Shown one piece after another: positions 1 to 64,000 of a stretch of DNA of 64,000 bases. The notes beneath the pieces are model-generated. The model saw only the letters and a program-made list of their open reading frames with translations. It was not told the origin of the DNA and did no database searches. How positions within the stretch are numbered: the first letter of the stretch is position 1; the number at the start of each line of letters is the position of its first letter. The stretch is from assembly GCA_023375675.1 (NCBI GenBank), contig JALQBC010000001.1:62001-126000 (forward strand), written 5' to 3'. The stretch is from Cytospora piceicola (lineage: Eukaryota; Ascomycota; Sordariomycetes; Diaporthales; Cytosporaceae). Both the position numbers and the translations under genes were made by a program.

Positions 1-111
1 GCTAAGAGAACTAGAGATTGTTAGGCCTTTTAATGCCTGCCGGAAGGCTTACGGTTACTTTAAGGCTTACGATAAGACCGATTACGATAAGGCCTACGAT
101 AAGGCTTTTAC

Positions 112-280
112 TATAGACCTTAGGTTTGAACTAAGATGCACGCTCGAGTTTTAATCCGATTAAGACGTACTTACCTAAATCTGAATCTGTAGAAAAAGGG
201 CTATTAAACGGTATATTTAATTAAATCGTAGCCTTTAAGGTAGGCTTACTATTAAAGCTAATAGTTCTAATTCTGTAAGT
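112..280. repeat. 170-bp module, copy 1
   Basis: This module shares most of its bases with 1888-2055, including the landmarks ctaagatgcacgctcgag, ctgaatctgtagaaaa and ggtaggcttactattaaagc. Most differences are transitions. Confidence 0.8.
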
Positions 281-360
281 TCTTAAGGTTCTTAACCCGA
301 ACCCTAGCCTTTCCCTCCTTTCTTCTTTACCGAAGGCTTATATAAGCCTTTAGATTCGAA

Positions 361-361
361 T

Positions 362-447
<86 letters not shown>

Positions 448-517
448 GGTTAGTTAAAAGGTTAGCTATTAAATTAGCTATTAAATTAACTAGTAAGTAA
501 ATAAATAAATAAATAAA

Positions 518-550
<33 letters not shown>

Positions 551-644
551 TAGTTAGTTAATAAGTTAGTTAGTAAGTTAGCTAGTAAGTAAATTCGCTA
601 TTAAATAAGTAAATAAATAAGTAAGTAAGTAAATAAGTAAGTAG

Positions 645-677
<33 letters not shown>

Positions 678-733
678 TAAGTAAAGTAGTTAGTAAGTTA
701 GCTAGTAAGTAAATTCGCTATTAAATAAGTAAA

Positions 734-771
<38 letters not shown>

Positions 772-780
772 GGTAAGTAG

Positions 781-813
<33 letters not shown>

Positions 814-924
814 TAAGTAAAGTAGTTAGTAAGTTAGTTAGTAAGTTAGTTAGTAAGTTAGCTAGTAACTTAGTAGGTAAGTAAGTAAGTAGGTGAGTAA
901 GTAAGTAGGTAAGTAAGTAAGTAG

Positions 925-955
<31 letters not shown>

Positions 956-1176
956 GGTAAGTAAGTAAGTAGGTAAGTAAGTAAGTAGGTAAGTAAGTAA
1001 GTAGGTTAGTTAAAAGGTTAGCTATTAAATTAGCTATTAAATTAACTAGTAAGTAAATAAATAAATAAATAAGTAAGTAAGTAAATAAGTTAGTTAGCTA
1101 GTAGGTTAGCTAATAAAGTACTTAGTAAGTTAGTTAGTAAGTTAGTTAGTTAGCTATTAAGTAAGTAAGTAAGTAG

Positions 1177-1220
<44 letters not shown>

Positions 1221-1640
1221 CTTTGCTATTAAATACGTAAATAAGTAATTAAATAGGTAAGTAAGTAAGTAAGTAGGTAAGTAAGTAGGTAAGTAAGTAA
1301 GCTAGTTTGCTAGTAAATTAGCTATTAAGTAAGTTAATAAGTAAGTAAGTAGATAAGTAAGTAAGTTAGTTAGTTAGTAGGTTAGTTAGTAAGTTAGCTA
1401 GTAAGTTAGTAAGTAAGTAAGTAGATTAATAAGTAAGTAAGTAGGTTAGTTAGTAAATTAGCTATTAAATTAACTAATAAGTAAGTAAATAAGTAAGTAA
1501 GTAAGTAAGTAAGTAGGTAAGTTAGTAAGTAAGTAAGTTAATAAGTAAGTAAGTTAATAAGTAAGTAAGTTAGTAAGTAAGTAAGTTAGTAAGTAAGTAA
1601 GTAAATATATAAATTAGCTAATAAAGTAGTTAGTTATAAA
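361..1640. repeat. Interrupted GTAA tetranucleotide array
   Basis: More than a kilobase consists mainly of tandem GTAA (equivalently TAAG) units, interrupted by variants GTAG, GTTA, AATA and short spacers such as ttagctattaaatt. Blocks recur (for example near 448-500 and 1005-1055), so the array itself was duplicated in segments. A second, shorter array lies at about 2150-2350. Confidence 0.9.
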
Positions 1641-1658
1641 GTAAATAAATAAATATTT

Positions 1659-1740
1659 CGCCGCTTAAGGCTGCGGAGGAGACGATAGAGTAACGCCTGA
1701 AGGGCGTTACTCTATCGGATCCGGAGCAGCCTAAGCGGCG
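1659..1740. repeat. Hairpin module, copy 1
   Basis: Nested inverted repeats. The inner arms 1683-1697 and 1703-1717 are perfectly complementary over 15 bp around a 5-nt loop (tgaag). The outer arms 1659-1674 and 1726-1740 also pair, with one bulged A. It is GC-richer than its surroundings and sits between a GTAA array and the ccttcctaacggaagg module. Confidence 0.85.
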
Positions 1741-1887
1741 TATCTAACTATCTAACTAAATAGCTATTAAATTTCCGATCCTTCCTAACGGAAGGCCTTT
1801 TCGGCAGGCGGTCCTACCGCCGTTCCCCAGTTCTTTAGGTTCTTAAGGTTCTTAACCCGAACCCTAGCCTTTCCTTTCCTTCCTCTT

Positions 1888-2055
1888 TACCGAAGACCTT
1901 AGGTTTATACTAAGATGCACGCTCGAGTTTTGATTCGATTAAAAAGTAGTTACCTAAGTCTGAATCTGTAGAAAACGGCCTATTAAACGGTATATTGAAT
2001 TAGATTGTAGCCCTTAAGGTAGGCTTACTATTAAAGCTAATAGCTCTAATTCCTT
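1888..2055. repeat. 170-bp module, copy 2
   Basis: Second copy of the module at 112-280. Differences between the copies are mainly C/T and G/A transitions, as expected for RIP acting on a duplication. Confidence 0.8.
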
Positions 2056-2149
2056 ATGTTTCTTAGGTTTCTTAAGTTCTTAACCCGAACCCTAGCCTTT
2101 CCTTCCTTTCTTCTTTACCGAAGGCATATATAAGCCTTTAAATTCGAAT

Positions 2150-2189
<40 letters not shown>

Positions 2190-2367
2190 TAAGTAAGTTA
2201 ATAAGTAATTTAACTAATAAGTTAGCTAGTAAGTTAGCTATTAAAATAGCTAATAAGTTAGTTATTTAGTTATTAAGTAAGTAAGTAAGTAGGTAAGTAT
2301 ATAAGTAAGTTAGCTAATAGGTTAGTTAGTAAAGTAGCTAGTAAGTTAGTTAGTTAGTTAATTATCT

Positions 2368-2449
2368 CGCTGCTTAAGGCTGCAGAGGAGACGATAGAGT
2401 AACGCCCGAAAGGCGTTACTCTATCGGATCCGGAGCAGCTTAAGCGGCG
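2368..2449. repeat. Hairpin module, copy 2
   Basis: Second copy of the nested hairpin. The inner 15-bp arms (2392-2406 and 2412-2426) are identical to copy 1, while the loop differs (cgaaa). The outer arms 2368-2383 and 2435-2449 pair with minor mismatch. Confidence 0.85.
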
Positions 2450-2580
2450 TATTTAACTATCTAACTAACTAGCTATTAAGTTTCCGATCCTTCCTAACGG
2501 AAGGCCTTCTCGGCAGGCGGTCCTACCGCCGTTCCCCAGTATCTTTAGCTTCTTAGTAGCCGCAATACAGAATTTATTTA

Positions 2581-2621
2581 AGTTAAACACCTTATTAGTA
2601 GAACACCCCCTTTAGTAGAAC
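2581..2621 (+). repeat. Left terminal inverted repeat
   Basis: 41-bp terminus complementary to 4341-4381, preceded by TA. Confidence 0.85.
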
Positions 2622-4340
2622 GGTTTCTTAAATAATCACTACTATAACTAGCCCTTTAATCACTACTTAATCTCTTAATAACTAACTAACTTTAATATAG
2701 AAATCTTTATCTGTAAGGTAATTAAACCTGTCTGATTTATTAAAACTAATTTTAAAGCTATTAGCTTTTATCTTCGACTTATAAATAGCTTTAATATTAG
2801 TAAACGAGGTATTAAAGTTTACGTCGACCTTTCTTCGTTTAAAAGGCCTTAAAATTTCTAATTAACCTTTTAAATCTTCGTTCTTCCTTTTAGCTTCTAC
2901 TAATTCGATATCCTTATAGTCCTAGCTATTTTTAACCTTTTTAAATAATAGCCTTTACGTACGATTATTATAGCCTTTAATAGTTAAAAAGATATATAGT
3001 TAAGCTTAAAGGTTTACAGTCTTTCTAAAGATAAACTAAATAAATCTTAAGCTTTTATTATAACTATTCTAATTAGATTTAATCGGAGAAAATCGTTATA
3101 ATAATCGTAAAGGCGTATAAGGTCTTTATACCGTTATATTTCGATTTTTAAAAAGAAAAGGACTTATTAATAACTTAGCTATAAAGACTAGCTATAACCC
3201 GGCCGCCTTTTAGCTACTTTTAATATTTAAAGACGTTAAACCTTCCCTTTAAGCCTTTTCGAAGTAGAAAAGAAAGTTTCTCTTTCCTATAACCGAAGAG
3301 CTGTTATAACAGCTTAAACTTAAAAGGTACTTTCGGTAAGCCCTTTTAAATATAAAGAAGACTAAGAGATTAAAAGATTAAAAAACGTAAAAAGTATAGG
3401 CAAAAAAGAAAAGAAAGTATATATTATTTAAGAAGTAAAGCTATATAAAATCGTCTTTTATATAACTTCTATAGCTATCTAAAACTAATAAACAGGCTTT
3501 TAAACGGACTAACGGTTAAATATATAAAATAAAAATCTTTTTAAGCTACTTAATAGCCGTTAAGTTTATTATCTAGCCTTTTTTTATCGCTATAAACTGC
3601 TAGTATTTATACTTAGGTTTACTTTAAATATCGTTTTAAAACTATTATTATTAAACTATTTAGCTTTTAAATATAACTAATAGAAGAAAGGCTTTTAAAA
3701 CTTCCGAGAATAAAACTATTAAATCCTTAGCTTTTTATTAACTTAGCTTTATCTATATTATAACGATTCTCGGTCTTAATAGCTTTAATATAAGGGAAGG
3801 CTAAATAATAAAACTAAGGCTTAATTATAGCTGTATACGTATTATCTGCCTTTACAGCTACTATTATTTAGCTTCTCTAAGTTCGAATAAATAGATTTCT
3901 ATTTAAAAATCGTTTATTTAGTAGTAGCTAATAAGCTTTAAGTTACTTTAAATAGCTAAGATTCTTTTAGTAAATTCCTTAACTTAAGCGTAAGTTAATA
4001 AAAGGCTTAAGTCGCTTTAAGTTATTACCTATTTAACTAAATAGTTTTCTTAACAGTAAGAAAGCTTTTATTTAGTCTTATAAGCGATTTAACGTAGTTA
4101 ACGGCTAGAAATTCTATTATAAAGAGTAGTAGTTAGTATAGACTATTCTCAGGAAGCTTATCGAAAAGACTTCCCGTTTATAATAGCCTTAATAGTATTA
4201 TTAACGTTATCTTCGGTATAAGTAGGCATTAAGATAAAGGGAATTAAATAATATAAAAATAAATTAATTTAGACTAGATTTAGCTAAGAAATAAGGGAGT
4301 TATATATAGGTAGTTATCGTAATAGCGGTGTAGGAAGGGT

Positions 4341-4381
4341 GTTCTACTAAAGGGGGTGTTCTACTAATAGGGTGTTTGACT
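4341..4381 (-). repeat. Right terminal inverted repeat
   Basis: Complement of 2581-2621 with two mismatches, followed by TA. Confidence 0.85.
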
Positions 4382-4383
4382 TA

Positions 4384-5105
4384 CTTGTAAGCCGGGTTAG
4401 GGTTGGGTAGTTTTCCACAACAGACTAAGACTTATTCATATAAGACTTGAACATCTTTCAGCGATGGATTCAGAGTTAGTCAGACAGAACACAACTTTTC
4501 AAGCTATTGGGATCATACAGAACCCTCCCCACTGCTGTCAAGTGTATGAGCAAGAATGGAATGGGCAGCCTTAAGGCCCTCATCAGTAGATTTATTACTA
4601 CTCGGGCCCTTCAGGCAGCAAGATAGTCCAGAACTGACGTATATTAAGATTATTTCTATTTATTTTCATACATATATGTTGAACAGGGCCCGGGCGTGAT
4701 CTCTCAACGTACATATGTAATGAAACAGCAAGAGGTTATGGACTCGGGTTTTTGAACCTTGCAGACCTTCTTATAGGTATTTACTAGTAAGAAAGAGGTA
4801 CAGTATGTGGTTGGAACAAATGGCTCGTCTGTAAAGAACCAATATGCAAACCTTTGTATATTGAACAGATGAAGTCGAAATAGACTACACCTGTGAGACG
4901 CCACTCCCGAAGTCCGTGCACTCTCTAATTCCAGTGCTGCGCCACAAGCGCCACAGATGAGCCCACTTCCAGGAGTAAACGTTCCGGCGCCGGCTAACTT
5001 TGAAGGCCGAAACAACGTCACTTGGACTCCTTATCAATTAAATCCTCTCCATTTTGTCCCGGCCTAACTCCATTCTCTCAACTATGGCAGCGCAACAACT
5101 ATACG
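4384..5105. other. Intergenic region upstream of the het-C gene
   Basis: Base composition returns sharply to normal, with CpA and TpG common again, right after the transposon end. I see no supported gene. The 105-codon minus-strand frame at 4704-5021 has no recognisable features. Confidence 0.6.
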
Positions 5106-7183
5106 ATGTCCCATACGAATTTCCTTCTCATCCTCTTGCTCATCTGCCTGCTGCTGTTCGCTAGCCCAGTGTCAGCATTCGGCGCAGGCGAGGTGCCCGC
5201 AGGTAGCGAGTTCAAGGGTTTTGTGTGGCGTCATGGCGACCTTGCCGAGGTCCTTAAATATCTTCCCAGTAGCTTCATCACCGGCTACAGATTCACGAAA
5301 CTGCAGCGGAAACAGATCTACTTCGGCAACTGGCTGCGCGACTTCTCTCAGGTCATCGATACAACATGTCTCGAAAATGTGCCTGAGCCTATCCTGCGCG
5401 CCATCGTGTCAGTGATGGCCTTCATGGAGTTTGGTTTCGCTACAGACGAATTTGACGTCACAAGGGACCGACTTGGGTGCTACACTCATGTCGAGCACAT
5501 TGACAATCCAAGAGGATATCCCGATAATGCCAAGGAGGTCGACGCGCGGCTGCGAGGTCCGGTCGACCCGAGGGAGCTGCACATTGACCCCGACACCGGT
5601 TTGAAGAATTACATCGCCAACACTGGGCAAGGCTGGGGGACCGCCTCAGACTACCTACGCAACCAGCTCTTGTTGTGCATCGACTTTGGGCGCAAGGGCC
5701 GCCTCAAGCATGGAACCACTGCGAGGAAAGAGGCATTTCATCGTCTCGGAGCAGCTTTACACACGCTTGAAGATTTTTCTGCGCACAGCAATTTCGTCGA
5801 GTTGTGTTTGCATGAACTCGGAGAAAGAGGTGTGTTCGCATTTGTCGGTGACAAATGCCAGGTCGAAATCCCTAACGGGAATGGGAAGGGCAGAAAAGTT
5901 GCGCCCATTGTCACGGGCACCTTTGGCATGTTGGACATTTTCCATTCATTGCTCGGTGAAGCGGATGATAAGGCGGTCCTGCAATCCAAGGGCACTCTCG
6001 GCGAACTCGAAAGCGTAAGTCTCAAGTCAAATTGCGCCGGTCCCGGAACTGACCTAAAGAAAAAAAACAGAAGCTTAACTATGGCAGTGTGGCGTTCGAG
6101 CAATTGTTCCAGCTGATCAAGGCTGGCGTTGAGCAACTGAGCAAGATCCATGCCGATGTTGATCCTATCCTGAGACAACTACAAACTGTTGGGGACATCT
6201 TCAAGAAGTATGCCCCGAGTGACAATGAAAGCACCAAGTCTGAAGGTGTGACCGATGCCAACATGTTGTGGCAGACTATTGAGCCGGTCATCTACCTCCA
6301 CGATATTGTGTCCAAGTATCTACAAGAGGACCAAGAAGATGCAGAAGAGTCGACCCAAGACTATACCCATGGACAGCTCGGGGAGTACACCAACCAGCTC
6401 GTCTTCAAGTATCTAGCCGTCATGATTGAATCTTCCGTGAAGGAGTTGCGGAACGCGGTAAAGGCCGCCAAGGAGAAAGTTGACGAGGAAGCCGCCAAGT
6501 CAATCTCTGCCGAGATCTTCCCAGAAGGCTCCTCGGCGTCCGACCCGAGCCATTCCGATCTGTCCAAGGACCACTTCACCAACGTCCTCAACCAACCCGC
6601 CGGTCTCGTCGGAACCATCACAACCAACTGGACCACACAGCAAGTTGTCAAGTGTTGGGATGACCCGGATATTGACGCAGAGCTCGTCGTTGATAAAATA
6701 CTTACGGTCTTGCATCACCCGGCCTTCCCAGACAGCAAGACGCCCATCCAGCAGTATATGTTCGACACCGTCAAGGCCTGGTGGGAAGCCCACCCGCCCG
6801 AGGAGAAAGAACGACTCCGCTCCAAACTTACCAAGGAGAGCGTGCAACAGCGGAACCATGAAGACCACACCTTGACGGCGAAAGACTTTCAAGGGAAACA
6901 CAATGGTCCCGCTACTTTCCCCGGCGCATGGCCCAAGGTCCAACAACCTCCAAAGAAGGCCTCCCTCCTCAAAGAAGGCATGAACGACGCCATTGCGGAT
7001 TTCAACTGGGCCTTACGAATCGTGCAAAAGGCACGGATCGATCCCAAAGGTGCGGTCAAAGACGTGCGGAATGCGTCGGGATATCTTATTCACAATGTCA
7101 TACTTCTGTGGGTTGCGGTGATTTATCGCATTGCATGCGCTGTCATGTGGTTTGTTTCGAGGCTCTTGTGGCCATTTCGATGA
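5106..7183 (+). CDS. het-c: HET-C family heterokaryon incompatibility protein
   Basis: Two exons, 5106-6014 and 6071-7183, encode 673 residues. The intron is 56 bp (GTAAGT donor, ctgac branch, cag acceptor), phase 0. I chose the ATG at 5106 because it starts directly with a signal peptide (a run of leucine/isoleucine ending SPVSAFGAG); an upstream in-frame ATG at 5022 would only add polar residues. The N-terminal half matches the Neurospora HET-C family (Pfam Het-C): FVWRHGD, IYFGNWLRDFSQ, the conserved LHTLEDFSAHSNFVEL block near residues 217-235 and GTFGMLDIFHSL. A hydrophobic segment lies close to the C terminus. HET-C homologues are secretory-pathway or plasma-membrane proteins, and allelic differences trigger vegetative incompatibility in Neurospora. 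It lacks the long glycine-rich tail of N. crassa HET-C. Whether this copy controls incompatibility cannot be read from one allele. Confidence 0.93.
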
Positions 7184-8540
7184 GTTTGGACCTAAGGAGT
7201 TCGCCGTGTCAAGGAAGGCATCTCTAGGGAAGGTTTTACGATTGCATTGAACTAGATTTGTGTCGTGGATGATGTTACACAGAATTTTGCTGTACTGTAT
7301 TATAGAATTGTGTTCAGCTCGACCTTGATTGGTTGGCGCTGACCATAAATATATATTTTCGCCATACAAAGATATCCAAGTTGCTGTACCTAGGCAGTAT
7401 CTATTGAGATTATAAGTGCGCGCTACCTGGTTACTTCCAAATCAATTTAGTCATCTAGACAGCTACTCTGTAGATCATTATGAAGCCGGCAGTCACCGCT
7501 GCCATGATCTCTCTAGATGATAGTTCATCGAGGCAACTTGCTCCGGTCAACGTTTCTTTTCCGCAACGTCATCTAGTTTCTCTTCCGGAACTTCATCTTT
7601 AAATTCAATCTCGTTCCAGGTCGCCAGTGTCAATAAGAGCTGCCCAAACCAGGAGAACGGTTGCGAGTCACCTATGAGACCGTCTGTCCAAACAATCAGC
7701 AAGACACAGGAAAACATTACCAGAATAGCTAGTGAAATGTAAATACCTGTATGTTGTGATTCCGTTCAATCGAGACAGCACTTGAGTCGAACCTCTCGTT
7801 ACATGTATCGTGTCCTACTGTGATCAAATTTTAAATGCTGAGATGGCGACTACGGTCAACCAGGGGCTCTCGCGTGCAAGATCGACCGGCCACAGTTCAT
7901 CAATGGTGCCATCAATTTATGCTATCTTAGCTGCTAATTCGAACGTAACCGCCTCTCAAGCTCGCGGAAATCACGTTCACATATGCAAGCCTGGTTATTC
8001 CAAGTGGTATTAACCGACGAGTCCCGAGGTCCCTTTCTTCCACCAAGTAAGAAATGACCAGTTACCCACAGTCCACTACCGCATGGAATAGGTGGAAATC
8101 AGCTTGTTATTTTCAGCCCCATTAATCTTTTCCACTGCACATTGTAGCGTAGGTGGGTGGATTTGAGTGGGAATTCGTGAGATTCCTCGTGGATGTTTTG
8201 GTAGGGTGCTTATATAAGCTCAGAGCTACTTAATCTTCTTACGCAATCGAGAAGTCTGCCTAGTGTAGGTACGTACACGTGCACTATAGGGTGCCCCAGT
8301 GTTTCCCACCTTCCCGAGATAAAGTCTTTAACCGTGTAGATCTGACCTTCTAGTTTCGCATTAGCGCCGTCTATTATAATATTACCTCTACCTCTTCATT
8401 GGAATGTTGGCATTTCCCGCTAGATGTAATACTGGAGTCGACTAGGCAAAAACTTAGCATTGTCTTGCCCTTCCCAACCCTTGCCCTTGGGAAGCTGATA
8501 AAGACTCACTGCGGAGCAGAACTGCGGAGCAGGTCTGGAC
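7184..8540. other. Intergenic region
   Basis: No gene recognised. Short frames at 7810-8013 and 8399-8644 have no family features. Confidence 0.55.
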
Positions 8541-8600
8541 TCGACGGTAGTGTATCCGAGTCGACGGGAGTGTATCCGAGTCGACGGGAGTGCATCCGAA
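8541..8600. repeat. Three tandem 20-bp units
   Basis: Units at 8541-8560, 8561-8580 and 8581-8600 follow tcgacgggagtgtatccgag, each with at most two differences. Confidence 0.9.
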
Positions 8601-8869
8601 CTGACCAGAAGATCCAACGCAGATCGAAGCTAATGCGGAGCTAAGAGGTCAGAGCCATACGGCTGGAAGCCAGGTCGTATCTGCACTGCGACACACTTGC
8701 AAACCTTAAAGTCATTATTTGGGATATACAGGGCAGCTTCAATGGGTCGACAGCATCTATCGGCTCATTATCCCATCAAAGGGCCGAGGCACGCAGCCGG
8801 GAGACCCAGCCATGGCACGAGGTCCAATATTCTTCCAGTGCTAGTGCGGCTGACTGCATCCCACCATCT

Positions 8870-9350
8870 CAAGCGATCGCCAAGACGGCACTAGGTCGAT
8901 CTTTAGCTCGTATTGGTGCGTGGGAAAAGTCTTTTACCTATGCGGTGAGGAGTGACACGCGATTTACATTCAATGGCCTCTTGTTCGGGGATATTCATCC
9001 GCTGATACATACTGAATCCCACTATTCAAGCGATTGCCAAGAACCTCGGGACCCGTAGTCACCACCCACCAGTACGATCTCCAGGTGGCATTGATTCGCC
9101 AGCAAAGCCTATCTCTACCATGCGGTGAGAAGTGACACACGATTAATGGGCTCTTCTTGGGGATAGTCATCCACTGACAGCCTCTGAGGCAGTAAGGCTA
9201 ACTGCATCTCGATTGCCAAGGCCTCGGGATCCATGGACGGCATCAATACGATCTTTAGGTCCCCGAGGGTCCGTATCAGTTCGCACGAAAAGCCTACTTA
9301 GGTATCTTCACCGTGCCGGTGAGAAGAGAGGCACGATCAATGGGGTCCTG
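8870..9350. repeat. Imperfect ~165-bp tandem repeat upstream of the pectin methylesterase
   Basis: Three diverged copies share the same order of landmarks: gcgatygccaag at about 8873, 9031 and 9209; a tacgatct/tcgatct segment; then gtgagaagtgacac-like and aatgggctctt-like segments (near 8945, 9123 and 9318). The array ends about 150 bp before the pectin methylesterase start codon and so lies in its promoter region. Confidence 0.7.
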
Positions 9351-9392
9351 ACCGAGATCTTGAGCAAGCCGCTGGCGATCACCTGGGCAAGA

Positions 9393-9398
9393 TATAAA
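9393..9398 (+). promoter_or_regulatory. Possible TATA box for pectin methylesterase
   Basis: TATAAA lies 113 bp before the ATG at 9506 and is followed by a pyrimidine-rich leader. The position is plausible for a TATA element; no experimental evidence. Confidence 0.4.
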
Positions 9399-9505
9399 CC
9401 TCGATTTCCCTGTCTTTGCTCTTGACCCATTATCACCGCCTCTCATCACTCTATCCTCACCCTCATCATTTTATTCTTTCCTATCTTCTTGACAAAGCAT
9501 ACAAC

Positions 9506-10554
9506 ATGAAGCACCTTCTTACCCTTCTCGCCACTGTCACGGCCGCTCTAGCGACCGGCCGGACCTCTGCCCCTGCTGGGTGCATCACGGTCGGCTCGGG
9601 AGGCAGCTACAGCACGATCCAGTCCGCTGTGAACTCGCTTTCAACCACATCTTCGACAGCGCAATGCATCTTCATCAAGCCCGGAAAGTACTCCGAGCAA
9701 GTTACAGTATCCTCCCGCGCTGCTCAGTTGACCATATACGGGTACACGAGCGACATCTCCACCTATTCCTCCAATCAAGTCACCATCACTGGGTCGCTAA
9801 GCCAGGCCGACGGGCTGAACAACGATGGGACAGCTACTCTGCGGGTCAAGGCCGCCAATTTCAAGATGTACAACGTCAACGTGGCAAACACATACGGCCA
9901 GGGCAGCCAGGCCGTCGCGCTCTCTGCCTTTGCGGACTCGGGTTACTATGCTTGCGCCTTCACGGGGTATCAGGATACGTTGCTGGCACAGATGGGCTAC
10001 CAGCTGTACGCAGGGTGCATGATCGAGGGTGCTACGGATTTCGTATTCGGTCAAAATGCGGCGGCGTGGTTTGAAGACTGTGATATAAGAGTTCTGTCGG
10101 CCAGTGTGGGTTATGTCACAGGTAAGACTCCCTGCAGTGATACTCCCATTAGATGTTCATGGAAGGCTAATGATTACTGTCAAAACCAGCCAATGGCCGC
10201 GCATCCTCAGACGGCTCATCCTACTACGTATTCAACAATTGCAACATCGCGGCCGCGAGCGGTAACACTGTCACCAATGGCGCGTACTACCTCGGAAGGC
10301 CGTGGGGAGCATACGCCCGCGTCGCTTTCCAGAAGACCTCCATGAGTTCAGTCATAAACAGCGCAGGATGGCACATCTGGGCCAACGGTGACGAACGGAC
10401 AACCAATGCCGTCTTTGGTGAGTATCAGAACAGTGGCGCAGGGGCTTCTGGCAGCCGCTCCTTTGAAACTGTCCTGAGCTCTCCCGTCAGTATCTCGACA
10501 ATTCTGGGCAGCAGCTATGCCAGTGAGGGCTTCTACGATTCTTCTTACATGTAA
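9506..10554 (+). CDS. Secreted pectin methylesterase (carbohydrate esterase family 8)
   Basis: Exons 9506-10121 and 10190-10554 encode 326 residues. The 68-bp intron has donor GTAAGA, branch gctaatg and acceptor CAG, phase 1. The ATG at 9506 opens a typical signal peptide (MKHLLTLLATVTAALA), so the enzyme should be secreted. Family landmarks follow in order: GSGGSYSTIQSAV near the mature N terminus, YQDTLL (Gln156, Asp157), GATDFVFG with the catalytic Asp near 178, and LGRPWG with the substrate-binding Arg near 242 just after the intron. These enzymes hydrolyse methyl esters of polygalacturonan, opening plant pectin to lyases and polygalacturonases. The length is normal and all key residues are present, so it looks functional. 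No other pectinolytic gene is nearby; the neighbours are unrelated. Confidence 0.96.
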
Positions 10555-11329
10555 GCTGAGTGGTGTGTCTCGGCGCTGCATGGGAACTATGGTCTGGTGC
10601 AGTATACTTTGTTGTTACAAGGAGAAAAGGGTTACTCAAATACATTGTAGGTGGCGGGACGGTGATGTTTATATAGTGACATGGTGTGCATGTCTGGTGG
10701 GACTGTAACGTGGCGGTCAAGACGACATGGAAGACGCAAATGCAGAAGGAAGCAATAGTTCCAGGCGACATACTAGACTCACAAGTTTAGGGGCCTGGCC
10801 CGGTAGTCCTGGGAATTTATTACACATCAAACGTTCAGTTCAAATGTTATACGCTACCTAGGGAGACACGGAGCACTTGAGATACAGCATTCCACATCAA
10901 ACCGTGGCTTGCATGGGGGGGGGGACTCCTTCAATGTTTGGTTTAGTGTTGGCCGTTCCAAGGGTTCGTGCAATGTGTCATGTAACGTTGGGATGTGAAG
11001 ACAACATAACGACTACCTGCGACGGACCAACAGGATATGATTGAGAATATGTGGTTGAAACAAAGATGCTATCTACAAGACTTGGAACTTACTTCGGAGG
11101 GAGCCGATGACGATGGTCTTCGGTGCCGAGACCGGGCACTGCTGGGTGACGTCACAGCTTCGTAGCGTCCACCAGTAACTGGACGCCAGCATCACTTACC
11201 AACTTCCCACTTCCCACGACTGATAAATGCATGATTGAAGTATGCTATTCAACCCTCATTATTTGAGATAAATAATGATCCAGGTCTCGAGACTCGAACG
11301 CCCTCTTGAGCTGGGTGCATAAAACCACA
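10555..11329. other. Intergenic region
   Basis: 3' flank of the esterase and 5' flank of the calcium uniporter gene. A run of G lies at about 10915-10923. No gene recognised. Confidence 0.55.
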
Positions 11330-12896
11330 ATGAACTGCGCATTCCGTCGCGTCCCTTGCCAATTGGCCTGGCTGTCCCGGCCTATATCGCCTACAGTTTC
11401 GTCCTCAGTTACAGGCTCAATACGCTGGAGACACAGAACAGTACCAAGTCTCCCATTTACGGCCGGGACTGCCCGGACATTCAATAGTTCTCCATTGATA
11501 CGCCAGGAAAGTGCCGATGCGAAGGCCCGAAAGTTGAACCAGAAGGGCCTGGACGAGGAAGAGCAGGAGGTCAGGGTGAAGCAGAAGCAGGTCAAGAGGC
11601 CATGGCTTCGCGAAGATGCAGACAAACCTCCTGCAGAGCAAGGACCGACGACAAGCGGACGAACCAAAGGCAAGTCGCCTGGCAGAAGATGACCCTGCTA
11701 TGCACACCTCTGGCTAACTAGCACCTTCGGACACAGGAAAACTCCTAACGACGCCGACACGACTTCTAAAACTGATTCTCCCCCTTCCGATCCGCGTTGA
11801 GAAGGACAAGGACAACAACGACACGAGCACAGGAGACTACGGTCGAGCAAGATCAGTCAACGATACCATCCAGCCCCTCGCGCTTCTCGTTCACCCTCAA
11901 CAACCCTTATCCTACGTCGAGCGTCTCATCCAAGCCGAACTACCACCCGTGGTCGAAGAAGGGAAGGAAAAGATACCCAATATTTACTTCCGCGCCGAAG
12001 ACTCTGCCGCGTCTGCTAATCGGCCTACCACCCGCGGCGAAGCCCGCGCCGCGGACAAGAAAGAGGCACAGTCTGCCGAAAAGAACCCCCATGTCGCCAG
12101 TTACTCCGGCCTCGGCCACGAGGCCAAAGAGGACAAAGAGGAAACCAAGTCCTGGGTACGGTGGAGCAGCTCAACCGAGATGGGCGACTTCATCAGGGAC
12201 GCTGCTAGGGGCAGGGAATTTGCCATTGAAGTCGAGGGTTATAACTTTGAGATGCGTGTCTCTGTGCCGAGTTTCAATGACCGGACGTACTACATGCGAA
12301 TGCGGCTCCGCCGCATGTCCCGGCAGATTGATGAACTTGCGACCATCAAGAAGGGGTGCGATGAGCTGGCGTACAAATCTGCACACCGGCTTGCCCAGGG
12401 CGGATTTGGCCTCATGGCAGGCTGGTGGGGGGTTGTGTACTATGTCACTTTCCAGACGGACATGGGTTGGGACCTGGTTGAGCCTGTGACGTACCTGGTC
12501 GGGTTGACGACCATCATGGGAGGTTATCTCTGGTTCCTGTATATCAGCCGCGACCTTTCGTACAAGGCGGCGATGAATGTCACTGTGAGCAGGAGGCAGA
12601 ATGCGCTGTATGAGGGCAAAGGCTTCGACATGCACCGCTGGGAGCAGGTTGTGCAGGAGGCAAATGCCCTGCGCAGTGAGATCAAGACCATTGCTGGAGA
12701 ATACGACGTAGACTGGGATGAGATGAAGGATTTAGCGTACTCCAAACAAGTGAAGAAGGCGCTGGAGAACGAGAGGAATAAGCGGGGATCTGTTCATGAT
12801 GAAGAGGAGGATGAGGTGGAGGCTATGGAAGAGGAGAAGAGGGTGAAGGATGAGATGGTCCAACGGGACCAGGGCGTCAAGAAGGAGGAAAAGTAA
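11330..12896 (+). CDS. MCU: Mitochondrial calcium uniporter (MCU) pore subunit
   Basis: Exons 11330-11669 and 11737-12896 encode 499 residues. The N terminus is arginine- and serine-rich without acidic residues ([22 protein letters not shown]), a mitochondrial presequence. After a variable acidic/basic linker come the domain ([27 protein letters not shown]) and coiled-coil segments around two membrane spans. The short inter-span motif WDLVEP (near residues 358-363) keeps the Asp and Glu of the selectivity filter. The tail is charged and glutamate-rich. MCU carries calcium uptake across the inner membrane, and fungal MCUs act as homo-oligomers. The 67-bp intron best fits a GC-AG pair (GCAAGT donor, ggctaac branch, ACAG acceptor). 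A weak in-frame GT donor three bases downstream is the alternative and would add one residue. Confidence 0.93.
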
Positions 12897-13073
12897 AGTG
12901 TTCAAGCAAAAGGGGGGGGGGTTGTATCGATACCCATTTAAACATATAGAACAATGAGCGACATTACTCTACATATTACATAAGTAACCCGGATTTCGAG
13001 TTGTTAATATCTAAGATATGTCTAGGTGTAGAGGACAGCAGCCTACTCTTAAGCAGCCATTATTCGCTAGGCA

Positions 13074-13104
<31 letters not shown>

Positions 13105-13137
13105 CATAGCGAGAACTAAAATCCAAAAGAAAAGTAG
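12897..13137. other. Intergenic region with a 29-bp A homopolymer
   Basis: 3' flank of the uniporter gene. Positions 13076-13104 are an uninterrupted run of A on the plus strand (T on the minus strand), downstream of the minus-strand tRNA gene. Confidence 0.8.
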
Positions 13138-13142
13138 AAAAA
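13138..13142 (-). terminator. Probable RNA polymerase III terminator of tRNA-Pro
   Basis: TTTTT on the minus strand, 15 nt after the tRNA 3' end at 13158, followed by further T4 runs. Confidence 0.55.
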
Positions 13143-13181
13143 GAAACAGTGTCAAGTGGGCCTGACCGGGGATTGAACCCG

Positions 13182-13240
13182 CTATAGTTTAGTTAGAATT
13201 ATGTGCATTATTCACATTCGAACTCAAGACTAATACTTAC
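13182..13240 (-). other. Spliceosomal-type GT-AG intron inside the tRNA T stem (59 nt)
   Basis: On the minus strand it begins GTAAGTATT, has TTCTAACTAAAC as a branch-point region about a dozen nt from the end, and ends CTATAG. This is the full consensus and size of spliceosomal introns in the protein genes of this window (51-87 bp in most). The flanking tRNA bases are GGTCC (13245-13241) and CGGG (13181-13178). Joining them restores a perfect T stem. The insert also holds GTTCGAAT, a B-box-like sequence. Confidence 0.8.
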
Positions 13241-13252
13241 GGACCTCGCACA

Positions 13253-13287
13253 ATAGCAACAGTTGCCTGTTGTCGAGAATATAAAAA
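13253..13287 (-). other. Canonical anticodon-loop tRNA intron (35 nt)
   Basis: Inserted between tRNA positions 37 (G, 13288) and 38 (T, 13252), the standard site for tRNA-splicing endonuclease. It contains a perfect 6-bp hairpin, CAACAG-GCAA-CTGTTG. Confidence 0.85.
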
Positions 13288-13323
13288 CCCGAAGCACGAA
13301 TCATACCGCTAGACCATCAGGCC

Positions 13324-14679
13324 GTTGGATGCCGAAAAACCTTAAGGTGTATATACTGTAGCAAGTAGTAGCGTAGATCCTAGAGTCAATTGTGAAAACA
13401 AGCAATAGATCCTTCTAGTGTGATAGACTTTGAAGAAAAGGCGCTTACCAGTTCCTGCTTTCATTAACTTGCTAACCGCCTCTAAAAGACAGAGCTATCG
13501 ATCCTCCATAGTATAGAAGCTGTCTAATTACCTGCAATGCTAAAGCATTATGGAGATGGCTAAAAACATTGTGTTTGTTTTAAACACATTATTTTTCATA
13601 TCGCCATTAAGAACAACCGTTTTTTCATGTTTTTGGGGGTTATTTGTTGTAGTAGGTCGGAAGACGATTAATGTAGGGGGGTGCTGCAAAACATAACCCT
13701 AGCTCTGCCCTAAGATCCTTCTTTAGCCTTGATGTTACCCTTTTTAAAAAGCTATTTAGAACACTATATTTGGTTTTTTTCTTTAGATGGAACTGTGTGA
13801 TATAGCATTTCGTACACAAAAAGAAAACACAAATACAAATTAGCTATCCTTAAAGCATTAGGACTGGTGAGCTGTAAACTTCCGTCCTGAATGCTAGTAC
13901 GTACATATTCAGACCCCAAAGTTGCATAGGGAGGGTTTCTAATGGTATTGACTACATTCATCACAAAAACACATCTACTGGGTAAGAATATTATAAGCTG
14001 ATACATGATAGCTGCTTGAAATAGTAACAATGCAGTTGGTTTGGCCTACCCGGGTTGAATAATGTGGGTATTCGAGGCTGAGAGGCCGTAGACTGCTGTG
14101 CCAACAACGGGCGTTGCCCGTAGTGGGTACTAACATCGGTATGCATCTAATATTAGCCCGCAGAACATATTTGCACTAGGCTTGAATGCAAAACAGTTAT
14201 TTCACGCAAGTGTAGTCTTCTTACTGCACTCGTCGATTGAATAAATAAGAGTAAACTTGGGCATATTGTCTAGGGCCCTGATTTTGATACGGTCCTGAGG
14301 CCTACAAGCAACTTGGTTGCTTCAGGTGTAAAATCTGAGTCAAAACTTCATGATACCGCCGCTGGTAAGGCCGGCAAATGGCGATGCGACTAACTCAGGT
14401 CGTATTAGGATGAGGGTTGGTCTCTCAGCCATCCAGAGGCCAGGTTTCATGTAAGCCGTCAACTGGTGGCGGCCCTGGTCCAGCCGGGCCAGCTATGGTC
14501 AACTTCTCTACATATCGACTAGACCTGTAAGCCTTGGCTGCATTGCACTTGACCTGCATTTTGCATCTCAAGGCCAGAATGTAGATGGCGGGTAGTCGGT
14601 TCACACGGGAAGAATGACTACGGTAATGAAATAGTTAAATAGCCTCTAAAGCTTCCGTTCAACTCGCAATCGGATTTCC
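13324..14679. other. AT-rich intergenic region
   Basis: No gene recognised. The minus-strand frame 13764-14030 (88 codons) is AT-rich and featureless. The composition is lower in GC than the gene regions but CpA and TpG are present, so this is not heavily RIPed. Confidence 0.5.
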
Positions 14680-14775
14680 TTCTTCATCTTCATCTTCATC
14701 TTCATCTTCATCATCTGCATATTCATTACCACCATCATCATCTGCATATTCATTACCACCATCACCATCACCATT
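14680..14775 (+). repeat. Short tandem repeats in the leader of the secreted-protein gene
   Basis: A CTTCAT array (about five units from 14680) is followed by two copies of a 27-bp unit containing catctgcatattcattacc, then CACCAT units. All lie within 145 bp of the ATG at 14825. Confidence 0.9.
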
Positions 14776-14824
14776 TTCCAGTAATTCACGGCGCAAGGTA
14801 TCGGTCGCTCAAAAAATCCTCAAA

Positions 14825-15619
14825 ATGCGTTTCGCCCAGATCTTTACAGCATTGGCTGCTGTCGTTGGTATCACAAGCGCATTGCAAGACATCGACATCC
14901 GGTATAGTACCTAGACTCAAATGAAGAAGGCTTTCCAGCCTTATAACAGAGTCGGATTTCGATGCTAACTATCATTGACGTGGTGTAGAGGCAATGATCA
15001 GCTCGTCAACCATGACAACGGTGCCTACGACGCCAAACTGGACAGCTTCGCTTCGGACATCCCATTCACCGGAACCGCATTCCTCCGAAATAGAGCCACA
15101 GCCAAGAAGACGACTACTGCGGGCAAGTCTACAGGCACCAGAAAGGTGCCTAAATGCGGCATGCAAAAGCGTGGTGAGCTTAGCCGCAGGACTAATGCCG
15201 ACATGCTTGAAGACAACGAATGGTGGGTGCTCGAGAGCGAGTCCTGCCCGGCAACCATGGTCAAAGACGGTCAATCCATAGCTATCATGGACATCAGCGG
15301 CTGCTCTGGCCTCTTCTTCTTCAGCAACTCTGGCAAGACCTCCGCCTATCACATTAGCGCTGGTAAGGAGGCGTCCGAAGTCGTGGCGGCCGTGCAATCA
15401 GCCAAGGCAGCGGGCACCACAGATTTCTACTCGATTTATGCCGCATCTCCACGAAAGATCAAGGACATTGAGGGAATGATCAAGTCGGTCATTCGTGATA
15501 TAAAGGAAGCAGGCACGGGCACGTACGCACTCAACACCCAGGACAGGCTGCAACGGTTCAAGATGCTTAACAAGCCTGGCAGCAGAGCCGTAGCGGTTAC
15601 CGAGTACAGTTGTGAATGA
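14825..15619 (+). CDS. Small secreted protein, possible Cys-His deamidase-like fold
   Basis: Exons 14825-14901 and 14989-15619 encode 235 residues. The 87-bp intron has donor GTATAG, branch gctaact and acceptor TAG, phase 2. The ATG opens a signal peptide (MRFAQIFTALAAVVGITSA). A basic stretch with dibasic sites (KRGELSRR, near residues 79-86) separates an N-terminal segment from a compact C-terminal domain, and could be a Kex2 processing region. In that domain GCSGLFFF and AYHIS place a Cys and a His 16 residues apart between hydrophobic strands. This spacing resembles the catalytic pair of CNF1/CheD-like deamidases. That fold suggestion is my inference and weak. I do not recognise a named family. 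It could be an effector-type or extracellular enzyme. Confidence 0.75.
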
Positions 15620-16176
15620 GGCAAGGGATAGGATTAGATTTTTGGCGAAGTCGAGATGGAAGTTTGCTAGCAGAGAACCATCCCTATTTCGGTAGGTATA
15701 CTTTGAAGCAGATAGAGTCCGCAGGCGGACAGTTTGTATTTTAGTTTTAGGCGTTAGGCGTCTAGATTTAATGTTGATTCTTGAACGGTTCTATTCTTTT
15801 GTCTTTCGGTGTGCATGCTTTTTTATGACTTGATATTACTGTGCCGTTATAGGATGCAACATTGAATACTACCTGATAGGAGGGCCTCCGGCCCTGGCAT
15901 GCAGACGGGTGGATTAAACGACCCCCCTAACCAGGCTAACGGAAAGTGGCCCTTGTACCTACTAAATTTAAACATGACTAACTAAAAGGCGTACAAATAG
16001 CACGCCCCCGGACCTACCTATTTATTCGACACGTTGCTCACCTGAATGGCTCACCGAATCATTCGCCCTCTCCATTTCACAAATCGAAACACTGTTTAGC
16101 ACACTTATTCTATCCGTACTCAATCACAAAAATTATCAACCCTAGCTTTTGCCACCTTCAATTGACGGCCGTGGAA
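15620..16176. other. Intergenic region
   Basis: 3' flank of the secreted-protein gene and promoter of the F-box gene. No additional gene recognised. Confidence 0.6.
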
Positions 16177-18168
16177 ATGGAGATGAATCATGGAGATCTG
16201 GAGCAATTACCACTCGAGACGCTACAACAGATCGCGAGCCATCTTCACGACACCCACAGGCCGAGCCTTTATTCATTTGGTTTGGCAAGCAAGATCTGCT
16301 ATAGGGCCACAGTCCCGTCAATCTTCCGGGAAATCCACCTTACAGTCCGACACTGCAAGGCTTTGCATGGTGATGTCAATGCACTTGTCAAAGCGTTGTC
16401 CCGTACAGAGGCCGCCCGCCACGTCCGCTCCTTTAGTATCAGAGGCTCTTTGCTCATGAATGTTGAGGAGACTGGTGAAGGAAAGTGGGATGATGATTAC
16501 AGGTGGTTTAAGGGGACCGGCCGAGACGAGGTTTTCGGCGACGAAGAACCATTCGTGCATGGATGGCATAGTGACCACGGACCTGTCGAGGTCCCCCCCG
16601 AGGAGGACATGGCATGGGCACCAGTGGTCAATCTCGTGAAAGCACTACCGCATCTGACAAAGCTGTTGTACGACTGCCGCAACCAATTTCCGCCCAGCCT
16701 CCTCAATGTCCTCCACAGCCACCATCCGCATTGCAAACTCTACCACCTCACGTTCCGGTTGCGAAGCCTCGGATGGGAAACCCCGGACCTCCACGAGATG
16801 GCTATAGCTACGTCCCCGTGTCTATATTTTGCCAAGGTCAGATGCGCTTGGCGGGATTCGAATGCCGAAGATGACTTCAACCAGGAGGCGATGCTGGAGC
16901 TTGTGGCCGGCCTTGCCCCTAACTTGAAAGAACTTGTCATGGTTTATGTCAGTCCGACGCTAGGCAGTCGTGGGCGCCGTATCCCACGAGGGCCATGGCG
17001 AGGACTTCCGGGCTTTGTCTCAGGTAGTGCGACCGGATCGTTGACCTCCCTATCACTTGTAGGGGCGGAGGACTTCTCGCCGCAATTTCTTCAGAACTGG
17101 AGTAAGCACACAAGCTTCAACTCTCTGCGTCACTTGGTCTTAGGTGGAGGCTGGGAATGTCCCGACGGAATTAATGGTGAGACAATGTGTTGGATCGTTG
17201 AGCATTGTCAGCTCCCTTGTTTGGAAACGCTTTATATCCGTCTTGCACGCGACGACAAGAGGGTCGAGAAACCCAACTACGTCAACGACACCATCGCCTT
17301 TTTCAAGGCATTCGAGCCTCTCAATGAGCTTACAGTTTCCGGTCCACTGGAACCAGACATACTAGATGCTATACTCTCCACACACGGCTGCGCGTTGAGA
17401 AAGCTTAGTCTCAGTCCGTCAGAAAATCCATTCAACAACAACATGTCTGTTCGATTCACTCGGCATATACCTATGGTCTTCAAGAAGGAGCATATTATGC
17501 GTATTCAAGCAGAGTGTCCGCTATTGCGAGACCTAGCTGTTCCAGTCAAACGCACAAAATCCGATGGGCTTGAGGCTGAGATGTACAGAAGCTTTGGCAA
17601 GATAGAGCATTTACGGTCGCTCTGCCTCACCCTGGACTGTTCTGACTGGCGGGTTACTCGATGTAGCACCTTGGCAGACGACCCTTCATTCGATGAAGAC
17701 GATCGCAGATTATTCAACAGCAGTAATCCGTGCTTGAAGAGGGGCCACCTGCGAGACGCTTTCTTAAACTGCGCAGTGGACGAGGCGCTAGCGCGATCGA
17801 TCTGGGACACCATCTGTCGGGTTAAAGTGGGTAGACCGTTGGAGTCTCTTAAGCTATATACCACCGGGGGCGGCATGTTCGGCGATACCGCGAGCCACGG
17901 TGACTATTCTGACTTTGTCGAGCACCTGAGTCGCTCGTGGTTGATCGAGCGGAGTGTGAGAGATGATGACAATAAAGCCATTGTGAAGGAGCTAGGACAA
18001 CGAGCTAGGGAGGGCCGCGATGAATACTTAACAGACTTGTACGATTGGCAGGGGGATTCACGTTTTCCAGCTACTTCAGCCGTGCACGTCTTTCGCCGTG
18101 TATGGCCCCCTAAGGAAGGGAGCAAGGATTGGCGTCAAGACTGGGCTAGTCTTCCTCTGCAGGGCTAG
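16177..18168 (+). CDS. F-box protein with leucine-rich C-terminal part
   Basis: One uninterrupted exon encodes 663 residues from the first in-frame ATG at 16177; a second ATG two codons later is equally possible. Residues about 8-50 form an F-box (LEQLPLETLQQIASHL, then LASKICYRATVPSIFREI). The rest has irregular leucine-rich segments (LVKALPHLTKLLYDC, LAPNLKELVMVYVSP, LPCLETLYIRL, HLRSLCLTLDC), typical of fungal F-box/LRR-like proteins. Such proteins are usually substrate receptors of SCF ubiquitin ligases, binding Skp1 through the F-box. The substrate is unknown. Many fungi carry large, fast-evolving families of these. No transmembrane segment or zinc motif is visible. Confidence 0.85.
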   Translation: MEMNHGDLEQLPLETLQQIASHLHDTHRPSLYSFGLASKICYRATVPSIFREIHLTVRHCKALHGDVNALVKALSRTEAARHVRSFSIRGSLLMNVEETGEGKWDDDYRWFKGTGRDEVFGDEEPFVHGWHSDHGPVEVPPEEDMAWAPVVNLVKALPHLTKLLYDCRNQFPPSLLNVLHSHHPHCKLYHLTFRLRSLGWETPDLHEMAIATSPCLYFAKVRCAWRDSNAEDDFNQEAMLELVAGLAPNLKELVMVYVSPTLGSRGRRIPRGPWRGLPGFVSGSATGSLTSLSLVGAEDFSPQFLQNWSKHTSFNSLRHLVLGGGWECPDGINGETMCWIVEHCQLPCLETLYIRLARDDKRVEKPNYVNDTIAFFKAFEPLNELTVSGPLEPDILDAILSTHGCALRKLSLSPSENPFNNNMSVRFTRHIPMVFKKEHIMRIQAECPLLRDLAVPVKRTKSDGLEAEMYRSFGKIEHLRSLCLTLDCSDWRVTRCSTLADDPSFDEDDRRLFNSSNPCLKRGHLRDAFLNCAVDEALARSIWDTICRVKVGRPLESLKLYTTGGGMFGDTASHGDYSDFVEHLSRSWLIERSVRDDDNKAIVKELGQRAREGRDEYLTDLYDWQGDSRFPATSAVHVFRRVWPPKEGSKDWRQDWASLPLQG

Positions 18169-20608
18169 TATCTTGACGGAGAGATTCAGGACTAAGCCTT
18201 TGATAAACGCCGGGATAGCTAGTTTGATATTCAGATTGAATTAGCCGAATAGTGTAGAACGTCGTTATATTAAGCAAGATATAGAGGTATTAAGGCATAC
18301 CATAGGCTTAAGCTAATGAGAAATCCAACTTGACCAGCGGTAGGCACTTGACAGCTTGAACTATATTTACTTTTTCTAGTTAAGCAGGAACAAAAAGCTA
18401 GTGGCTTGTTCTAGGGAGGGAAGGAAGAGAGGAAGAAGGCATGGAAAGAACTAACTAAGAATTATCGTAAGGTATAGGTTCCCCGGGTGTCTTTAGGGTT
18501 GGAAGTGGAACGACGGCCTTTGAGCAATATGAAATAGTATCCAAGTACACTTGTGTGTAGTTGACTGAACGTAAAATATTACTTTCTGCGATATTGTGAG
18601 TGGAAGGCTTAGGACTGTATGTAGTAGCAAGAGCTGCTAGCTTTTCCCAGCTAATCGCGATGTTTTCAAGCTCCGTTAGTCACTCAAGTCTCGTCACCAC
18701 TGCATACCTAAGTAAGTTCCATGGTTTTGGCTGGAAACGTGAATTGAAGGATCCTTTAAAGCCTGAATAAGGTCCCACCGTATTCCCTATGTTACGCCAG
18801 CAAGAGCCTATAAGAGCTTGAAAATCATTTTAATTGAGAGCAGCTGGAGGAGTGAGGGGGAAAACGCAAAGCTAAAGGGTACCACGACGGGTTGATGTGA
18901 ATCGAAGCGTGCCCAGGTGGGGACATTTGGAGTGCCGCACGAACTCCTGTGCTGGTACAGTTGCGAACTCTCGATATAATCATTATTTTTATGTGTATTA
19001 CCTACCCTAGGGTAGGTATGGGGAAACCGGCAAACAGATATGTGATAAATACTCAGTTTTCCGATATGGAAACATTGAATGGGACTGTTCAAAGTTTCGT
19101 GAGAGGACTACAGGGACTTTGAATAAAATATTCACAAGTGGTAGTATCGTTAATTAAGTATGTTGCATGTGTCAACGTTATGTGCTTGTACAGTACCTAA
19201 TATTTCCCATCTTCCAACAATCAATGAAAAAAAAGCTCACAACAGGGGCTCCGGGCTGAGTAGAGTTTCTCGAGCTCTTTGTTCAGGGCGCTATACCAAG
19301 AGTAAAAATAATACACAACATTTGAACATACAACACCGGGTATTCGCTGGTCGTCACCGACCCAACTACTAATCCAGCCGTCAGTGGCTTGTCTCGGGCA
19401 GAGCGGACGGGGTGCCGAATTTTCCACTGCGTATGGTCGTATGTGCTTGTGCATAACTTGGTGGAGACTATATAGCAAGCAAGTGCCTTAGGTAGGTAGT
19501 ATTGAGGAAATCCTCCAGAGATCAAACACAAAGATCGAAAAGGCTCCAACGGTTAGCGGGTTCCGGGACCGTTGATTCGACAGAATTTAGGAGGAAACAT
19601 CAATAACGTTGAGCATATGCTATCAAGGCTCCGACTGCCCACACCTCCTAATCATGCCCATCCTCGGCAACGACCTGGAAGATGTTCCCTTCATTGTTTC
19701 CGGCTCTTGGACATGCGTACACCGGCCTAAGTCTCGGTGCTGTCTATGGTCGAGACAAGAGATAGCGGATGATTAACGGAGGATCCCCGAAGCAGATCTC
19801 TATTGTGGGGCCAGCTGCACGCATTCCCGGTATTCACGGCGAGGCAAGAAGCCAATACGGTGTAATACAATTGCGATCAGCTCAGCATTGGCGGGAAGAT
19901 TACAAGGGAGAGCCCTGGAGACGGGACGCTGCTGACAATTGGGGACAGCCTGGTTGGGGAACAAGCTTGGGCTGTGTCGGGGAGTCCCAGTTGATTTAGG
20001 AGCTGAAGAAGGGTTAGACATGGCCTAATGGCCGCAATAACCCGTGACGACCCCGCTAAACAAGCTTTCCAGCGTCTAAAAGAAACGGAGAGGGACGGCA
20101 AACACGGTTTCAGCCCGGCTTCTCGTTATTGGTGTGTGACACGACCCCTCATCTCATCGCATAACCCCTCATCAGTCATCACAGTCGGCTCCTTTTCCTG
20201 CTCTGCATTCACTGCTCAACCCCTCAATGAGCCTTCCGAGGTTTGGGTTATCAGATTGATACGGTACTCTACTTAGGTATGTATGTGCATGAAGTAATTT
20301 CTACATAAGCATATGAGCAAATCCCGTCGTCTCCCTTCCATCCGTACTACTATCACAACCATCTTTTCCATCCGTCTTGATCGCTTTTCTCAAGCTCAGT
20401 GCAGCTCACCCTTCAAGTCAGCATACCAAAATTTGCTCCCAGAGTCAGACACGGCCGCCCAAAGGGTACAAGCACCACGCACCCCCAGATTCAACACTGA
20501 CCTGATTGCTGTTGATCTCATCACCTTGTCCTCGTACTGCCACTCGGACCAGACGGATATAGAAGAGAAGAAAAAATTGAAGCCAGAACAACTCGGACAA
20601 GGGTCGCC
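18169..20608. other. Intergenic region
   Basis: About 2.4 kb without a convincing gene. A palindrome ctaccctagggtagg lies at about 19002-19016. A 38-codon frame from 19653 and the frames at 20028-20276 and 20313-20612 show no family features. The last few hundred bases are a pyrimidine-rich promoter and leader for the acyltransferase gene. Confidence 0.5.
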
Positions 20609-22289
20609 ATGAAGCCCTCCACCATCCACCTGCCAGACGGCCAGACATACACCGTCCAGCCCGTCTTCGGAGGTCTCTTCTTCAAGAGCCGCGAGCTCAA
20701 TAAGAATCACCCCTCCCCCTTTCCGATCGGATGGACAGTCGTCATGAACACCGAAGACGACCATACCAGGATCGCCAACAACAATAACAACAATCGTCGT
20801 GATGAGGAGTATACGGATGCCGATCGTACAGCCGACTCCGATCAAGACCAAGATCCATATGCAGAGCCCCTGCGCAGAGTCTGCACACACTCCTTCATCA
20901 GTCCGACCCTCCACAATGACACTATATACATCTCTTCCATCTCCAACCCTTCATCTGCCCACTTTAAGCCTGCTGCCTCACCAACCCGTCAGATTGCCAT
21001 GATGCTGTGGGTCACACTGTACTGGTACTTCCATCAGCCATCTCCATCGAAGCTCCTCCCAGACACCGAGGCCTCGAGATGCACTGCACCTGAGGGAAGG
21101 CCTCGTGGGGACTGGCGCATCAACATCAAGAGGGATGGTGTGCTGAGAGGACGGAATCTGATTCCCAAGCTGGAGCGCATGGGTCTGATTGCCAGCCTGG
21201 ACTCCGCAGTAGGATCGTCCATGGATGACGGCGGCGAGGAGTGGGCCAACATGTTCGTCTCACAGAAGATGTTCTGGCAGATCCCTGGTCGACTCTTCCT
21301 CTTCACCTTGCAGCCCGCCCAGAAAGGCACAGGCTCCCGCCCGGTATCACCGGCCTCCTCGAGGCCCGGTAGTCCAGTCCAGAATCATCAGCCCCAGGAT
21401 CAGCCCCCGCAGTCTCCAAACCTCCACCACCTCCACGCTGACCTCCCTGGTGCACCACCCCCACAGACTATGGCATCAGCCCCTAGCTTCCCTATCAGTC
21501 CGTTCTACTCATCTTCTCACCTACCGACGTACTATCCCCCCAGCCCCCTGCAGTATACTTTCTCCAACAACACCCGCCATCCTGTCCGGCCCAAGCCGCC
21601 CAGAATGGGTGAGGTCTTCTACACGCGGTTCATCCCCAGCGTCGGGAAGTACCTATCCTTCCGCGTCGCCTCGTCCTCCCCAAACCCCATACCATATCTT
21701 GGTCCCGTATCCAACACTCCTCCCGAAAACCAGCACCTTACAGCACTGTGCGACATCATGCTGGTGCAAATGTGGCTATCAAATCCGCGTGTCGCTAAGT
21801 TCTGGGGAGGATACGTCCCCAACTTCCTGACCAACGTGCTGGCCAGTCGACATTCTTTCCCCGCCATTGGCATGTGGGATGGTGTGCCATTTGGGTACTT
21901 TGAGCTTTACTGGGTCAAGGAGGACGTGCTGGGCCGCTATGCTGATGCAAGTGACTGGGACCGTGGACTCCACGTTTTCATCGGTGAGGAGTGGGCTAGG
22001 GGGTGCGTTCAGACTTGGCTGAGTTCCTTGGTTCACTGGATGCTCTGTGCCGACAACAGGACCATGAGTGTTTGCATAGAGCCGAGAGTTGACAACCAGA
22101 GGTAAGTCGTCGTGATACTTGGGTGCGATCCTATATTGTTTCCGAATTTGAGACTGACATACTATTGACAGGTTTATACAACATCTTCAAGCAGGTGGAT
22201 TCGTCAAGGAAAAGGAAATCACTTTTCCACACAAACAATCCTGGTTCGGCCGCCTACGAAGAGAGAACTGGGATGGGCCATCGATGTGA
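20609..22289 (+). CDS. Siderophore-type N5-hydroxyornithine acyltransferase (SidF/SidL family)
   Basis: Exons 20609-22101 and 22172-22289 encode 536 residues. The 70-bp intron has donor GTAAGT and acceptor CAG, phase 2. The N-terminal part (HLPDGQTYTVQPVFGG, then ALWVTLYWYFHQP-like and GDWRINIKRDGVLRGRNL) and the C-terminal GNAT-like part (FYTRFIPSVGKYLSFRVAS, HSFPAIGMWDGVPFGYFELYWVKED, VFIGEEWARG, GFVKEKEITFPHKQSWF) match fungal acyltransferases that acylate hydroxyornithine in fusarinine/triacetylfusarinine or ferricrocin synthesis. I cannot tell SidF from SidL by eye. Two low-complexity inserts stand out: an Asn/Asp-rich loop near residues 50-75 and a Pro/Ser/Gln-rich stretch near 233-330. 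No other siderophore gene is in the window. Confidence 0.88.
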
Positions 22290-22785
22290 TGTATGCGACA
22301 CAAGACGAGAACAGTCGACTTCATCTGATGGGGAAACCAGGGAAAGCGGATACATGTCAGGGAAAATACCACTATATTTCAAATACAGATGCTATGAATA
22401 CCGCTTATCTCCACCAGGACTATCTGATACGTTTGTCCTGGTCGCATCCCGCCGAAGCTGCTTCCCAGGCCTGTTCGTGCAACCAGTTGACGCGTCTGCC
22501 ACATCGGCATGCACTTAGCCACAGGGCTGAATGGCCTTCCCCCGAGTACATATTGGTGCCCGATGTCTATGAACCTATGGATCATTTGATCCTAACCAAT
22601 CATCACGGCTGTAGGAAAATCTGATTCTGTTACATATGTAATTTTCTTTTCCTCCTCTCTTTTCTCTTCCCTCCTCTCTTTTCTCTTCCCTCCTCTTTTT
22701 CCCTTTGTATATTGACACATTAGGACTTTCGCCTTTTTCTCTTCTCTTCCATTACTCGCCTGCGTCTCTACGCCTTATATTCGCC
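22290..22785. other. Intergenic region
   Basis: 3' flank of the acyltransferase gene and promoter of the membrane-protein gene. Overlapping frames at 22286-22624 run across the acyltransferase stop and have no family features. Confidence 0.55.
22651..22700 (+). repeat. 19-bp pyrimidine tandem repeat in the promoter
   Basis: The unit cctcctctcttttctcttc repeats at 22651 and 22670, with a third partial copy from 22689. It is a long CT tract about 90 bp before the ATG at 22786, as in many fungal promoters. Confidence 0.85.
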
Positions 22786-23628
22786 ATGCGCCTATACACC
22801 TCACTGGCCATATGCACACTCTCAGTCAATTGGACCCTCGTTCTCCTCGCATCCCTAGCCATAGTCTCTATTTGCTTGCACAAACGAAAACGACTCGGCG
22901 CCGATGACATTCTTATCTCATCATCGTTCGTTATTGGAGTCGCCCTGGTCGGCATGCAAACATGGGCAATTGTGGACGAGGGCCAAGGATATCATCAGCA
23001 AGACGTCTCAGAGTCTCAACTAGCAAAGGCCGCCAAGTCGCTTCTTGTCGGCGAAGCCCTGTGGTCTTTGGTGACTGGTTTGCTTCGCGTTGCAGCGGGT
23101 CTCTTGGTTTACAGAATATTCGGCCTATCTCCGAAGCTTCGGTTGGCTGCTGTCACGATTATGGCCAGCAGCGCTGCACTGGCTCTAGCATCAATCGTTC
23201 AGGTATTCCTGATCTGCAAACCTTTCGCTGCACAGTGGGACCCCCGCCTCTTGGGAACTTGCGGTGATCAGGTATTATCTTTCATGATCCTAGAGTGTAC
23301 TGGGCTCGGCCTTGATATAGTCATATTCGCGTTGCCGGTATTACCACTTGCGAGGCTTAATACGTCGATCAGTTTCATAGTAACGACAATTGTGATATTG
23401 GATGTGGGAGCCATGTGAGTTCACTTAATCTGGTACACTTCAATCAAATACTAACATTGAGAAAGTGTTCTCGTTGTCACGGGCCTACGAATGGGCGCGC
23501 TGCGTGACGCCGTGTCGCCCGACTTCTCCTACTCCCAGAGCTATTTGTCTCTGCTATCTGCCGCGGGCTCCATGACCGGTATTATTTGTTGCGCAGCACC
23601 GGCACTGCGCGCTTTGGTGGGAGGGTAG
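22786..23628 (+). CDS. Rhodopsin-like fungal integral membrane protein
   Basis: Exons 22786-23414 and 23466-23628 encode 263 residues. The 51-bp intron has donor GTGAGT, branch actaac and acceptor AAG, phase 2. It contains six or so hydrophobic spans. Signature stretches of the fungal 'rhodopsin domain' family (related to PTH11-type receptors) are visible: RKRLGADDILI after the first span, YRIFGLSPKLRLAA, VQVFLICKPFAAQWDP, and LDIVIFALPVLPLARL with a polar break. The protein is shorter than the usual 350-400 residues: it ends soon after the last predicted span (LSAAGSMTGIICCAAPALRALVGG) and lacks the long cytoplasmic tail. An upstream non-ATG extension exists but lacks a start codon. The ligand and function of this family are largely unknown. 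Confidence 0.83.
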
Positions 23629-24255
23629 TAGAACGCAACGGACGAATACCCCAGTCCTACGTGCCTGAGGGCGAGGAGCCTTGGACTGGACACCCTCAAG
23701 GTCCTCGGGAAGCTGCCACGATATGAGGTGGTCGCTTTTGCACAGAAACAGTGGTTCTATTTTTCCGTCACAGAAGTTCTAGGAAACTTCGGGGATATAG
23801 GCAACACATTTGGGTCACGCCAATGATGGCAGATTCGGATACAGCCTTGACTCCGTTGCGAGTTAATTCCGGAGTTGGAGGCGGGATCTTGCCTAATAGC
23901 CAGTATCACATAGCAGAGGCATGTGCTGCGGAAGAAGAAAGCATTCTGAGATGATGGCTCTAGGAAACCGGTACTACAATATGGGCGGCAAATATGTACC
24001 TAGGTGACTATTGCCTCTGGTTCTCTGGTTCACAAGCGCGGCCCCCCCCCCCTCGCCCTTCTTCTCTGGATATCTCGATAAACCAATGTATGCGACTGTT
24101 GCCCTTATTACCTACTGGCCTGTGTCTAGCTAGGTATACCTCGTGAAGCCTGCTCCCGGTCCCAAAATACATATATAGCCACCAGGTCTGGCGATAAGAT
24201 GCGTCCGCTGTGACCCATGTGCAATATCCCTTCCAGCACAACGCCAACACCGGTT
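23629..24255. other. Intergenic region
   Basis: No gene recognised; includes a C-run at about 24042-24052. Confidence 0.55.
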
Positions 24256-25575
24256 TTACTCCACCAATTCGTACGCATACCATCCTTCCCGCCCACTGAG
24301 CCTCCTCTGCGAGCTCTGGGGTCCCTTATGGAAGGTCTCGCCAGTCAAGTCCTCACCCACGGACTTGTACGACTGTCTCTGTCTTGGTTGCCGTTTCCTT
24401 CCTTCCAGGAGCCGCCTACCGTCGTCGAGAAGCCTGTTGCTGGTCTTGAGTAACTGGGACATGTCGATCTTGTGGAGCTTGCGCTTGTTTTTGTCATCTG
24501 CGATAATCGGTTCTTCATCGAATCCGAGTATGGTTCCAAGGGAGACCGTGCTACCGTCGATGTCGGTCTGTGATCCCGTGCTATTCTGAGAACTGTCACC
24601 TGGCGCGAACAATGGGGATATCCTCCGGGAGAGCAAATTGGGCTCTGTCTCTGATGGCGGATGATTCGGTTTGGTTGTGTATGGATTTTGTAGACTTTGA
24701 AAGTGTGTATCGGCGAGGACATCATCAGGGCTGTCTCTCATACACCACTCCTCTAACATTTGGGATGTCGCTTGATGCATGTTGTTGGAGCAGCTGTGAA
24801 CAGTAACCTGGCTGACGTGAATCACCTTTTCTAAGTGCTGCTCCCCACCGATGAACTCGGTTGGTCCGCTGAGGCGCTTCTCGTTGCTGAATTTACCTAG
24901 CTGCGGATTCGCGGAAATCTCGTGGATGGGCGGGCAGTCGAACATGTTGATTCCGTCTGGCGTAGTGATGCCCGTCCCGCTATTGGTATCAGTCCCAGAA
25001 TTCAAAGCCGTCAGCTGGTCAGCGCGCATGTGTTTGCTAACAAAGAGGTGCACAGCACTGAGCGAGACCAGAGGCCTAATCCTTCCGGCCGAAACGATCT
25101 GGTTCGAGATTCAAGCGGTTGTGGTCTGGAAACATAAGTGAAGTTTTGCTCTTGTCACACTGCTACTCCTGCTGTTTTGTAATTGGCCTTGCATCTTCTC
25201 CTTGGAGATATCGAGGCCTTCCAGGCCGGGTAATGTGTTCTTAGCTTCTGAGTATGCACTCAAGTGCTATGCTTCGCGTCGGCTGAAACAATACCGCTCG
25301 AGATGATTTTCCTGGCCGAGAGCTATGTATAGGAACGTAATAGTGGCCTGATCTTGAATGAGACGATTAAGTTGGTCTGCAAGGTATCCCAGGTCGGAAA
25401 TGGTAATTGGCGAGGTGGTGTGGTTTCGTGTGTTTTTGAATCGTAGTGCGGTTGGCTGTGGTGGATGTCGAAGCAAAGGTGGGTGAGTATTGCTGTGTAC
25501 ACGAGCGAACTGTAAGCCAGGCTGGTGCTTTAATGATATCAGCTCCTTCTCGCAGTTTTCTAATGTCGAGTTCAT
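24256..25575 (-). pseudogene. Hypothetical gene interrupted by two in-frame stop codons
   Basis: One reading frame runs from 25575 to 24256 on the minus strand (440 codons) and looks coding throughout. It is broken by TAG at 25269-25267 and TGA at 25113-25111. Coherent text continues across the stops: ENCEKELISLKHQPG and ISDLGYLADQLNRL before the first, LPGLEGLDISKEKMQGQLQ between them, and IVSAGRIRPLVSLSAVHLF after the second. The C-terminal part is polar with RLLDDGRRLLEGRKRQ. I tested GT-AG pairs around each stop. I found no good consensus intron with a length divisible by three; only a poor GTGACA donor could remove the TGA. It resembles N-terminal regions of fungal NLR-like or P-loop regulator proteins only vaguely, so I give no function. 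Confidence 0.5.
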
Positions 25576-26450
25576 AGGCTTGGTGGGCTAGTTTGCAATT
25601 TTCGAGACAGTGTTATCGTCGTGAATGATGTAGAAGACAAGAGGGTGTGCAGAGAGGGAAGATGGAACATGTTAGTATCGTGTCGAATACTATTTTGGCT
25701 TACTTTTTATCTAATTATTACTTGGTAGGTACCTTTACCTTTTTCGGTCAGACTATCGAAGTGTCATCATGGTGAGTTAAGGGAGGCAACCCCCTACCTA
25801 GGTTGAGCAAGCACATCCATATTATGGTCGTTCGGGAAGTGCTTTCCTTTACAGGTACATTTTTCGGGCGTTCATAGTGCAAGAACCAGTTAGATTTTCC
25901 TGATCACCTAGTACTTCCATTATCTGCTCTTCATAGCTGGGAAATAGACTTCGAAAGGCGAGGTAAACAACATTGAAGAGCTTCTACAGGTAGGTGGTAT
26001 CCCTGAACATTTGAAGTCACCGACGTAGCAACCTGTGTGGGCACTGGATTCGGTATAGACCATATGTACCAAATTAATCTCACTTGCTTGGAACTATCGA
26101 TTATCTCATTGTAACGTAGGTTGCCTATCTCTTTGATCTCTTTTAGCAGGCTTGCTCTAGCCTCCTCGTTAGCCGAGAAGCCTTCTTCACTAACGTCGTC
26201 TAGCCTCAAAAGCCCCGGTTGCCTGTATATGGCCGGCGCCTATCCTCCGATTCATTCCTCCATCCAGTCGTTAGTCGAGTTTTATTGGTGGAGGTAAAAC
26301 TGATTTATTGTACATGGACCATCTTGAAGCCACAACCAAGACGATTTGTATATGACGACCTTTGAAGGCCCAACAATTCCGGAATCCGCAGTTATGGCGC
26401 ACAATTGACTTCCGTAGGAATAAATCTCCTTATTTAAAAGGGAGATTCGA
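25576..26450. other. Intergenic region with a coding-like fragment
   Basis: On the minus strand, 26209 to about 26090 reads like an exon (RLDDVSEEGFSANEEARASL, then LLKEIKEIGNLRYNEII) and is followed by a GTGAGA donor-like site. It has no start codon context or partner exon that I can join, and its frame differs from the broken gene downstream. It may be a relic of the same locus. Confidence 0.35.
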
Positions 26451-27970
26451 TCACTCCTCCTTGCCCTGGCCAGAGGACCCTTTAAAGTTTGTCAAGCCCG
26501 GGCCACCAACGATCCAACGTCCAGGAGCTCGAGCTGCAGCGGCAGCTCGTTCCTGGGCTTCCTTAAAGAGGGCAGTATTCGAAGCAGTGGCGCTCCCCCG
26601 AAGAGCAGGCTGCGAGACGTGAAATCCAATAGAGTGGGCTGGAGCCATAGTGCTTCTCAGCCCATAAGACAGATCCCATGAGCTGTTCCAGGAGGCAGAG
26701 GCTGGGATCGGTGGTTGGCTCATGCGCAGTTCGGCTGAGCTATCTCTGTTGTTATGGTTGAAAAGGTGTTGGGTTCTTTGGTGTTCGAGCCTGGTGACCT
26801 CGTCGTTGTTCAGATCCTCGTCAGGGTTGCGGAGACCGTGAAGGCGTTGGTAGTCCACTAAGCCCATGAACATGCCACCAGAGGTGAGTTCGACGCCAAG
26901 GTTTGGTTGGGCATTGGCTTTTGTGATTGCTTCGACCTGGGATGACATACGAGTCGGTGGAGGCTGCGGTTTCTTCTCTATATTCGAGGTAATATTGGTG
27001 GCATTGGTAGGGTTCTGACGGTGGATGTAAATGTTGGTAGGCTGCAGGAGGAAATCATCCACGCGGTCGCCGCCCCTGATCTCAGTGACTGCCTCGCTTC
27101 CCTCGCTCGATGGTGTGTCGTCCTTGTTCTTGCCACTGATATACTGACCCTGAACACCAAGCTTCGACGCGCTCTTCGGGTGGATTGGCACCGTGGGGCT
27201 GCGCGGCACGAATGGGATGCGCTGGTCCATCAGCACCCTCGGTCTGCCCTTCAGCATGTTCATGGAGGAAATTTCACTGCCGTACTGGCCGCTCGTGACC
27301 CTCCCCGCAGGACCATCCTTATCCTTCGGCTCAAGCACGCCATCAACACGGCCCAGCTCGTCCTCCAACATCCGCAGATCCTCCTCCGCGCAGACAACCA
27401 CCTCGCAGAGCGCGTTGCCCGCCATGCGCAACACGCGGTTGTTGCTGGTTGCCCAGTCCTGCCGCTGCTTGAGTGACAGCTCGTTGAACTCGTCGAGTTC
27501 ATTGCGGATGGTGGCGATGCGCCGGATTATGGCATTCTTTTTCTCCTCCGTGGGGTCCTTGACGCGGTCGACAAGGGTGGTGGCGTAAACCTGGATCTGC
27601 TCGTCGCGGGCGGTCGAGGGGAAGGATTCGTGATCGTTGAAGTGCTTGTAGAGGTATTCGAGGCGGTCGCGGTCGTATTGCGCGCGCTTGAAGGGGTTTA
27701 CTAGGATAGAATAGGCGACGTTGATCTGGTCATGTCTGTTAGAACGCCGATCATCTGAGTGAGGGAATGTAGGAATAGGTGAAAGGGACTCACCACGTTG
27801 CTGGGGACTTCTGGGTGCAGCTTTCGCGCGATTGCTTCGTATGCACGACGGATTCCAACCTCATCCACGCTGGGAGACACGTCCAATAGACCGTAGAGGT
27901 CGTCAACTGTTGCACGCTGACGAGCCATGGCAGTCTTCAAAGTATTGTATGGCATACGATTGGTCTCCAT
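26451..27970 (-). CDS. J-domain-like protein with HPE instead of HPD
   Basis: Exons 27970-27794 and 27725-26451 (minus strand) encode 483 residues. The 68-bp intron has donor GTGAGT and acceptor CAG, phase 0. The ATG at 27970 is the longest choice; ATGs at 27955 and 27928 are in frame, and 27928 has a good context. The N terminus is a J-domain (DDLYGLLDVSPSVDEVGIRR, AYEAIARKLHPE, then after the intron INVAYSILVNPFKRAQYDRD), placed as in class C DnaJ-like proteins. The Hsp70-activating motif reads HPE, not HPD. A charged helical region follows (KKNAIIRRIATIRNELDEF, AGNALCEVVVCAEEDLRML), then a long low-complexity tail. It may therefore be a J-like protein that does not stimulate Hsp70. The cellular role is unknown. 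Confidence 0.82.
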
Positions 27971-29492
27971 GTCCGTTTGAGGCAATAAGAGGTAGAGGGG
28001 AATTGAAGCTGGTGTGTGCTGAATCCGTGCTTGCAGGATGAACGGGGAAGGCTTGTTGATCTATGACCAAAGGAGCGGATGAAAGCACGCGAAATTGAAA
28101 CGGTTGCATCTGATGCAAATTGGAGTAAAGTGACTTTCTGTGGGCGATGGTTTCAATGACCTGGAAGAAAACTCCTTGATCAAGTATGGATGGGGGGTAC
28201 TCTCAAGCTTGAGTGTGATGAAACCTTCTGTGTATTACAGCACCAGGACTCCTAATCCTCGCGTCAGGCCCAGGAAACAACATTCTCTGATGAGGAGTAA
28301 TTTCTTGGGTGGACAGAGGCTATGACGCCCATTCGGCGGAGTACTTTGCCCATTCCAATTCATGGAGAGTAAACTTCATCCTCATTCCCCTTGCCTCCAT
28401 CAGGCCCAGTCCGACAAGTGGAATGTCAGGTTTTAGGACCTGCTTCGACTAGGACAAGCCCCTAAGAACTAGCAAACTGAACATGAGGTTTGATCCTGTG
28501 ATCGAGCCAATTGTCTTCCCGAACGTTGAGGCGATCCCAAAGGTTGCAAGCATGCCTCTCGAATATTACCTCGGGAGATCAACGACGGAGCTGGGAGCTA
28601 GTCGCAGAGCCAGTCGCGCCAGCGTAGCTTCTGACTCCATCCTAAGCTACCTACTTAGGTATCTCTCTGACTGACCCACACAGGCATACTGACCAATATG
28701 CTGTACCTGCCCACTCCTCGCGGGGGTGCCTCGGAGGCTCCTTCACTCATGTCCACACATCGATACACATGCCGTAGCTGCGCAAGTCTTGCAGAACGCT
28801 TCATAAGGTAAACGAAGGAACGTACTTAATAACCGGTTTTATCCTCCACAATTTCACCTAATTTCGAATGGTAGGAATATTTGTGGACAACAAATGCTAT
28901 GACCGAAAAACGGAGGACGTTGGAGAGTGCCCGAGCTTTAACCGACGTAGGGGCAGACCCTAACCCTTCTTGGAGCTTTTCTCCTGTCCAGGACCCCCCC
29001 CCCAATATCGGGACTAAACTTGGCCCAATGACATGGACGGGTTGCAAAGGACCTCGGAGCTGAGCACAGTCGACTACGAAGCTTAACAAGGTCTGTAACA
29101 TGTCGATAAACCGAATTCTTCGACATATGTTGGCTCGAGCATCCACGGATTGACGAAAGCTGAGGTGGTTTGAACAAACACACGAGACACGAGGGATATA
29201 AGTCTACTTCATTTTTTAATCCGAGCAGTCAGTCCCACGTGCAGGCCATTGCTCCTCTTGTTCTTCTGGTCACCTTTTCCTACGGTCTTTACCTGTGGTG
29301 CTCAAATCACCGTATGGCCGCGAAAAAGGATATCACGTGGGCGACTGACTAATGCACACAGTATATCTGTAACAAATTCCGACAAGCCTATACGGTACGC
29401 CCCACCAACGCCTCACCTCATCATCAACGACAGCTGTACTGCGGGAGCCGCGCCTTACATGATATTAGCCGACAAAGCAACACCACGCCGTT
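27971..29492. other. Intergenic region
   Basis: No gene supported. A 63-codon frame at 28483-28674 (MRFDPVIEPIVFPNVEAIPK) is the only one that looks slightly protein-like. A C-run lies at 28995-29003. Confidence 0.5.
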
Positions 29493-30319
29493 ATGGCTTC
29501 CTTGCCCAACATCTACATGCACCGGAAGGTAGCAGAAACTTCAGCCAAAGGATGCGATCTTTGCTACAAGCCTAGCACTAGCGTTCTTGTAACACCGGAG
29601 AAGCAGGTTAGTGACTCATCAGGCTCATCCATCGTTCTCATCACCAATACATCCCAGGCCTGTCTTGTCCTGCGTGAATGTGCGCTTCCCTGACTGGGAA
29701 ATAGCGCTTTCATTGGTGCTCGCCTGACATTGTTCCCCGTTGATAGGACTTCTTCTATGTCTGCCCAAGCCATCTCAAAGATCGCTGGTTCTGTTCCCCT
29801 ATCGTTGACCAGGCCGCCATTGACGCCAAGAAGAAAAGGGAGATGGAAGAGGAGGTCGAGAGGGTGAGGAAGGAGTATGAGGAGCGGCAGCGTAAGAAGA
29901 AGGAGAAAGAGGAAAGTGCAAAGTCCAAGGGTAAAGACAAGGACAAGGACAAGGAAGAGGAGAAGGGGAAAGATGGTGGGGGGGATAAGAAGGATGATGA
30001 GAAGAAAGCCGACGAGTCCATGGAAGAAAAGGTGAGAGCATTCCATGACCTGCCTCGAAAACGCTTGACCAGAAATTGCTGACCTGCCGTCTTTAGAAAG
30101 AGGAGACGAAGCCAGAGGAAGAGGAGCCTCGTGTCTTTGCCTTGCATAGGTATGGAACTCCTATCCCACCTTGATTACTGGCCAACACACTGACATTGTC
30201 CAAGAACGTTCTATCAGAAGCGACTGGACCATAAACGGCAGGCTGAGATAGCGAAACGCAACCGTGAGAGGCTACAGAACCCCAGCTTCTTCCCTTCCGT
30301 GCCAAAAGGGAACCCTTGA
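29493..30319 (+). CDS. VFA1: AAA-ATPase Vps4-associated protein 1 (Vfa1)
   Basis: Four exons (29493-29606, 29747-30031, 30097-30149, 30205-30319) encode 188 residues, close to yeast Vfa1 (about 200). The introns are 140, 65 and 55 bp with donors GTTAGT, GTGAGA and GTATGG. The N terminus has the family's cysteine signature: GCDLCYKPSTSVLV and FFYVCPSHLKDRWFC, a likely zinc-binding module split by the first intron. The middle is a long Lys/Glu/Asp-rich, probably helical stretch. The C terminus RTFYQKRLDHKRQAEIAKR is the conserved end. In yeast Vfa1 binds the ESCRT ATPase Vps4 on endosomes and modulates it. All boundaries keep frame and rejoin conserved text, so the model is solid. Confidence 0.9.
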
Positions 30320-33300
30320 GCAGTATGAGCGGTCGGTATTGGAAGAAATAAAGGTAATTCCAGTGAAGAGTCATATCTTTCATGTACATAATTCTCCACT
30401 GTTCGTTTGTAAGATTGTTGGCCTCGAGTGGCATTTATCGTGGTGGTACTGCATCGATCAAGGGCTAGACTCGCGTTTGGGGGGGGGGGCGCTACATAGC
30501 CAAGTGTGCAATTCGATGGCGTAGATCTCTGAAGGATCGAGGGAAACCATGTCATTGATTGCGGAGTACCGAAATGGGGTCTGAAAGTTGCAAATACAAC
30601 AGACACTTCCACGGAATGTACCTTGTAAGCGCCGATGTACGTGCCCCATGCTCACAACATGGTCTTATTGCGGTACCATGTATTCACCATGACCTTGCAC
30701 GCCTTATGCGAATTTGTTACCAATTGCTTTATAGGGCCACAACTTCCCCGCCTTCTTTGAATCCCGGATCTGCCCTACCGATCGATAGGATCATGGCTTG
30801 TGGGATCCGAGGTCAAGGACCCACTCACTCGGTGCCCCAAATGTGCACTCTCTACATATATATTCGTACTCCATTTTCTGTGTGAGTACAACGCTGACCT
30901 ACATTACAGGGTTCGTTGACAGCATGTTCTCCAACACCTTAGAGTAATCATTATGATTCTTTGCTTGTGGAGTCGTCGCCTGATTTTGAAATCCCCAGTA
31001 TCAGCTCCGCAGCGATGTACCGTCTGTCGACGCCATAGCTCGCAGGTTGATTCCAGATTAACCCTGGCGGGCTCTGCACACCTGGGCCAAGTGCTGACGA
31101 CATCTGGCTTATCTAGACAACACAACTGTGCATGTTCTCCGTCCAAGTTCGTCAGGTCACGCTTATTGCACATGGCTGCCTGCTTCCTAAACATGCCTAG
31201 TTACCTGCTTATTACCTGCTCATTCCTTGTACAGGACTTTGATAACATTCTCTAACATCTCTCAGCCATCTTACTATGATTTTTCGTCGATGTATACCAG
31301 TAGATCATGACATGTTACTTTGGTGGCTTCGGCTCCAAGGGGTTGGGAGCCACATTCCGGGACAGGCACACCTTCATGGAAATTCTTTCCTAGGGCATGT
31401 TACCGACATGCGATCAGCCAAATCATGCGCTAGCCGGTGAACATCCTGGGTGGTAAATGTTTCCCCAACCCCTTCAACGGTCCACGGTCCGGCTGCGGTG
31501 CATGGATGTTATAAAAACCGGCATCGAGTCTAGTGCTTATATGCGGTTACATCTGTCTTTTACAACAGTCTCTTGGCATCTCTGAAGAAGCCGGTTGCCT
31601 CGGACTACCGGATATTGTGAACAACCTATAGGACGCAGTTCACGTTCGTGCTTTCGGTCAAAGGTATCGTACGGAGAATTGTCATTGTCTCGTGGAGTGG
31701 CCGGGGTAAACAGATGTCCCACTCGGAGTGACTCTGACTTGGCCCGTATGTGCCATTTCCCGATGTGGAAGTTGAGAAGTAAGAGTTCCCGGGCGAAAGT
31801 GAGTAAGCCGAGCATCCGGGACAAGGAACACATGCTATTGCTAGCAATTTGTACTGGTACGTGAGCCCAGTGATGTTACACGAATATGACATATCAACTT
31901 CCATAGGGCTGGTTGAGTTATGCCTCGGTGGTACGCAGTGACCACGATGGGAGCACGTTGTGCCATGCCAGCCTGTAATGCAAGTCAATGATGAGATGAT
32001 CGTCGTTCCAATGGGGAATCACAACAGGAAGCTATGTTATCTTGGCTATGTTGCTTAGTAGTAAGGTGCCGCGTAATTACTCGGCAAAAGAATTATGCAT
32101 CTAGCCGCCTTTGGATATGCTATCTCACAGTGGTCTCACTGCTCCGTCGAGCTGCAGTTCCTAGTGGAAGACTATCGTTCAGCTGTTCCTTCAATGTTCC
32201 AATCGCGGATAATCCATTCTATGAGTAATCATATTTTTCCTGCCGAGCTTATGATCTACTACCAATGGGCGCCACTTCTCACATCGAGCGGGCCGTCGTC
32301 CTGCCTCACGGGAGGATTGATAGGCTGCCGGTAGGTGTGAGTGCCATTGGGGTCGACCTTGAGTTGTCTTGCATTCGGCCCCCATGTTCCACTCTTGGCC
32401 CCCTTCTCGGTCTCCTGTCAGCCTGTCTCATTATACCCCTCTAGATACTCCCGAAACCGGCCCTCGAAGCTCGTGGCAGGAAGTGGTTGTATTGGGAAAA
32501 GTGTACCACAACGCCACACACTCACCGTTGGTCATGACTATGCATCTGAGTTGCAGGAAGTCTGCCTGGAAACCCATGGAAGTCACAGGGACTTAGAACT
32601 GTTGGCTCCGACCCATCACTTCTCCGCCTAGCCCCTCTCCTGACCACTTTGACGAATCTTCCAAGTATATCCAAAGTTTAGTCGAATATGCAGTTGGTGT
32701 ACCAGGCTGTGTGAACAGTTAATAATGGGGTTACATTGAGTTCAATCAACATAAAATGGTTTATAATGACCATTTGTAGTGCATGTAACGTTCAGCCCAA
32801 AGAACCTCTAACAAATGGAAAACGGAGGAAAATATCTATGATCCTCATCAATTTAGGCCCTCGACCAAGGTGGAGTAGTGGTGTTGAAGGCTGTCAGGGT
32901 AAATATTTGACCAAAGAAGCCCATTTGGTATTACGGAGAACAAGTAATGATTCAGATGCCATGCTTTTGGGGTTTTGCTTGTGCTGTCGGTGTACCGTAT
33001 AGCCAGATAACTATATGGAGACCACTCTGGGTAACAGAGACTCGAGGGGGGGGGTCTATGATGGTTTCGTATTGCGACATCTCGAACCTGATAACGGAGA
33101 ACAGGGCTGGGTGGGGGAGGAGGGTCGGAGGGTGGGAGTTTTGTCTCCAGTGCAGCTATAATTACTCTGTCGTTACGGTAAGTGATATACAGTTGACTAC
33201 AGGGAGAATGTTCAAGTTGTCGTCAGTGAGATCTTGGATTGCATATTGCCGCACATTCAATATGAAGGAAAAAGTCTCCAGACATTCTTTATAGCATATG

Positions 33301-36300
33301 TATGAAAATAATCCGTGTATTTGTTAAGGACAGCCTCAAGTGAATTGTAGCTCGGGTTTTCAGTCTTTGCTCCCAACAAACTAGATAGAGTTTCTGCATT
33401 CCTCTGGTTCTACCTCATTAGAAATGCTTACTCTTGTATTTGATTGTATGTGATACTCAGGCCAGATAACATTAGTCTCCAGTACGGTACTGTGTACCAG
33501 GGATTTTGGGAGAGTTATATTTCCTCAGGGTTGTGCCTTATTAGCAACTGAATATATACGGATCACTAGGGACTGCAATATGACGAAGTTTGCAAGGTAA
33601 GAGCCATCCGAAGCTTTGAACATGGAGCTCTTGATATTGTAACCTAGCTATAGAGGACTGGTGTTACTCATATGTGTTTATCATTCAGCCCAAGTCTTTA
33701 TGCTTCTTCGGTCATAAGTGGAATTCCAACCCTGGAAACCTTCACAGGATCTCACCGATCAAGAAGGTAAGGACATCATGGGTCTCAATACCTTCCTCTG
33801 AAACCTGTAAACCGGTAAGCCAGTAAATCAAAATTATATGGTATTTAGACCAGAGTTGATGATTGGCAGTGAAGCAAAACAGCCACCGCAGGATAAGGAT
33901 GGTTTTCACCACCCTCTTTCTCTTTATGGTAGTGCTTGGGTAAAGGAGACATCGTTATTACGATCTAAAGCACTTGACTGGGTTAACAACAGTTCTACCG
34001 GTGATTTCTAACTGAGGAAAAGGAGGTGTAGTATATAATCACATGGTACATATATCATTGTCGACCTAAGTGAAAACCCCTTCGGCATAATGATCAACAG
34101 TACTCTCAAATATAACTTGATCATTTTATACTCCGGGTATAGATATTGCGCAGAAAATACGTACTATACTGAGAGATTTTAGCTTCGAGCATCGGAGACT
34201 ACAATCAACTGGTTACTCGAAGATTTGCATGGAACTATGCGGTGTGGTTTCCCAGTTCTGGGATATTTGCTAGGATCGATTGTTTTGACATAACAGGACT
34301 CAAAATATACATTTGAAGGATCCCATACGGTTGTCTGGCGTGAGCCCTATTGGTCTGTTTTGAAATACGGCATGAAGGACGGTCTCCAGTGCCAATTATC
34401 TCGTTGTATATCCGGACACAAGTCCTCAGTCCCCGAGATATAATCAAGCTACAAGTAACTGGGCAAAGATTATAAGACTATTAACGACACTACCACCTTA
34501 ACTTATATGTTCTGAAGTTTATCGGGTTGTGTATAATTATGAGGTACACTTGGTAATGAGTAGTGATGGTTCTATTCCTACCACTATCTGTGAGCCATAT
34601 GCCTTAAGAACACACGACGGCTACTATGATATAAATGCGTGAAAAAGCCTAGGGCATGTAACAGCAAGCATACCACATACCAGCAAGGACTGTCCTGTCT
34701 TTCGACCAAGACCAGATGGATTCAATTGAACCATATGTTTGGCCATCATCAATCTGCTTTACAAGCAGCTAGTATACTGGAGCTGCTCCGGATAGTTGGA
34801 GGCACTTTGATCATGGCCAAATTCGCCTCTCCATCTGCATACAAGCGAGTTGTCATCGAGGAAGACGTTTCTAACCATTCAGAAAATTCATAGAATCTAC
34901 CGAGAAAATGTCTTGAAACTGGTCTTGACTCGTATGGGGTTAGGGCAGATGATGCTTTCCTCGCGACACCCGCTCCTGGGCGAGGCAATACAGCTTCCAA
35001 AGATTATTACTGCAATGCAGCATACATTTCCAGTCCATTCATGGTCTACTGCTTAGTGCCTAGGATGCATTGTGAATAAGTCGTTGCACAGTGACAGTAA
35101 ATCTACTTGCCTTCATCCGAACTGTACACAACTATCTAGAGGATGGATTCTTCCCACTGGTCCCTTCCCCTCGGTCACTCATGAATGTCAAATACGAGAT
35201 ATTCCGACATATGCGCTCATTAGATGTCCAAGACTCAATACAACACCCCATGATTACAATCCTTGAAGGCCAGCTAACGGGGTTTGGACGGTTAGTTTCC
35301 TCTATCCGGCATAACGTAGTGAATCGGAAGATGATTTGTCAATATAGAAGACTAAGAACCTACGACCATATTTTCTTCTCCGAGCTTGGTCCTTGAATCC
35401 CAGACCAAACCGGGAAAGGCATGGCTTGAGTATTGTGGAGTACTGGATTCTGGGGGACCTGCACCGCACCTGCACCTCGTACACCAACCAGTCTGGAAAG
35501 TCCCTGGAGGATTCGGTGTCGTAAACTGACGAAGGGTAGTTACAAAGGCCCTATTGCGGTGACGTTACACCAGCAAGGGAGCCCGGGTGCCAGCCATTCA
35601 TACCCCGGGCATTGTTAATTGCAGAATCATCACAGTACCTTGACGCTTTCGATTATCATTTCGGAAGGATCCCGTCGAGGTAACTCTACTTTAGCGACAA
35701 AAACGACAATCCTATTCAGGTTTAGATAGGCGCGGGCCGTGTGGTCAGACGGGGCTTTCTCCTCAGACCCAGAGCCTTGGGGGCGAAGGATGAGCGGGCA
35801 GACCACATATGCAAGATAGGTGTGGGTCAGTCAGTGGGTGGGTGGCTTGAGTTATAGAGACGATAATCAATTTCCAAACCAAGGAATCACGAGCAGCCTG
35901 TCTTCGACACCTCACCTCTGGTGTTCTCGAGGGATACGACGGGGATACTAGCTCCCAACACGCCACGTCGACCTGAGTATGGGTAGAGAAGATGGGTATC
36001 GACACACGCGGGGTGGTCTGCTAATACATGTCTAACCAAATATTTGCTTGAGGTCCGCGAGTCGCCGTATCGATATTGAGGGCAATGGCTGTGGTTTACT
36101 AATCCTGCCCTGTTGTCATGGTCCTTGGCTTTCCTTCCGGGTGGCTGGGCACACTGAAACAGACACCTGGTTATAGAAGATCCCAAAGAAACGCAGCGAC
36201 TCAGAAAGGAAGGAGTGATTCTATTCGTTTCGCAGGGACTGCCTGCCTGCCTCAACGTACCGGCCGGTTAGGTGAGCTGCGGTAGCAGACCGCGAAGGAT

Positions 36301-37866
36301 CCGGGAATGTGTGGGTGGAAAACGGGTTTGTGTGGGTCGACGTGTGGTCATATGCACAAGGCCGAGGCAGTAAGCAAGCCCCAGGCCCCGAAGAGGGGGT
36401 GGACTTTGGCGAATTTTTTCATGGGTAAGGCTTGTATCGGTTATATTTAGAAGGTGAAGACCATTGTCAACTGATAATTGTCCAGCCTGCTGGAATTCGA
36501 AGAATGGGGATGATGATGAAAGACTGGGCTTATGGTCCATGGATAGAGCAAGAATCTTAGGGCGTCGAGATGCGAAGTGTCACTTGCGCAGAGGCGACAC
36601 TAATCCGCCTGCAAACGCTCAGACGGAGTCTATTTCTCGTACCAGTCCAAATTCTGCCCGTAAACGGTACCCATGTAGAGTTCCGCCGTGCATGAAAGCA
36701 TCGCACATGTCACAGGTGCCTACATACAGCATGTAAACCATCCGAATACCCTTGAGGATACACAAAAGAACCTGCATGTTGCCGGACCGCCCACCCACTC
36801 CCAGGTCACATTGCGACGATGACATTCTGCAATGATGAATTGTCCCCGAATATTACGACTCGACGAGATAGGCAACTGTTCTATGAAGTTTGCCTGGTTA
36901 GAGGCATCCCGCCCAAGTGTCACCCTATGTATATGCGTGAGTGCGGCGCCGAAAACCGTCATCTCCACCTTGGAAAGCATGCACGTGCAGCGGAAGAAGC
37001 ATTGACGTGGGTAAGCCGGGACAGTGTTCTAATTCCTTGATAACAGTTTGATGTATATTCAATTTCGACATGGGGATACTTCTCTTCTTGAAGACCGACC
37101 GTTCGACATGTAGAGTTTCAAGAGAGCAGTCCGTCTACACGGTAAGTGGCGGGCCTTCCTCGCCAATGTCGTCGGCTTATTGTTGCCGAAGGAGCCCTGG
37201 GGCGCCTCACGAGCCCCATCGTCTGTGTGATTCCGGTCGCATGCTCGAGTACCATCATGCAAGGAGACGTTCCCCACCCCAAGAGGGAAACTATGCCCAA
37301 GGGATACCTAGCCGGCGATTGTGTGCGAGTGTGTGTGTATGTGGTGTGAGTACCACAGTTTGGCAGCGCATGATTCCACACCTCCGCGGCCACCCCCCCC
37401 CCCGGGGGGGCGCCTTTTCCGCTCTTCCCTGCATCACAGTAAGGCATGCTTCAGCTCGCCAGGCATGAAAATGCGATCGGCCCACAGGGTGAACAAAAGA
37501 GTCTGGCACGCATACATATATTAGGCCGAGTGGTATATGCAGGAACGCGGCACGGAGATTAAGATGGAATCCTTCCTCCGGGGTTATTCACAAGGCCATT
37601 CCTTCTCAAGCGACGGTTGGTTATGCAAAGGTTGGTTGTCCACGTTGCACTGGTGAGCGGTGAAAGGTTGCGGCCAGAGGATCACGTCCACAACCGGGCC
37701 ATCTCACCGGCGCGGTCTCGGGGATAAGGAACAAGCTAGGTATCATGATCGTGTTCAAGTCCCATGCCGATCCTCTATGCATTGTATCGTACGTAAAAGG
37801 TACATCTGTAAACAGAAAGTGACGCCCGTTGTCCATGGAACAATTCAGAGGTTGCAAAATGGTAGC
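30320..37866. other. 7.5-kb region without recognisable genes
   Basis: I read all frames and found no protein family, no pair of exons joined by good splice sites and no tRNA. Landmarks are G runs at about 30480-30488 and 33046-33053 and an 11-C/8-G palindromic run at about 37394-37412. The part from 32700 to 35000 is more AT-rich but not RIP-like. It may hold decayed genes or unrecognised non-coding RNAs. Confidence 0.5.
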
Positions 37867-39504
37867 CTAAAGGTTCTGCCTCCCAGGCGGCATCCTGATG
37901 CCCATCGCCCTCGGATCCCCAACAGCCCCGGGACCGTGCCTCCTCGCCTGCACAGCGACATCATCCACCCTGCTCGCCCCCAGGCTGAAGGCAGGGCACA
38001 CCCACTCCCCGCAGCTGCACTTAAACCCCTGCCACGCGTACCGGCCTATGCTCGCGCCGCACTTGGCGTTGGGACAGATCAGCCTCCCGTCGAGCTCGCC
38101 CTCGTCCAGTACGGGCTTCATCCAGCTGAGCGGCTCGATGAAGTGGTGCTGGCATGTCTTCCTCGCTTCTGCCCGTGGCTGGTGCGGTATGATGAACTGC
38201 TTCGTCGCCAGGACCCGCCGGCACTTCTTGCATCGCAGCTCCTTGCCTGGCCCATCCTTCTCGTCCTTAGGCTTCTCGTCGGCGTAGTCGTCCTCGAAGC
38301 GGATCCACTCCGGCCTCTTGCCCAGCTTCGCGCTCTCCTCAACTTCTCTCTCCCAGATCCACCTCTGATATATGGGATGTTTCTCCACGGCATCGTAGCC
38401 ATCGGCAGGCATGCCCATCATGACCCACATCTCCAGCTGTTTCATGAACCCAGGGTTGGGCTCGGCAATTTCTCTTGTCTTGCGCACCCAGTCAAGGGCC
38501 GCCTGCACGGCGTTGCGTGCCGTTTCGGCGTCGAGAGGACGTTGCAGCACGGAGGGGTTGAGGACTGATGGTGTGAGACCGTAGCGGTGGGGGTATTTCC
38601 ATAGCAGGAATGCCACGACAGCGGTGACGGAGCGAGATTTGCCCATGGCGCAGTGGACGAAGACGGCGCCTGGTTTGGAGGGGTCGAGCCTTACACCTTC
38701 TGTTTCTGTCGGGGACGTTATATCTGTCTCACCCTCCGGTGATGAGGTTTGCTTCTGATCTTTACCCTCGCCCTCTTTTGATTCCCACCTTGCCTCATCC
38801 TTTGCCTTTGCCTCTGCCTCTCGTTTCTTCCTCCCACCTGGCAACACTGTTCCTTTGGGCCAAGGAGCATCCCCACCCTTCAACCCCCTGTCGATGAAGC
38901 TCACGGCCTGGCTCAGATGCACCACGATGTCCTCATCCTCAACGTCGTCCACATCCACGGACAGGTGAATGAACTTGTCCTCGAAGCCATGTTGCCAGTC
39001 CACAAAGCTGTACTTGATCATGCTCAAGATACACCTAATATCCTTGCCCTCCATGGCGGCCGGGCGGCGCAAGGCAAAGATGCCGCCGACGTACAGCTCA
39101 TCGGGGCCGTCGATGCGCGAGAGAGCCATGGCCTTGGACTCGATGTACTGCAGGTGTGCGTGGTCGGCGCCCTCGAAGGCGGAGCGCGGGCCGTGGCAGA
39201 GGTGGGCCGGTGGCGGCGGGGGCTGCTTATGGCCACGGTTGCTGGTGCTGCCACTGGTGGGTGACTGTTTGCTGTTGGCGAGCTCCCGCTTGATCTCGTT
39301 GATGTCCAAACCCGTCAGGGCGGCAAAGCGTGAGCAGCAGCCCAAGGAGAGGGATGTCACGTCGTGGGCAATATCGTCGTCGTCGTCGTTGTCGTTGCTG
39401 TTGTCGTTGTTGTTGTTGTCGTCGTCCTCGTCGCCGTCGCTGCCGCAGGCGTCGTCGTCGATATCTATATAGGCGGGTGTGTCTGGGTCGTTGGGTGATG
39501 GCAT
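37867..39504 (-). CDS. YVH1: Dual-specificity protein phosphatase Yvh1 (DUSP12-like)
   Basis: A single exon encodes 545 residues. The N terminus has an Asp/Asn-rich tract encoded by GTC/GTT repeats. The catalytic domain starts with the Yvh1-type ALSRIDGPDELYVGGIFALR, and carries the active-site loop HCAMGKSRS (near residues 283-291, Cys and Arg present). An insert rich in Lys/Glu/Ser lies before the active site. The C terminus is the Yvh1 zinc domain: RCKKCRRVL, CQHHFIEPLSWM, CPNAKCGASIGRYAWQGFKC, CGEWVCPAFSLGASRVD. In yeast, Yvh1 promotes release of Mrt4 from pre-60S ribosomes through the zinc domain and also affects growth and sporulation. All metal ligands and catalytic residues are kept. 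The tail after the zinc domain (about 25 residues, QARRHGPGAVG) is usual in fungal orthologues. Confidence 0.95.
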   Translation of the reverse strand: MPSPNDPDTPAYIDIDDDACGSDGDEDDDNNNNDNSNDNDDDDDIAHDVTSLSLGCCSRFAALTGLDINEIKRELANSKQSPTSGSTSNRGHKQPPPPPAHLCHGPRSAFEGADHAHLQYIESKAMALSRIDGPDELYVGGIFALRRPAAMEGKDIRCILSMIKYSFVDWQHGFEDKFIHLSVDVDDVEDEDIVVHLSQAVSFIDRGLKGGDAPWPKGTVLPGGRKKREAEAKAKDEARWESKEGEGKDQKQTSSPEGETDITSPTETEGVRLDPSKPGAVFVHCAMGKSRSVTAVVAFLLWKYPHRYGLTPSVLNPSVLQRPLDAETARNAVQAALDWVRKTREIAEPNPGFMKQLEMWVMMGMPADGYDAVEKHPIYQRWIWEREVEESAKLGKRPEWIRFEDDYADEKPKDEKDGPGKELRCKKCRRVLATKQFIIPHQPRAEARKTCQHHFIEPLSWMKPVLDEGELDGRLICPNAKCGASIGRYAWQGFKCSCGEWVCPAFSLGASRVDDVAVQARRHGPGAVGDPRAMGIRMPPGRQNL

Positions 39505-42500
39505 AATTCTCAGTCTCGATTGGATGAAGGCCTCAGTAGCTCATGTTTCTCCAAGGCGTGTTGTGTCAGACTTGATCGGAAAAGGAAAGCCCGCGCGGTC
39601 AAACCCAAGACAGGATAATGAATGCGGTGTCGTATCGTCGCGTTGCAGTCGGCTCTGATTGAATTTTTCGGCGTTGCCTTTTCTGCTTCAACTTAGTTCG
39701 GCTCTGCTCAGCTCAAATCGGGCTTCGTTCACGGGCCAATTCTTCGAGACAGGAAGCTTAAGCTCAGGTCAGGTGAGTGAGTGAGTGAGCGAGTGACTAC
39801 TGAGTGAAGGTGACTGATTGGCCGAACTGAAATTAAGGTGAAGCAACCAACCAAGCACGCGGTGATGTCAAAAAACCATATGCCCCGCAGTTTTGGCCCC
39901 CATCTTGAGAACTTGACACCAAAACATCAACCAGTGGCCGGGGACCGACTTGACCCCACTGCGGGGTATCAATACTAGTAACATTGAACTGCAGGTGCCC
40001 AATGGTTAGGAGCTACCTACCTAGGTACCTAGGTAGGTACCTACCCAAGTAGGTACTTAAGTAGCTAGGTACTTTTGTACTTGAGTAACCTGGGCAGCCA
40101 TGTACGTACCTCGGCACGTGCTTTTTGAATTTCCCAAGTCTCCAAGGTTGATTATGACCGACCACATTACCCCTCCCTAGTATCCTACAGTACACGCGTA
40201 TAAATCTCTTCCGCCCTCCTCCTCCCATATCAAACTCTTCATTCCCCCGTTATCCACAACCCAATCATCTATAACCTTTTGATAGCCGGATTCTGGGGGC
40301 TTGAAGATGCTGCATGTACGTTGAGTAGTGTAGACCCATTCATTCTCAGCCTGGGCCCAGACACAGCGGCAGCCCTACCAGGTAAAGAACCAAGAAACAA
40401 ACAAAAAAAAAAAAGAGGGGGGGCCAGCCGTTTTGTAGGGCTGAAACTCACTCGAACCGTGTTTAGTACTGTAGGTACATCTAGTAATCTTCACATGCTG
40501 CATGTGGGTTTCCCCCTATATGGATCCGTACCATGTAGTACTTAGGTACGTACGATTTGTTCATTTCTTTGCAAGGCTGGATGAGCCTCCCTCCCTCATC
40601 TACCATCGCCGCTCGCAATGAGGAGCTCGGCTCCGATTTCCGCCACATACCTTCCCCAGGTCGCCTGGACCTTCCCCAGCGTGTGCTTCCCCCTACCCTT
40701 AGCTGTACGGTCCTTTTACGCGGTGAGATCTTATTCGTTGTCCTACTCGCCTGCGTGGCCTTGGTACGCGAGGTACCTCGGTACTTAGGCCGATTAGTAG
40801 TAACACTAAGAACGACATACATAGACTCAACGCCTACTCTGTTTTAGCTTGCAACAACAATTGCCATAAATATCCGGCAGGTTCCCCTACTCGGGCATTC
40901 CCGACCACGGAGTAGGCCGTACTGAATGGGTCCATACATACCTAGGCACATAGTAGTAGTCCGTACCTAGCAGATTGAAAGTAATGTGACGTGGGAGGAC
41001 TAGACAGATTGATTCATAATCATGAGGTGGGTAGTCCCGAGACCGAACATTCGCGATAATGATTCTTTGTGGTACTAGGCTCCAAGGTTGGTAGTAACAT
41101 CGTTTTGCGATATACCCTCTGATAAATAAGATAAGTACGTGGCGATCTCAAATGGCCTTCAGCTCCATGGCTTTCAGGAGAACCACCCATGGTTCCTCTT
41201 GCTCAACGTGCTGGTTGGTATCGTCATTTGTCTGTGAATAGCTGCTTCTGCTTGTCGTCAATCTACGGCCAGCCGGCAGCCGCGCCTTGCCGTTGGTATG
41301 TATGTCTTCCTCACCATCAGTTGATCAGCCTGGCTCCTCCATTCACATGCCTCAGCCTTATGGCTAAACCAACGCATTCCGCAGCCCGTCTGGTGAATCC
41401 CACAATCCTGGCGTTCGCTGAAGGGCAGAAGCAAGTAAACAAAAGCGTAGGCAGAAACATAAGCACGTATGTGCCGGTACAATCCTGCTTCAAGTGGCAT
41501 GCAGACAAAGGAAAGATCATGGCCAGATCCTGGTCCCAAAACGTATATTCACGGGTAAGGGACACAATATGACGGATAGTAAAAAGAAAAAAAAAGAAAA
41601 AAAAAGGGGCCACATGAATGAAAAGGAAGCAAAGATGGGTCGTATGCATTTGTGCCCCTGGTGGCAAGTGGCGGGTTTCCTCATGCGAGAGACATGATGA
41701 CCAAAATAAGAAGCGCTTGGGTGATCATGAAGTTTCAAGATAACCATGGCATGGTATTGTCACGATGCGTGACGGACACCCCATGAACATTCCCATGTGT
41801 GTGCATGGAAAGACTGTGGTCTTCTCTTTCCTTCCTTTTCTTCCCCTTTCTCACTGCGTGTGCCCGGCTGCCGGTCAACATCAGACAATCCAGCAACGTC
41901 TGCAGATCGATGCGCATTGAAATGAGTCGATGGGCAGCAGGAACAGCGGTTCTGCAGGTAGCGAAATCCTTCTGAGCGTTGTCTGCTGCAGTCCCCGCCC
42001 TAGGATTCCAACCTTTCCTCCAAACGGATCCGCTGAAAGACTTCCGAAGGAGCCAACTAGCCAAGTAGAACCTTAGCATGGTCTTGCATTTGTTCTTTGT
42101 GATGTGCTTGCCTCCTTCCATCTGCTGGGTCTTTCAATCTGCCGCGATTCTCGCAATATTCTACTAGATCATTCCGGTCGATACAGCAACAGGAGATCAG
42201 GCTCGAGCGCCATGCATAGATATAGCTGCTGCTCCGTAAGGCTCGAAAGGTTATGCCTTGCCTGATCCGTGTAGTGACACCGAGGTTTGGTTCACTTGTC
42301 AAATAAGGGTTGCGGCCAGCGGCCACAACTGTCAACGTCGAATTGTGGAACATCCCGGCAAATCGAACCAGCTTACAACATATACGGGGTAATGAGATCT
42401 CCTAAGCCAAAGCCTTGTTGAATCTGGGCTCCAGGACCGGATGCAGCCGTAGGAACAGATCATCTATGTACCATATGATGATAGAGTGCCTGGCGTCGAA

Positions 42501-43637
42501 GGATCGACTAGCAACACCCATTTAGGCTGGTTTTGGGGCCGGGAGGCGGTCCGCATATGTAAGCGACAGTCAGTGCAGAGCAAGGCAAGTACCAAGTAAG
42601 CATCGCCTTCAATCCAGCTCGTCTAGAGGCTTGTACTCGCCGACTAGTGCATGCCCAGGGCAGACGAGTTGAGGTATCCGCTGGTCGATCATCGAGAGCT
42701 GGTGGAACGTGAAACATCACGGCGCCAAATCCGTGGACTTCAGGCCAGGCAGCGACTTTCCACGGATTATTTTTGGGTGATAAGAAGCAGCCAATTCGTT
42801 GGCTCGAAGGTCCAAGGGTAAATTTCATTTCCAGCTATCCAGGAACCTTGGGAAGATCTCACCCAGGAACAGCAAGAACATCCGGAGTTAAATCCTCTGG
42901 ACTTGCCGGTTGTAACGTTTTCAGTCGGAGCGAAACATAATATCTGATACTGAGGCCTGTGCTGGTCCTAAAGATTGTGCCGGTAGGCAGGCAGGCTTCT
43001 GATGCAGCCCAGTTCCCCTGCAGACATGAACGGTGTCCTCATCACCTGAAAGGCCTAGCACAGTCCCGCTTGAATCCTTCGGGCGGTTGTCTGCTCCTAT
43101 GCGGGTCTCGTTGCAAATACCTTCCTGCCTCGTGCCTGCCGGGGGTGGTAACGTGGAAACCTTCGGTCTCGCCCCACCGACTAAGTACCTAGGCACGTAC
43201 GTATGAGGCCACGCTGCACTCATATGGTGCTATGGTGCTGGCACAGTCTGCTATTGCATCTAAGAGACGAGCAGCTTGAGTGCTGGAGGACTATGCCGTC
43301 GTGCGGCGTTTAGACGGTGACCATAAAGCCCAAGACTTATGGATGCCTAGGGGTCTGTGCGTCCGCCTGGTGCTTTCAAATGTGGTTCATTGTCTGTAAC
43401 GCGGTCAAGCCATCTGCAGCGTTTCGTCATGGACGGAGCCGGCTGAGAGATTTTGTCACGTCAGTGCTGATGGCATTCCGGCTCTGGCGAGGAAATTTGC
43501 TGTATTGACCATTCTCGTCGGTGAGAAGCTGGAATCTCTGGCCTGTGTGTCCTGTTGTCCAACATCGGCTGTGCGCATCAACTGCTGTGCCGCGACTGGC
43601 TCCACGCTTTCCAGCCCTCCCCCAACTGCATCGCCAA
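39505..43637. other. Intergenic region with TACCTAGGTA-type palindromes
   Basis: About 4.1 kb without a supported gene. It holds a dense palindrome cluster near 40013-40080, GTGA repeats near 39774-39795 and an A-run/G-run near 40404-40424. Frames at 42508-42828 and 42921-43223 (minus) show no family features. Confidence 0.5.
40013..40078. repeat. Cluster of CCTAGGTA palindromic repeats
   Basis: Overlapping copies of ACCTAGGTA and AGGTACCT within 66 bp. This is the same motif as the clusters at 46550-46610 and 46836-47210. Confidence 0.85.
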
Positions 43638-45748
43638 TCATCTCCCGGGAGGGGGTGGCGGTGGCTCCTCTTCCATCATGCATGCGTTTTCCAACATATT
43701 GGTCCATTTCCCGCTAGTTCCCGCGTGGCTGTGCTTAAGGTGTTGGCGGAAGTGATCAGCCCTGTAGAACTTCTTGGAGCTGTTGCACTCCCTGAATTTA
43801 TGGTGGTCCTGTAAATGGCGGACACGCTCATCCCAATCCTGTTCCGTGACGTGTCGCACGTGGCCCGCAGGGGCGAGGCCAGATCGAGCGAACTCCTCGC
43901 CGCAATATCCACAAGTGTCAGCTTCTCCAGGTCGTGTTGTTGACTCGTGGAAGGCTCTATCATAGGTAGACAGTGCGGAGCAAGACCAAGAATGCCGTCG
44001 CACATGCAGCGAGTTCTGATGCCGTTCTGCCTCATTCTTGTTCTTAAATCGATTCCCGCAGTAAGCGCACTCGTATTGCTTTTCTGCCTCATGCGCACTG
44101 TTGCCTCATCAGCATCGTTCTCTTTCTGTAAGGCAAACATTGCATAATGGAATACTGACCTCAGTTCCTCTCGAGTGTCAAACTTCTTGGGCTTCTTTGG
44201 GCAACAGTCGCACATGTAGAAGCCCTGTATTTTTCCAACCCCAGCCGTCGGTCTCATTGTTGGTTCCGTCAATTTCCTTGGACTCACCATATTCCTCTGA
44301 TCACTTGGACCACGCTGGTGCACACTATTTCGGGGGGTAATGTTAGACCTTGGGCTCAGGGTCAAGGAGTTCGGCGCGGCGAATGGTGATGTTGCTGTAT
44401 CTGTCGGTGACAATCCAATAGGCGATCTCCGACCAAATGAAAGTGAAGATGTCATACTCGTGGCGGTACTCAACCCACCAAGGCTGCCACTACGATCGGA
44501 CGAGAGTGATGAGATGCTGCCATGAGGAGGGTTCAGCGAGAGCCGAGGCGCTGGGCTACCCCTTGACGCCCCTTCGCGACGCCGAAGAAGATCGCCCTGG
44601 CTGGACACATGACGCAGTACACCGTCTTCGATTGGAGGGCTGGAGGCGCGCCTTTTCAGGCTCACAACCGATTGGTTATCAAAACTGTTCATCCGAGAAT
44701 GCTGACCGTCGTCAATATGTAACTGGCGAAAGCGGCTAGTTTCTTCCAAAGGAAACTCCATCTCTTGGTCATAGGCGTCCGCTGGTGTCAAATCATCGTG
44801 TGAAATCCCCGAATTGTGTCTCCTGCTCCTCGCATAAGGACTCTGGTTGAACTCGATTGCTGAAGGGGGCTCGATAGGTGATGACCGGTAGTCCTGTGGC
44901 CGAGAGATTTGGGCGAAATGTGTACTTCGCGGAGAGATTGCAGAACTCAGGGGCGTATCGGTATATCTGGGAGACTCGAATATGGGACCAGGTTTGGATC
45001 GAGTTGGAAGGGAGAGCTGGGGCAACTGAATAAGAGGTCGGTCGCCGGGAGACCACCCGGCAGGTCCTTCCTGTAATGAGCGCATGGATGCGCTCAGGGC
45101 AGAGCCACGAGGCGGCGATCTATTATCCAGGGTCCTTTTGGCGTCCAGCTTTTTCAGTTGCTGATTGTCATAAGATATACTGGAGGGGACTTGGTACTGG
45201 TCATGTACGCAAAAGCTAGGTACTTTCTCCCGCGAACTGGAACATCATGAGTTAGATAGACTGGTAGTTTGGGAAGCATGGCATGCAGATGTACATTACC
45301 CTGAAGATGCATAGCTGGATAGACTCGAGTAGCCTTCATCGCGGCCGGTAAGGGTAGTATTGCTTTCCCTCCTCCTGTAGTCCGGGCCCTCGTCTTGCAC
45401 AGGTCTCCAACTCTGACCAAGGCTTCCGTAGACGCTATCGCTCCTCCCCCCGAAAACACTTTCGGGGTATGATGGTTTACGCTGGCGATTGTAGTAGTCG
45501 TCGTGAGGAGGTGGTTGGGACCCCGCTACCCCAGGGACAAATCGTGGAGGTGGTAGAGGGGGAGGGGCTTGGTGGAAGGACGCGTTGGGGATTCCCACGC
45601 CTACTGGGGAGAGTGTTTGTTCGTAATTGGGGTTGAAAGGGCCATGTGCGCCAAAGGGCTTGAGGCTGGAGGAGTAACGTTCGTCGTCGTATCTGCCGGT
45701 GGGTGTGCCTGGGTCCGGCGGCGCGGGCCTTGCGCCACGGATATCCAT
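43638..45748 (-). CDS. C2H2 zinc-finger protein, probable transcription factor
   Basis: Three exons on the minus strand (45748-45300, 45236-44160, 44097-43638) encode 661 residues. Intron 1 (63 bp) has donor GTAATG, branch ctaac and acceptor CAG. Intron 2 (62 bp) has donor GTCAGT and acceptor ACAG. Both are phase 2. The first ~490 residues are disordered, rich in Ser, Pro, Arg and Gly. The C-terminal ~170 residues hold the fingers: FYMCDCCPKKPKKFDTREEL, which joins over intron 2 to HEAEKQYECAYC, then FKNKNEAERHQNSLHVRRHS, CGYCGEEFARSG and FYRADHFRQHLKHSH. Splicing at intron 2 rejoins a complete first finger, which supports the model. This resembles conserved fungal C2H2 regulators; I cannot name the orthologue. 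The promoter side is very long. Confidence 0.87.
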
Positions 45749-46549
45749 GTTGGGGCACGATCTAGAGACAGGAACGGTTTTGATTTCCTAGTCTCAACCA
45801 GTTGTGCTATATGTATTGGACTCCAAGCTTGAAATTCGATTGATGCTCAAGATGCCCAAACCATCAAGGCTCAGGCGCGGACTTGGACACAGGACAGAGA
45901 GAGATCTGACCAAGCTGCCACACCAAGGGAAAACGGCAGGGCTGGCAGGCACGGACACGTCAAACGCTATTGGGTAGACGCTGCGAAGTCGGTAATAGTG
46001 GTTCCTCGGTCTGGAGAGGAGGCGAGTCCAGAGATTTCAGGGAGGTAAGGGGGGCGAATCGGTATTCGGGAGGTCCGATGGTGTCGCGGGCGTGTGATTG
46101 TGTGGTGTGTTGTTTCCTGGTACAACAAAATCAGGACAAACAAGATGGAGCAGAAATGAATGCGATGCGATGCGACGGAAATATACAGACGAAATCCAAA
46201 TCCCAAAGGGTCGCTCACTGGCCTGAGGAGAGGAGGGGAGAAGGGGGGACCAAGGCAGAATGACCGAGGAGGAAGAATGAAGGCGGATGATGGTTTAGTT
46301 ATGTTAAGCAGTGGGGAGTTTAGGTGGAGTTTTGAGTGCACATGTCTGGTGCGGCCAGGGTATGTTAGAAAGGGTTTAGCTGGGTATTTTACAGACCAAA
46401 TTCGCAACGGGAAGCCTCCAGCAACAGCTAAGACTGCTCGAGTGACAGGGGGTGGGAGATATTGGACAGGGGCTTAGGGGGGTCCTGGAGTTCCCTGAAC
46501 GGTCCTGAAGTCGTTCCGGGTCGCGACAGATTCAGTAAGATGGGTACGC

Positions 46550-46610
46550 GATGTACCGAGGTACGGGTTCCCTATGTACCTACATCCCTATGTACCTAGG
46601 TACCTATCAT
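46550..46610. repeat. GTACC/CCTAGGTA palindrome cluster
   Basis: Four GTACC-containing repeats, ending in tatgtacctaggtaccta. Confidence 0.8.
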
Positions 46611-46835
46611 TCGCACAAGCAAACTTAACAAGTCAAGGTTCCTGGCCACTCCTACCTGCTGTGCAAAAGCTGCAGGTGTTCTCCATGCATGTGGTGTCAT
46701 AGTAATTATATTGCGAAAAGTCATTAATAGCAAATCATAAGCAACAGTCATCATGAGCTACAACACTATAGGTTGTGCCTAATAAACACATTGATGAGTG
46801 AGTGAGAACAGCCCTGGAGAGGGTCGGTCCTTACC

Positions 46836-47210
46836 TAGGTAGCTTAAGAAGTCAGACCTGACGTACATAGTAACCTAGGTAATGGTACAAGGTATACCCC
46901 AACCAAGTATCTATCTAGGTACCTAGGTAGGTAGGTAAGGAGCTAGGTAGATACCTACGTCTGTCTGGACTCTGTGGCAGACCCCTGTGGAATGGGTCCT
47001 TGGAGAAGAAGGTATCTTGTTACTCTTTTAAAGTATCGATACATGCAGTTGAAGACACCGATCAAGTGGCTGGCCTCTAGGGCTGCCTACGTGGTACGCT
47101 ATAGATGTGATACAACTTGATAGGTACTCAGACAGGTACCCAAGTACCTGCCCTAGGTAGGTACTGGCTGAGGTACCGAGATACAGCAGATCTTGTAGAC
47201 TACCTAGGTA
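46836..47210. repeat. CCTAGGTA palindrome cluster
   Basis: CCTAGG occurs at about 46837, 46874, 46923, 47153 and 47202, mostly inside longer ACCTAGGTA palindromes with GGTAGGTA extensions. Confidence 0.85.
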
Positions 47211-47520
47211 CATACGCACGCATTGAACCGTCTCGGGTGGAGGAGAGGGCTACTTAGGTAGCGCTAACTAGGGCGGGTGATGTCTCCTGCCTTCCAGGGC
47301 AGAGCAGGGCTGTCTCCCTGTAAGGCCCAGGCTAAGTGGGGCCTACTTATGCTAGTAGCCTCCAGATGTCTACTAGCGCCATCCGCTTCCAATGGAACAT
47401 CTCCACGGCTTCTCTCCAGTCATCATCAGTTATTCTCGCTCACTCACGCAGTCAATATGCCCTAAGTAGGCATCGATTATCAGCGTTGCAGAGTTTCCCC
47501 AGTCATAAGAACGAATAAAC

Positions 47521-50500
47521 GGATGAATTGTTCTACCTGTCAGTCAAACTTTGAATACATACGTATCAACCTACGTACATACTCACATAGACTAATGCTA
47601 CCTCACTCCGCCTCTGTTTCTCCAGCCCTCCCACGTCTGGCACTTTGGTGCTTCTAACACATGGTCCTGACACTGGCACTGGCACCGACAATGAGGCAAC
47701 TGGGTCTTGCGCAAAAAGCGATGTTGACCTTGCCAATGAACCCACCTGGCCACTCATCATCACCACTCACACACTGATCTGGTCAACCCACTCACTGATG
47801 ATCATCCACAACGGATGGAACCTATTGGAACCCTCTTGTTCATTACTATTACAAAACGTAACCGAATGCAACTTCACCATGATTGATGGTGCCAATTGAC
47901 GCCCCTCTCCAGCCCTCTCATCAACTCTCAACAAACCCTCCTCTCATTCCGGTTTACGACCACCATCAGGATCAGGATCAGGAGTAGGACTAGGACCAGG
48001 AACAAGACCAGGACCAGGACCAGGACAAGCACGCAGCGGAACTAGGAACCAGAGCCACAATTCGGCGACATGGTCCCTCTCGCGCTTCAACCTGGACATT
48101 CCACCTCCATTAAGTTCAGCCCAACGAATACAGAGTCCCACATTACGCATCCTCGCCTGGGCATTCCTCATCAGCAGCAGCAGGAGCAGGAGGAGTATGA
48201 CCATAGCAGTCAAACTCGACAAGTACATGGTAATTACTATCAACCACAGATACCAGTTGATCAAAGTACGTACCGCGCACAAAAATCGCTGTGCCAACAG
48301 CAGCAGGCGGATGAGGTCCCAGTGTGCCAGCGGTCAGGATTCAGGAGTCTGGAGTATGGATAGTAAAGTCCAGCGGAGCGGGAGATCACGGGGCGAATGC
48401 CCTCATCACGAATATGGGTCATAGTCACAGGACCTTCGCCCAACCGACTTGTAGCAAAGACAAGGGTTCTCCATGCTCGGCTCCGGGACGATCCAGCTAG
48501 TAGGGAATTGCCTTCCTGGGAATTGCTCGGGCTTTGGTATCATGTCGATCAAGGGTGCACAGTCTGTCGAGGAAGAGAGGGAGTGATTAAAAGTACGCAC
48601 GCGACGGATCCATCCCATTCATACCAGCCACGGCGCCACACCACGCCATCTTCCCGGTCCAATACCCAAGTGACCCAACCGCATCAACACTATCAATCTC
48701 CTTTCCATGCCGTTGGGACGATTTGCGGCTCGCCCTGTCTCTCACACCGCCCCCCTCCTCCCCATACATACATACATACATACATACAGATCCCATGATA
48801 GTGGAAGGTTTGGGGTCGCTAATCTGACGGGCAGCCCTACTAGCAGGAAAAAGTAAAGCAAAAAAAAAAAGGAGCGAACCGCTCACCCAACAGACACGTT
48901 TCATCCCTGTCTGCCTTGCCCAGTGGGGTCTCAGTCCCCAATCTAATCTTCAGACCCATGCCCAAATGCTTTTGGTAAAATGGGGCGGGATCGCTGTCAT
49001 CAGACGGGCATCGAGAAACAAAGCCTCACGAGAATCAGATCAAGGGCCGGAGAAGGATAGACCATTGGTCTCGAGTTACATCTGAATACATAGCATCCAT
49101 CGATTGAGAGCTGCGGAAAGTGAGAGTGAGATGATACAAACAGTGAGTACCTAGATACTTATTTGGGTGACGGCCGGGCCACGTACTGATCTAGTATCAT
49201 GGCCTGGCGCAACGGTATTCGGCGCGCGGGAACAGCAGGGCGGTAGAGGCCAACAGGCAGGAGGTCAGCGAGCTCGGCCAGCCAGCCTGGACACCTGCTG
49301 GGTCGCATTGCACACCAACTGTCCATCTCATCAGCAGAGATTGGTGGACTTGCTTTGCTGCCAGCCAGCCAGCCAGCCAGCCTACGTACGGTACAGTACT
49401 GACTCTGACGAGGTATGCTGTGCGACATGTTGCGAGACCTGCGAAGGGCAAGGAAGGGCAGCCAACGGCACGATGGTGTCATCGAGCATGCACCACCTTC
49501 CATTACGGATGGAGGATTTGGCCCAGATGTGGTGGCACGCTACATTGCACGACATGACTGCTTTGATACTCAGCTGCACGCCGCTCATACGTTCGAATCT
49601 GGGCAACTAGAGATCTGCCGGCGTTGCATGTCATTCTGGCAATCCCTAGGTTCGCCATGAGATGCTGTTGTCTTAGGGGTATCGCCTCCCGTGCCTCCCA
49701 AGATGCCTAGTGCAACGGAAAGTCACTCCGAAGTGTATGAGAGGCCGAGGTTGTATGAGAGGCCATATACAGCTACGGTAAGTACGCTAGGTAGGCGCGC
49801 TGGCTGGTAGGTTACTGCCACGGTCATATTGCATTGCTCGAGTTCCGGCCTGGCGGGGAATAGAAAACCCCCTGGCTGGGACACGGGCCCGGTGGCCGAA
49901 CGTCTTTTCCAACGTCCAACCGACGGCCAAGCACGGAGATTCGTATAGATGCCTGTCAGCGGCTGTCATTGTCTCAAATCTTTCTCTTTTGGACCTTCTT
50001 TTGTCTCAAGAGGTACCAACAGACGGGACATCCAGACATCCTAACCGTCTTACCGAGTACGAATCTGTACTGTACTTCTTCCTCTGCGGACCGACGCAGG
50101 GGCCTCTTTTCGCCCGAGTCTCATGCGTTCACCCGCCCACCTGGGGTATTTTTTTTTTTCTTTGCCACAAAAGGACTATGCGTGCAAAACCGAGGACGTA
50201 TATGCATCAGCACCAACACGACACGACTCACGATGCTGCCCGATAACACCTTTCAGCTGTCTACTTGTCAATGGTTGGCCAAAAGGGGCGATATCACGCC
50301 CCCAAATCCCTTTCTTTTTTCCCATCCCTTCCTCTCTTTCCGACTTGACCGCCATTTTGCGTGGCTGACAACCCCCTCCTCTCTCCTCATCTTCTGCCCC
50401 TTCTCTTTCACTAGGAATGTCCCGACACATACTGACAGCCAGCATGAGGTGAGCATGTTGTGTACCGTAGCAGCCACTTGAAGATGACGAGAGCCTCATT

Positions 50501-51500
50501 GAGTCTGAACGAACCGATCTTACGCTCGCTGGGTTAGGTATCAAGAAAGGACCCTGGCGGCTTATCGAGGTTTCCTCACCGTCTTCTCGGCCCCAAGCCT
50601 GGATTTCTTCCGTCATCATCACCAAACCCTTGCCGTTCATCGCCCGTTCGGAATGTCAAGATCACACATCCAAGGCAGTGCCATTCCATTCCATGCCATG
50701 CATGACTGCGTTCCAAGTTTTCCTTTCTAATTATTTGTTTTTGCTTTTCGGTGTCAGCCGCTTCTTGGTTCCTTTTTCCATGTGTCATCGCGGAGTTCCT
50801 TGCCCGGTAATGGCGCTGGCGTTCTGACTTCACCTTGCGTTGAGCCGCAAAACTACAGATGGCGGCAACGGCGACACGCGAGTCCTCGAGCGGTTCTTTC
50901 TCGTCCCATGATGGCTGTATTCCAGCCATTGACATCTCAATACTACCTTCCTGCACTTTTGGGGACCTTGGAATGGAAGGGTTCATGCCGCGTTTAGCGC
51001 TCTTTGGACATTTCGTCGCCCCCAAACCAGAGACCTAAGGTTCGTTGTGCTTCCGCTTATTCTTGCCACGGAGCCTGGCTTGAGGCACCAAAGCCTTAGG
51101 CTTTCTCCTTGTGTCGTTGCATCGTCGCGGAAGGAGGCAAGTTTACAATTTGCTTGGCCGAACCGGGCCCATCAGGCCTCGCGACGACAGTCTAGCGCAC
51201 AGCCCTTCCCAAGCCTGGCGGCATCTACATAGACAAACGAGAAGAACTTATCTTGCAAGCCGACAAAGATAAGCGTTGGGCGTGTGGCCTGGGCCAGCGA
51301 TTACTATGCTATATTGTGCATCCTCCACGACCCGGATGAAAGAACATCCGTACCAGTTTTGACAGCTAAACTTCGTTGACGGGCGCCCGACAAGCGGAGA
51401 ACCGGATTTGTAGATTCAAGACATACCTAGGTAGTCCTCCAGTCGTCGCTGCAACATCTCATCATTAGCTCATCTGCACCATTACTGGCCGGCGTGCTCT
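47521..51500. other. Gene-poor region with simple repeats
   Basis: No gene supported. It has a GGA(C/T)CA-type array at about 47966-48030, CATA units at 48763-48787, GCCA units at 49359-49382 and T-runs near 50150. The region 47930-48424 stays open in several frames on both strands because of this simple composition. Confidence 0.5.
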
Positions 51501-54500
51501 CGTAGGCAAGATGGCAACAACTCCGCATACGGAACATGTTGACATACATTACGGAGATGAACCTCCGGAATCGTCGAATCCCCTCCGCGGCCGCTAGTGA
51601 ATTCTGTTGTTGATCCTCAAGCCACTATCTTGTTGTTCGTTTGTTTATCAGCCTGGCATACCTCGGGTGATCTCTTGAAGTTTTTCCCTCTTCAGCCCTA
51701 CCAGCCTACAGGACATACATCTACGTACAGGATCCCGCCAAGTAGGGCTAGATCGAGGGGGTGGAGGGAGGAGGGGGTGAGCAGACGTGGCATAGACGGG
51801 ATTAGGGAAAGCCCTAAAACAGGATCCCTGTCGGGCAAGATCCAGCTGCTGCAGGGCACTCCTAGTTCAAGCCTTGCAGGGCAGGGTTGCCCCGGTGAGT
51901 GGTAGATACATGCATTGTACAGTAGAGTTGCGAACTTGCGGGGCCCTGGTGCGTCTTGTCTGCTTGTCTTCGCTCTTCGATGTACTTGACTGATGTCCGG
52001 CGATTGTGGCTGCAGATACTGACTCGGGAAGGCATGTTTGTATGTGCGAATTATTCCGTCAGATCGGGCCGGGGGAAGTTGTGGTTCAATCCAAGTACAG
52101 CACCTTTCACTGTTGATAACAGCGATCTCGGGAGGTGCGGAACGAGCTGTGGAAGACAGGGAGCATTCCGATCTCTCTTCGCTTTCTGGTGATGCACGAA
52201 TGAGTGAGTGCAACTTAGGTGGGGAAGAATCGAGAACCCCTCATTTCGCGACATTCGCTTAGCTATCCAAGTAAGCAGGTCAGTTGCCTATCTCGGCTTA
52301 CCTTTGACCGTTCAAGAACCACTCTTCAAGATCCTGTTCATTTCTAAAGGTACCGTTGCAAATAGGACTTGATGATATTCCAATAGCCATGTGTGTAGCG
52401 CTCTAGTAGTACGAGTGAGAGCAGGATCTTGACATTGCATTGATGCCAGAGACTCCAAGATGAAACGCCAACACCAGCGCCAAAGACCAGTGTCAAATAC
52501 GAAGTGCTTGTAAATATTACCTAATAACACAGCGGCCGCCACGTGCGAGACATTGCCGTCTAGTGAAGTGAATGGCGTTCGTTATATCTTCAGCAACAAG
52601 GTCGTAGACCAGTGCGGCCGCAACCGCGCGCGTCCTTCTGTCTACTAACCTTGGAATTTGGTATGTAAGTACTTTTTTAGATGGGGAGCCGGGCACCGGA
52701 CGACGGGACTAATTAGGGTCGGCGCTAAAGCTGCTCAGTCGTCGTCAAGCGCACACCTGGGCAGCGCGAAGTAAGGTCATCCTGGCCCTATTTAGCCAAC
52801 TTGTTGCTCTACATGTCCTGAATCGATGATGCTATTTTTCCGGGGGGTTTTATGTCGTCAGTCAGACTACCTAGGTAGGCAGTACCTCATATGGGGATCC
52901 TCATATGGGGAACCTTGTTCTCTTCATCACCATCCCCAGCTTACCCCTATCCAAATTACTTTTTGTTACCTTATATTTTTGCCACGCCTGGCTACTTCGG
53001 TATTATCATGAGTCCTTATGGACATGCTTGTATCGCAGGCCTTCATTCATTAGCGTAAACAACATCAATTGATTCAAAACACTAATTCAGCTCGAGCTTA
53101 CGGTGTGATGACTACCTAGGTAGTAATTATGCTAAGAACTCACTTGTCTTTTCGGGGTTTCTGCCAGCGAAAGGCACGAAGGCCGCTTTCTCAGACTCAA
53201 TTTCGACGGGATAGTGGTTCAGGTGACGATAAGATACCCGTCAAGCACATGTGCAGTATAGTATATATATCCATTGTCACCACTTCACTCTCGCTTGGCC
53301 ACAGTATATTTGTCAATGTTTGTAGGAGTACCCAAGGCCTGAATATGTGCTGTTTAACAGAGCGGACATATATATGTTTCACACTTGAGACCTGTAATAT
53401 TGTTCTATGTTGCAGAGTTGAAATACCACCCACTTCATTGGAACAATGGCCAGACCAGGTGATGTTTGTTGTACCTAGGTAGCATCGAATTTATGGAATG
53501 CAGTACCAGGTAGGTTTGATAGGTACGGTGCAGTGTTGACACATGAAACTCCACGGTATGGTCCTAGGTCTTGTTGTCCCTGACAGGGTGATAATTACCT
53601 AGGTAGTTTCACGGCATCCAGATAAGACGAAGTTCAAAAACAACATGGTAAGACGTCCTCTATGCAGCACCTAGCAGGTGTGGTCATAGCCGAGCAGATT
53701 GAGATTCCAATTGTTGTAATCTAGTTAAGTAGTGTTTTAACACGAACATATGTAAAGATTCCTCAACCATCATCTCCCCGTCAACAATTGGACGAACTAG
53801 TGTGACATAACGCACGTATGAGCTGTGTTCTGAACTTGGCATTGTAGAGCATAAAGGCTTATGAGATTGGCTGAAAGGTAGTATTGGATATGTTATATAT
53901 AGAAATACAAGGTGTTGACTTTGGTGCAAACCTCGAGTCTTCCTTAAGTCAAGGAAAGTTCTAGTTTCTGTTTTCTTGCTTCCCCTATGGGTCAACGCGG
54001 ATATCTTCCCTCCGTCGCCACATGTCGCCCACGTATATGCAGGCCCTATCAGTGGCTATAGGTCATGCCCTGGTCAATAATATGTACGACAATGGGTCAC
54101 CTTTCCGCCAAGGTGTGTTACAGCAAATCGGGATACGTACGGATTGAACTACTATACATGTCCAGAATAACATCAGTGCGTACCTTGACATGCAAGAAAC
54201 CGGTCTCAGGCCGGGAAGGTTGGTCTCGCCACCAGGCCTTGTAAGGCAGGAGTTGTTCTAACTCAGGGGTCGAGAAGGTTCGGAAGCTGCATGATGCATC
54301 GCGCTGGGCGAATGCGAGATCTTGGGGTTGGACCTATCCGAATCTGGAGAGTGTGTACTATCTAGACTCTGGCAAATCAGAGCTGTGCATACCTAATTTG
54401 GTTCCGCAGCCCGAACACGTTGTGCAACTCTGTCTCTCCCTGCTCCGATATCTGTGACGGCGGATTGACGCTGAACGGCGTATCATGGTATTATTGCCTC

Positions 54501-54800
54501 TCTTGGCTTGGGGCCCGCTTGCATATAGAGTTTCACACAGAGCGACGCGCTGCTCACAGCCAGACGGATAGTGGTATAGAGTTTATCACGAGGTAACACC
54601 CGAGGTGGTATAGGAGGATCGATCGACGGTTCCAGAGTGAATCTGGGAAACGCTGGCAAGACACCGCACGATGGCGAGTGGATGACAGGATGACGGGACT
54701 AGCAGAGTGTACGTCCGTACCTACTTAGTTGGGTCAACATGACATCCATAGTAGCAGCCCTATGGGCATTCGGCGTTGGTGGTACTGGTAGGTATATGGG
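51501..54800. other. Gene-poor region
   Basis: No gene supported. Perfect 14-bp palindrome ACTACCTAGGTAGT at 53111-53124, with related copies near 51425, 52868, 53473 and 53596. Confidence 0.5.
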
Positions 54801-54927
54801 TATTTCAGTTGCAATACAGATTCATATGTCTCCAAAATACTTAGAAACGTGGCTGATACTTAGATATGTATATAGTGACCCGCAGAATGTACTGTGACTT
54901 TGGCTTGAGCAAAGGCGCTCTACGTGC

Positions 54928-54975
54928 CATTCTGTCTGCTGTCTGCTCGCCATTCTGTCTGCTGTCTGTTGCCAT
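54928..54975. repeat. 23-bp tandem repeat
   Basis: Two full and one partial copy of gccattctgtctgctgtct plus a short spacer. Confidence 0.8.
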
Positions 54976-55466
54976 TCTCATGCCCGCCTGTTGTGACAGC
55001 ATATGCAATATAGAAGGAATTTCCAAGTCCCTTCGTCCGAAGTGGGGATTTACAATTGCAGGCGGGACGATCGCTGGAAGGCCAGCGCAGATCTTGTCTG
55101 CTTGTTCTTTTTCCTCCTGATAATTAGGCAGTTTAGGCCGTTAGGGTAGCATTCAACGTTGAGATCGGCTAACACGCAATGTGGCAGTGCGGCAGCAAAG
55201 CTGAATGGCGCGCACGCGTATTGGCTTGGTTCGTCTTCTGTGGTCCTGCAGGTTGCAATATACAAACATAGGGATCCAGTCCACTGCAGTAAAGTACCCT
55301 AGTACTTACATACTTTGTACATACATAGGCGCGCCCAAGCTGCCTGCGAGTCTCAGCTTTTCTGGGGCGGCTCAGGGGCACCACCACTAATATCCACTGT
55401 TTGTGGGATTCCTCCCACCCACGACGATCGCGGCAGACCCACTCTCGACTTCACCTGTTTGGAATC

Positions 55467-55469
<3 letters not shown>

Positions 55470-55500
<31 letters not shown>
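55470..55500. repeat. AG dinucleotide microsatellite
   Basis: About 15 uninterrupted AG units. Confidence 0.9.
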
Positions 55501-55503
<3 letters not shown>

Positions 55504-58500
55504 TGTTGCCTACAACCATCGGCCAGTGATGGCGGCGGTGGTTCGTTATCAAAAAGCGGTATGAATTCACGCCATAAGAGTCTAAAGAGCTGGCAACCTT
55601 CAGGGGTTATTATGCCGAGGTTTGGACTTGGCTGCCCACATCACTCAGGGTCACAATCATCCATGGATAGAGTCAGTCTGGTTGTAATCGTGTGTGACCC
55701 TTATCTGATGTTCCAGACAATGAATCATGCTACTACCTCCCCCCGGAGGGGAGGGGGCTCTAAACCATTCAAGGCAAGCTGCTGCCGTATCACCGGCGGC
55801 GTGCAGGCGGTGTCCTTATACTATTAAGTCCTGATCTTCCTTCCCGCCTGGGCAACACGAGCAGAATATCTCCCTACAGGGCGACAGCCGTGCTGCCGTG
55901 TCGCCACGGCAGGTGACGCCAATTCTCCCCTTCTGGACGCCATCCCGGCTTCGACGGCCAACCGCGTCGCTCAGGACACACGTGGAATCTCGTGGGATCT
56001 TCCATGTGGCACCGTCTTGGCGGTTATATTCCCTTGATTGGCCATACCGCGGTGACATCAGTATAGTTAAGGCATGTGAGTTGAGGTGAGCATGGCAATG
56101 GTACACTACACAGCGTGGCCCAGCATCTGCCGTGGCGAATTTGGCTTGATTCGTGGCCCCAGGAGGGAAGGGGGCCTTGTTATTGCTGGATATACGCCCG
56201 AAATTGAATGAACACCATGAATCTCGTCAGCTCTGACGCCTCCTTGTGAAGGATAGATTTGCATGGTCGGCGTAATTTCGACCGACTTTTGCTTCTTCTT
56301 CCACTACCTGTGCAGCCGGCCCGGGACAAATTCCTTACGAGGCAAAAAGGGACGTGTTTTCCTCCCGAGACATATCGAGCGGCTAACCCTGGGAAGGTAG
56401 TCCAACTACCATGCAGAGAAGGGGAGTATTATGCGATCACAGGTCGCGTCTTTTGTCGAGCATCTCATGCACATGGCGCAGCTGAAGCCATGCAAGTCAT
56501 CCGCTGTTGATGCCCTGCCTGCTAGATATTTTGCTTTTGGAGCCACTGATGAGGGCTATGATGCCTGTACTTATTATGCCCAAATTTGGTGTACACTACA
56601 CTACCATTTCCCTGTCGACGAGACAGTCGGCGGTCCGTTGCACAACGTAGCCGTCCCTGCATATCAACAACAGAAGCAAGCATGCAGCCCCTCTGCCCCG
56701 ACGAATTCTTTCGAGACTAGGCTCGTGACGATAGAGCGGCACCGCATCAGGTAGGTTTACTATGTCTCTACCGTCTCATGCACATGCAAGTTGATACCGC
56801 GCTTCATGCACGGAAACCTTTGATATCATGCCTTTTGACGGACAGGGAACAGACCGGTGCGAAACGGGACGGTCAGCATCCGGCCGCCCGGGCCGGGATA
56901 ATCACAAACTGGGCAGGCAAGCCACGGAGCAGGGGGGGGATTTGTTTCCCAAGCGAGGAAGCTGCCCGCCCCAGTCTCCAGATATACCTCCTTACAGGGC
57001 TGACACCGCCCCAGATCTCTCCCCACAGACATCTATTGTGGTAATAAGCATTCAGGGTTGTGTGTAAGACTGTTGAAGGCGAAACGCATATGGGTCACTT
57101 GATTGGTGGCCCAAATCTACCTCCGAAGGGATGTTGCATCTCTCAGACCCGAGACATAGGTAAAGCTGCAGGTTTGCGGCGTTGCTTTTTTTCATTCTCA
57201 CTGCGGCTATTGGAAACGTCTATGTCATCTGTGTCATCGCGCCGCAGCCACCGACCGAGCAACTCATTATCAATCCACAGTGGTGATGTGTCTACCGCAG
57301 ATTCGTAAAATAGCCAGTCAAACCATCATGGCTTATGCATGACATGGCCCATGGAAGCAATTCCGCTCTGGGACTCGGATAGTTACAGCAAGAAGTGTGG
57401 CTACACAGCGGTGGCAGTCGCCGCCAACCTGCCAACTGAGAAGGGTGCCGGGAAAACCGGGCCAATGAAGCACATACTACTGCCGGCTGTTGCCTCGAGC
57501 TGAGGCCTGCATCCATACACCCAGCATAGTTTAAACGCCGGAGGGCAGTGCAGAGACAATAATATCGCCGATGTGAACGACGTCTGAATCTCACGATATG
57601 CTCGACATGAGGGGGGGGGGGGTGGAAGATGGTGGTTGGGGGTGGGGGAGAGTGTTTATGACCAACTTCGCCCCTTTTTCCTGCATCCCCGCCGCGATAT
57701 GTAGACGAATAATGACACATTGGAACGGAAATAAAGCCGAATCAAGAGCTCGAAGTTGGTGTTTAGGGGACAACATACCAAGAGATGGGGCCAGGTCCGA
57801 AATTACTTGTTCATGACATGTTACACTGGGTCGCTCTCTGTCCACCCTCTCCATCTCTATCCGCCCAGCTTCCCAATGTCCCAACCCTTCTGCCCTTGTG
57901 GAGGAGCCTGGTGTGGTGCATCACCAGCGATACCGAAACCCCCTATGTTGATACATTTACACGTACTGTAGCGCTGTTTATTGCAAGTGGCCTTGAAAAC
58001 TCTGGCGAGGGTATTGTTCTGAACTTCACCATGGATCTGGGTCCGATCGAAAGGGCCAGCGGCGACAGCCAAGTCCAGTTCTGTCGGCTTTTTCTTCTGT
58101 CAACCCCACGCAACAACATGATACTATGTACGATGCACGTACACTACAGCAAGTCCGGAAGGCTAACTCAATTCGGCAGGGGACCACGCGATGGATACGG
58201 TGGCAGAAGTGGGTGACCAAGGGAGAAACTGAGAGATCCTTAGGAGCCCACGGCGCGCGAGCACCTGCAAAAGTGGAACCAACACATCATGATCGACGGT
58301 CAGCACATGCCCGTCAGTGACACGTTACAGCTAATCTGGGCCCTCGCAACTTTATCTACAATATGAAGCGCGACCAAGTGTACGCACCCTGCGTACTTTA
58401 ACTATCTCGGCGTAATCTGATAGCAAGCGGAGAGGCGGTATACGGTAAGTCTTGACGGAGTGCCATCGCCGAAGATAGCGCTGAATCCTCCGCCGGCAAG

Positions 58501-60521
58501 GTGAAGGAAACATACCCGAAGAGCGAGACAGCGAAATGAGCTGTCGAGTCTTCGCCGGGGAACAGTTCTTGGTTTGCATATCCTCATCTCCGTCTGGATT
58601 CTCCTGTCCGGAGAACTACGGACGAAATCGTTAACATTACCCGGTAGTTCACCGAGCCAGTGGAATTTTGCCTTGACAGCACCCTTGATTTCCCCGCTGT
58701 TGCCTTATGGTTTCAGTGGGTAGCATCATAACACTTTATCCACTCGTCGCTTTGAAGTTACCCTACAGGTTGACATGGGGGAGATGGCCCCATAGTCTGT
58801 AGGCTATTCGTCAGCCTTGAGCATCCACTGCGGATTACTTTCCGATGATGCCTCAGTATAATAAGCGACAATCCTGTCCTATAAGGCTGACTCGATACGC
58901 GTTGTAGGTATCATAGTACATATTGTGGCGGTGGTGCCTCTCAAGCAAAATTGGAAAGTATCATTGCAACACACGCTGCCGGGAGTATGCGGAGACTAGA
59001 CTATCTACACAAGGTTAGATACTATGTGTACGTCTATCCCTTTATTTGCGGATGAATGGATGCCGAAATAGTGATATCTTGTTTACCAAGTTTGAAACGT
59101 AAACCGGAGCACTTGAGCGGCATGCAAAACGTCCAGCACGCACCCAAACAGGCACCACGAAATCTGCGAAACAACCCATCACCCCAGGGTACGCACAAAA
59201 TGTTCGTGCTCTACCGCTTTCCGCTCGCACCTTTTACCTGACTGGGCTACCTTTCCATAATGCTTCCCTCGTATATCACTGTGAATCTCCGTGCCATTCA
59301 CCTCCGTATCTGATCATGGGATCCTGTCCCTAGGCTCCAATGAACTATACCAGTGTCGACGGTCTACGCTCCCTAATTAACCTTCAATTGTAACAGAGAA
59401 CTAGTGAATACATACTAGTCTGCGTATGAATTGTATTGGGACGGTTATATCTACGAGTTGAGATGGTGGGGCTTGGGTTGATTCTACAAAGAAGCCCTTT
59501 TGATCTCTGAGAATATTGATTCTTTGGTGGCACAGGCTTGTGTAGCAGTGGATCATCGCTGATGGCCGTATGATTGTCTCAATCCAGTTGCATATGACCT
59601 TTGGTTTTCAATGCAAAGTATTCTCCCAGCCTACGTCGTGGGTGTTGTTTAGTGGCCTTTAACCCATGCAATTTCCGGGTGCAAACCTTTGCTTGGACCT
59701 GAACAATCTCTCCAGGGTTGAATAAACTACCATCAAAGGCACAGTAATTATAGAAGCAATAAGGAGGCTAAGCAGACCTGGGGAAGAGGAACCAGAGGAG
59801 CGTAGGAAAAAGCGGAAGCTATGTGCTCCCTCAGATATGTATTAATGCTGAATTTCCTCACCTTGCCAAGCCATGAATCTGTGGTAGATTTGAAATGTAT
59901 ATGAATAACGTCCTTCTCATTATCTGTGTAGGGGATGATAATTCAGCCGAGTCGTAGGCCAAGCACATATAAACGAAAAATAACATCTGTCTCGTTGGTG
60001 CCCAGGACATGAAGCATCATTAGGTCCAAAGCCGTTCGAGAGAGATATTCTCACACATGAATATCTACTCAGGTGATTAAAGCTTTAGTAGGTAATAGTT
60101 ACCCAGCTACTTTCCCTCGTAGATAGTGATGGAAAGCCGCCACCAAATATGATAATGTAACAGCGCAGATCATAACACCGTATGTCTAGTATGTACCCAA
60201 GGAAACTACCTACCCTTAGGTAGACACTGATGAAGCGTAGCCTATTTTTCGTGGTGTAGGGCTCATGGCCCTTGATCGCCTGTAGAATGGATGATAGGGG
60301 AGTCACGTTCTCGAACTGAACCTTCGTCGCCACTGTGTTCACTTTGCCTGTCAACCACCTGATTGACGGGTAAGATATAAGGTCCCTGCACAATTGATCT
60401 CAACTGCCTAGTGGGCCTCCAGGCGTGTGTACTACAGGTGAAGTCAGCTTCACAATCGCAATCTTGGAATTCGATCTAAGCTCCACAACTCATAACACTC
60501 AGTCAACGAGTAACCGCAGCC

Positions 60522-60851
60522 ATGTCGGCATCTGATGCTGATTTGTCCCTTTACGCGGTGGCTAGACGGCTGAACAGACCAAGGCTCTGCTGAAGATTTT
60601 TCTCGACTATAAGGTCGAGGCTACCCTGCCAATGATGGCCACCCAGGAAGGCTTCGAGAAGAATCAGCCCGCCTATATCGCTTTGTGTAATGGAGAGAAC
60701 CAAGAAATCAGCCGATGACCTTCCAAAGGCCAACTCTGAGCGCTTCCAACTGGTTTTGAGAATTATCGATGCCATTCTTAATTTGACCACGGTGAGCGAT
60801 GCGACGAGGCCACTCAAGAGAGGCCAAGAGAGGCAGAAAGAAGGAGGATGA
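60522..60851 (+). pseudogene. Small frameshifted gene relic, unknown function
   Basis: Protein-like text runs through three successive frames over 330 bp. MSASDADLSLYAVARRL starts at the ATG at 60522. After a shift near 60570 comes EQTKALLKIFLDYKVEATLP and FEKNQPAYIALCNGENQEIS. After a second shift near 60710 comes DDLPKANSERFQLVLRIIDA up to a TGA at 60849-60851. No GT-AG intron fits the shifts. The composition (charged, leucine-rich, helical) suggests a small helical protein of about 110 residues. I do not recognise the family. Sequencing errors would be an alternative to true decay. Confidence 0.45.
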
Positions 60852-62698
60852 AGGACAAAATAAACAACCCTGGGCCCTGGGAAATTAGACAGAATGCAGA
60901 GCTCAGACATTTGGATTCGAGGATGACAAATGAAATGATCATCCCAACGATGCCACAGCGAACGAATCCAACACGGCCGAACCTAATCTAGCAACTGCGT
61001 TCATGCCTCGCGGATCCAGTTCGAGCTACAACTGGTAGGGTGGGCTGTTCTAATAGCCATGTGCGATAATTATCGTGGAATATACCTGATATCAGTTGAC
61101 CCTCGTGGATATATGACCTTCCCGCTGCGGCCGATTTCATTCCATTTCAGGGTTCATTTCTTTCAGGAGTGAATTGTTCTGATGGCTCGGGGGAGGGGGG
61201 AGGGGCAGCCCCTACGCCGGCCGAAGGCATTGTGTGAACTTTATTTGACATGATAGCCTGGGCTTCACAAATTACGATGTAACCATCGACCGAGCTCAAG
61301 GAGAAATATTCTGATGGCTTTTGCAAACGAGATCATGCCTAGAGAGCTGCGCCATAACACAAAGTTTCACGGCTCGGCGTCTGCACCGCAAAGAGAGGAG
61401 GAGTAGCCTCATGTGGGCACGTGTCCTTGTCAAAAAAGACCACTGAACCAGCCAACCAAAAGGGTCAACGCCCCTAGATGAACGAGGAATGGAAACTTTG
61501 ATACTTGGTACGTCGGTATGGTGCAATAATACTCGAAACTCCGTCAGGAAACCAGGGCAAGCGCAAGACGAGGTCGACAAAGAGAATGGATCTCAGACCA
61601 CTTTCTAGTAAGTGACTTACCAGTTGACTTGAATGCAAAAACCTGTACCTGATGTAGTTCCAGGTTTGAAAGGTAATTCGCTGCCAACGATAACCCTTTC
61701 GAGCGGGTGTACGTTCTTTTCTTCATCCGATAATCCAGGAAACTGTACTATTATGTTAATATATAGTTTCAACATACGGGAATTTGATATAATTACGAAG
61801 CAAACTGTGTCGGCAACGGCGTTGTTCAAGCAGCACCCGCCCCACCAAACCACCTACAGAATCAGCGAGCGGTACCCTACTTGATCCTCTTGGCCTTCAG
61901 TAGATCGGATTAGTGCAATATCCAATACAGACAAGCCGTAACACCCTGTGTACGATATTCCGAGTTTCATCAGGCTCGATGTTGCCAGAGGGTCTGGCAT
62001 GTCAGTGCTGCGCTTACACTATTGTGTTCAGAACGGAGATACGGAACGAATGTATATCTTTGTTGAGATCAAGCATGGCCCAGGAAGGCAATGAACAGGT
62101 TTGTTGGGTATGAAGTACTTGGCTTAAACAACCCATGTGAGACTAATATCAAGTAATCGTTCAAGCTGGAGCACCCCACTAGTTTAGCTACTGACACATA
62201 GGGAGCCCTTCTATCCAGAGACGGGATATTTAATATGCACAGACACGTTTCATTCTTTTTTCTCTTTACCACCTTGTCTAGCCCCATTTGCATCATCGGA
62301 GATACCTTGTCAGCCGGGTGCGCGATTCTCGCATCTCCTCAGGAAACTAGAAAATCCGTCCGCTGGAAAAGCAAGCGGTGTCGCGCGACTATTTGTATGC
62401 TGCGATCTTTCCTGAAGCTGGCAAGGCTGTCTCGCATGCTTGCAGATGTTCTCTTGAGTGAGATTGGTGCCCGCTCGAGTGGCAGACATTCTTCCTCGTT
62501 GAGCATCGTATCTCCATCCGATTGGATTCATATTCCGTTTGTTGGGCGCAGAAGTAATTTGGCTGTCCTCGCCCAATATTATATAAGCCCCGGGCGAACA
62601 AGCACCACTGCCTCTGTCACTCCATTTCCATCTGTCATTTTCCAAGCAACTTGGCATTCTTTCATTGACATCCATCCTCTCATTGGCGTTCTGTCGAA
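60852..62698. other. Gene-poor region upstream of the exonuclease gene
   Basis: No supported gene. On the minus strand about 61790-61630 reads plausibly (VQFPGLSDEEKNVHPLERVI, FKPGTTSGTGFCI) and ends at a GTAAGT donor-like site, which may be an exon or a relic. The long frame 62235-62741 overlaps the exonuclease leader and is probably fortuitous. Confidence 0.4.
62580..62586 (+). promoter_or_regulatory. Possible TATA box for the exonuclease gene
   Basis: TATATAA lies 113 bp upstream of the ATG at 62699, the same distance as the TATA-like element of the pectin methylesterase gene. Confidence 0.4.
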
Positions 62699-63658
62699 AT
62701 GGCTGCTGCTACTTCTGCAAACTGTGTTGTCTCATCCATGATGGAGCTGACGACTTTTCTTTCCTCAATTCCCCAGGACAGCACACTTTACCTGGACCTG
62801 GAGGGAGAAAACCTCAGCAGGAACGGGACCATCACACTTGTCACCATCCTCGTTCACCCTCAGAAGATGACTCGGATCATCGACGTCTTGACCTTGGGAT
62901 CCTCGGCTTTTAACACTTCGTCCGCCGATGGAAGGTCTCTCAAGTCCATCCTGGAGAACCCCAGCGTTCCTAAGTGCATGTGGGATGTGAGAAACGACAC
63001 CGACGCTCTTTGGGCTCACTACCAAATTAGCGTTGCCGGGGTCACTGACATCCAGCTCTTGGAGAACGCGTCCCGCCCAGTCTATTGCAACAAGCAGCGC
63101 CTCAGCAGTCTTGACAATGCGATCCGCTATGATCTCAACTTGGGAAACATGGACCAGCAACTGTGGCTACGGACAAAGCAAGACATTCGCCGTCTCATGC
63201 CTACCGGCATCTTCTCCAAGCGTCCAATGGACGCCAAGACGATCGAATACTGCGTCAACGATGTTAAGAAACTGCCAGATCTGCAGGCGGTCTACATGAA
63301 GAGGATCACGCCTGACTGGCTCCGCAAGGCACAGAGGGAGATGGAGTGGCGCTTGACCGAGGCTCGGTCTCCAAATTATCAACCTCAGTCACAGGAGAAC
63401 GTCTTTGGGCCATGGCGTTCCGAACCAGTGAGTCGCAGGTCAATTGAGGATGAACTAGATGACTGGCGATTGGCTGATATGGACGAAGCCCAGAAGATTG
63501 AGGATGAGCTAGATGACTGTCGCTGGGCCGATATGGAGGAAGCCCAGAAGATTGAGGATGAGCTAGATGACTGGCGCTTGGCCGAAATGGAGGAAGCCCA
63601 GAAGATGGAGGATGAGCTAGAGAAGTGTCGGGATGCCGAGATAGACCGACTGTATTGA
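62699..63658 (+). CDS. DEDD-type 3'-5' exonuclease-domain protein with C-terminal repeats
   Basis: A single exon encodes 319 residues. The exonuclease core (RNase D/WRN-like superfamily) is visible: motif I LYLDLEGENL (Asp33, Glu35), motif II MWDVRNDTDAL (Asp near 100), and motif III YCVNDVKKLPDL (Tyr184, Asp188, the Y-x3-D form). Two-metal-ion hydrolysis of DNA or RNA from the 3' end would be expected; the substrate is unknown. The last 70 residues are four copies of an 18-residue acidic repeat, IEDELDDWRLADMEEAQK-like, which is not part of the catalytic fold and is probably a coiled coil. Similar stand-alone 3'-5' exonuclease proteins occur widely in fungi. Confidence 0.88.
   Translation: MAAATSANCVVSSMMELTTFLSSIPQDSTLYLDLEGENLSRNGTITLVTILVHPQKMTRIIDVLTLGSSAFNTSSADGRSLKSILENPSVPKCMWDVRNDTDALWAHYQISVAGVTDIQLLENASRPVYCNKQRLSSLDNAIRYDLNLGNMDQQLWLRTKQDIRRLMPTGIFSKRPMDAKTIEYCVNDVKKLPDLQAVYMKRITPDWLRKAQREMEWRLTEARSPNYQPQSQENVFGPWRSEPVSRRSIEDELDDWRLADMDEAQKIEDELDDCRWADMEEAQKIEDELDDWRLAEMEEAQKMEDELEKCRDAEIDRLY
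63443..63655 (+). repeat. 54-bp in-frame tandem repeat
   Basis: Copies start at 63443, 63497, 63551 and 63605 (the last slightly short). Each encodes 18 residues of the exonuclease C terminus. DNA identity between copies is high, so the expansion looks recent. Confidence 0.95.
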
Positions 63659-64000
63659 TTTTGATGACTTGTGGGAAGAGGGTACTCGATGTTGATGGCG
63701 TAGGTCTCTTCGACGGGGGCGCTTTCACAGTTGCTACGGGCCACCGGGGCTGAATGTCATTTAAATGTCTATCTGACCTGAGTGTCAAGGAATAGCAGTG
63801 ACATTATTGCAGAAATCATTTATCATGTGGCCCGATTGTTCTATCATATATTGATTCGTCAGTCTATTGATTTGTCTCATGTTCCTTGTGCTGTCCTGGT
63901 TTGTTCCAGATATCATCCGTTATTTAGTCTCCTTGGCGGGACAACCGCGTTGCTGTTTCGAGGTCCGGGGAGCACATGCTTGGTTTGATTGGTACTTGCT
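63659..64000. other. 3' flank of the exonuclease gene
   Basis: No feature recognised before the window end. Confidence 0.6.

Follow-up and report, generated by a model that had tools for sequence, protein, structure and literature searches.

Introns of nuclear tRNA genes are mostly taken to lie between positions 37 and 38 and to be removed by the tRNA endonuclease only. Non-canonical tRNA introns of archaea depend on a BHB-dependent endonuclease and are not known to have GT-AG ends or a branch site. Fungal nuclear rDNA carries spliceosomal introns, an example of mRNA-type introns in non-coding RNA made by a polymerase other than Pol II; these sit in Pol I rRNA, whereas the inserts described here sit in tRNA. 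Non-canonical archaeal tRNA introns occur at many positions, for example 45/46 and 53/54, and in nucleomorphs and in Cyanidioschyzon merolae tRNA genes have introns outside 37/38 as well, including in the T arm, with several per gene (PMC4090602, in excerpt). The archaeal introns share with the tRNA-Pro inserts a placement outside 37/38. The introns of Guillardia theta measure 3-24 nt and those of C. merolae are BHB-linked, whereas the present inserts are 59 nt long, have spliceosomal signals and lack a BHB. For fission yeast, titles cited in PMC10484740 report that U6 is spliced poorly when pre-mRNA splicing is mutated and that the introns contain a match to the B box. As in the tRNA-Pro genes, an mRNA-type intron interrupts a Pol III transcript. 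U6, however, is a part of the spliceosome with its intron near catalytic nucleotides, while the host here is tRNA-Pro; unlike U6, the tRNA-Pro genes add a tRNA-type intron and a B box of their own in the exon. A literature search of titles and opening abstracts, covering few subscription papers, returned no report of spliceosomal introns in tRNA genes among the matches listed.

The window, i.e. the whole 64,000-nt stretch analysed, corresponds to C1:62001-126000 of a 43.6-Mb genome in 99 contigs. At window positions 13323-13158 the minus strand encodes a tRNA-Pro(CGG) whose exons of 36, 12 and 24 nt are separated by two interruptions. The initial annotation had described these as a standard intron after position 37 and a 59-nt insert in the T stem (13240-13182, GTAAGT...CTAAC...TAG). 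Its coordinates proved exact, and the standard intron was confirmed as 35 nt at 13287-13253. The features are as follows:

13288-13323, minus strand: 5' exon, 36 nt, with the 5' strand of the acceptor stem, the D arm and the anticodon region TTCGGG
about 13306-13316, minus strand: A-box region, within the 5' exon
13253-13287, minus strand: standard tRNA intron of 35 nt between positions 37 and 38, starting with a run of five T
13241-13252, minus strand: middle exon, 12 nt, with position 38, the 3' strand of the anticodon stem (GTGCG), the variable loop (AGGTC) and the first base of the T stem
13182-13240, minus strand: spliceosomal-type insert, 59 nt, dividing the T stem between its first and second bases
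13235-13240, minus strand: predicted 5' splice site, GTAAGT
13216-13223, minus strand: candidate B-box core in the insert, GTTCGAAT (GTTCRANY in all six inserts)
13192-13196, minus strand: branch-site motif CTAAC, with the putative branch A at 13193, 11 nt from the last G of the insert
13182-13184, minus strand: predicted 3' splice site, TAG
13158-13181, minus strand: 3' exon, 24 nt, with the remaining T arm, the 3' strand of the acceptor stem and discriminator C
13169-13179, minus strand: intact exon B box, within the 3' exon
13138-13142, minus strand: run of five T, a possible Pol III terminator (the other five genes have longer runs of T6-T7)

Removing both introns left a 72-nt product with 20 of 20 cloverleaf pairs, in agreement with the proposal that loss of the insert completes the T arm. 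Note that the anticodon stem contains two G-U pairs and is paired, not perfect. Discriminator C is also found in yeast tRNA-Pro. ARAGORN read the doubly spliced form as tRNA-Pro(cgg) and made the same call once the insert was removed. With the insert retained it reported no tRNA in the window precursor, and a scan of the 64-kb window (bacterial settings) gave no tRNA either. Comparing the gene with and without the insert in a tRNA finder, as the initial annotation had suggested, thus distinguished the two forms. When all 59-nt deletions were tried on the window gene with the 37/38 intron out, only the GT..AG-bounded one gave 20/20 pairs. The next best reached 19/20, so a single base pair, together with the splice dinucleotides, is what fixes the exact insert boundary.

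A single odd copy would have weakened this reading, yet the window gene is not unique. A DNA search with a 181-nt window query found three tRNA-Pro places, two besides the window gene, and the pattern AGGTCC-GT...AG-CGGGTTC matched six loci over the genome (reversed control pattern, 0). Searching for the A box with at most one mismatch gave 10 places, all tRNA-Pro. A 3'-half search with at most two mismatches gave 23 places, among them the insert-free genes on C9, C20 and C32 again, 14 other tRNAs and six without an ARAGORN tRNA. The insert is present in 6 of the 10 tRNA-Pro genes found (AGG 4/5, CGG 2/3, TGG 0/2); Pro genes of more divergent sequence could have escaped these searches. The genes are:

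CGG with insert: C1:75166 (the window gene) and C90
AGG with insert: C1:939720, C1:940001, C7 and C36
AGG without insert: C20
CGG without insert: C1:2122561
TGG without insert: C9 and C32

The insert-free CGG gene has a quite different sequence, with acceptor GGGCAAT and a 28-nt intron (ARAGORN). An anticodon stem of CGYGC/GYGCG together with AGGTCC was seen only in the insert-bearing genes among the Pro genes found. The flanks of the insert loci are unrelated, except for the two C1 neighbours, whose flanks overlap. ARAGORN found none of the six precursors and typed all six as tRNA-Pro once both introns were out; AGG_C36 was called tRNA-Phe when it had lost the insert alone, and Pro when it had lost both. 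Such genes can therefore escape standard tRNA finders, a warning to annotators. The A-box region is free of mismatches in all six, and each has the exon B box, GGTTCAATCC. A putative terminator of T5-T7 follows within about 35 nt in 6/6, the window gene having only T5.

An Rfam tRNA search, in which 63 of 1659 candidates were scored, provided stretches for ARAGORN that yielded 57 typed genes, none of them Pro, one tRNA without an amino acid and one stretch without an ARAGORN tRNA. At a relaxed threshold Rfam found both TGG genes but also overlooked two genes that have no insert (those on C20 and C1), so that its failure to report the insert genes says little. A B-box census of the genome counted 432 places versus 349 in the control. 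Three alike AT-rich sequences with B-box-like motifs, L130 (C62), L131 (C86) and L133 (C99), were rejected as tRNA by ARAGORN and by Rfam at the gathering threshold, and look like decayed tRNA or SINE-like repeats. Another sequence, L115 (C2:185655, minus strand), looks like a tRNA-Asp relic without the anticodon-loop intron region and lies near an intact tRNA-Asp.

All six inserts are exactly 59 nt long and occupy the same T-stem position. Their 5' splice sites read GTAAGT in three, GTGAGT in two and GTACGT in one. CTAAC stands at insert position 45 in 6/6, the distance from the branch A to the last G is 11 nt in 6/6, and the 3' ends are CAG in five and TAG in the window copy. As a yardstick from the same genome we took five actin introns, verified by the 375-aa protein that their removal leaves (4 differences from the typed yardstick). 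These start GTAAGT, GTAAGA, GTAAGT, GTAAAT and GTAAGT. CTAAC is present in four and CTAAT in one, and the branch-to-end distance is 11-13 nt in four and 20 nt in one. Thus, the resemblance to host protein-gene introns described in the initial annotation holds against actin (GTAAGT 3/5, CTAAC 4/5). Five further introns, taken from actin-related genes and delimited by eye, have 5' sites that fit less closely (GTCAGC, GTGCGT, GTATGT, GTATGA, GTAAGC), with a CTRAY motif in four and none in one. Actin intron lengths were 62-167 nt, and the shortest of the 10 actin-family introns measured 56 nt. With GT-AG ends, a host-like 5' splice site and a host-like branch motif, the inserts have the predicted hallmarks of U2-type introns. 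We also considered whether the absence of TTT from the inserts reflects adaptation to Pol III and rejected this, as 7 of 10 protein introns likewise lack a run of more than two T.

A rival reading takes the insert for a non-canonical tRNA intron of archaeal type that the tRNA splicing endonuclease removes. Such introns are described in nucleomorphs and Cyanidioschyzon, in the T arm as well (PMC4090602, in excerpt). However, the BHB helix is absent from the T-stem junction. Its 4-bp helix formed 0/4 pairs in five inserts and 2/4 in the window copy, and with shifted bulges at best 3/4 (window) and 2/4 (others). The 37/38 introns, by contrast, have an anticodon-intron pair of 5-6 bp in all five tested of the six, and so fit tRNA endonuclease introns; in the window copy CTCGA of the intron can pair with TCGGG of the exon, giving 5 bp. 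An endonuclease origin would also leave the GT..CTAAC..AG signals without explanation, and we regard it as highly improbable. The missing BHB and the spliceosomal signals together point to two machines acting on one transcript.

We next compared the exons with the inserts. In the CGG pair the exons differ at 0/72 positions and the inserts at 18/59 (Fisher p = 1.1e-7), with 5/35 differences in the 37/38 introns. This is unlike the neutral divergence that the initial annotation had named as evidence against its reading. The four AGG genes have identical exons and inserts that differ at 3-7 positions, and the 37/38 introns of AGG_C7 and AGG_C1b are identical. Between the CGG and AGG classes the exons differ at 8/72 and the inserts at 23-34/59, without gaps. 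At splice-signal positions, which were picked after the alignment was seen, 0/11 changed in the CGG pair versus 18/48 others (p = 0.011), 0/11 versus 25/48 between CGG_C90 and AGG_C1b (p = 0.001), and 0/11 versus 6/48 for AGG_C1a against AGG_C36, which does not reach significance (p = 0.27). The idea that conserved splice signals should accompany a real intron is thus borne out in 6/6 copies despite inserts differing at up to 34/59, a comparison that spans paralogues of one genome. The inserts are related by descent, so the six copies do not count as independent cases.

For cloverleaf covariation we used five distinct mature sequences (two from insert genes, three insert-free) representing nine Pro genes, the divergent C1:2122561 being excluded. 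All 100 of 100 cells were paired and seven pairs had changed on both sides, a number reached by 0/500 shuffles. The acceptor stem of the CGG insert class equals that of the insert-free TGG_C9, and that of the AGG insert class equals the insert-free AGG_C20, so the compensatory changes may predate the insert or have come by exchange.

These data bear on whether the six genes are dead or dying, with an inert insert and all tRNA-Pro supplied by insert-free genes. CGG, AGG and TGG genes without insert do exist, and the window copy combines a T5 run in the 37/38 intron with a terminator that is itself no longer than T5. Yet a dying family would hardly have identical exons within each anticodon class while the inserts differ at up to 18/59, nor all cloverleaf cells paired, the splice signals kept and T5-T7 downstream in 6/6. 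The decayed-looking tRNA-like copies (L115, L130, L131, L133) are also quite different. We therefore consider gene death improbable. Gene conversion could keep the exons alike, but it must then spare the inserts lying between them. Exon identity next to diverged inserts argues, as far as sequence comparison goes, for working tRNAs that lose the insert.

The presence of related inserts at six loci whose flanks are for the most part unrelated might alternatively suggest a mobile or SINE-like element, or an Introner, that landed in tRNA genes by chance. The search for insert copies (word-based, skipping common words) spoke against this, since an AGG-type query returned only the four AGG genes and the 181-nt window query only the three tRNA-Pro places. 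In a test for an Introner, i.e. near-identical intron copies in many genes, the word-based genome search found no copy outside tRNA-Pro. Moreover, the position is always identical and by eye there is no target duplication at the junction, making chance insertion of an element scarcely credible. A search for relatives gave 0 matches in viral_contigs and one in genome_contigs, by eye a chance match (Planctomycetales contig).

As a possible origin, we tested derivation of the insert from the gene's own T arm by local alignment of four inserts with the AGG mature exon. This was rejected, with 85, 171, 103 and 213 of 500 shuffles scoring as high. Against U6 intron 2 the outcome was mixed (3, 93, 84 and 7 of 500), against U6 intron 1 109-451 of 500 shuffles scored as high, and against an actin intron 179-500. 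The alignments are at most suggestive of kinship with U6 intron 2.

To find other tRNAs with a CTAAC intron close before the B box, we searched the genome and obtained 15 places versus 13 in the reversed control. Six were the known genes and two were plain tRNAs (Val, Thr). The remaining seven gave no ARAGORN tRNA, whether left intact or with any GT..AG segment of 35-109 nt taken out. Note that this deletion test recovered tRNA-Pro from two insert genes, and that random deletions also produced stray Arg, Val and SeC calls.

A B-box core, GTTCRANY, is contained in 6/6 inserts, with a chance expectation of about 0.014 per 59 nt in this window. These cores are candidates, as the consensus G before and C after the core are missing in 6/6. 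The initial annotation had drawn a parallel with spliceosomal introns in the U6 of some yeasts, and a counterpart turned up in this genome. Two U6 genes score above the Rfam cut-off, a continuous one at C63:24720-24818 and an interrupted one at C68:682185-682353 (minus strand). The latter has two GT-AG inserts, and after their removal it aligns with the C63 copy. Insert 1 (GTAAGT..TACTAAT..AAG) follows GGCATTT, and insert 2 (GTAGGT..CTGAC..CAG) lies between GAGAAGAT and TAGCATGG. Like the six tRNA inserts with their GTTCRANY, U6 insert 2 contains such a core, GTTCAAGT. That each tRNA-Pro insert gene has two B-box cores might mean that the insert is retained in RNA and that the transcripts have a role outside translation, the genes serving, for example, as TFIIIC landing sites. 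We give this next to no weight, as it leaves the kept splice signals, the anticodons and the T-stem and acceptor pairs unexplained.

For the window insert, the placement is exact, the splice signals are conserved, the cloverleaf is restored on removal and the exons are constrained. From these features we conclude, with a probability of roughly 0.85, that the insert is a genuine spliceosomal intron of the U2 type, lying in a nuclear tRNA-Pro gene that Pol III transcribes and that belongs to a family of six. The spliceosomal interpretation of the initial annotation is thereby strengthened through the paralogues, the kept signals and the U6 parallel, all evidence at the DNA level. Pol III would make a pre-tRNA holding two introns. 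The nuclear spliceosome would take out the T-stem intron first, and the tRNA endonuclease and ligase would then handle the 37/38 intron. Export factors and the endonuclease need a folded T arm or read the folded tRNA body, and we propose this order because of that requirement. The intronic B-box core may be a promoter element, as has been reported of fission yeast U6, or a trace of origin. The wider proposition, a class of nuclear tRNA that needs both spliceosome and tRNA endonuclease and has a Pol III B box within a spliceosomal intron, seems to us somewhat favoured.

In the window copy the 37/38 intron starts with a T5 run as long as the gene's own terminator; C90 has T4 there. Such a run may end Pol III transcription prematurely, which could make the window copy the weakest member of the family.

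If the spliceosomal reading is true, the spliceosome would be required by four of the five AGG genes found, the main Pro decoder by gene number, and by two of the three CGG genes, and proline tRNA supply would be tied to splicing capacity. As insert-free CGG (C1:2122561) and AGG (C20) genes exist, this dependence would be partial, with other sources possible. A spliceosomal T-arm intron carried by the majority of the AGG and CGG tRNA-Pro genes found in a genome would represent a novel manner of splitting a tRNA gene. It would show the spliceosome serving a tRNA besides U6 among Pol III transcripts, and would let the dependence of splicing on Pol II be tested in a natural setting.

Other non-coding RNA genes were noted in passing. 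SRP RNA has one full-length match in the genome, and a 5S rRNA gene in the window (19325-19444, minus strand), 6 kb away from the tRNA, is matched over its full length and has no large insert. Downstream of the tRNA gene, at a distance of ~53 nt, the minus strand has 29 consecutive T (13076-13104). Protein homologues in the window include Het-C over two reading frames (5022-7183), a pectinesterase piece (9416-10345) and a mitochondrial calcium uniporter (11949-12896), whose reading frame ends ~260 nt from the tRNA 3' end. Protein similarity points to a filamentous ascomycete, probably of the Diaporthales, the order of Cytospora: for an F-box-like protein encoded in the window, Cytospora mali gives the best match with a name (66% identity), and Cytospora chrysosperma reaches 68% across 85% of the length.
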